This document shows, in pieces, positions 1-36,520 of a stretch of 36,520 bases of DNA. The notes under the pieces are model-generated. The model had not been told where the DNA came from, ran no database searches, and saw only the letters and a program-made list of their open reading frames with translations. The DNA is from Actinomycetota bacterium (lineage in GTDB: Bacteria > Actinomycetota > UBA4738 > HRBIN12), in contig DASQWI010000015.1 in the NCBI GenBank assembly GCA_035640355.1, positions 1-36,520 on the forward strand, read 5' to 3'. The translations under genes and the position numbers were made by a program. The number at the start of each line of letters is the position of its first letter. The first letter of the stretch is position 1.

Positions 1-255
1 CGCCGGGGCCGCCGGTGTGGGTGCCGCTGCGCCTCCGTCGCCTGAAGCCGCCCCATCCGGCGACGGCGGCGCGCCAGCCGCCGGAGCGGCCGCGCCGGGA
101 GCCGTCGGAGCCTCACCCGTCTTTGCCCGGTGCGCCTGCACGGCCGCCCGTCGAGCGCGACCCTCGGCCACGCGGCGGTCGGTGCCCTTCGCGAGCTCCT
201 CGGCGAGGACGCGATCGAGTGTTTCCTGGTCGAGCTCCGCCTCTTCCCGAGCCAC
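1..255 (-). CDS. Partial Pro/Ala-rich protein with charged N-terminal motif, downstream of cytochrome b
   Basis: The frame starts at GTG (255-253), nine bases past the cytochrome b stop, behind a good Shine-Dalgarno (TAGGAGG). It stays open for 85 codons to the window edge, so the C-terminus is missing. Residues 11-37 are a charged, probably helical segment containing VLAEELAKGTDRRVAEG. From about residue 45 the chain becomes a low-complexity Ala/Pro/Gly linker. Residues 11-37 match the extreme C-terminus of NuoI2 (32759-32839) at 19 of 27 positions without gaps. Its place directly after cytochrome b suggests a further subunit of the same quinol-oxidising complex, for example a subunit IV-like or cytochrome c-bearing polypeptide with a tethered N-terminal motif, but the part that would identify it is outside the window. 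I do not recognise a named family. Confidence 0.75.
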   Translation of the reverse strand, partial: MAREEAELDQETLDRVLAEELAKGTDRRVAEGRARRAAVQAHRAKTGEAPTAPGAAAPAAGAPPSPDGAASGDGGAAAPTPAAPA

Positions 256-264
256 TCTTGCCTC

Positions 265-1035
265 CTACAGCGGTCCGGAGATCCCGCCGTCCTTGCGGAT
301 CCTCCAAAAGTGCACGGACAGGAAGATCACCAGGACGAACGGCAACGCGAGGACGTGCAAGACGTACCAACGGAGCAACGTGTCCGGTCCGACGACGATG
401 CCGCCCAGCAGCAGGAAGTTCGCTTGCTTCGCGATCAGCGGCGAGTACCCGGCGAGCGACGTGCCCACCGTGACGGCCCAGATCGAGAGCTGGTCCCACG
501 GCAGCAGGTAGCCGGTGAACGACAGCCCCAGCGTCAGGAACAACAGCACCACGCCAACGACCCAGTTGAACTCCCGCGGCGGTTTGTAGGAGCCGGTGTA
601 GAACACGCGCGCCATGTGGAGCGTCACGCTGAACACCATCAGGTGCGCGCCCCATCGGTGGAGGTTCCGTACCAGGTCGCCGAAGAACACCGACGTTCGG
701 ATGTTCTGCATGTCCGCGTACGCCTGCGCGGCGCCGATCTCTGCCGCCGGCCGGTAGAAGAACATCAGGAAGATCCCCGTGACGGTCAGCAGGATGAACA
801 GGAAGAACGACAGGCCGCCCAGGCAGAAGGTGTAGGTCAGCTTCAATCCGTGACGCTTCATCTTCACTGGGTGCAGGTGGTAGAGGACGTTGTTCATCGT
901 CGCGAGAGCGCGATCGCGCGACGTGTCCTTGTAGCCCCTTCTGAAGATGGAGCCAGGTCGGAAGACGGACTTCCAGACCTCGGTCTCTCGAACGCGCTCC
1001 AGGACCTCGTTCGGTGAAGGAGGCCTCAGCTTCAC
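265..1035 (-). CDS. Cytochrome b (b6-type, N-terminal haem domain)
   Basis: This 256-residue protein has the four-helix haem b core of bc/b6f complexes. In membrane helix B, H126 and H140 lie 14 apart in the [13 protein letters not shown] context; helix D has a second pair in YVLH-x14-H. The 14-residue spacing is b6-like. The GYLLPWDQ motif follows helix C. It probably oxidises (mena)quinol in the cytoplasmic membrane. An N-terminal extension of about 60 residues precedes the first membrane helix. Subunit IV is not part of this polypeptide, so it would have to come from the truncated downstream gene or elsewhere. The GTG start (1035-1033) is one base after the ferredoxin stop, implying one operon. 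No Rieske gene is visible beside it; a ferredoxin occupies that place. Cytochrome b identity is firm; the exact complex type is inferred. Confidence 0.92.
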
Positions 1036-1036
1036 G

Positions 1037-1435
1037 CTACTCGGCCTCGGCTCGCTGGGATTCGGGAACTGCGGCCATGGTGCGGCGTCCGCCGGTGCCC
1101 TCGGGAAGACGCGCGTAGTACAACGTGTCGGTCGGGCACCGCTCGACGCACACGGAGCATCTGGTGCACGCGTTGTCGTCGACGACGAAGATCGAATACG
1201 TCGTGGCGATCTCGGCTTCGACCGCCTCGTTCGGTACGTCCTGGACGATGTCCGGAGCCATCATGAAGATGCAGTTCCATGGGCATACGTCCTCACACGC
1301 GCGGCACAGGATGCAGTTGTCCGGATCGAGCATCAGGTGCTTGGGCGACCTCACGCCCTTGGAGAGCCATTCGGGGTCGACCGCCTCGACGACGTAGTCG
1401 GTGTGGACGTCGACCTCGGTCTTCTGGAAGGGCAT
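1037..1435 (-). CDS. 2x[4Fe-4S] ferredoxin-type protein of the cytochrome b module
   Basis: A 132-residue cytoplasmic electron carrier or subunit. Two clusters are predicted: C41-x2-C44-x2-C47-x3-C51-P and C90-x2-C93-x2-C96-x3-C100-P. An additional cysteine, C55, follows the first cluster (CPWNC); the same fifth cysteine occurs in NuoI2 (CPDWC) but not in NuoI1. I chose ATG at 1435 because TTAGGAGAG lies just upstream; a longer open frame to 1543 overlaps the preceding gene and lacks similarity. The gene lies between a small membrane protein and cytochrome b, where a classical bc operon would carry a Rieske protein. A likely role is electron transfer to or from the cytochrome b module, but the direction cannot be read from sequence. 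Confidence 0.88.
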
Positions 1436-1460
1436 GCGGGCGATCTCTCCTAACGATTCC

Positions 1461-1811
1461 TCATCGATATCCGCCGCCGACGCGCTCCGCCGAGCCGCCG
1501 CGGAGCTTGCGGCGCCAGTTCTGCATGATCGCGGCGGCGACAACCAGCGTGACGAACGGGCCCGTCGCCAGCCCCGCGGCGACGGCGTCCCGCGCCAGCG
1601 GCCGCCAGTCCGACGTTCCTGATAGCCCGTCCCATCCGAGCTTCTGCTCAGCGAAGTACAGCCAGAACGAGGGGATCACGGCCATCGAGATCACGCTGAA
1701 GAAACTGAACGCCACGGCGAACAGGACCGCGCTGGTCCACGTCCATTCGAAGTCCCTGATTCGGGGCTCGACGCGCCGTCTCAGCTCGAGGACCCTGTCC
1801 GGGACCTTCAT
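1461..1811 (-). CDS. Small membrane protein, first gene of the cytochrome b operon
   Basis: A 116-residue protein of unrecognised family. It has two predicted membrane helices (about residues 28-50 and 80-103), a charged amphipathic N-terminus and an Arg-rich C-terminal tail, in keeping with the positive-inside rule for cytoplasmic ends. The ATG at 1811 has GAGGAT upstream; the longer open frame reaching 1991 would run through the Rex-like operator and promoter region, so the shorter start is preferred. It is followed after about 25 bases by the ferredoxin gene and then cytochrome b, which suggests a membrane anchor or accessory subunit for that complex. No cofactor ligand motif is visible. 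Confidence 0.7.
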   Translation of the reverse strand: MKVPDRVLELRRRVEPRIRDFEWTWTSAVLFAVAFSFFSVISMAVIPSFWLYFAEQKLGWDGLSGTSDWRPLARDAVAAGLATGPFVTLVVAAAIMQNWRRKLRGGSAERVGGGYR

Positions 1812-1923
1812 CCGATCGCCATCCTCACGCGGTGTGGCCGTTCCTGCGATCTCGGGCTCCGCGGCGCGGTGATTATAGGCGTCGGCCCCCAGCAGGCCCC
1901 CACGCCGCAGTCCCTGCGCTCGA

Positions 1924-1941
1924 TCGTGAAAACCTTCACAA
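1924..1941. promoter_or_regulatory. Rex-like operator (TCGTGAA-AACC-TTCACAA)
   Basis: The site matches the Rex operator consensus TTGTGAA-N4-TTCACAA at 13 of 14 specified positions. It lies in the divergent region between the cytochrome b operon (start 1811, minus) and ccdA (start 2014, plus). Rex is the NADH/NAD+-sensing repressor of respiratory genes in Gram-positive bacteria; no rex gene is in the window. The 18 bases GAAAACCTTCACAAGCGT starting at 1928 recur exactly at 29606 upstream of nuoA2. Confidence 0.65.
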
Positions 1942-1952
1942 GCGTCGGTTCC

Positions 1953-1982
1953 ACTATGACAAGGAACCGGCGACGGTCGCAA
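1953..1982 (-). promoter_or_regulatory. Possible promoter of the cytochrome b operon
   Basis: On the minus strand, TTGCGA (1982-1977) and CATAGT (1958-1953) are separated by 18 bases and resemble sigma70-type -35 and -10 boxes. The predicted start point would fall at or just before the Rex-like operator at 1941-1924, a layout that would allow repression. The match is modest and no start-site evidence exists. Confidence 0.35.
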
Positions 1983-2013
1983 CCGATCCACACCCGTTCC
2001 TACACTGGCGGAC

Positions 2014-2751
2014 GTGCTCGCCGACTTCGTCCGGGACGGTCTCGGCGCTTGGTGGGCGCCCGCCCTCGCGTTCGCTGCGGGTGTCGTCTCATTCGCCTCG
2101 CCGTGCGTGTTCCCGCTCGTCCCCGGCTATCTCTCGTTCGTCGCAGGGGGAGAGGCGCGGGAGGAGCGACGACCCCTGGTGCCGATCCTCCTGTTCATCG
2201 CCGGGTTCGGCGCGGTCTTCACGCTGCTCGGCGCGTTCAGCGGCGCGGCCAGCCGCTTCCTGATCTCTCCGACCGGCGAGCGGGTCGCCGGCGTCGTCAT
2301 CGTTGCGTTCGGCGTGCTGTTGCTCCTGTACGCGCTCCGTCTGGGGTCGCTGGGACTGTTCGCGGAGCGCCGTCCGCTGCTCTCTCGGGTCCGGCCCGGT
2401 CCGATCTGGGCGTTCCCGCTCGGTGTCGCGTTCGGCACCGGATGGACGCCGTGTATCGGCCCGGTCCTCGGCGGGGTGCTCTCGATCGCCGCCGCGCAGG
2501 GGGGTTCCGGTCGGGGGGCTGCGCTCCTGCTCGTCTACTCGGCGGGGCTCGGGCTCCCCTTCTTGCTCGTCGGTATGGGGATCCGGAAACTGATGGGCGC
2601 GCTCGACTTCGTGAAACGGAACTATCACTGGATCGCGGGCGTATCCGGCGTCGTCATGGTCGCCATCGGAGTCCTGATCGTGACGAACCTGTGGAACGAG
2701 GTGCTCGCGCCGGTGCGGCGAGCGATCGAACAGTTCTCGCCGCCCATCTGA
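2014..2751 (+). CDS. ccdA: CcdA-like transmembrane thiol-disulfide transporter
   Basis: A 245-residue membrane protein of the CcdA/DsbD-beta family with about six helices. It moves reducing equivalents from cytoplasmic thioredoxin across the membrane to extracytoplasmic thiol proteins. The two redox cysteines lie in the family contexts SPCVFPLVPGYLSF (C31) and GWTPCIGPVLGG (C147), at the starts of helices 1 and 4. The GTG at 2014 puts the first helix directly after a short N-terminus. It stands alone between the divergent cytochrome b operon and coxB. Its likely partner is the TlpA-like lipoprotein at 8833-9360; likely clients are the CxxCH haem site and CuA cysteines of CoxB. Confidence 0.93.
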   Translation: MLADFVRDGLGAWWAPALAFAAGVVSFASPCVFPLVPGYLSFVAGGEAREERRPLVPILLFIAGFGAVFTLLGAFSGAASRFLISPTGERVAGVVIVAFGVLLLLYALRLGSLGLFAERRPLLSRVRPGPIWAFPLGVAFGTGWTPCIGPVLGGVLSIAAAQGGSGRGAALLLVYSAGLGLPFLLVGMGIRKLMGALDFVKRNYHWIAGVSGVVMVAIGVLIVTNLWNEVLAPVRRAIEQFSPPI

Positions 2752-2816
2752 CAGTCTCGCTTCGAGTCGCGCAGCAGCGAGCGGATCGAGTGGCGCCCGT
2801 TCGTACGAGGCGACCG

Positions 2817-2842
2817 CCGGAGTTACGGCGCCGGAGTTACGG
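2817..2842. repeat. Tandem 12-bp direct repeat upstream of coxB
   Basis: CCGGAGTTACGG occurs at 2817-2828 and again at 2831-2842, a period of 14 bases, about 35 bases before the coxB start. A third partial copy (AGAGTT) follows. The repeat sits where a coxB promoter or activator site would be expected, but no protein can be assigned. Confidence 0.5.
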
Positions 2843-2876
2843 TTAGAGTTCGCCGGGCTTCGCGCCGGTTCGCGAG

Positions 2877-4010
2877 ATGAACGCGAGGGGATCGACGACG
2901 AAGGTGAATCGGAAGGCGCTGGCGGTCGTCTGGACGATCGCCGCGGGCGTATTGCTCGCGGCGTGCGCGCCGAATGCCACGCAGAGCGCGCTGGAGCCCG
3001 CAGGCGAGAATGCGGATAAGGCGAACAGCCTGTTCCTCCCGGTGTTCTGGGTCGCCGTCGCGATCTTCGTCATCGTTGAAGGTGCGCTCCTGTTCTTCGC
3101 GATCCGGTACCGGCATCGCAAGGGACGCGACACGATCCCGCCGCAGGTCCACGGCAACACCCGGCTGGAGATCGCATGGACCATCCTGCCGGCGGTGATC
3201 CTCGCCGGCGTGGCCGTCCCCACGGTCGCGACGATCTTCGAGCTCGCGCGCGATCCCGGACCGGAAGCGCTCCAGGTCACCGTGCTCGGTCACCAGTGGT
3301 GGTGGGAGTTCGATTACCCGGAGGAGGGCGTGAGCGTCCCGAACGAGCTGCACGTGCCGACGGGCAGGCCCGTCCACCTCACGATGTGCTCGGTCGGCGT
3401 CGGGTACGAGAACCAGCCGGCGCCGAGCGAATGTCAGGCGGACAAGCCCGCGCCGGCAACGCTCGGCAACTCGGTGATCCACTCGTTCTGGGCGCCGGAG
3501 CTGTTCGGGACGCAGGACGTGTTCCCGACCTATTCGCGGACGTTGACGTTCGCCGCCGACGAGCCTGGCGTGTACGAGGGACAGTGCAAGGAGTTTTGCG
3601 GTCTCTCCCACGCGTACATGCGGTTCGTCGTCGTCGCGCACTCGCCTGCGGAGTTCGACCAGTGGGTGGCCGACCAGCGACGACCGGCGGGCTCGCTCGA
3701 AGGAGCGGCCGCCGACGGGCTACGAGTGTTTCTGACGGCGGGCCCGGCCGGGTGCACGGAGTGTCATTCAGTGAACGGGCTCAAGGACGCGAGCGGAGAG
3801 GACATCCCGGGCTCCATCAACGCTCCGAACCTGTCGCACTTCGCGAGCCGCGACTGCTTCGCCGGGTGCATCTTCGAGAACACCGACGAGAACCTGCGAC
3901 GATGGTTGGCCGACCCGCCCGCGATGAAACCCGGCTCGTGGATGCCCGATTACAAGCTGACGTCCGAGGAGATCGACCAGCTCATCGCGTTCCTGAACAC
4001 GCTCGAGTGA
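2877..4010 (+). CDS. ctaC: Cytochrome c oxidase subunit II with C-terminal cytochrome c (caa3 type)
   Basis: A 377-residue lipoprotein subunit that takes electrons into CuA. The signal peptide ends in lipobox LLAAC (C30). Two membrane helices follow (about 50-75 and 95-118), then the cupredoxin domain. CuA ligands are H202 and the GQCKEFCGLSHAYM segment (C237, C241, H245, M248). A fused cytochrome c domain has CTECH (C293, C296, H297) and a probable Met ligand, M356 in WMPDY, so electrons can enter from cytochrome c or directly. Two unusual cysteine pairs, C171/C186 in an inserted loop and C327/C331 in the cytochrome domain, could form disulfides. It is the first gene of the ctaC-coxA-coxC-coxD-ctaG series; coxA starts 15 bases downstream. 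Confidence 0.97.
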   Translation: MNARGSTTKVNRKALAVVWTIAAGVLLAACAPNATQSALEPAGENADKANSLFLPVFWVAVAIFVIVEGALLFFAIRYRHRKGRDTIPPQVHGNTRLEIAWTILPAVILAGVAVPTVATIFELARDPGPEALQVTVLGHQWWWEFDYPEEGVSVPNELHVPTGRPVHLTMCSVGVGYENQPAPSECQADKPAPATLGNSVIHSFWAPELFGTQDVFPTYSRTLTFAADEPGVYEGQCKEFCGLSHAYMRFVVVAHSPAEFDQWVADQRRPAGSLEGAAADGLRVFLTAGPAGCTECHSVNGLKDASGEDIPGSINAPNLSHFASRDCFAGCIFENTDENLRRWLADPPAMKPGSWMPDYKLTSEEIDQLIAFLNTLE

Positions 4011-4025
4011 GGTGACGGCGATTCG

Positions 4026-5909
4026 ATGGCAACGGTGAGCGTCCCGGGCGAGCGGCGAAGCTGGCTCGTCCGCCGGCCGAGATCGACGACGGGCTTCTGG
4101 AGCTGGGTCACGACCGTGGACCACAAGCGGATCGGGATCCTGTACGGGATCACGGCGTTCGCGTTTTTCATGATCGGCGGCAGTGAGGCGCTGCTGATGC
4201 GGGTCCAGCTGGCGCAGCCCGATCAAGAGGTCGTCAGCGCAGCGCTGTACAACGAACTGTTCACCATGCACGGCGTGACGATGGTGTTCCTCGTTGTCAT
4301 GCCGCTCTCGGCCGCGTTCTTCAACTACCTGATCCCACTGATGATCGGGGCGCGCGACGTCGCATTCCCCAGGCTGAACGCGTACAGCTATTGGGCGTTC
4401 CTGTTCGGTGGGCTGTTCATCTACTCGAGCTTCTTCCTGGGCGGCGCGCCGAACGGCGGCTGGTTTGGCTATGCGCCCAACTCCGTACTTGACCCGACGC
4501 GTGGAATGACCTTCTACTCGCTCGGCCTGATCATCACCGGGGTCGCGTCGACGGTCTCGGCCATCAACCTCGCCGTCACGGTCATCAACATGCGGGCGCC
4601 CGGGATGACGCTGTTCCGGATGCCGGTGTTCGTGTGGATGGGCCTGGTGGTTCAGCTGCTGCTGGCGTTCTCCCTGCCGATCATCACGGTCGGCCTCACC
4701 GAGTTGTTCTTCGATCGCCGGTTCCACACGCACTTCTTCGACCCGGCGGCTGGCGGTGATCCGCTGTTGTGGCAGCACCTGTTCTGGCTGTTCGGCCACC
4801 CGGAGGTCTACATCCTGATCCTGCCGGCGATGGGGATCGTCTCGGAGATCCTGCCGGTGTTCGCTCGGAAGCCGCTGTTCGGCTACCAGTTCGTCGTGTT
4901 CAGCGGCATCGCGATCGGGTTCATCGGGTTCGGCGTGTGGGCGCACCACATGTTCGCCACCGGGCTCGGACCGGTCGCGAACACCGCATTCAGCATCTCC
5001 ACCATGATCATCGCCGTTCCGACCGGGGTGAAGATCTTCAACTGGCTGGGAACGCTGTGGCGCGGGGACATCCGGTTCGCGACGCCGATGCTGTTCGCGC
5101 TCGGGTTCATCGCGATGTTCGTGATCGGCGGACTGTCCGGCGTTACGCACGCCGTCGTGCCGTCGGACTATCAGCAGACGGACACGTACTACATCGTCGC
5201 CCACTTCCACTACGTGCTGTTCGGCGGAGCCATCTTCGGCCTGTTCGGCGGGATCTACTACTGGTGGCCCAAGGTGTTCGGCAGGTTCCTCAACGAGCGG
5301 ATCGGGCGGATCAACTTCTGGATCATGTTGATCGGGTTCAACCTGACCTTTGGGCCGATGCACATCCTCGGCCTGCAGGGGATGCCGCGGCGGATCCACA
5401 GCTACCCGGCGTCGCTCGGCTTGGGGTTCTGGAACCTCGTCGCCACTACGGGCTCGTTCCTGATCGCGCTGAGCGTGCTGGTCTTCCTGATCAACGCGGT
5501 CTCCAGCTTCCGCAGACCGGTGGAGATGGCGGCCGACCCGTGGGACGCGCGAACGCTGGAATGGCTCACGACGTCACCGCCGCCCGAGCACAACTTCGAC
5601 GATGTCCCCGTGGTCCACTCGCTCGACGAGCTGTGGCATCGGAAGTACGCGGAGACGCGCGGCGGGCGAGTCGTGCCGGTACCCGCCGGCGGGGCGGGCG
5701 ACGAGCATGAGGCGGCGGATGACTCGGCCAGTCACGGCGCGGGCCACGCGGTCCACATGCCTTCGCCGTCGTACTGGCCGGTCGTCGCCGCGCTTGGCCT
5801 GCCGATCATCGCGTACGGCCTGATCTTCAACATGTGGCTCGTCGGGCTCGGGGTGGTCGTCGTCCTCGTCGGTTTCTACGGCTGGATCCTCGAGCCCTCG
5901 GCGGAGTGA
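4026..5909 (+). CDS. ctaD: Cytochrome c oxidase subunit I
   Basis: A 627-residue haem-copper oxidase catalytic subunit that reduces oxygen to water and pumps protons. Low-spin haem a ligands are H82 (LFTMHGVTM) and H395; the high-spin haem ligand is H393 (VAHFHYVLFGG). CuB ligands are H258 in GHPEVYI, cross-linkable to Y262, plus H307 and H308 (WAHHMFATG). E260 in the same motif marks a type A1 enzyme with a D-channel glutamate. After the usual 12 helices the chain continues through a His/Asp/Glu-rich loop (about 555-585) into two further hydrophobic segments, ending ILEPSAE. This tail resembles extended subunits I of Gram-positive caa3 enzymes. ATG follows the coxB stop by 15 bases. Confidence 0.97.
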   Translation: MATVSVPGERRSWLVRRPRSTTGFWSWVTTVDHKRIGILYGITAFAFFMIGGSEALLMRVQLAQPDQEVVSAALYNELFTMHGVTMVFLVVMPLSAAFFNYLIPLMIGARDVAFPRLNAYSYWAFLFGGLFIYSSFFLGGAPNGGWFGYAPNSVLDPTRGMTFYSLGLIITGVASTVSAINLAVTVINMRAPGMTLFRMPVFVWMGLVVQLLLAFSLPIITVGLTELFFDRRFHTHFFDPAAGGDPLLWQHLFWLFGHPEVYILILPAMGIVSEILPVFARKPLFGYQFVVFSGIAIGFIGFGVWAHHMFATGLGPVANTAFSISTMIIAVPTGVKIFNWLGTLWRGDIRFATPMLFALGFIAMFVIGGLSGVTHAVVPSDYQQTDTYYIVAHFHYVLFGGAIFGLFGGIYYWWPKVFGRFLNERIGRINFWIMLIGFNLTFGPMHILGLQGMPRRIHSYPASLGLGFWNLVATTGSFLIALSVLVFLINAVSSFRRPVEMAADPWDARTLEWLTTSPPPEHNFDDVPVVHSLDELWHRKYAETRGGRVVPVPAGGAGDEHEAADDSASHGAGHAVHMPSPSYWPVVAALGLPIIAYGLIFNMWLVGLGVVVVLVGFYGWILEPSAE

Positions 5910-5916
5910 CGCGCTG

Positions 5917-6555
5917 ATGGCGCAGCTGGGTCGATCGATGGACGTGCACGTTGTGGAGAGCGAGCACGAGCGCACCAGCACGGGGCTGCCGCACCTCAAG
6001 CTGGCGATGTGGCTGTTCCTGGCGTCGGACTGCCTGCTGTTCGGCGCGCTGATCTCGACGTACGTGCTGTACCGCGGGGCGAGCCGCGTGGGGCCGTACC
6101 CCGCCGAGGTGTTCGACATCCCGTACACGTCGGTGTCGTCGTTCGTGCTGCTCGCCAGCTCTCTGACCATGGTGCTCGCGCTGGCGGCGATCCAGCGGGG
6201 GGATCAGGGACAACTCCGCGTGTGGTTGCTCGCGACGGCGTTGCTGGGGACGACGTTCGTCGGCGGACAGGTGTTCGAGTTCACCACATTCGCCCACGAG
6301 GGCCTCACGCTGACCACCAACCTGTTCAGCACGACGTTCTACGTGCTGACCGGGTTCCACGGGACGCACGTCGCCGTCGGCATCCTCATGTTGCTGACGG
6401 TGCTCGCGTTGTCGTTCGCGGGGAGACTGCCGCCGGAACGCGCGATGACCGTCGAGCTCGTCGGCCTGTACTGGCACTTCGTCGACATCGTGTGGATCGT
6501 CATCTTCACGGTCGTGTACCTGATCCCTACCGGGGCGCCGGGGGGAGCACAGTGA
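5917..6555 (+). CDS. ctaE: Cytochrome c oxidase subunit III
   Basis: A 212-residue, five-helix subunit III of the short Gram-positive type. Family features are HLKLAMWLFLASDCLLFGAL in the first helix, VGGQVFEF, GFHGTHVAVG and the final helix YWHFVDIVWIVIF. Subunit III stabilises the oxidase and its proton uptake. Either ATG 5917 or ATG 5938 could be used; both leave the conserved core intact. The last codons, ...TGAPGGAQ-stop, belong to the first, degenerate edge of the 59-bp tandem repeat, and the stop overlaps the GTG of the first mini-ORF (GTGA at 6552-6555). Confidence 0.96.
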   Translation: MAQLGRSMDVHVVESEHERTSTGLPHLKLAMWLFLASDCLLFGALISTYVLYRGASRVGPYPAEVFDIPYTSVSSFVLLASSLTMVLALAAIQRGDQGQLRVWLLATALLGTTFVGGQVFEFTTFAHEGLTLTTNLFSTTFYVLTGFHGTHVAVGILMLLTVLALSFAGRLPPERAMTVELVGLYWHFVDIVWIVIFTVVYLIPTGAPGGAQ

Positions 6556-6669
6556 GCGGAGCGAACGTTGTGCGGACCCCGGCACTGACGGGGACACCGG
6601 GGGGAGCACAGTGAGCGGAGCGAACGTTGTGCGAACCCCGGCACTGACGGGGACACCGGGGGGAGCACA
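6551..6669 (+). repeat. 59-bp tandem repeat between coxC and coxD
   Basis: Two full units start at 6551 and 6610, and a third begins at 6669 and runs into coxD. The two full units differ by one base (G6575 versus A6634). An eroded partial unit precedes them in the end of coxC. Each unit ends in GGGGGGAGCACA, a strong ribosome-binding sequence immediately before a GTG. Each can also fold: GCACA pairs with TGTGC and the flanking CCGGGG with CCCCGG. The units encode the linked mini-ORFs listed separately. Confidence 0.95.
6552..6614 (+). CDS. 20-codon mini-ORF, repeat copy 1
   Basis: GTG-AGC-GGA... encodes a 20-residue peptide ending TGTPGGAQ. Its GTG overlaps the coxC stop as GTGA, it has GGGGGGAG a few bases upstream, and its own stop overlaps the start of copy 2. 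It may be translated by coupling from coxC, but there is no sign of a functional peptide; it may be a by-product of the repeat. Confidence 0.3.
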   Translation: MSGANVVRTPALTGTPGGAQ

Positions 6670-6673
6670 GTGA
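6611..6673 (+). CDS. 20-codon mini-ORF, repeat copy 2
   Basis: This frame has the same translation as copy 1; the single base difference is silent (CGG to CGA, both Arg). The stop at 6671-6673 overlaps the coxD GTG at 6670, so ribosomes leaving coxC could be relayed through both mini-ORFs into coxD. Peptide function is unknown and translation is inferred only. Confidence 0.3.
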   Translation: MSGANVVRTPALTGTPGGAQ

Positions 6674-7014
6674 GCGAGCGCGAGACCGTCGAGCCGGAGA
6701 CCACGGGTGCGCGCGCCCGTCACGCCGGCGCCGTCACGCGTCACCCCAGCCCGAAGGAGTACGTCCGGATCGCCATCATCCTGGGGGTGATCACGGCGCT
6801 CGAGGTCGCCGTGTACTACATCGATGCGGTTCGCGACCTCCTGATCCCGCTCCTGTTCCTCTTCTCGCTCCTCAAGTTCACCCTCGTCGTCCTGTGGTTC
6901 ATGCACCTGAAATTCGACAGCAGGACGTACGCGCGCTTCTTCTTGATAGGACTGGCCGGCGCGATCACCCTGTACCTGATCGTGCTGCTCACGTTCCGGG
7001 TGTTCGGAGGCTAG
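6670..7014 (+). CDS. ctaF: Cytochrome c oxidase subunit IV (small prokaryotic type)
   Basis: A 114-residue protein with three predicted membrane helices (about 34-54, 58-80 and 88-110) and the KFTLVVLWFMHLKFDSRTYARFF pattern typical of COX4_pro subunits; the segment VLWFMHLKFD is the clearest. It is an accessory subunit that helps assembly or stability of the caa3 oxidase. The GTG at 6670 lies in the third repeat unit, and the ribosome-binding sequence GGGGGGAG comes from the repeat. Thus the first codons (GTGAGCGAGCGC) have been shaped by the repeat. It ends three bases before ctaG. Confidence 0.9.
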   Translation: MSERETVEPETTGARARHAGAVTRHPSPKEYVRIAIILGVITALEVAVYYIDAVRDLLIPLLFLFSLLKFTLVVLWFMHLKFDSRTYARFFLIGLAGAITLYLIVLLTFRVFGG

Positions 7015-7017
7015 CCG

Positions 7018-7848
7018 ATGCCTGATTGGCATCCGCACCTGGACGTCTGGTTGCTGCTCGGCGGCGTGTGGGTCGCCTACGTCGTCGCGGTGCGAACGCA
7101 CGCCCGAACGGCTCCTCCGGCTGACCTCGAGGAACGCGGCAGGCGATCGGCGCTGTTCTCGACGGGGATGGCGCTGTTGCTCGTCGCATCGGATTGGCCG
7201 GTGCACGACCTCGCCGAGGGCTACCTGTACTCGGCGCACATGGTCCAGCACCTCGTGTACACGCTCGTCGCGGCGCCACTGCTGGTGGTTGGCATTCCGG
7301 CGTGGATGTGGCGGCTGGTTCTCCGCGTTCGGCCGCTCGGTGCGGCGTTCGGGTTCCTCACCCGTCCGGTGGTGGCCATCGCGACCTTTAACGGCCTGCT
7401 GCTGTTCACGCACTGGCCCGAGGTCGTCGAGGCGTCGGTGAGCTCGGAGGTCACGCACTTCGGGCTTCACGTGCTGATCGTCGGCTCTGCGATCGTCATG
7501 TGGTGGCCGGTGCTCTCACCGTTGGCGGAACGGCCGGCCCTGTCGCCGCCGGGGCAGATGCTGTACCTGTTCGTTCAGTCGCTCGCCCCGACGATCCCCG
7601 CGTCGTTTCTCACGTTCGGCCGGTCCCCGCTCTATCCCGTGTACGAGACGTTCCCGCGCATCTGGGGCATCTCGGCGATCACCGATCAGCTCCTCGCCGG
7701 ACTGATCATGAAGATCGCCGGTGGCCTGATCCTGTGGGGGTTCATCGCGGCCATCTTCTTCCGATGGCACGCGCGCGAACGAGACGGATGGGACGCGCTC
7801 GCGCTCCGGCAGGTCGAGCGCGACGTGCGCGCGGGCGTGCTGAAGTGA
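7018..7848 (+). CDS. ctaG: CtaG-like caa3 oxidase assembly protein
   Basis: A 276-residue membrane protein of the caa3_CtaG family with about seven helices. Family signatures are the N-terminal WHPHLDVWLLL, the histidine-containing SAHMVQHLVYTLVAAPLLV and a late IWGISAITDQLLAGLIMK segment. In Bacillus this family is needed for active caa3 oxidase and is thought to act in copper delivery to the CuB site; the His/Met-rich helices fit that idea. It begins three bases after coxD and ends seven bases before the cupredoxin gene, so all are probably co-transcribed. Confidence 0.92.
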   Translation: MPDWHPHLDVWLLLGGVWVAYVVAVRTHARTAPPADLEERGRRSALFSTGMALLLVASDWPVHDLAEGYLYSAHMVQHLVYTLVAAPLLVVGIPAWMWRLVLRVRPLGAAFGFLTRPVVAIATFNGLLLFTHWPEVVEASVSSEVTHFGLHVLIVGSAIVMWWPVLSPLAERPALSPPGQMLYLFVQSLAPTIPASFLTFGRSPLYPVYETFPRIWGISAITDQLLAGLIMKIAGGLILWGFIAAIFFRWHARERDGWDALALRQVERDVRAGVLK

Positions 7849-7855
7849 CGTCGTC

Positions 7856-8833
7856 ATGAGGCCGGATCTGCGGGACCGGGTCGTGCTTCCGATCTTGTTG
7901 CCGCTCGGCATCATCCTGTTTCTCGTCGCGCTGCTGTGGGGGTTCTCGCGGCTGTTGCTCGGAGTCACCGCGACGGCGGCGACGGTGACGGCAACCGTGG
8001 TTGCGTTGGGGATCCTGGTCGTCTCGGCCGTCGCCGCGAACCGTCACACGATCCGGAGCTCGACGATCGGCGCCGCGTTCGGCGCGACGGTCGGCCTGGC
8101 AATGGTCACCGGCGGCATCGCGCTCGCCGTCGTCGGATCCGGAGAGGCGGAGGAGCCGGACGAGAACGGCGCCCACGGAGCGACGGTGGAGCTCGCGGCG
8201 GCGAACATCGCCTTCGAGCCGACGACGCTGTCGGCTCCCGCGGACACACCGTTCACGATCGAGTTCGACAACCGCGACAGCGCCCAGCACAACGTGGAGA
8301 TCTTCGACAACCCCGAGCGCTCCGGGACCCCTTTGTTCGAGGGCGAGATCGTCACCGGACCGGCGACCGTCGCCTATCAGGTCGATCCGCTCGCGGAAGG
8401 GACGTACTTCTTCCTGTGCGTGGTTCATCCGCAGATGACCGGTGAGATCGAGGTGGCTCCGGGCTCGCCGGGTGGTGAGCCCGGCGGGGAACCCGGCGGA
8501 CCCGGCGGGGAAACGGGTGGAGGGCCACCCGGTGACGGAGCGCCCGGCGGTGCCGAGCCGGCCACGGTGGTCGCTCAAGGCATCGCCTTCGACACGGACA
8601 CGATCTCGCTGCCAGCCGATCAGCCGTCGACGATTACCTTCGACAACCGCGACACGGTGCCGCACAACATCGCGATCTACACGGACAGTTCGCTGTCCGA
8701 GGCTCTCTTCCAGGGCGAGATCGTCACCGGCCCGGCGACCGCGCAATACGAGGTCCCGCCGGAGCCGGCGGGGGAGTACTACTTCCATTGCGACGTGCAC
8801 CCGACCATGAACGGAACGGTCACGGTCGGCTGA
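7856..8833 (+). CDS. Membrane-anchored double cupredoxin
   Basis: A 325-residue protein. Residues 1-95 hold three predicted membrane helices. Two cupredoxin domains follow, about 105-200 and 230-325, joined by a Gly/Pro-rich linker (200-228). Each has a complete type 1 copper site: H145, C188, H191, M194 in the first and H270, C312, H315, M318 in the second, with the C-x2-H-x2-M spacing. The domains share FDNRD, GEIVTGPAT and VHP-x-M, so they arose by internal duplication. The copper sites would face outside the cytoplasm. The place between ctaG and a TlpA-like gene suggests an electron carrier to the oxidase or a copper donor for CuA. Its stop overlaps the next start as TGATG. Confidence 0.88.
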   Translation: MRPDLRDRVVLPILLPLGIILFLVALLWGFSRLLLGVTATAATVTATVVALGILVVSAVAANRHTIRSSTIGAAFGATVGLAMVTGGIALAVVGSGEAEEPDENGAHGATVELAAANIAFEPTTLSAPADTPFTIEFDNRDSAQHNVEIFDNPERSGTPLFEGEIVTGPATVAYQVDPLAEGTYFFLCVVHPQMTGEIEVAPGSPGGEPGGEPGGPGGETGGGPPGDGAPGGAEPATVVAQGIAFDTDTISLPADQPSTITFDNRDTVPHNIAIYTDSSLSEALFQGEIVTGPATAQYEVPPEPAGEYYFHCDVHPTMNGTVTVG

Positions 8834-9360
8834 TGCGAAACGGCGGCGGCCCGTCCGCGTCACGCCGCGCACTCGCGTTCGCCGCGCTCCTCGCCGTCGT
8901 CACCGGGTGCTCCGGAGGTTCGGCCCCGACGATTCCGGCGGTCGAGGACATCTCGGAACCGATGCCCGCGTTGGCCGGACCCGTGCTGACCGGCGGCACC
9001 CTCTCCCCAAACGACTACGCGGGTCGGGTAACGGTCGTCAATTTCTGGGCGACGACGTGCGCCCCCTGCGTGCGAGAGATGCCGCTCCTCTCGTCACTCC
9101 ACGATGAGCCGGATGGTGCGTTCGTCGTCGGCGTGAATTACCGGGAGGGAGCGGCGATCGCTCGCGAGTTCGCGAGGGAGCTGGACGTGGCGTACCCGAG
9201 CGTCCGCGACGCAGACGGCAGCCTCGCGCATCGCTTCGACGTCCCCTTTCTGCCGACGACGTTCGTGGTCGACGGCGACGGGCAGATGCGGTTCAAGGTG
9301 ATGGGCGAGATCGACGCCGAGACGCTCGAGCGCCTCGTGGACGACGTTCGAACCACGTGA
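8833..9360 (+). CDS. TlpA/ResA-like thioredoxin lipoprotein
   Basis: A 175-residue extracytoplasmic thiol-disulfide oxidoreductase. A lipoprotein signal ends in VVTGC (C26). The thioredoxin domain has NFWATTCAPCVREMPLL with the redox pair C76 and C79, and the cis-proline segment FLPTTFVVD. It probably keeps the CoxB CxxCH or CuA cysteines reduced, with electrons from CcdA (2014-2751). The ATG at 8833 overlaps the cupredoxin stop; an upstream in-frame extension from 8788 runs inside that gene and would bury the signal peptide. It is convergent with ctaA-ctaB, 18 bases away, and I see no clear terminator between them. Confidence 0.93.
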   Translation: MRNGGGPSASRRALAFAALLAVVTGCSGGSAPTIPAVEDISEPMPALAGPVLTGGTLSPNDYAGRVTVVNFWATTCAPCVREMPLLSSLHDEPDGAFVVGVNYREGAAIAREFARELDVAYPSVRDADGSLAHRFDVPFLPTTFVVDGDGQMRFKVMGEIDAETLERLVDDVRTT

Positions 9361-9378
9361 CGCCATCGGCTCCGGACG

Positions 9379-11211
9379 CTATGCAACGCGGGCGAGCGGG
9401 AGCGCCGCGTCCACGGCGACCGCGCCGAACAGTAAGGCGAGATACACGATCGAGAACCTGAACAGCCGCATCGAATCGACGGGTGATGCCGAGCGCCACA
9501 GGCGCAGCGCCCGCATCACGAACCAGCCACCGAGGACGATCGCGGCAGCCGCGTATACGGCTCCCATCCGGCCGAACGGAACGAGCAGCAACGACGTTCC
9601 GAACAGCACCAGCGAGTAGAGCAGGATCTGCCGGCGCGTCTCGCCGGCGCCGCGCACCACGGGCAGCATCGGGATGCCCGCCGCCGCGTAATCGCCGCTG
9701 TACCGGAGCGCGAGCGCCCAGAAGTGCGGAGGCGTCCAAACGAACACGATGGCGAACAGGATCCACGCCGGAAGCCCGACCGTGCCGGTGACGGCGGCCC
9801 AGCCGACGAGCGCGGGAACCGCTCCCGCCGCCCCGCCGATCACGATGTTCTGCGTGCTCGTTCGCTTCAGCCACAGCGTGTACACGAAAACGTAGAACGC
9901 GATGGCCGACAGCGCGAGCGTAGCGGCCAGGACGTTCACGGTCGACGCGAGGAACAGGAACGACACGGCGCCGAGGACATAGCCGAACGCCAGCGCGTTG
10001 TCCGGTTCGATCAGGTGCGACGGCAGCGGCCGCGAGCGCGTTCGGCGCATCAGCTCGTCGACGTCGCGGTCGAGGTAGCAGTTGATCACGTTCGCCGACC
10101 CCGCCGCGACCGCGCCGCCGACGAGCGTGGCGAGCACGAGCGAGAGCGACGGCACCCCCTTTTCGGCGAGCGCCATGGCCGGGACCGTGGTGATCAGCAG
10201 CAGCACGATGATCCGCGGCTTCGTGAGCCGGAAGTACGCGGCCGTGGTCTCCCTCAACGTGGAACGCTTGCCGTTCGCCCGCTCGTCGACCTCGAGGCCC
10301 TGGCTTGGTCGGCCGCTTTCGGTCTCGCGACGAGCGGTGACCCACAGCGCGACGAGCGTCGCCCAGATCGTCGCCGCGAGCGCGACGTGTGCCGTCACCG
10401 CGGCAGGCCGGAGCTTCGACCAGACGTTCGCCGCGCCGACCAGCACCTGCGCGAACATCAGCAGGAGCGCGATCCCCGCCAGCCACGACAGCGCCGGAAT
10501 CCGCGGCGCGATCCACGTCTTGATGAATACGTACAGGACGAGCAGCGCCGAGAGCGCTGCGAGCACGCGATGGAGGAACATCCACGTCGCGGCGCCACCG
10601 AGCGCCGGCACGAGCCGCCCGTCCATGAGCGGCCAATCCCTGAACGCGAGCCCGGAATCTGTCGCCCGAACGTACGTGCCGACGAGGAGCGCGCCGAACG
10701 TGGCGATGACCGTCCAGCCGATCGGGCCGATCACGTTCCGCCCGACGCTTCGATCCGGCGCCGCGACACGCCTTCGAATGGCGAACGCGTACCTCGCCTC
10801 GACGGCGTTGGCGACGAGCACGGCGACGAGCGCCATGGCGAAGGCGAAGTGCACCGTGACCCACGCCGGATCGAGGTCCGTCTGCACGACGATGCCACCG
10901 AGTACGGCCTGCGAAAGAACGAGCGGAACCGCCGCGATCGACAATCGGCGCACGCTGGGCGTGGAGCGGAGACGGCGCCATGCGATGGTGGCCTGCACGG
11001 CCACGAGCACGACCACCACGATCGCGACGAACCGGTGCGAGTACTCGACCCACGACTCCAACGTCGGATACGGGAGCCACCGGTCGGGACCGCATTTGGG
11101 CCAGCTCGTACATCCGAGTCCCGAGCCGGTCGCGCGCACGAGTCCACCCACGCCGAACAGCAACAGCGTGGTGCACGCGGTCGCGATCGCGAGCCTGTGG
11201 AAACGGGTCAT
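9379..11211 (-). CDS. ctaA-ctaB: Haem A synthase-haem O synthase fusion (CtaA-CtaB)
   Basis: A 610-residue fusion. Residues 1-295 are CtaA/COX15, an eight-helix haem O hydroxylase/oxidase: haem ligands H59, H121, H214 and H275 are at the expected positions, and the extracytoplasmic cysteine pair C34/C40 (GCTSWPKC) is present. A polar linker of about 30 residues follows. Residues 327-610 are CtaB/COX10, a UbiA-type farnesyltransferase: NxxxDRDVDELMRRTRSRP (D381, D385) and the late GDYAAAGIPMLPVV motif. One polypeptide can therefore convert haem B through haem O to haem A for the adjacent caa3 oxidase. ATG 11211 is chosen because it starts the first helix; the frame extends to 11289 through an Arg-rich stretch that overlaps the promoter side of the divergent gene. 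Confidence 0.95.
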   Translation of the reverse strand: MTRFHRLAIATACTTLLLFGVGGLVRATGSGLGCTSWPKCGPDRWLPYPTLESWVEYSHRFVAIVVVVLVAVQATIAWRRLRSTPSVRRLSIAAVPLVLSQAVLGGIVVQTDLDPAWVTVHFAFAMALVAVLVANAVEARYAFAIRRRVAAPDRSVGRNVIGPIGWTVIATFGALLVGTYVRATDSGLAFRDWPLMDGRLVPALGGAATWMFLHRVLAALSALLVLYVFIKTWIAPRIPALSWLAGIALLLMFAQVLVGAANVWSKLRPAAVTAHVALAATIWATLVALWVTARRETESGRPSQGLEVDERANGKRSTLRETTAAYFRLTKPRIIVLLLITTVPAMALAEKGVPSLSLVLATLVGGAVAAGSANVINCYLDRDVDELMRRTRSRPLPSHLIEPDNALAFGYVLGAVSFLFLASTVNVLAATLALSAIAFYVFVYTLWLKRTSTQNIVIGGAAGAVPALVGWAAVTGTVGLPAWILFAIVFVWTPPHFWALALRYSGDYAAAGIPMLPVVRGAGETRRQILLYSLVLFGTSLLLVPFGRMGAVYAAAAIVLGGWFVMRALRLWRSASPVDSMRLFRFSIVYLALLFGAVAVDAALPLARVA

Positions 11212-11294
11212 GCGCGTTGGGGCGGTACGGCCCGAACGATAACAGTGCCGCCGACGTCGCCTCGCCGCAACGGTCCTTGCGATACTCATCCGAC
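11212..11294. other. Divergent intergenic region between ctaA-ctaB and the prenyl synthase
   Basis: These 83 bases must contain the promoters for both divergent genes. AT-richer hexamers such as GATAAC and GATACT are present, but I could not pair them convincingly with -35 boxes, and no Rex-like site was found. Confidence 0.4.
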
Positions 11295-12200
11295 GTGGCG
11301 ACGCGGCCCCGATCCGATCCGATCCCCGACGACGTTCGGTCGCCGCTGCTCGAACGGGTTCGCGAGCGCGTCGATCCCGCGCTGGCCAGGTTCCTGTCAG
11401 ATCGCGGGGCCGAGCTCGCCGGGATGGACCCTCGCGCCGCGGTCCTGATCGACGAGCTCCTTCGATTGCTCGCCGCGGGCGGCAAGCGGATCCGGCCGGC
11501 GCTGTGCGTGTACGCGTATCGGGCGGCCGGTGGCTCGGACGGACCTCCGATCACGAAAGCGGCGGCCGCACTCGAGCTGCTGCACACGTTCGCGCTGGTC
11601 CACGACGACGTGATGGACCGGACCCAGGAGCGCCGCGGCGTCGAATCGACGCACGTGCGGTTCGCCAAGGAGGCGCCGCCCGGCGTCGAACCCGACGGGT
11701 ACGGCGTCTCGGTGGCCATCCTCGTCGGCGACCTGGCGGCCGTCCTCGCCGAGCAGCGCCTGAGGACGTGCGGGGCAGCGCCCGACGCGCTCCACCTCGC
11801 CATTGAGCGGTTCGATCGCATGCGCGTCGAGATGGCCGCGGGCCAGCTCCTCGATCTCGAGATGGCCCGAGCGGCCGAATCTCCGGACGAAGCGGCTCGC
11901 CGGCGCATCGCCGCCCTGAAGACGGGTTCGTACACCGCCGAAGGGCCGGTGCTGATCGGCGCCGCGCTGGCCGACGCGGGACCGAGCGTCGAGGGCCCGC
12001 TCCGGGTCTACGCCCGTTCCATGGGCGACGCATTCCAGCTGCGCGACGACGTCATCGACGGCGAGGCACCGTCCGAGGCCGCCTCGCGGGTCGACGAGCT
12101 CGCCTCGCGGGCGATCGCCGCTCTGCAGAGCGGGACCCTCGAGGCAGTCGGGAGGGACGCGCTCGTCGAGATCGCGTCTGCGCTCCGGGTGGCCGGCTGA
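11295..12200 (+). CDS. Short-chain-type polyprenyl diphosphate synthase
   Basis: A 301-residue trans-isoprenyl diphosphate synthase that condenses allylic diphosphates with isopentenyl diphosphate. It has GKRIRP (64-69), the first Asp-rich motif DDVMD (104-108) and the second, RDDVID. F99, five residues before the first Asp, is aromatic, a determinant usually linked to short products such as C15-C20. The second synthase (28531-29556) has Ala there, which suggests a division of labour: precursor synthesis here, long menaquinone tail there. GTG 11295 places the N-terminus at the family length; the open frame continues far upstream but only inside the antisense of ctaA. The stop overlaps the ATG of the next gene (TGATG). 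Confidence 0.9.
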   Translation: MATRPRSDPIPDDVRSPLLERVRERVDPALARFLSDRGAELAGMDPRAAVLIDELLRLLAAGGKRIRPALCVYAYRAAGGSDGPPITKAAAALELLHTFALVHDDVMDRTQERRGVESTHVRFAKEAPPGVEPDGYGVSVAILVGDLAAVLAEQRLRTCGAAPDALHLAIERFDRMRVEMAAGQLLDLEMARAAESPDEAARRRIAALKTGSYTAEGPVLIGAALADAGPSVEGPLRVYARSMGDAFQLRDDVIDGEAPSEAASRVDELASRAIAALQSGTLEAVGRDALVEIASALRVAG

Positions 12201-12640
12201 TGCAGGTCCGCGACGTCGACGTCGCCGCGGCGCGGCGGATGTTCGGCGGACTTCCGGTCGCCAGCGTTGCCACGGTGAACGAGGATGGCTCGCCGCACGT
12301 CGTCCCCCTGTGGTTCGTCTGGCTCGAGGAAGCGGTCTACGTCTCCGCACGGCGACCCGGGCGGACGTGGTCGAACGCGTCGGCCGAACCACGCGTTGCG
12401 CTGACGATCGATCTGGGGCGGGCCTGGGTCGAGATCGCCGGCGTCGAGATCCGCGGCCGTGCCGAGTTGGTCACGCCGCAGGACGCCGACATGCGCAGGC
12501 CGATGTCGGCGTGGCACGAGAAGTATCGGCCGCTCCTCGCCGGCGACGGGTTCGCCCGCTTCACCGGCGAGGTCTCGGACATCGGGTTCCTGCGCGTGGA
12601 CGTCGAACGGATCGTCGCCTGGGACCACGCGCGCGACTGA
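12200..12640 (+). CDS. PPOX-class split-barrel flavin/F420-binding protein
   Basis: A 146-residue protein with the pyridoxamine-phosphate-oxidase-like split beta-barrel: LPVASVATVNEDGSPHVVPL at the N-terminus, the VYVSARRPGRTWSNASAEPRV segment and RGRAELV. Only short stretches such as GSPHVVPLWF are diagnostic. Relatives bind FMN or coenzyme F420 and reduce diverse substrates, or bind haem or biliverdin; the exact cofactor cannot be read here. It is translationally coupled to the prenyl synthase and lies 122 bases before the menaquinone-reductase-like gene, hinting at a role in isoprenoid or quinone metabolism, but this is positional only. Confidence 0.82.
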   Translation: MQVRDVDVAAARRMFGGLPVASVATVNEDGSPHVVPLWFVWLEEAVYVSARRPGRTWSNASAEPRVALTIDLGRAWVEIAGVEIRGRAELVTPQDADMRRPMSAWHEKYRPLLAGDGFARFTGEVSDIGFLRVDVERIVAWDHARD

Positions 12641-12656
12641 ACGGGCCACTCGCGGG

Positions 12657-12709
12657 TTGTGCGGGTCGAAGCCGGCACGCATAGGGTTTGTGCGGAACCG
12701 AATCCGGCA
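12657..12709 (+). repeat. Imperfect 21/22-bp direct repeat before the Rex operator
   Basis: Two related units, 12657-12677 and 12688-12709, both start TTGTGCGG and end CCGGCA, with a period of 31 bases. The second unit supplies the proposed -35 box of the next promoter. TTGTGCGGAACC also resembles the core of the coxC-coxD repeat. Confidence 0.6.
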
Positions 12710-12716
12710 GTACGAT
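12688..12716 (+). promoter_or_regulatory. Probable promoter of the reductase-nuo1 operon
   Basis: TTGTGC (12688-12693) and TACGAT (12711-12716) have a 17-base spacer. The predicted transcription start near 12722-12724 falls inside the Rex operator at 12720-12737, the classical arrangement for repression. No start-site data are available. Confidence 0.5.
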
Positions 12717-12719
12717 CGT

Positions 12720-12737
12720 TTGTGAAGTTTTTCACAA
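12720..12737. promoter_or_regulatory. Perfect Rex operator (TTGTGAA-GTTT-TTCACAA)
   Basis: An exact match to both half-sites of the Rex consensus with the correct four-base spacer. It ends 25 bases before the GTG of the geranylgeranyl reductase gene, the likely first gene of the operon that continues into nuoA-N. Known Rex regulons include nuo and cytochrome oxidase genes and respond to the NADH/NAD+ ratio, which makes this placement coherent. Confidence 0.85.
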
Positions 12738-12762
12738 GCTCCGAAGCGGGGGGAACGTCCCG

Positions 12763-14016
12763 GTGTCGAGCTCAGCGAGCCCGCAGATCGAGACCGACGT
12801 TCTGGTCGTCGGCGCCGGGCCGGGGGGTTCCACGGCGGCCTACCACTTGGCCCGCCACGGGGTCGACGTCACGCTGCTCGAGCGGGCGACGTTCCCTCGC
12901 GAGAAGGTCTGTGGCGACGGGCTGACCCCGCGCGCCGTCGTCGCGCTGCGGAAGATGGGCATCGAGCCCGAGGACCACCCGTTCGAGCGGCACCACGGGC
13001 TGCGGATCTACTCGCGAAAGGTCACGCTCGAGCTGCCGTGGCCGACGCTCGAGGACTTCCCGGGGTTCGGGCTGACGATGACCCGCGGTGTGTTCGACGA
13101 GCTCCTTGCGCGGCGCGCTCAGCGCGCGGGTGCGCGATTGCGCGAGCGCACCGAGGCCCTCGAACCGGTCGTCGACAGGGGCTGGGTGACCGGCGCCCTC
13201 GTCCGCGACCTCGAGCGGGGTGAGGACGCCGAGATCCGCGCGCGCTACGTGGTCGTTGCCGACGGCGCATCGTCGCGGTTCGCCGGGCACGTCGGCGTCA
13301 GACGCGACCCCTCGAAGCCGATCGGCATCGCCGCGCGACGGTACTACCGGATCGACCGGCACCCCGGTCCGTGGCTCGAGGTGTGGATGGACCTGTGGGA
13401 CGGCGACAGCTTGCTCCCCGGCTACGGCTGGTTGTTCCCACTCCCCGGCGGTGACGTGAACCTCGGGGCCGGCCTGCTGAACACGTTCAAGAACTTCTCG
13501 AACGTCTCCGCGCAGCGCGTGTTCGACGCGTTCTGGCGGATGCTGCCGCCCGAGTGGAACGTGACCGAGGAAAGCGCGGACGGCCGCGTGCTCTCCGGCC
13601 CTCTGCCGATGGGCATGTCGCGAACGCCGGCCGCCGTTCCGGGGATGCTCGTCGTCGGCGACGCCGCCGGCATCGTCAACCCGTTCAACGGCGAGGGCAT
13701 CGCGTACGCGATGGAATCCGCGGAGCTTGCCGCCGAGCTGATCCACGAGGCGCTCGTGCGCGATCGCCCGGGCATCGCGCACCTGTATCCGACGATCCTT
13801 CGCGAGCGGTACGAGCCGTACTACCGGGTCGGCACCACGTTCGTTCGGGCGATCGGGAATCCGACGGTGATGCGTCTGCTCACGGACTACGGCCTGCCGC
13901 AGGAGTGGTTGATGAGATTCCTGATCCGGTTGATGGGCAATCTGTCGGACGGACCGCGCGGCGACGTCCGCGACAAGGTGATGGACGCGCTCGTGCGCCT
14001 CGCGCGGGCGGCCTAG
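12763..14016 (+). CDS. Geranylgeranyl reductase family protein, probable menaquinone side-chain reductase
   Basis: A 417-residue FAD-dependent reductase. The N-terminal Rossmann motif is VVGAGPGGSTAA (G17-G22 region), followed by the family segment FPREKVCGDGLTPRAV, and the second FAD motif VVGDAAGIVNPFNGEGIAYAM lies near residue 305. Relatives hydrogenate isoprenoid chains; MenJ saturates one isoprene unit of actinobacterial menaquinone. Direct linkage to nuo and two polyprenyl synthases favours the menaquinone role over archaeal-type lipid reduction. GTG 12763 is preferred to the ATG at 12688, which lies upstream of the Rex operator and inside the promoter repeat. It ends ten bases before nuoA1. 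Confidence 0.88.
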   Translation: MSSSASPQIETDVLVVGAGPGGSTAAYHLARHGVDVTLLERATFPREKVCGDGLTPRAVVALRKMGIEPEDHPFERHHGLRIYSRKVTLELPWPTLEDFPGFGLTMTRGVFDELLARRAQRAGARLRERTEALEPVVDRGWVTGALVRDLERGEDAEIRARYVVVADGASSRFAGHVGVRRDPSKPIGIAARRYYRIDRHPGPWLEVWMDLWDGDSLLPGYGWLFPLPGGDVNLGAGLLNTFKNFSNVSAQRVFDAFWRMLPPEWNVTEESADGRVLSGPLPMGMSRTPAAVPGMLVVGDAAGIVNPFNGEGIAYAMESAELAAELIHEALVRDRPGIAHLYPTILRERYEPYYRVGTTFVRAIGNPTVMRLLTDYGLPQEWLMRFLIRLMGNLSDGPRGDVRDKVMDALVRLARAA

Positions 14017-14026
14017 GAGGCACGAC

Positions 14027-14464
14027 ATGGAACTGAGGGAGTACCTGCCGATCGTGATCCTGGCGGTGCTCTCGCTCGCGTTCGCGGTGCTCTCGCTCCT
14101 GGTCTCGTCGCTGGTCCGTCCGAACCGGCCCACGCCGGCGAAGCTGGCGCCGTACGAATGCGGGATCGAGCCGGAGCGGTTGCCCAAGGGCGAGCGGTTC
14201 AGCGTGAAGTTCTACGTCGTGTCGATGCTGTTCATCATCTTCGACATCGAGACGATCTTCCTGTTCCCCTGGGCGGTCGGGTTCCGTCAGCTCGGGCTGT
14301 TCGGTCTCGTCGAGATGGCGATCTTCATCGCGCTCGTGTTCGTCGCGTACGTGTACGTGTGGAAGGCCGGCGGGCTCGACTGGGTGGATGCGACGAGCCG
14401 GCGCGCGGATGTCGCCGCGCGCCCGACCGCGCCGGAGGAGCGGGAGCTGCTGCATGCCCGTTGA
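14027..14464 (+). CDS. nuoA: NADH-quinone oxidoreductase subunit A
   Basis: A 145-residue, three-helix membrane subunit of complex I that lines the quinone-access region. It shows YECGIEP in the loop after helix 1 and [13 protein letters not shown] with the conserved acidic pair in helix 2. Ribosome-binding sequence GGAGG precedes the ATG. The C-terminal tail, after about residue 120, is longer than usual and polar, and its last 11 bases overlap nuoB. It is the first gene of the 14-gene operon. Confidence 0.97.
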
Positions 14465-14987
14465 GCGCATCGAGGGGTTCCACACGGATCGCGGCGATCA
14501 ACAGTCGTCGGGCCAGGAGGCGGAAGAGGAGCTCGAACGCGGGCTCCTGCTGACGACGCTCGACAAGGCAGTGTCGTGGGGGCGGAAGCAGTCCATGTGG
14601 CCGGTGACGTTCGGACTGGCGTGCTGCGCGATCGAGTTGATAACGACCGGCACGAGCAAGTACGACCTCGCGCGGTGGGGGATGGAGCTGTTCCGCGCGT
14701 CGCCGAGGCAGTCCGACTTGATGATCGTGGCCGGCAGGGTGAGCCAGAAGATGGCGCCGGTGCTTCGGACGATCTACGACCAGATGCCCGAGCCGAAATG
14801 GGTCATCTCGATGGGCGTGTGCGCGTCGTACGGCGGGATGTTCACCAACTACGCGATCGTGCAGGGCGTCGACACGGTCGTCCCCGTGGACGTGTACGTG
14901 CCGGGCTGCCCGCCCCGGCCCGAGATGCTGATGTACGGGATCCTCCGCCTCCACGAGAAGGTGCAGAAGGAGGGGCGGTTCCGCTGA
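14454..14987 (+). CDS. nuoB: NADH-quinone oxidoreductase subunit B
   Basis: A 177-residue subunit carrying cluster N2, the electron donor to quinone. Ligand motifs are LACCAIE (C57, C58), GVCASYGG and PGCPPRP. A polar, acidic N-terminal stretch of about 35 residues precedes the conserved fold. ATG 14454, with GGAG about eight bases upstream, is preferred over earlier in-frame starts that lie within nuoA. The stop TGA overlaps the proposed CTG start of nuoC (CTGA). Confidence 0.97.
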
Positions 14988-15481
14988 ACGCCGACGCGCT
15001 CGCCGAACGCATACGCGCGAGGTATCCCGACGTCGTGGTCGCTCGGGGCGAGGTCACGGTGATCGTCGATCGAACCGAGCTGCTGGAGCTGCTCCGCGAG
15101 CTCCGGGATGACCCAGAAATGAGGTTCGACTTCATGGCGAGCGTCGCCGCGACCGACTGGCCGGGGCACGAGCCACGGTTCTGGATGGCGTACGACCTGG
15201 CGTCGATCGAACACATCCACCGCGTTCGCGTGAAGGTCGGCGTGCCCGAGGGCGATGCCCGCGTGCCCTCGGTCACGCCGATGTTCCCCACCGCGGACTG
15301 GCACGAGCGCGAGACGTACGACATGTTTGGGATCACGTTCGACGGCCATCCGGACCTTCGCCGGATCCTCATGCCAGACGACTGGGTCGGTAATCCGCTC
15401 CGCAAGACCGAGGAGCTCGGCGGCGTCGACACCGCGTACCGCGGCGCGTTCATGCCGCCGGTCGACCGGAGGGTGACGTGA
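14984..15481 (+). CDS. nuoC: NADH-quinone oxidoreductase subunit C (proposed CTG start)
   Basis: A 165-residue Complex1_30kDa subunit of the peripheral arm. The family motif is [18 protein letters not shown], followed by GNPLRKTEE. No ATG, GTG or TTG lies at a suitable place: the next GTG, at 15035, would remove conserved N-terminal residues (ERIRARYPD). CTG 14984 sits eight bases after the strong AGAAGGAGGGG sequence and overlaps the nuoB stop, so it is the most likely start. The GTG of nuoD overlaps the nuoC stop. It is separate from NuoD, unlike the enterobacterial NuoCD fusion. Confidence 0.93.
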
Positions 15482-16728
15482 GCGCAGACCCGCTGGAGGG
15501 CGGCGACGTCCGCCAGGAAACGATGGTCATCAACATGGGACCTCAGCACCCGTCGACGCACGGGGTGCTGCGCCTCCTGCTCGAGCTGGACGGCGAGACC
15601 GTGGTCTCGTGCAAGCCGATCGTCGGCTACCTGCACACGGGGATCGAGAAGAACACCGAGTACCGCACGTGGCAGCAGGGTGTCACCTACGTCACCCGCG
15701 CCGATTACCTGTCGCCGTTCTTCAACGAGACCGCGTACTGCCTAGCCGCGGAGCGGCTCCTGGGGATCGAGGCGCCGCCACGCGCGCAAGTCCTCCGGGT
15801 CCTGTTCATGGAGCTGAACCGCATCGCGTCGCATCTGGTGTGGATCGGCACGGCCGGGTTGGATCTCGGCGCGGTCAGCATGATTCTCTACGGCTTCCGC
15901 GAGCGCGAGACGATCCTCGAGCTGTTCGAGGCGGCGACCGGCCTTCGCATGAACCATGCGTACGTGCGCATCGGCGGCGTCCTGATGGACCTTCCCGATC
16001 GTGCCGAGGAGAAGCTCGAGGAGCTCTTGGAGGTGCTCCCCGCTCGCATCCATGAGTACGAGAACCTGCTCGCGCGCAACCCCATCTGGCTCGAACGCAA
16101 CGTCCACGTAGGCCCGCTTTCCCCGAAGGACGCGTTCGCCCTCGGGGTGACCGGACCGATCCTTCGCGCGAGCGGCGTTTCACGGGACGTCCGTCGTGAC
16201 GAGCCGTACTGCGGCTACGAGACGTACGAATTCGAAGTGCCCGTCCGCGACGCAGGCGACTGCTACGCGCGCTTTGAGGTGCGGATCGAGGAGATGAAGC
16301 AGTCGCTCGGGATCGTCGAGCAGGCGATCGAGCGTCTGCGGGAGCCCGGTCCGGTGATGACCGAGGACCCCAAGGTGCGGTGGCCGGCGCAGCTCGAGGT
16401 GGGGCCGGACGGCATCGGCAACTCGGAGCGATACGTCAAGCACATCATGGAGGAGTCGATGGAAGCCCTCATCCATCACTTCAAGATGGTCACCGATGGC
16501 ATCTCGGTCCCTGCCGGCGAGGTGTACGTCCCAGTGGAGTCGCCACGCGGCGAGCTCGGCTACTACGTGGTCTCCGATGGCGGGAACCACCCGTACCGGG
16601 TCAAGATCCGCGACCCGTCCTTCGTCAACCTCCAGGCCGTTCCGCGGATGGTCGAGGGCGGGCTGGTGGCCGACACGATCGCGGTGATATCGAGCGTCGA
16701 TCCGGTGATGGGCGGGGTCGATCGTTGA
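15478..16728 (+). CDS. nuoD: NADH-quinone oxidoreductase subunit D
   Basis: A 416-residue 49-kDa-type subunit forming the quinone pocket with NuoB. The GPQHPSTHG loop (H24, H28) and the [15 protein letters not shown] segment are intact, as are the C-terminal [14 protein letters not shown] and [12 protein letters not shown] 15478 overlaps nuoC as GTGA. This is the only nuoD in the window; the second nuo operon has none, so this protein might serve both complexes. Confidence 0.97.
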
Positions 16729-16747
16729 CGCCCGGATTCGACGACTG

Positions 16748-17311
16748 ATGGCGGTTCTCGGCGCCGAGGATCGCGCGCGCGCGGCAGAGATCATGGCGCG
16801 GTTCCCCAAAGGCCGCGAACGCGCCGCGATCATCCCGTTGCTGTATCTGGTGCAGTCCGTCGAGGGACACGTGACGCCCGACGGGCTGCGTGACGTCGCC
16901 GAGCTGCTGGGCACGACGACGGCGGAGGTCGAGGCCGTCGCGAGCTTCTACACGATGTTCCGTCTCCGGCCGACGGGAACGCACCTCGTGAACGTCTGCA
17001 CGAACCTTTCGTGCGCGCTGGTCGGGGCGGGGGACGTGTTCGAAGCGGCCCACGATGCCACCGGAGCTCCCCACGGCGGCGGCGTGTCGGAGGACGGGAT
17101 GTTCACCGTGCACGAGGAGGAGTGCCTCGGCGCATGCGACGCCGCCCCCGTCGTGCAGGTCGACTTCGTGAACCACGACAAGGTCTCGCCGGAACGCATG
17201 CGCGAGATCGTCGAGCGTCTTCGCAACGGCGAAGTGCCTGAGCCTGCGCGTGGCATCGCCCCCACGGACTTCAAGCACGCCTCCCGGATCCTCGCGGGGG
17301 TCGAGGAATGA
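16748..17311 (+). CDS. nuoE: NADH-quinone oxidoreductase subunit E
   Basis: A 187-residue thioredoxin-like [2Fe-2S] subunit of the NADH-input module. Cluster ligands C84, C89 (VCTNLSC) and C126, C130 (EECLGAC) have the family spacing. An N-terminal helical bundle with EVEAVASFYTMF precedes them. It starts 19 bases after nuoD, the largest gap in the first half of the operon, and its stop overlaps the nuoF start. Confidence 0.96.
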   Translation: MAVLGAEDRARAAEIMARFPKGRERAAIIPLLYLVQSVEGHVTPDGLRDVAELLGTTTAEVEAVASFYTMFRLRPTGTHLVNVCTNLSCALVGAGDVFEAAHDATGAPHGGGVSEDGMFTVHEEECLGACDAAPVVQVDFVNHDKVSPERMREIVERLRNGEVPEPARGIAPTDFKHASRILAGVEE

Positions 17312-18645
17312 CGGAGAAGATCATTACCGCGAATTGGGGGAACGACGAGGTCTTCTCCCTCGACGGGTATCGCGCGAACGGCGGGTACGAGGCGCTCCGC
17401 ACGGCGCTCGACATGACGCCAGCGGACCTGATCGACGTCGTGAAGGCGTCTGGGCTCCGGGGGCGAGGTGGCGCTGGGTTTCCCACGGGGGTGAAGTGGT
17501 CGTTCGTCCCACAGGACACCGGCAAGCCGACGTACGCCGTGGCGAACTTCGACGAGTCCGAGCCGGGCACGTTCAGCAACCGCGAGCTGATCGAGCGCGA
17601 GCCGCATCAGTTCCTCGAAGGCCTGGCCATCGCAACGTACGCGATCGGCAGCCACGACGCCTACGTCTACTGCCGGGGTGAGTTCCTGTGGCCCGACCTG
17701 GTCCTCCAGCAAGCGATCGCCGAGGCGTACGAGGCAGGCATCTTCGGCGAATCGGTTCTCGGTACCGGCTATGAGATCAACGTCATCCAGCACCGCGGTG
17801 CCGGCGCCTACATCTGCGGCGAGGAGACGGCGCTTCTGTCGTCGCTCGAGGGTTATCGCGGGCAGCCGCGACTCCGCCCTCCGTTCCCGGCCGTCGAAGG
17901 TCTGTTCGGCTGCCCAACGCTGATCAACAACGTCGAGACACTCTGCAACGTGCCGCACATCGTTCGCAACGGCGGCGAGTGGTTCGCCGAGATCGGTCCC
18001 GAGAAGTCGCCGGGGACGAAGATCTTCAGCGTCTCCGGCAAGGTCGAGCGTCCGGGCAACTACGAGCTGCCCATGGGAGCAGCGCTCCGAACGCTGCTCG
18101 AAGAGCACGCCGGCGGTGTGCGGGACGGGAAGCAGTTGAAGGCGTGGACGCCCGGCGGTTCGTCCACGCCGATGCTCACCGACGAGCACCTTGACGTACA
18201 CCTCGACTTCGAATCGATCGCCGCGGCCGGATCACTGCTCGGTACGGGAGCGATCATCGTGATGGACGAGAGCGACTGCATCGTCGAGGCGACGCGACGT
18301 CTCATCGCGTTCTACGCACACGAGTCGTGCGGCAAGTGCACGCCGTGCCGGGAGGGCACGTGGTGGGGTGCCCGCGTCCTCGAACGGATCCAGGCAGGGT
18401 ACGGCAGGCCGGAAGACCTGCCGGTCCTTGAGGACTTGGGGCAGAACATGCTGTTCCGCGCGTTCTGCGCGCTCGCGGACGGCGCGGTCAGCCCGATCCA
18501 GTCCAGCCTGAAGCACTTCCGCGACGAGTACGAGGCGCACATCGCCGAGCGGCGCTGCCCCTTCACCGGCCGCGGCCCTGGTGTGGTGGACGAGACGGCC
18601 GAGGCGCCGGCCGGCGACCGCGGACTGAGCGAGGTCCTGGGATGA
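17308..18645 (+). CDS. nuoF: NADH-quinone oxidoreductase subunit F (NADH-binding)
   Basis: A 445-residue 51-kDa-type subunit that binds NADH, FMN and one [4Fe-4S] cluster. FMN/NADH motifs are RGRGGAGFPTGVKWSF (51-66) and FDESEPGTF; the cluster site is ESCGKCTPCREG plus a later cysteine in RAFCALADGA. The GAYICGEETALL segment is also present. ATG overlaps nuoE and the stop overlaps nuoG, both as ATGA, implying translational coupling of the E-F-G module. No counterpart exists in the second operon. Confidence 0.97.
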   Translation: MTEKIITANWGNDEVFSLDGYRANGGYEALRTALDMTPADLIDVVKASGLRGRGGAGFPTGVKWSFVPQDTGKPTYAVANFDESEPGTFSNRELIEREPHQFLEGLAIATYAIGSHDAYVYCRGEFLWPDLVLQQAIAEAYEAGIFGESVLGTGYEINVIQHRGAGAYICGEETALLSSLEGYRGQPRLRPPFPAVEGLFGCPTLINNVETLCNVPHIVRNGGEWFAEIGPEKSPGTKIFSVSGKVERPGNYELPMGAALRTLLEEHAGGVRDGKQLKAWTPGGSSTPMLTDEHLDVHLDFESIAAAGSLLGTGAIIVMDESDCIVEATRRLIAFYAHESCGKCTPCREGTWWGARVLERIQAGYGRPEDLPVLEDLGQNMLFRAFCALADGAVSPIQSSLKHFRDEYEAHIAERRCPFTGRGPGVVDETAEAPAGDRGLSEVLG

Positions 18646-21068
18646 GCAGCCCGGCGACGGAGTTGGTGACGCTCACCGTCGACGGCAAGGAAGTCACCGT
18701 TCCCAAGGGCACCCTCGTGATCCGCGCCGCCGAGCAACTGGGGATCGAGATCCCGCGATTCTGCGATCACCCATTCCTCGAACCGATCGGCGCGTGCCGT
18801 CAGTGCTACGTCGAGATCGAGGGGCAGCGGAAGCTGTTCACGTCGTGCACGACGGACGTAGCGCCGGGCATGGTGGTGAAGACGCAGAACGCCTCGGCCG
18901 TCGCGAAGGAGGCGCAAGTCGCGAACCTCGAGTTCCTCCTTCTGAACCATCCGCTCGACTGCCCGATCTGCGACCGCGGCGGCGAATGCCCCCTGCAGGA
19001 TCAGGCGCTCGCCTTCGGCCCGGGCGAGAGCCGGTACACCGAACCCAAGCGTGTGTACGCGAAGCCGCTGGCGCTGTCGCCGCTCGTCGCGCTCGACCGC
19101 GAACGATGCGTGCTGTGCGCCCGTTGCACGCGATTCTGCGACGAGATCAGCGGCGACCGGTTCATCGAGCTGTTCGCGCGTTCCGCGGGCGAACGCGTCT
19201 CGATCGCCGCCGGTGAGGACTTCCGCTCACCGTTCAGCGGGAACACGGTTCAGATCTGCCCCGTCGGCGCGCTGACGTCGACCCCGTATCGATTCGCCGC
19301 TCGTCCGTTCGATCTGTCGAGCGCCGACTCCGTGTGCGGGCACTGCTCGTCCGGGTGCAACGTGAAGGTCGACGTGCGCCGCGGCGAGATCGTGCGCGTG
19401 CTCGCGCGCGACAACGTCGAGGTGAACGACGCCTGGATCTGCGACAAGGGCCGGTACGCCTTCCGCCATTCGGACCTCGACACGAGAGTCACCACACCGT
19501 TGATCCGCGACCGCGGTCTGGAGCCGGCATCGTTCGACGAGGTGTTCGGCGAGATCGCGCGGTGGTCGAAGGGCGCGCGCGTCGCTTTCATCACCGGTGG
19601 CCGGCTGGCTGACGAGGACGCGTACGCGTTGTCGAAGCTCGCGCGCACGGTGTTTGCGTCGAACGATCTGGATCATCGGCGCTCGTTCAACGGAGGACGT
19701 GCGGAAGAGGTCGCCGCCGGGGTCCCTCAATGGACGACGTACGAGGACGTTGAGCGCGCGCCGGCCATCCTCGTCGCGGGTGTGGACACGGAGCAGGAGG
19801 TGCCAATCCTTCATCTTCGGATCCGCAAAGCCGTTCGTCGCGGCGCGCGCGTGTTCGTGATCCATCCGCGGATGACGCGACTGGCCGACGTCGCCGAGCA
19901 CGAGCTCGCCCGGCCCGAGCACCAGACATACGTGCTCGAGCAGATCCATGAAGCGGCCGAGGGCGAGGAGTCGTTCGCCGGTCGCGTGGCATCGGCACTC
20001 CGAGCGGCGGGCGGGGACGCCGTCGTGATCGCCGGCGAACGCCTGACGGAGCACCCGCTCGCGGCGGACGTCGCGCTCTCGGTGGCGAACCGCTTCGGCT
20101 CGAGGTTCGCGTTCGTGACTCGGCGCGCGAACGACCGCGGCGCGCTCAGGGCCGGCGTCCATCCCTCACTGCTTCCCGGAGGGCGACGCATGAACGTCGA
20201 CGACGAACGCGCCGAGGTCGAAGCCGCGTGGGGCCAGCTTCCATCGGCCTCGGCTGGCCGCTCGACCAGGCAGATCCTCGAGGCCTCGGCGAATGGCGAG
20301 ATCGACCTGCTGTTCCTGATCGGTGTCGATCCTCTCCGCGACCTGCCGAACGACGCGCTGACCACGCGCGCGCTCCGCAACGCCCGGTACAAGGTCGTCC
20401 AGGGCCTCGAGCTCGGCGACCTGGAGCCGTACGCCGATGCGTTCCTCCCGGCGACGGCGTGGCCGGAGCGGGAGGGCCGGACGACGGACTGGGAGGGGCG
20501 CTCGCAGTCCTTCCGTCCGGTCCGCGCCCCCGCCGGTGTCTCCAGGCCGGACTGGCAGATCTTCGTCGGGCTCGCGGAGGCCATGGGTTGCAGCCTCGGG
20601 TTCGAGACGATCGACGCGCTCCGCGAGGAGGCTGCTCCGCTCCTCGCACCGCGCGCGGTTCCCGTGCGCTCGACCGCGTGGACCGGAACGGGCCGGCCCC
20701 AGCTCGCCGGCGAGCTCACCGCATTCACCTATCCGCTGCTCGTGGACGAGGGCCGGATGGTCGAGGGCGCCGACGAACTCAAGGCCGCACTGGAGGAGGA
20801 AGTCTTCGTCGAGATGCATCCGGAGGACGCCGAGAAGCATGCGCTGCACCACGGCGATCGGGTGCGGGTTCGAACGGAGACCGCGGAGTCAGAGCTTCCG
20901 CTGCGCGTGACGGGGGACGTCGCGAAGGGCGCCGTGTTCGTTCCGTTCAACCAGCCGGGGTTCGCCGCGAACCGGTTGCTCGGGGCCGGTTTCATCGAAC
21001 CGGCCACGGTCGAGCCGGTGCAGGTCGCGGAGGGGGCAAACGCTGTGCGGACCCCCGTGGAGGCATGA
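18642..21068 (+). CDS. nuoG: NADH-quinone oxidoreductase subunit G
   Basis: An 808-residue subunit carrying several Fe-S clusters. From the N-terminus: a [2Fe-2S] site (FCDH...GACRQCYVE...SC), a His/Cys cluster (HPLDCPICDRGGECPLQ), a two-cluster ferredoxin region (CVLCARCTRFCDEIS and ICPVGALT), an extra CGHC-x3-C...C site at about 230-265, and a molybdopterin-oxidoreductase-like domain without an obvious cofactor function. The end ([10 protein letters not shown]) is written in DNA related to the coxC-coxD repeat. The stop overlaps the nuoH start. Confidence 0.96.
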   Translation: MSSPATELVTLTVDGKEVTVPKGTLVIRAAEQLGIEIPRFCDHPFLEPIGACRQCYVEIEGQRKLFTSCTTDVAPGMVVKTQNASAVAKEAQVANLEFLLLNHPLDCPICDRGGECPLQDQALAFGPGESRYTEPKRVYAKPLALSPLVALDRERCVLCARCTRFCDEISGDRFIELFARSAGERVSIAAGEDFRSPFSGNTVQICPVGALTSTPYRFAARPFDLSSADSVCGHCSSGCNVKVDVRRGEIVRVLARDNVEVNDAWICDKGRYAFRHSDLDTRVTTPLIRDRGLEPASFDEVFGEIARWSKGARVAFITGGRLADEDAYALSKLARTVFASNDLDHRRSFNGGRAEEVAAGVPQWTTYEDVERAPAILVAGVDTEQEVPILHLRIRKAVRRGARVFVIHPRMTRLADVAEHELARPEHQTYVLEQIHEAAEGEESFAGRVASALRAAGGDAVVIAGERLTEHPLAADVALSVANRFGSRFAFVTRRANDRGALRAGVHPSLLPGGRRMNVDDERAEVEAAWGQLPSASAGRSTRQILEASANGEIDLLFLIGVDPLRDLPNDALTTRALRNARYKVVQGLELGDLEPYADAFLPATAWPEREGRTTDWEGRSQSFRPVRAPAGVSRPDWQIFVGLAEAMGCSLGFETIDALREEAAPLLAPRAVPVRSTAWTGTGRPQLAGELTAFTYPLLVDEGRMVEGADELKAALEEEVFVEMHPEDAEKHALHHGDRVRVRTETAESELPLRVTGDVAKGAVFVPFNQPGFAANRLLGAGFIEPATVEPVQVAEGANAVRTPVEA

Positions 21069-22189
21069 TGGACTGGCTCGACTGGGTACTGCTCGTCGTC
21101 CGCGTCGTCGTCGTCTTCTTCGCGCTGCTCCTCAGCGTGCTGGTCCTGATCTGGATCGAGCGCAAGGTCATCGCCGACATGCAGACGCGCGTCGGGCCGA
21201 TGCGCGCCGGGCCGCGAGGCGTGCTCGTGACGCTCGCCGACGGCATCAAGCTCTTCTTCAAGGAAGGGATCACACCGACGCTCGTGGACCGACCCGTCTA
21301 CGCGATCGCGCCGGTCATCTCCTTGCTTCCGGCGTTCCTGTCCTTTGCTGTGATCCCGTTCGGACCCGGTGTCGAACTGTTCGGCCGACACGTTCCGTTC
21401 CAGATCGCCGACCTCAGCATCGGCGTCCTGTGGATCCTGGCCATGGGGTCGCTGATGGTCTACTCGATCGTCCTCGCGGGCTGGTCCAGCGGCTCGAACT
21501 ACCCGCTCCTCGGCAGCATCCGAAGCACCGCGCAGATGATCAGCTACGAGGTGGGGTTGGCGCTCGCGCTGGTCGCCGTCCTCATGTATTCGGGTTCGCT
21601 GCGGATGTCGGAGATCGTCGCCGGCCAGGACACGGTATGGAACATCGTGCCGCAGTTCCCTTCGTTCGTGATCTACCTGATCGCAGGGCTGGCCGAAACC
21701 AACCGTCCGCCGTTCGACCTTCCTGAGGCCGAGTCCGAGCTCGTCGCCGGGTACCACACCGAGTACTCCGGCATCAAGTTCGCCATGTTCTTCCTCGGCG
21801 AGTACCTCAACGTCATCACCGTTGCCGCTGTCGCGACGACGCTGTGGCTCGGCGGGTGGCGAGGTCCGGCGCCGGACTTCCTGCCGTGGCTGTGGCCGGT
21901 CCTGTGGTTCTTGCTGAAGGTGTTCCTGATCATCTACGTCTATATCTGGGTTCGTGCGACGCTGCCGCGGTTCCGCTACGACCGGCTGATGAGCTTTGGG
22001 TGGAAGGTCCTGATCCCGTTCGGGCTCGTGTGGATCCTGGCCACGGGTGCGGTCGTCGTGCTGCCCGACGTCTACAGCCGGCGTGCGGTCATCATCGGCG
22101 CGGCGCTCGTCGTGGCGGCGGTTCTCGCTCTCTCACTCGTGTGGCCGCTGCTCTCGCGACCCGCTTCCCGGGAGGTACGACAGCCGTGA
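21065..22189 (+). CDS. nuoH: NADH-quinone oxidoreductase subunit H
   Basis: A 374-residue, eight- or nine-helix subunit linking the quinone site to the membrane arm. It has [18 protein letters not shown] and the canonical acidic quinone loop [19 protein letters not shown] followed by EYSGIKF. Start codons ATG 21065 and 21068 are adjacent (ATGATG); the first overlaps the nuoG stop. The quinone loop is an informative contrast to NuoH2, which lacks the PEAE acids. The stop overlaps the nuoI GTG. Confidence 0.97.
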
Positions 22190-22680
22190 GTGACCGGCGG
22201 CCGGGCGTCGACTTCGGCGGTGCGATCGGCGCGATCGCGAAAGGTATGGGAACCGTCTTCAAGCAGGTCTTCCGCCGCGACGTCACCGAGCAGTACCCGA
22301 GCCAGATCGTGCAGCCGCCCCCCCGGAGCCACATCGGGCGTCACCTGCTGAACCGGCACGAGAACGGCCTGGAGAAGTGCATCGGGTGCGAGCTCTGTGC
22401 GTACGCCTGTCCCGCCGACGCGATCTGGGTGGTCGGTGAGGACAACGACCCCGAGAATCCGACGAGCCCTGGCGAGCGGTACGCAAAGGACTACCAGATC
22501 AACTACCTGCGCTGCATCATGTGCGGCCTCTGCGTGGAGGCGTGCCCCACGCGAGCGCTCACGCTGACCAGCGCCTATGAGATGAGCTTCTTCTCCCGCG
22601 AGGAGGCCATCCTGACCAAGGAGCAGCTCCTCGAGCCGCCGCTGCCCCTCGGAACGGCGCCCGGAACCGGAGAGGGCTAG
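22186..22680 (+). CDS. nuoI: NADH-quinone oxidoreductase subunit I
   Basis: A 164-residue peripheral-arm ferredoxin with two [4Fe-4S] clusters, N6a and N6b, that passes electrons to N2. Motifs are [16 protein letters not shown] and [19 protein letters not shown] 22186 has GGGAGG upstream and overlaps the nuoH stop; the open frame upstream is the antisense-free shadow of nuoH. The protein ends shortly after the second cluster region (GTAPGTGEG), with no long tail, in contrast to NuoI2. Confidence 0.97.
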
Positions 22681-23264
<584 letters not shown>

Positions 23265-23268
<4 letters not shown>

Positions 23269-23570
23269 GGACGCCGATCGCGTACTTCTTGATCCTTTCG
23301 GCTGCGCTGTTCGCGATCGGCACCGTCGGTGTGCTGGTGCGCCGGAACGCGCTGGTGATCTTCATGTCGGTCGAGCTGCAGCTGAACGCGGTGAACGTCG
23401 CGCTTGTCGCGTTCAGCCGGATGCACAACGAGCTCGACGGCCAGGTGCTGGCGTTCTTCTCAATGGTCGTCGCCGCGGCCGAGGTCGTCGTCGGCCTCGC
23501 GATCATCCTGAACGTGTACCGACGGAAGCACAGCGCCATCGTCGACGACGCGAGTCTGCTGCGAGGCTGA
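23265..23570 (+). CDS. nuoK: NADH-quinone oxidoreductase subunit K
   Basis: A 101-residue, three-helix subunit. Buried proton-path glutamates are in [15 protein letters not shown] and [17 protein letters not shown] 23265 overlaps nuoJ as GTGA. The length and the spacing of the two acidic residues are typical. Confidence 0.96.
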
Positions 23571-23572
23571 CG

Positions 23573-25453
23573 GTGCCGGACCTCGTGTGGTTGATCCCCG
23601 CGGTCGCGCTCGCGGGCGCCACGGCCAACCTGTTCGTCGGCCGGAAGATAGGGCGACTGGCCGGGCCGCTCGGGACGATCGCCGTCGGAGCCGGTTTCGT
23701 GCTCGGTCTGCTGATCCTGTTCGACCTGCTCTCGTCGCCCGGCGAGGAGCGAACCCACGTCGTTCGTCTGTACCAGTGGTTCGCCGCGGGGCGCTTCTCG
23801 CTCAGTGCGGCGTTCCGGGTCGATCCGCTTTCGATCACGATGGTGCTCGTCGTCACCGGTGTCGGCGCGTTGATCCACGCGTACGCCGTCGGCTACTTGG
23901 AGCACGACCCGCGGCCTGACCGGTTCTTCGCCTACCTGAACCTGTTCGTCTTCTTCATGCTCGTGCTGGTTTTGGCGGACAACTACCTCCTGCTGTACCT
24001 GGGGTGGGAGGGAGTGGGTCTGTGCTCGTACCTGTTGATCGGGTACTGGGGCGACCGACCTGCCGCGGCTTCGGCCGCGAAGAAAGCGTTCATCACGACG
24101 CGAATCGGGGACTCGGCGATGTTGCTCGGGATCGTCTTGATCTTCGTGCACTTCGGGTCGCTCGAGTTCGGCGAGGTCCTCGGTGAGCGCGCGGGTCAAG
24201 GCATGGCGTCTGAGGGCGCGTTCACCGCCATCTCCTTGCTCCTGCTCGCCGGCGCGGTCGGGAAGTCGGCGCAGTTGCCACTCCACGTGTGGCTTCCCGA
24301 CGCGATGGAGGGCCCGACCCCGGTCTCGGCGCTGATCCACGCCGCGACGATGGTGACGGCGGGCGTCTACCTCGTCGTCCGCTCACACGTCCTGTTCGAG
24401 CAGTCGGACATCGCATTGCCGGTCGTGCTGGTGATCGGGCTGATCTCGGCGGTGTACGCCGCGCTCGCCTCGATCGGGCAATTCGACATCAAGCGCGCGC
24501 TCGCGTACTCCACGATGAGCCAGATCGGCTTTATGTTCTTCGCCGCCGGGATGGGCTTCTACACCGGCGCGATGCTGCTGCTCGTGTGCCACGCGTTCTA
24601 CAAGGCCCTGTTGTTCCTCACCGCCGGGAACGTCATGCACGGGCTGCACGACGAGACGGACTTGCGGCGTTTGGGCGACCTACGACGCGATATGCCCATC
24701 TCCACCACGTGGTTCGCGATCGGCGCGTTGTCGCTCGCGGGGATCCCGCCACTCGCGGGGTTCTTCGCCAAAGACCACATCGTGAACTTCGCCAGCACGT
24801 CCGGCCGGACGGCCGCGTACGTGGTCGCGCTCGTTGCCGCGTTCCTGTCGGCGTTGTACATCTCGCGACCGCTGTTCCTGGCGTTCTTCGGGAGCAAGCG
24901 CTACGAGGGACGCGCCCACGAAGCGAAGTGGTCGATGAACGCGCCACTCGTGGTTCTCGCCGTGGGCGGTGTCGTCGCGGGCCTGCTCCTCGGGCTCCAG
25001 GCCGAGGGCGGTGTCCTCGAGCGGTTCCTGGAGCCGACGCTCGGCGCTCCGGAAGCCGCGCATCTCGGCCTGCCGGAGGGCGTCCTCGTCGTCATCGGGG
25101 GCGTCATCGCGATCGGCGCGGTCGCGCTCGGGTGGTGGATCTGGGCCTCCGGTCGTGTGGATTGGGAAGCCTTCCCCCGAAGGCAACCGGAGCTCGCCGG
25201 ATGGCTGTCGAACGCCTTCTACGTCAACACGCTGTACGCGTGGCTCGTCCGGATCCCCGGCACCGACCTCGGTCGCAGCGTTCGCGTCGTCGACGACCGC
25301 GTCGTCGACGGCACCGTGAACGAGGTGGCCGAGGACGTCGGAAGGGCGTCGAGGATCGCGCCGATCCTCCAGTCGGGGTTCGTCAGGCAGTACGCGCTCG
25401 TGTTCCTGCTCGGCGCCGGCGTTTTGCTGCTGATCCTGGGGCTGAGGTTCTAA
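23573..25453 (+). CDS. nuoL: NADH-quinone oxidoreductase subunit L
   Basis: A 626-residue distal antiporter-like subunit. The proton-channel Glu is in GWEGVGLCSYLLIG, and the helix 7 Lys region is GKSAQLPLHVWLPDAMEG followed by GPTPVSALIHAATMV. A long amphipathic lateral helix region follows the 14-helix core, and the C-terminal segment carries one DDRVVDGTVN motif, which is duplicated in NuoL2. GTG 23573 starts two bases after nuoK. Confidence 0.96.
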   Translation: MPDLVWLIPAVALAGATANLFVGRKIGRLAGPLGTIAVGAGFVLGLLILFDLLSSPGEERTHVVRLYQWFAAGRFSLSAAFRVDPLSITMVLVVTGVGALIHAYAVGYLEHDPRPDRFFAYLNLFVFFMLVLVLADNYLLLYLGWEGVGLCSYLLIGYWGDRPAAASAAKKAFITTRIGDSAMLLGIVLIFVHFGSLEFGEVLGERAGQGMASEGAFTAISLLLLAGAVGKSAQLPLHVWLPDAMEGPTPVSALIHAATMVTAGVYLVVRSHVLFEQSDIALPVVLVIGLISAVYAALASIGQFDIKRALAYSTMSQIGFMFFAAGMGFYTGAMLLLVCHAFYKALLFLTAGNVMHGLHDETDLRRLGDLRRDMPISTTWFAIGALSLAGIPPLAGFFAKDHIVNFASTSGRTAAYVVALVAAFLSALYISRPLFLAFFGSKRYEGRAHEAKWSMNAPLVVLAVGGVVAGLLLGLQAEGGVLERFLEPTLGAPEAAHLGLPEGVLVVIGGVIAIGAVALGWWIWASGRVDWEAFPRRQPELAGWLSNAFYVNTLYAWLVRIPGTDLGRSVRVVDDRVVDGTVNEVAEDVGRASRIAPILQSGFVRQYALVFLLGAGVLLLILGLRF

Positions 25454-25455
25454 CG

Positions 25456-27018
25456 ATGCCCTTGCTCACCATCATCATCTTCCTCCCGCTCATCGGCATC
25501 CCGTTCATGCTGTGGCGAGGGCTGAGCGACGCCTACGCCAAGTGGCTGACGCTCTCGGTCATGCTCGCCGACCTTGCGTTCGCGGTCGGCGCGCTTGCAA
25601 CGTTCGACCGGTCGGCCTCGGGTTACCAGCTCGTCGAGCAGGTCGAATGGGTTTCCTCGGTGGGACTCTCCTACCTTGTCGGCGTGGACGGATTCAGCAT
25701 CTGGCTCGTCGTCCTGTCGGCGGTGATGTTCCCGATCGGCGTCCTGTCTGCCTGGAGCGTCACCCATCGCGTCCGAGAGCTCATGGCGCTGACGCTGGCC
25801 CTGCAGACCGTGGTGATCGGCGCGTTCTGCGCGCTCGACGTCCTCCTGTTCTTCGTGTTCTTCGAGGCGCTGCTGTTCCCGATGTTCCTGATCATCGGGA
25901 TCTGGGGGTCGGCTCGCCGCGTGTACGCGAGCGTCAAGTTCTTCCTCTACACGATGCTCGGCTCGGCGTTCATCCTGGTCGGTCTACTGTACCTGTGGGC
26001 CCAGGCGTCGCAGCAGTTCGGACAGGGAACCTTCGACATCCGGCAGCTGGAGCAGCTTTCGCTATCGGTCGACGAGCAGCGGTGGCTGTTCCTGGCGTTC
26101 TTCATCGGGTTCGCCGTCAAGGTCCCGGTCTTCCCACTTCACACCTGGCTGCCCGACGCCCACACGGAGGCCCCAACGCTCGGCTCGATCGTGCTGGCGG
26201 CGCTCCTGTTGAAGGCGGGGCCGTACGGCATGTTGCGATTCAATCTGGACCTGTTCCCCGAGGCGGCCCGGTATTTCGCCGATGCGATCGCCGTGCTGGC
26301 GCTGATCGGCATCGTCTACGGCGCGATCGTCGCGATGATGCAGACGGACGTGAAGCGGCTGGTCGCGTACTCGTCGGTGAGCCACATGGGGTTCGTGGTC
26401 CTCGGCATCTTCACGCTGACGTCCGAGGGAACGAGCGGCGCCGTGATCCAGATGGTGAATCACGGATTGTCGACCGGATTGCTGTTCCTCGTCGTGGGGA
26501 TCCTGTACGAGCGAACGCACACCCGCGAGATCGCCGACATGGGCGGTCTGGCGCGGGTCACGCCGGGCATCGCCGCGGCGTTCCTCGTCGCGTCGCTCTC
26601 GTCGATCGGCCTGCCCGGACTGAACAACTTCATCGGCGAGTTCCTGGTCATCCTGGGGGCCTTCGGGTCGGACCGGCTCTTCGGCGCGATCGCGGTGACG
26701 GGCGTCGTCCTCGGAGCTGTCTACATGCTGTGGGCGTACCAGCGGACGTTCGAGGGCCCGCCGGTCGACCGGTGGCGCGGGATCCGTGACGTCCTGCCGC
26801 GGGAGATCGCGGCCATCGTGCCGATCGTCGCACTGATGGTGGTGATCGGGGTGTACCCCAAGCCGGTGCTCGAGCGGATCGACCCATCCGCAAGTGGCGT
26901 CGTCAGGTGGGTCCGCGCGGTCGAGACGAATCAGGCCGGTCTGCCGGGCGGCATCCGCGCCGAGGTCCAGCCTTCCTACCGGCCTTCCCCCGTGGCCCAG
27001 ACCGCAGGTCCCGGATGA
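25456..27018 (+). CDS. nuoM: NADH-quinone oxidoreductase subunit M
   Basis: A 520-residue antiporter-like proton-pumping subunit. Key residues are the Glu in FFVFFEALLFPMFLIIG and the Lys in AVKVPVFPLHTWLPDAHTE; a second conserved Lys lies in MQTDVKRLVAYSS. ATG 25456 follows the nuoL stop by two bases and begins directly with the first helix; the frame is open much further upstream only as the shadow of nuoL. The stop overlaps the nuoN ATG. Confidence 0.96.
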   Translation: MPLLTIIIFLPLIGIPFMLWRGLSDAYAKWLTLSVMLADLAFAVGALATFDRSASGYQLVEQVEWVSSVGLSYLVGVDGFSIWLVVLSAVMFPIGVLSAWSVTHRVRELMALTLALQTVVIGAFCALDVLLFFVFFEALLFPMFLIIGIWGSARRVYASVKFFLYTMLGSAFILVGLLYLWAQASQQFGQGTFDIRQLEQLSLSVDEQRWLFLAFFIGFAVKVPVFPLHTWLPDAHTEAPTLGSIVLAALLLKAGPYGMLRFNLDLFPEAARYFADAIAVLALIGIVYGAIVAMMQTDVKRLVAYSSVSHMGFVVLGIFTLTSEGTSGAVIQMVNHGLSTGLLFLVVGILYERTHTREIADMGGLARVTPGIAAAFLVASLSSIGLPGLNNFIGEFLVILGAFGSDRLFGAIAVTGVVLGAVYMLWAYQRTFEGPPVDRWRGIRDVLPREIAAIVPIVALMVVIGVYPKPVLERIDPSASGVVRWVRAVETNQAGLPGGIRAEVQPSYRPSPVAQTAGPG

Positions 27019-28463
27019 TCACCACGCCGGAGATCGACGTCGTCGCGATCGGGCCCGAGCTCGTCCTGGTGGGATCGGCGATCGTCGTGCTCCTGCTTCC
27101 GGTGGTCTGGCGCGGCCTGGCACACGTGGCGATTCTGGGCCTTTCGCTCGCAGGGGTCGCCGGCGCGCTCGTCGCGTCGGTCCTGTTGTGGAACCGAGAG
27201 GGCGAGACCACGGCGCTCGCCGGCGCCGTGACCGCGGACCGGTTCGGCGTCGTCGTACGGCTCCTCCTACTGGTGATCGCGGCGATCGGCCTCGTGTACG
27301 GCCATCATTACTTCGAGCGCTCCAACGAGTGGCGCGCCGAGTTGTACGCGCTGGTGCTGCTCGCGACGTCGGGGATGACGCTCATCGCCGTCGCCGCGGA
27401 CCTGATCGTGGTGTTCCTGGCGCTGGAGATCCTCTCGCTGGCCCTGTACGTGATGACCGGGCTGTCGTCTCGTCTCGGTTCCGTCGAGGGCGCGATGAAG
27501 TACTTCCTCCTCGGGGCGTTCTCGTCGGCATTCTTCCTGTTCGGCGTGGCGATGGCGTACGGCGCGACCGGTTCGACGAGCCTCGCGTCGATCTCGCGCG
27601 CGCTGGCCGGTGCGACCGAGGGCGTCGCGCTTGCGCTCGCGGGGATGGGACTGCTGGCGGTTGGATTCGCCTTCAAGGTCTCGGCGGTGCCGTTCCACAT
27701 GTGGACGCCAGACGTCTACCAAGGCGCTCCGACTGCCGTCACCGCGTACATGTCGGCCGCGACGAAGGTCGCCGGGTTCGCCGCGTTGATCCGCGTGTTC
27801 AACATCGCGCTGCAGCCGCTGGCGTGGGATTGGCGTCCACTGGTGTGGGCACTGGCGGCGATCTCTGTGGTCGTCGGATCCGTGCTGGCGATCGCGCAGA
27901 CCGACATCAAACGCATGCTCGCGTACTCGAGCATCAGCCACGCGGGGTTCGTGCTGACCGGCGTGGTGGCCGCCGGGGAGACGGGGATCCGCGCCGCCTT
28001 GTTCTACCTGGCTTCGTACGCGTTCACGGTGCTCGGCGCCTTCGGGGTCGTGATGCTCGTCTCGGCGCGCGGAGAGCTCCGAACGACGCTCGCCTCCTAT
28101 CGGGGACTCGGGCGCAGGAGCCCTCTCCTCGCCGCGCTGCTCGCGCTGTTCCTGCTGTCGCTCGCAGGGATCCCGCCGACGGCGGGGTTCGTTGCCAAGG
28201 TGTACGTGTTCGGCGCGGCGATCGACGTCGGGGCGTGGCCGCTCGCGCTCGTCGGCGTCGTGGCCAGCGTCGTGGCCGCCTTCTTCTACCTGCGAGTGAT
28301 CGTGCTCATGTACATGCAGGAACCCGAGGGCGTGGCCGAGACGGACGAGACGGTTCTGCCTCGGCTGGCGGTGACCGTTCCGGCGTTCGCGGTTCTCGCG
28401 CTCGGCGTGTTCCCCGGGCTCATCGCCGGGTTCCTGGACCGGGCGGCGGTGCTTCGTTGGTGA
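27015..28463 (+). CDS. nuoN: NADH-quinone oxidoreductase subunit N
   Basis: A 482-residue antiporter-like subunit, last of the first operon. The channel Glu is in LALEILSLALYVMTG, and the Lys motif is AFKVSAVPFHMWTPDVYQG with GAPTAVTAYMS. A further conserved Lys is in AQTDIKRMLAYSS. ATG 27015 overlaps nuoM as ATGA; earlier in-frame codons lie inside nuoM. It is followed by 67 bases before the polyprenyl synthase, without an obvious terminator. Confidence 0.96.
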   Translation: MITTPEIDVVAIGPELVLVGSAIVVLLLPVVWRGLAHVAILGLSLAGVAGALVASVLLWNREGETTALAGAVTADRFGVVVRLLLLVIAAIGLVYGHHYFERSNEWRAELYALVLLATSGMTLIAVAADLIVVFLALEILSLALYVMTGLSSRLGSVEGAMKYFLLGAFSSAFFLFGVAMAYGATGSTSLASISRALAGATEGVALALAGMGLLAVGFAFKVSAVPFHMWTPDVYQGAPTAVTAYMSAATKVAGFAALIRVFNIALQPLAWDWRPLVWALAAISVVVGSVLAIAQTDIKRMLAYSSISHAGFVLTGVVAAGETGIRAALFYLASYAFTVLGAFGVVMLVSARGELRTTLASYRGLGRRSPLLAALLALFLLSLAGIPPTAGFVAKVYVFGAAIDVGAWPLALVGVVASVVAAFFYLRVIVLMYMQEPEGVAETDETVLPRLAVTVPAFAVLALGVFPGLIAGFLDRAAVLRW

Positions 28464-28530
28464 TGCTGCCCCGCGCCCGGGTAGGGTCGGCCCCACGTGA
28501 GGGCAGCGAAGGAAGCCAGGTGACGGGAGG

Positions 28531-29556
28531 GTGAGCCGCCGCATCATCCCCGGTCTGGAGGCGCCCGACGCCGAGCTCGAGCGCGCGGTTCGCGCTCGCC
28601 TGGACGAGGTCGAGGCGGCGCTGGAGAAGGCCGTCCGCGCCGACTCCGACATGCTCGCCCGCACCTCGTCGTACCTGCTGAAGGCGGGGGGCAAGCGGTT
28701 CCGCCCGATGTTGGTGCTGTTGTCGGGGTACTTCGGCGACCCGACCGACCCCAGGCTCATCGCCGGCTCGGCGGCGATCGAGCTCGTCCACCAGGCGACG
28801 CTGTACCACGACGACGTGATCGACGAGGCCGATGCGCGTCATGGCGTGCAGGCGGCGAACGTCCGGTGGAACAACACCGTGGCGATCCTCACCGGCGACT
28901 ACCTGTTCGCGCGGGCATCGGAGATCTCGACAGATCTCGGCACGGACATCTGCGCCCTCCTCGCGCGGACGATCGCCACGCTCTGCGACGGGCAGATCCG
29001 AGAGGTGGAGGCCGCCGGCCGCGTCGACCAGACCGAAGACGCGTACATGGAGATCATCCGCCGGAAGACGGGCGCACTGATCGCGACGTCTTGTCGTCTG
29101 GGCGGGATGCTCTCCGACGCCCCGGCTGAGGACGTTGACGTGCTCGAGGAATTCGGCGAGGCGCTCGGTCTCGCCTTCCAGCTGTCGGACGACATCATGG
29201 ACGTGACGGCCACGGAGCGTGAGCTGGAGAAGGAGCCCGGTCAGGACCTTCGCGAGGGAGTCTTCACGTTGCCCGTCCTGCACGCGCTGAATCGGGTTCC
29301 GGACGGCGACGAGCTCCGCGTCCTGCTGGCGTCCGGGCGCGCGGGAGTCGACGACCTGGCGCGGTCGCTCGAGATCGTTCGTTCGGCCGAAGGACTCGCG
29401 CACGCCCGAGCTGCGGTGGTTGCCGAGGTCGACCGGGCGCAGGCCCTGGTTCGGCGGCTCCAGCAGGGCACCGCGAGCTTCGCGCTCGACCAGCTTGCCG
29501 AATACCTTGCGGCGCGGTGCGACGCGAGGGCCGGGGTGCGGAGGCTCAAGAAGTGA
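28531..29556 (+). CDS. Long-chain polyprenyl diphosphate synthase (menaquinone side chain)
   Basis: A 341-residue trans-polyprenyl synthase of the hepta/octa/nonaprenyl type. It has GGKRFRP (53-59), first motif DDVID (94-98) and second motif DDIMD. A89, five residues before the first Asp, is small and typical of long-chain enzymes, unlike F99 of the other synthase. It probably makes the menaquinone tail used by the surrounding complexes. GTG 28531 immediately follows GGGAGG, a spacing shorter than ideal. It sits alone between nuoN1 and the nuo2 operon; actinobacteria commonly keep such a gene near nuo. Confidence 0.93.
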
Positions 29557-29581
29557 GCGAGCGGAAGCGAGCGAACGCTCG
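29554..29581 (+). terminator. Hairpin after the polyprenyl synthase, possible terminator
   Basis: The synthase stop codon opens a GAGCG/GCGAG-rich stretch ending in the perfect inverted repeat CGAGCG-AA-CGCTCG (29568-29581), followed by GGTTGTTAG rather than a true U-tract. It may attenuate read-through into nuo2, or be a dispersed repeat related to the coxC-coxD unit (shared TGAGCG...GCGAACG). Confidence 0.35.
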
Positions 29582-29601
29582 GTTGTTAGAATCCGCGGCG
29601 C

Positions 29602-29619
29602 TCGAGAAAACCTTCACAA
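29602..29619. promoter_or_regulatory. Rex-like operator upstream of nuoA2 (TCGAGAA-AACC-TTCACAA)
   Basis: The right half-site is perfect and the left has two mismatches, 12 of 14 overall, with the correct N4 spacer. It ends 17 bases before the nuoA2 GTG. Eighteen bases, GAAAACCTTCACAAGCGT, are identical to the site at 1928-1945, and CCACTA follows in both cases, which suggests a shared promoter-operator cassette. Confidence 0.55.
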
Positions 29620-29636
29620 GCGTGGAGCCCCACTAA

Positions 29637-30002
29637 GTGGAGACCTACTACGAGTCCTACGGGGTCGTCCTCGCGGTCCTGGTGACCGGCATCGGCCTCG
29701 TTGCGGTGGCGTTCGGGGCCGCGCGGCTGGTTGCTCCCCGGCGTCCGATCCCCACGAAGCTTCTGACCTACGAGTGCGGTATCGATCCCGTGGGCCAGGG
29801 CTGGTCGCAGTCGCAGGTCCGCTACTACATCTACGGCTTCCTGTTCGTGATCTTCGACGTCGAGGCCGTCTTCCTGTTCCCGTGGGCCGGCATCTTCGAG
29901 GGGCTCGGCTACCAGGCAGTCGTGGAGATGGGTATCTTCATCGGCATCCTCGCCGTCGGGCTCCTCTACGCGTGGCGCAAGGGGGTGCTGCGGTGGGCCT
30001 GA
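29637..30002 (+). CDS. nuoA2: NADH-quinone oxidoreductase-like subunit A, second operon
   Basis: A 121-residue, three-helix subunit with YECGIDP and [13 protein letters not shown]. It opens the second nuo operon. The GTG lies in a small palindrome (CCACTAAGTGG), and no Shine-Dalgarno is visible upstream, so a leaderless or very short-leader message is possible. It overlaps nuoB2 by ten bases. The sequence is clearly diverged from NuoA1, so this is an old paralogue rather than a recent copy. Confidence 0.94.
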
Positions 30003-30505
30003 TCACCGAGAAGACGCCGCTCGCCCAGATCCAGCCGGTCAAGTTCTTGCTCAACTGGGGGCGGCGCTACTCGCTGTGGGTGTTCAACTTCGGGCTCGCG
30101 TGCTGCTCCATCGAGTTCATCGCGGCATCGACGTCCAAGCACGATTTCATCCGGTTCGGGGTGATCCCCTTCGCGCACGGGCCCCGACAGGCGGATCTGC
30201 TCGTCATCGCCGGTACGCCGACGGACAAGATGTCGCCGGTGATCAAGCGCCTGTACGACCAGATGCCCGAACCCAAGTACGTGATCTCGATGGGATCCTG
30301 CTCCAACTGCGGGGGCCCTTACTGGGACTCGTACTCGGTAACGAAGGGGATCGACCAGATCCTGCCGGTCGACGTCTACGTGCCGGGGTGTCCGCCTCGG
30401 CCCGAGGCACTGCTCGAGGGGATCATTCGTCTACAGGAGAAGATCGCCGGCGAGGACATCAGGGAGAAGTGGAGTGGCAAGCGCACTCCCGCTGCCGCCC
30501 CCTGA
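29993..30505 (+). CDS. nuoB2: NADH-quinone oxidoreductase-like subunit B, second operon
   Basis: A 170-residue N2-cluster subunit. Ligand motifs are LACCSIEF (C37, C38), [14 protein letters not shown] and [13 protein letters not shown]. The extra cysteine in GSCSNCGG is absent from NuoB1 (GVCASYGG). The GTG at 29993 lies within the end of nuoA2 with GGGGG upstream; in-frame codons further upstream are out of register with any NuoB similarity. Retention of all N2 ligands implies a redox-active peripheral arm although no nuoD2 is present. Confidence 0.95.
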
Positions 30506-30998
30506 GGTCGAGACGCGCGTTCGCGCGCAGTTCGGGGACGACGTCCTCGCGTTCGAGGATCAGTTCGGTCACTCGGTCGTCACGGTCTCGATCGAGCGCT
30601 ACCGCGAGCTCATGCGCTTCCTTCGTGACGAACCGGACTTGGCGTGCGACTACTGCGACTTCACGGCGGGCGTCGACCGCGGTGAAGCAGGGATCGAGAT
30701 CGTCACGCACGTCTTCTCGACGAGCCGCAAGCACAACGTCCGCGTGAAGGTGGTCCTGCCGGCGGATCGTTTGGTGTGTCCGACCATTTCGGACATCTAC
30801 CCGACGGCGAACTGGCACGAGCGCGAGACGATGGAGATGTTCGGCGTTACGTTCGACGACCACCCGATGCCCGTTCGCCTGCTCCTCGCCGAGGCCTTCG
30901 AGGGCCATCCGCTGCGCAAGGACTTCGAGCTCATGTCCCGCGTGGTGAAACCGTGGCCCGGCGCCGTCGAGGGCGAGGAGGAGGAAGAGGAGGAGTGA
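30474..30998 (+). CDS. nuoC2: NADH-quinone oxidoreductase-like subunit C, second operon
   Basis: A 174-residue 30-kDa-type subunit with [18 protein letters not shown] and [10 protein letters not shown]. The usual DMF/DMY acid of the motif is Glu (EMF) and the following Gly-His is Asp-His. The C-terminus is a run of seven glutamates after PGAVEGE. GTG 30474 overlaps nuoB2 by 32 bases and has GGGAGAAG about eight bases before it. Its stop overlaps nuoH2 as GTGA, so there is no room for nuoD, which follows nuoC in most operons. Confidence 0.94.
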
Positions 30999-32002
30999 TC
31001 GCGCAGTCGGGCGTGAGCTTCGTCGACCAATGGCTGAGCAGCTATTGGCTCGTGCTCATCGTCAAGACCGCCGTGGTCATCGTGTTCTTCCTCGTAGCAC
31101 CGCTCGGCGTCGGCTACTTGGAGCACAAGGTCCTCGCGCACATGCAGGCCAGGCTTGGGCCGATGTACGCGGGCATGTTCCACGGCTGGGCACAGCTGCT
31201 CGCCGACGGAGTGAAGTTCATCCAGAAGGAGGACGTCATCCCCGCGGCTGCTGACCGTTGGGTGTTCTCGCTCGCCCCCGGCGTCGTGCTCGTGCCGTAC
31301 ATCGCGCTGTTCGTCGTGATCCCGTTCTCCGACGAGATCTTCATCCTGAACCTCGACGTCGGCATCTTCTTCGTTCTCGCCGTCACGTCGGTGAGCGTGA
31401 TCGGAACGTTGATGGCCGGGTGGGCCTCGGCGAACAAGTTCTCGCTGATCGGCGCGCTTCGCGCCGCCGCCCAGCTGATCGCGTACGAGCTGCCGCTCGT
31501 CCTCGCCGCAGCCGCTGTCGTTATGCAGGCGGCCACGCTCTCGATGGTAGGGATCGTCGAGGCGCAGCAGCAGTACTGGTTCGTCATCTCGCAGCCGATC
31601 GGGTTCGGCATCTTCGTCGTCGCGGCGCTCGCCGAGCTCACACGTCCGCCGTTCGACATGCCGGTGGCCGACTCGGAGATCATCTTCGGCGCACTGACCG
31701 AGTACACCGGGCTGAAGTTCGCGTTCTTCCTGCTCGCGGAGTACGGCGGCATCGTGGCGCTGTCGGCCGTCGCGTCCGTGTTGTACCTCGGCGGATACCA
31801 GCCGGCGCCGTTCCTCGAGGCGATCCCGGAGCCGCTGTGGATGGCGGCAAAGATCGGGGCACTTTCGTTCTTCATCATATGGCTGCGCGCGACGTACCCG
31901 CGGATGCGCGAGGACCAGCTCCAGCGCCTCTCGTGGCTCACGCTGATCCCGTTGGCGTTGCTCCAGGTCTTGGTGGTGGGGATCTTGAAGGTGGCGTTCT
32001 AG
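30995..32002 (+). CDS. nuoH2: NADH-quinone oxidoreductase-like subunit H, second operon
   Basis: A 335-residue multi-helix subunit of the membrane-arm heel. It differs from NuoH1 at the quinone end: LEHKVLAHMQARLGP replaces ERKVIADMQ, and ELTRPPFDMPVADSEIIFG replaces the canonical [10 protein letters not shown], so the first acid is Val and the second is Asp. The later EYTGLKF is kept. GTG 30995 overlaps the nuoC2 stop. The divergence suggests an altered quinone funnel or a changed partner in place of the missing NuoD. Confidence 0.94.
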   Translation: MIAQSGVSFVDQWLSSYWLVLIVKTAVVIVFFLVAPLGVGYLEHKVLAHMQARLGPMYAGMFHGWAQLLADGVKFIQKEDVIPAAADRWVFSLAPGVVLVPYIALFVVIPFSDEIFILNLDVGIFFVLAVTSVSVIGTLMAGWASANKFSLIGALRAAAQLIAYELPLVLAAAAVVMQAATLSMVGIVEAQQQYWFVISQPIGFGIFVVAALAELTRPPFDMPVADSEIIFGALTEYTGLKFAFFLLAEYGGIVALSAVASVLYLGGYQPAPFLEAIPEPLWMAAKIGALSFFIIWLRATYPRMREDQLQRLSWLTLIPLALLQVLVVGILKVAF

Positions 32003-32878
32003 ATGTCGATCGACGAAGACGACGCCCGAACGTCGCCTGAGGTTCGCGGAACCGGCCTCGGCCTGGTCAAGGGCCTGGGCGTCACGCTCAAGCACGCGCT
32101 CCGGCCTTCGATCACGCAACAGTACCCGGAGGAAAAGCCCGACCTTCCTCCTCGCACGCGCGGGGTGATCGCGCTCAAGGAAGCGAACTGCACCGTTTGC
32201 TGGAAGTGCTCACGGGAGTGCCCCGACTGGTGCATCTACATCGAGACCCACAAGGAGACGCACGATCCGGCGTCGGGCGGCAAGGCGCGGTCGGTCAAGG
32301 TGCTCGACCGGTTCGCGATCGACTACGCGCTGTGCATGTACTGCGGGATCTGCGTCGAGGTGTGCCCGTTCGACGCGCTGTTCTGGAGCCCGGAGTTCGA
32401 GTACTCCGAGTACGACATCGTCGAGCTGGTCCACGAGAAGGAGAAGCTCGAGGAGTGGACGTACACGGTCCTGCCGCCGCCCGAGCTCGAGGAGGGCGCC
32501 GAGCCCGCTCAAGAGGTTGCCTCGCCGTCCACCGCGGCCGCATCACCGACCGCTCCCACCCCCGCGGCCGTTGCCGAGCCTCCGGCACCATCGGGCGCGG
32601 CCCCGACCACGGACCAACCGGCCGGCGTTGCCGCGGCCGCCCCGGCCGCTCCCGCTCCGCCGGCCGAGCAGCCGACGCCCCACGAGCAGACGCCGGCCGC
32701 CGCGGCTCCGACGCCCGCCCCGGCTGCCGCCGCGCACGTCGAGGTCCAGCCTGACGCCGAGACGTATGAGCGCGTGCTCGCCGAGCAGCTCGCGCAGGGC
32801 AAGGACCGCCGCGTTGCTGACGGACTGGCCAAGCGCGCGGGGATCATCGAGGCTCGCAAGAAGGCCGGAGGGGGCTAG
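32003..32878 (+). CDS. nuoI2: NADH-quinone oxidoreductase-like subunit I with long Pro/Ala tail, second operon
   Basis: A 291-residue protein, far longer than NuoI1 (164). Residues 1-165 are the two-cluster ferredoxin: C63-x2-C66-x2-C69-x3-C73-P with an extra C77 (CPDWC), and [16 protein letters not shown]. About residues 165-250 form a Pro/Ala-rich linker like those of flexible-tether proteins. The last 39 residues are charged and probably helical, with [17 protein letters not shown]; residues 253-279 match the partial protein at 1-255 at 19 of 27 positions. The linker resembles those of 2-oxo acid dehydrogenases, but no lipoyl or E3-binding motif is present. ATG directly follows the nuoH2 stop. 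Confidence 0.95.
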
Positions 32879-32883
32879 CCGCC

Positions 32884-33384
32884 ATGACGGCCCATGAGTA
32901 CGCGTTCATCCTGCTCGCCCTCATCGGGACGGTCGCCGCTCTCCGTGTCGTGACGGCGCGGAACGTCGTGCACGCGGCGCTGTACCTCGTCGTGACGCTC
33001 GCGAGCGCCGGTGGCGCGTACCTCCTCCTGGCCGCCGAGTTCGTCGCCTGGGTACAGATCCTGATCTACGTCGGCGCGATCGTGATCCTGTTCCTGTTCG
33101 GCCTGATGCTGACCAAGGCACCGATCGGCCGAGAGGCCCTCGACAATCAACGTCGTGGAGCCGCGATCGTGGTCGCCCTGGCGATCCTGGCCGGCTTGAT
33201 CTTCCTGATCCAGGACGCGTTCTCGTGGGACGGCCCGAAGATCCAACCCCGAACCGGGGGAGCGGCTGCCGTCGGCGAATCGATCTTCAGCCGCTACGTC
33301 TTGCCGTTCGAGGTCGTGTCGTTCCTCCTGCTCGGCGCGCTGATCGGCGCGATCGTGCTGTCGCGCAGGGACGACTCGACGTGA
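32884..33384 (+). CDS. nuoJ2: NADH-quinone oxidoreductase-like subunit J, second operon
   Basis: A 166-residue, five-helix subunit with [20 protein letters not shown] and the helix 3 segment [16 protein letters not shown]. The loop before the last helix is shorter than in NuoJ1. ATG 32884 is five bases after nuoI2; the stop overlaps the nuoK2 GTG. Confidence 0.93.
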
Positions 33385-33683
33385 TCAGGCTCCCCATCGT
33401 CCTGCTCTTCTCGGCGGCCCTGTTCTCGATCGGCGTCTACGGCGTGCTTGCCAGGCGGAACGGGGTCCTCGTGCTGATGTCGATCGAGCTGATGCTGAAC
33501 GCAGTGAACATCAACCTGGTGGCGTTCAGTCAGGCGCTGGGCTCGCTCGCGGGGCAGGTGTTCGCCTTGTTCGTGATCGCCGTTGCGGCGGCGGAGGTGG
33601 GCATCGGCCTGGCGATCGTGATCCTGATCTACCGCAACCGGGAGACGATCAACATCGACGAGGTGAACCTCCTCAAGTGGTAG
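33381..33683 (+). CDS. nuoK2: NADH-quinone oxidoreductase-like subunit K, second operon
   Basis: A 100-residue, three-helix subunit. Both buried glutamates are retained ([15 protein letters not shown] and [14 protein letters not shown]). GTG 33381 overlaps nuoJ2 as GTGA; the longer open frame from 33225 lies inside nuoJ2. Confidence 0.95.
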
Positions 33684-33690
33684 GAGACTC

Positions 33691-35664
33691 GTGATCGGGC
33701 AGGAGTCCGCCGCGCCTGCCGCGGCCAACTGGTTCGTCGAGAACGCTTGGCTCATCGTCCTGCTGCCCACGGTCTCGGCCGTGCTCACGCTGTTCATCGG
33801 CAAGCGAACGCCCGGCAAGGGGGCCGTCTATGGGATCCTCGCCGTCGGCACGGCGTTCGTGCTGTCGGTCGGCGCGCTGTGGCAGTTCGTGGGGCACGGC
33901 GGGGGACGGTTCGTCAAGTCGGTCCAGTGGTTCCAGGTGGGCTCGTTCCACGTCGAAGCGGGTCAGCTCATCGACGGCCTTGCCGCCGTCATGCTCGTCG
34001 TCGTCACCGCCGTCTCGCTCTGTGTCCACATCTACTCCGTCGGCTACATGCACGGCGATCAACGGTACACGTGGTTCTTCGTCGTCCTGTCGCTGTTCAC
34101 GGCGGCGATGCTCAACGTCGTCATCGCGAGCAACCTGTTCCAGCTGCTTCTCGGCTGGGAGGTCATGGGCGTCTGCTCGTACCTGCTGATCGGTCACTGG
34201 TGGGAGGAGCGCGAGAACTCCAGCGCGGCGATCAAGGCGTTCATCACGACGAGGATCGGCGACGTCCCCTTCACGTTCGGCATCTTCGCGCTCGTGTTTG
34301 CGGCGGGGTTCGAGACGGCGAACATCGAGGAAGTCGGACACGTCATCGCCGAAGGCCGTGCGTCGAACGCGCTCGTTTCGGGTGCGGCGCTCCTGCTGTT
34401 CGGCGGCACGATCGGCAAGTCGGCGCAGTTCCCCCTGCACGTGTGGCTCCCCGACGCGATGGCCGGACCGACGCCGGTCTCGGCGCTGATCCACGCAGCG
34501 ACCATGGTCGCCGCAGGCGTGTATCTGGTCGGGCGACTGTACGAGGTCTTCGTGCATGCCGATCCCTTCGTGCTGCAGTTCATAGCGATCATCGCCGGGA
34601 TCACCATGTTGGGCGCTGCGTTGCTCGCGATCGTGCAAGACGACATCAAACGGGTGCTGGCGTACTCGACGATCAGCCAGCTCGCGTACATGGTTGCTGG
34701 ACTGTCGATGGGGCCGGAGGGTGTCACCGCCGGGTTCTTCCACCTGTGGACGCATGCGTTCTTCAAGGCGCTGCTGTTCCTCGGCGCGGGCGCGGTGATC
34801 CACGCGGTGCACTCCAACAACATGAGCGAGATGGGTGGCCTACGGGCGCCCCTGCGGACGACGTACTGGACGTTCCTAACCGGGTCGCTCGCGCTTGCCG
34901 GGATCCCGCCGCTCGCCGGGTTCTGGTCCAAGGACGAGCTGATCACGGTGGCGTCGGATGGACATCCCGTCCTGTTCGTGACCTTCCTCGTCACGGCGTT
35001 CCTCACGGCGTTCTACATGACCCGGGGGGTCGCGTTGACGTTCTTCGGGGAGTACCGAGGGCACGGACATCCGCACGAGGCGCCGGTGTCGATGACGGGA
35101 CCCCTCGTGGCGCTGGCTGCTGCGACCGTCGTCGTCGGGTTCGTCGGCGCGCCGCAGCTGAGCGCGCCGTTCGCGCAGTGGGTGTTCTTCGAGGAGCCGC
35201 ATGTCCCGGAGTTCTCACCGCTGGTGGCGGCGATCGCGGTCACCGTCGCCATCGCGGGGATCGCCGTCGGCTGGGGCCTGTACGGGAGGCGCCGTGAGGA
35301 AGACCCGGTCCTCCAGCTCGGCCCAGCCACCACCACGCTCCAGAACCGCTACTACATCGATCGTGCGTACATGAACTACATCGTCCTGCCGATCAGGGAC
35401 AGGCTGTCGTCGGCCGTGTACTGGTTCGACCGAAACGTGATCGACGGCGTCGTGAACGGCGCGGCCGCGCTTGCGCGCGCCTTTTCACTGGTCGTCGCGT
35501 GGTTCGACCGGCGCGTCATCGACGGCGCCGTCAACGGCGCCGCCGGGACCGCCGGGTTCACCGGAGGGATCCTCCGCTACATCCAGTCGGGCAACGTCCA
35601 GCGGTACGCGGCGTTCCTGTTCACCGGCGTCGTGATCCTGGCCATCGTGGTCACCCGGATCTGA
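33691..35664 (+). CDS. nuoL2: NADH-quinone oxidoreductase-like subunit L, second operon
   Basis: A 657-residue antiporter-like subunit. The channel Glu (GWEVMGVCSYLLIG) and Lys region (GKSAQFPLHVWLPDAMAG) are intact, so proton pumping is plausible. Between the core and the last helix it has two tandem copies of a short unit, WFDRNVIDGVVNGAA and WFDRRVIDGAVNGAA, 26 residues apart, whereas NuoL1 has one. GTG 33691 has TAGGAG eight bases before it and starts seven bases after nuoK2. Confidence 0.96.
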   Translation: MIGQESAAPAAANWFVENAWLIVLLPTVSAVLTLFIGKRTPGKGAVYGILAVGTAFVLSVGALWQFVGHGGGRFVKSVQWFQVGSFHVEAGQLIDGLAAVMLVVVTAVSLCVHIYSVGYMHGDQRYTWFFVVLSLFTAAMLNVVIASNLFQLLLGWEVMGVCSYLLIGHWWEERENSSAAIKAFITTRIGDVPFTFGIFALVFAAGFETANIEEVGHVIAEGRASNALVSGAALLLFGGTIGKSAQFPLHVWLPDAMAGPTPVSALIHAATMVAAGVYLVGRLYEVFVHADPFVLQFIAIIAGITMLGAALLAIVQDDIKRVLAYSTISQLAYMVAGLSMGPEGVTAGFFHLWTHAFFKALLFLGAGAVIHAVHSNNMSEMGGLRAPLRTTYWTFLTGSLALAGIPPLAGFWSKDELITVASDGHPVLFVTFLVTAFLTAFYMTRGVALTFFGEYRGHGHPHEAPVSMTGPLVALAAATVVVGFVGAPQLSAPFAQWVFFEEPHVPEFSPLVAAIAVTVAIAGIAVGWGLYGRRREEDPVLQLGPATTTLQNRYYIDRAYMNYIVLPIRDRLSSAVYWFDRNVIDGVVNGAAALARAFSLVVAWFDRRVIDGAVNGAAGTAGFTGGILRYIQSGNVQRYAAFLFTGVVILAIVVTRI

Positions 35665-35680
35665 GAGGGGAAGTCGGGCG

Positions 35681-36520
35681 ATGACTTGGGACAACTCAGC
35701 GATCACCATCGCGACCTTGCTGCCGCTCGCCGGCGCGCTCGTGATCACGCTCGTACCGCGGGAGAACGAGGTCACGATCCGAGCGCTGGGGATCGTGTTC
35801 ACCGGCGCCGCGCTCGTCGTGGCGATCGCGATCCTGGTCGGGTTCGACTACGGCGGGGGATCGGCGCTGCAGTTCGAGCTCGACACTGCGTGGATCCCGG
35901 CGATCTCAGCCCGATTCCACGTCGGGATCGACGGGATCAGCCTCCCCCTGTACGTGCTTACGTTCGCCATCTCGTTTCTGTGCGCCGTGTACACGTGGCG
36001 GTTCGTCCCCAGCCCGGGACGGGCGAAGGGGTTCCTGGCACTGACGATGGTTCTCGAGACGGGAATGGCCGGAACGTTCATCGCGTTCGACCTGATCCTG
36101 TTCTTCGTGTTCTGGGAGCTCGTCCTGATCCCCATGTACTTCCTGATCGGGATCTGGGGTAGCGCCAACCGCGAGTACGCGGCGATCAAGTTCTTCCTGT
36201 ACACGCTGTTTGGCTCTGTGTTCATGCTGCTCGGCTTCCTGGCCCTGTTCTTCACCGCCGAGCCGAGCACGTTCGACATCGTGGAGCTCCAGCGATACGC
36301 ACAACAGGGCGGCTTCTCGCAGGGATTCCAGCTCATCGTGTTCGCAGCGGTCGGGCTCGGGTTCGCTGTCAAGGTGCCGATGTGGCCGTTCCACACGTGG
36401 CTGCCGGACGCGCACACCGAGGCCCCCACGATCGGGTCCGTGCTGCTCGCCGGCGTGATGCTGAAGATGGGCACCTACGGCTTCGTCCGGATCGCGCTGC
36501 CGGTCCTTCCCGAGGGGGCC
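35681..36520 (+). CDS. nuoM2: NADH-quinone oxidoreductase-like subunit M, second operon (cut by window end)
   Basis: The first 280 codons of NuoM, open to the last base of the window. Channel residues seen so far are the Glu in FFVFWELVLIPMYFLIG and the Lys in AVKVPMWPFHTWLPDAHTE. GAGGGGAAG precedes ATG 35681. nuoN2 would be expected just beyond the edge. Confidence 0.95.
   Translation, partial: MTWDNSAITIATLLPLAGALVITLVPRENEVTIRALGIVFTGAALVVAIAILVGFDYGGGSALQFELDTAWIPAISARFHVGIDGISLPLYVLTFAISFLCAVYTWRFVPSPGRAKGFLALTMVLETGMAGTFIAFDLILFFVFWELVLIPMYFLIGIWGSANREYAAIKFFLYTLFGSVFMLLGFLALFFTAEPSTFDIVELQRYAQQGGFSQGFQLIVFAAVGLGFAVKVPMWPFHTWLPDAHTEAPTIGSVLLAGVMLKMGTYGFVRIALPVLPEGA

Follow-up and report, generated by a model that had tools for sequence, protein, structure and literature searches.

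The window, the whole stretch of DNA analysed here, covers positions 1 to 36,520 of contig DASQWI010000015.1 in the assembly GCA_035640355.1 of an Actinomycetota bacterium (lineage Bacteria; Actinomycetota; UBA4738; HRBIN12). Its first base is the start of the contig (C15), where a bc-complex operon lies on the minus strand. The frame at 1..255 (P0001, 85 aa) is probably the 5' part of a gene for a PetD-like protein (cytochrome b C-terminal / subunit IV), cut inside its linker because the window begins at the contig edge. In four related loci (L043, L047, L048, L050), its orthologues lie directly after the same cytochrome b gene (product ending KDGGISGPL-stop) and encode complete PetD-like proteins in which the same N-terminal motif is followed by a Pro/Ala linker and the cytochrome b C-terminal / subunit IV domain. 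The L043 orthologue matches PF00032 (1.8e-8) and b6f subunit IV structures; the window copy ends before that region. The remaining minus-strand genes of the operon encode the b6-like N-terminal half of cytochrome b (265..1035, by gene calls; the L043 orthologue matches PF00033), a 2x[4Fe-4S] ferredoxin-like subunit (1037..1435, from its sequence and the Fer4 matches of an orthologue) and a small membrane protein (1461..1811) that holds the same place in the four related loci. A ferredoxin-like gene also stands ahead of cytochrome b in distant families (L114, L116, L119). To judge from sequence, a bc complex with such a subunit hints at electron exchange with ferredoxin.

At the other end of the window, the plus-strand nuo2 cluster (29637..33683, by gene calls) carries nuoA2 (29637), nuoB2 (29993), nuoC2 (30474), nuoH2 (30995), nuoI2, nuoJ2 (32884) and nuoK2 (33381), with neither nuoEFG nor nuoD among its genes. 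nuoD is likewise missing between nuoC2 and nuoH2 in five related clusters (L034, L036, L038, L041, L045). A lone NuoD of 396 aa (PF00346) is encoded on contig C9 (G000:C9, L249:2794-3984) beside selA-like and selB-like genes and is probably the subunit missing from the cluster. NuoI2 (32003..32878, plus strand), between nuoH2 and nuoJ2, is the Fe-S subunit of this complex I lacking NuoEFG, with a NuoI core at residues ~1-165 recognised by the NuoI profile and PDB homologues. It matches TIGR01971 at 3.9e-28 over residues 24-149 (97.5 bits, below the curated cut-off of 113), and its two 4Fe-4S motifs give Fer4 matches over the cut-off; by these sequence measures NuoI2 qualifies as a NuoI / NDUFS8 protein. 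The likeness, including that to PDB homologues, covers residues ~20-151, whereas neither the family models nor the solved homologues reach the linker and predicted hairpin that follow residue ~165. NuoC2 (30474-30998, plus strand) ends in a glutamate run (EEEEEEE) that recurs in three of the related clusters (L036, L041, L045); an acidic tail and a basic hairpin belong to the same complex. NuoI1 (22186..22680, plus strand), from a complete complex I with NuoEFG, serves as an internal control: it has no long Pro/Ala tail and gave no own-genome match to the motif. No tag is found on the window's other membrane complexes either. A membrane protein with two cupredoxin domains (7856-8833, plus strand) adjoins oxidase genes and lacks the motif, unlike the cupredoxins of families f5 and f45.

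The shared segment and its predicted fold

P0001 residues 11-37 (145..225, minus strand) and NuoI2 residues 253-279 (32759-32839, plus strand) are identical at 19 of 27 positions without a gap, exactly as a first-pass annotation had reported. Similarity continues over about 46 residues in all, for a BLOSUM62 score of 117. The runner-up among the genes of the window reaches 41, and in 300 shuffles the maximum averaged 38.9 and never exceeded 57. Over the 27 codons, the DNA of the two copies differs at 4, 4 and 14 first, second and third positions. Since the differences are mainly at third positions, the likeness is kept at the protein level.

Around these cores, alignments and an own-genome match (E 9.4e-9) delimit a candidate docking domain of ~45 aa at the N-terminus of the PetD-like protein (112..252, minus strand); the copy at the C-terminus of NuoI2 (32735..32869, plus strand) is delimited by an own-genome match and its AlphaFold2 helices. 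The motif precedes a Pro/Ala-rich linker in P0001 (residues 48-85, 1..114, minus strand; 66% P+A, incomplete) and follows one in NuoI2 (residues 166-245, 32498..32737, plus strand; 64% P+A), which bears out the earlier description of linkers on opposite sides of the motif. Composition suggests that the linkers are disordered, and the pLDDT of the NuoI2 linker, mostly <50 in a model built from a shallow alignment, adds weak support. A third copy in the genome (C26:130391-130525) is C-terminal in a further protein, here called X.

Run on 22 copies, AlphaFold2 predicts one helix at segment residues 8-20 and another at 25-45 (mean pLDDT 91.4, pTM 0.71). The hairpin reaches a pLDDT of ~93 inside the full-length NuoI2 model, where only seven sequences were aligned; because of this shallow alignment the NuoI core falls under 50, and the packing of the tail cannot be read from the model. 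Helix 1 is acidic and helix 2 basic, with a mean net charge of +3.8 to +5.9 across three clades, and G22, A28 and A32 do not vary among 39 copies.

The first-pass annotation knew no named domain for the segment, and Pfam and NCBIfam scans agree: nothing exceeds a curated cut-off, and the scattered sub-threshold matches reach E 0.012 at best. Searches of solved structures gave no significant match by sequence profile (best E 0.15) or by Foldseek on the hairpin (best E 1.8), and literature searches found no description of the domain. The peripheral subunit-binding domain (E3_binding) of 2-oxoacid dehydrogenase E2 is a docking domain of ~40 residues, helical and set between Pro/Ala-rich linkers. 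It resembles the hairpin in size, helical nature and flanking linkers, but none of the 39 copies matches it in Pfam (E<=1), and membership was rejected. The segment appears to be a small autonomous helical-hairpin domain of ~40 residues, new to curated libraries though of a kind of device already known. Since neither Pfam nor NCBIfam includes it, its description as a new family is already possible.

Hosts and lineages of the domain

The domain is widespread in this order and recurs beyond it. A profile from the three copies of this genome matches all 27 genomes of an order-level search, usually two to four times each, with E-values reaching 1e-27. A 39-copy profile matches 94 of 396 sampled Actinomycetota genomes at E<=0.001. 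An all-species genome scan limited to clade-A patterns confirmed 20 loci, assigned to Actinobacteria/Actinomycetota or to an unassigned bacterium. Outside the order, hosts were read at 60 further loci, with a census of 12 distant genomes. Thirty-nine of the 40 census matches lie in PetD, NuoI, a cupredoxin or an F420/PPOX-like protein, and the PetD-like bc subunit is tagged at its N-terminus in all 12 genomes. The remaining match, in an ABC transporter of G375 (E 0.0038), was judged to be chance. The profile search that the first-pass annotation had proposed therefore finds almost only electron-transfer proteins in the 12 distant genomes, and the outcomes it had named as refuting, matches scattered over unrelated proteins or a pairing absent in relatives, did not occur in the form it had given.

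The architecture of the hosts varies. NuoI carries one to three C-terminal copies, and NuoC carries a C-terminal tag at two loci (L167, L193). In other families, every tagged cluster that was read across its nuoD-nuoH junction has the two genes side by side, and the tagged NuoI therefore belongs to a cluster lacking NuoEFG. Six cupredoxins (L118, L140, L144, L146, L149, L190) run from motif through linker and transmembrane segment to cupredoxin domain, while three others (L158, L160, L162) run from signal through cupredoxin, transmembrane segment and linker to two motifs; these mirror-image arrangements would both put the motif inside the cell. F420/PPOX-like proteins carry a C-terminal motif in five genomes of families f29, f39 and f47 (L179, L232, L236, L237, L241); that at L179 matches TIGR03667 at 5e-8, below the cut-off. 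These proteins may help to identify what donates electrons to the EFG-less complex I. They are among the rarer hosts, as are a single-pass protein from a locus with a cupredoxin (L156) and a 139-residue frame after nuoN (L192).

Protein X, found only in this order, has an N-terminal hydrophobic region, one transmembrane segment, a positive cytoplasmic side, a Pro/Ala linker and a C-terminal motif. Its K/R counts (0.8 before the segment, 5.7 after it) point to an N-out single-pass protein. Where the topology of a host can be worked out, from transmembrane order, positive-inside charge and likeness to subunit IV of b6f, the domain is predicted to lie on the cytoplasmic side, in most cases at the far end of a Pro/Ala linker. 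In relatives X adjoins tRNA-Thr and a metalloprotease-TilS-Hpt-FtsH operon, with no respiratory operon there. The idea that the motif is confined to respiratory proteins nearly holds in the 12-genome census and is not supported by the setting of X.

The proposal that complex I and the bc complex carry the same tag also stands in part. An unnamed tethered domain is common to both, but 11 close relatives have an intact NuoI2 core with no linker or motif while their PetD and X are still tagged. The NuoI-bc pairing is therefore not obligatory, and tagging of complex I is optional in this family. In G133, where scoring covered 150 of 189 candidates, the single match lies in PetD; this sits poorly with a purely homotypic bridging of different complexes. 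An optional complex I tag together with a constant PetD host favours a bc-centred role, with other proteins attached by lineage.

The copies group by lineage rather than by host. Mean identity is 60% between different hosts within a clade and 37% for the same host between clades, in a comparison of 162 rows of which two carry provisional host labels opposite to the later neighbour-based classification. Neighbours classify the fragment L059/L042 (HR12) as X and the fragment L091 (G011) as a NuoI tail. On a poorly resolved tree of 43 columns, clade labels change 3 times and host labels 20 times. In clade C, a 4-residue gap is common to NuoI, NuoC, PetD and the F420/PPOX-like protein. As far as sequences can tell, this pattern suggests that the copies of each lineage have one partner in common, undergo concerted exchange, or both. 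DNA clearly does move between copies, because the NuoI and PPOX-like tails of G375 and G173, in unlinked genes, are 92-93.5% identical over 162-168 bases. Co-evolution with a shared partner and DNA exchange are both compatible with a domain that can be swapped from host to host. Within-family permutation tests of host-host co-variation are weak and mostly not significant (p 0.19, 0.24, 0.004).

A candidate docking tag and its alternatives

The function we favour for the motif, at a probability of roughly 55%, is that of a docking tag on electron-transport proteins. We infer docking from homology, restricted hosts, a confident predicted fold and lineage-wise similarity, all of them computed. 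Disordered Pro/Ala linkers would hang the hairpin on the cytoplasmic side of electron-transport complexes. The tagged PetD-like protein, EFG-less NuoI (sometimes NuoC), cupredoxins, F420-oxidoreductase-like proteins and X might then bind a common partner or each other. The docked components would stay clustered, as a loose tethered supercomplex or around a shared recruitment site. Against such docking count the untagged NuoI2 of the 11 relatives, the single match of G133, the position of X beside ftsH, the weak co-variation tests, and the capacity of gene conversion to give lineage clustering.

The location of X makes a role in biogenesis or quality control worth considering, although we regard it as unlikely. 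A membrane protease or assembly factor, such as FtsH with X as adaptor, might recognise the hairpin on respiratory subunits: the motif-bearing X precedes the metalloprotease-TilS-Hpt-FtsH genes in the loci read from this order, and the tags sit on tethers at protein ends, a common arrangement for recognition tags. X was nevertheless found in this order only, whereas the motifs of PetD, NuoI and cupredoxins span several other families; the NuoI proteins with up to three copies, and the untagged NuoI1 and other membrane complexes of the window, also speak against it. Marginally less probable is a surface-binding hairpin that needs no particular protein partner, its basic second helix, positively charged in the three clades, holding the tails to anionic lipid or RNA. 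Conservation goes beyond charge to the three invariant residues, lineage features such as the 4-residue gap are common to different hosts, and every membrane host is already anchored.

A passive coding repeat, a functionless segment spread by recombination between high-GC tails rich in Pro and Ala, would account for the near-identical DNA of unlinked NuoI and PPOX-like genes and for the loss of NuoI tails in 11 relatives. The third-position bias of the differences, the confident predicted fold, the persistence in distant lineages and the near confinement of hosts to electron transport make this reading improbable. Chance, or a generic charged coiled coil, would find its argument in the alanine- and charge-rich composition; it is refuted by the shuffle test, the profile E-values and the single chance-like match in 40, and we give it almost no weight.

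Returning to the docking tag, a bolder version is possible but doubtful, in our estimate: that an undescribed family of docking domains organises the respiratory chain of deep-branching Actinomycetota, with copies of one mobile hairpin on the bc complex, an EFG-less complex I, cupredoxins and an F420-linked protein joining electron donors, both complexes and copper carriers, at the cytoplasmic face, into a respirasome held together by flexible tethers. Supercomplexes of complex I and bc are much discussed, but few can be recognised by a simple signature in sequence. If real, a portable tag on a limited set of electron-transport proteins would open such association to tests by pull-down or deletion. 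It would also indicate where the EFG-less complex I obtains its electrons (ferredoxin or F420) and provide a tool for linking redox proteins.

Devices of comparable design occur elsewhere. The docking motif of the chloroplast proteins TROL and Tic62 sits on a proline-rich linker or tail. The motifs on these membrane-protein tails recruit FNR (PMC4455228, PMC8825262). In the actinobacterial bcc-aa3 supercomplex, a C-terminal extension of QcrB contacts CtaDEF (PMC8795186). No evidence was found that the hairpin belongs to either group, TROL/Tic62 having been compared by literature description only and QcrB by motif position and description; membership in the QcrB extension was rejected on the N-terminal position of the motif, on a separate PetD-like subunit. 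The likeness to TROL/Tic62 lies in a short, repeatable docking motif on a proline-rich membrane-protein tail that recruits an electron-transfer enzyme, but there the partner is known (FNR), whereas here it is hypothetical and the hairpin is carried by core complex I and bc subunits. The QcrB extension is similarly an actinobacteria-specific addition, through which a bc complex is docked to a second respiratory complex. It is structured and bound to the aa3 oxidase, whereas the hairpin stands at the end of a long linker and has copies on several further proteins. By analogy, the TROL/Tic62 motifs and the QcrB extension would be the nearest functional counterparts of the domain.
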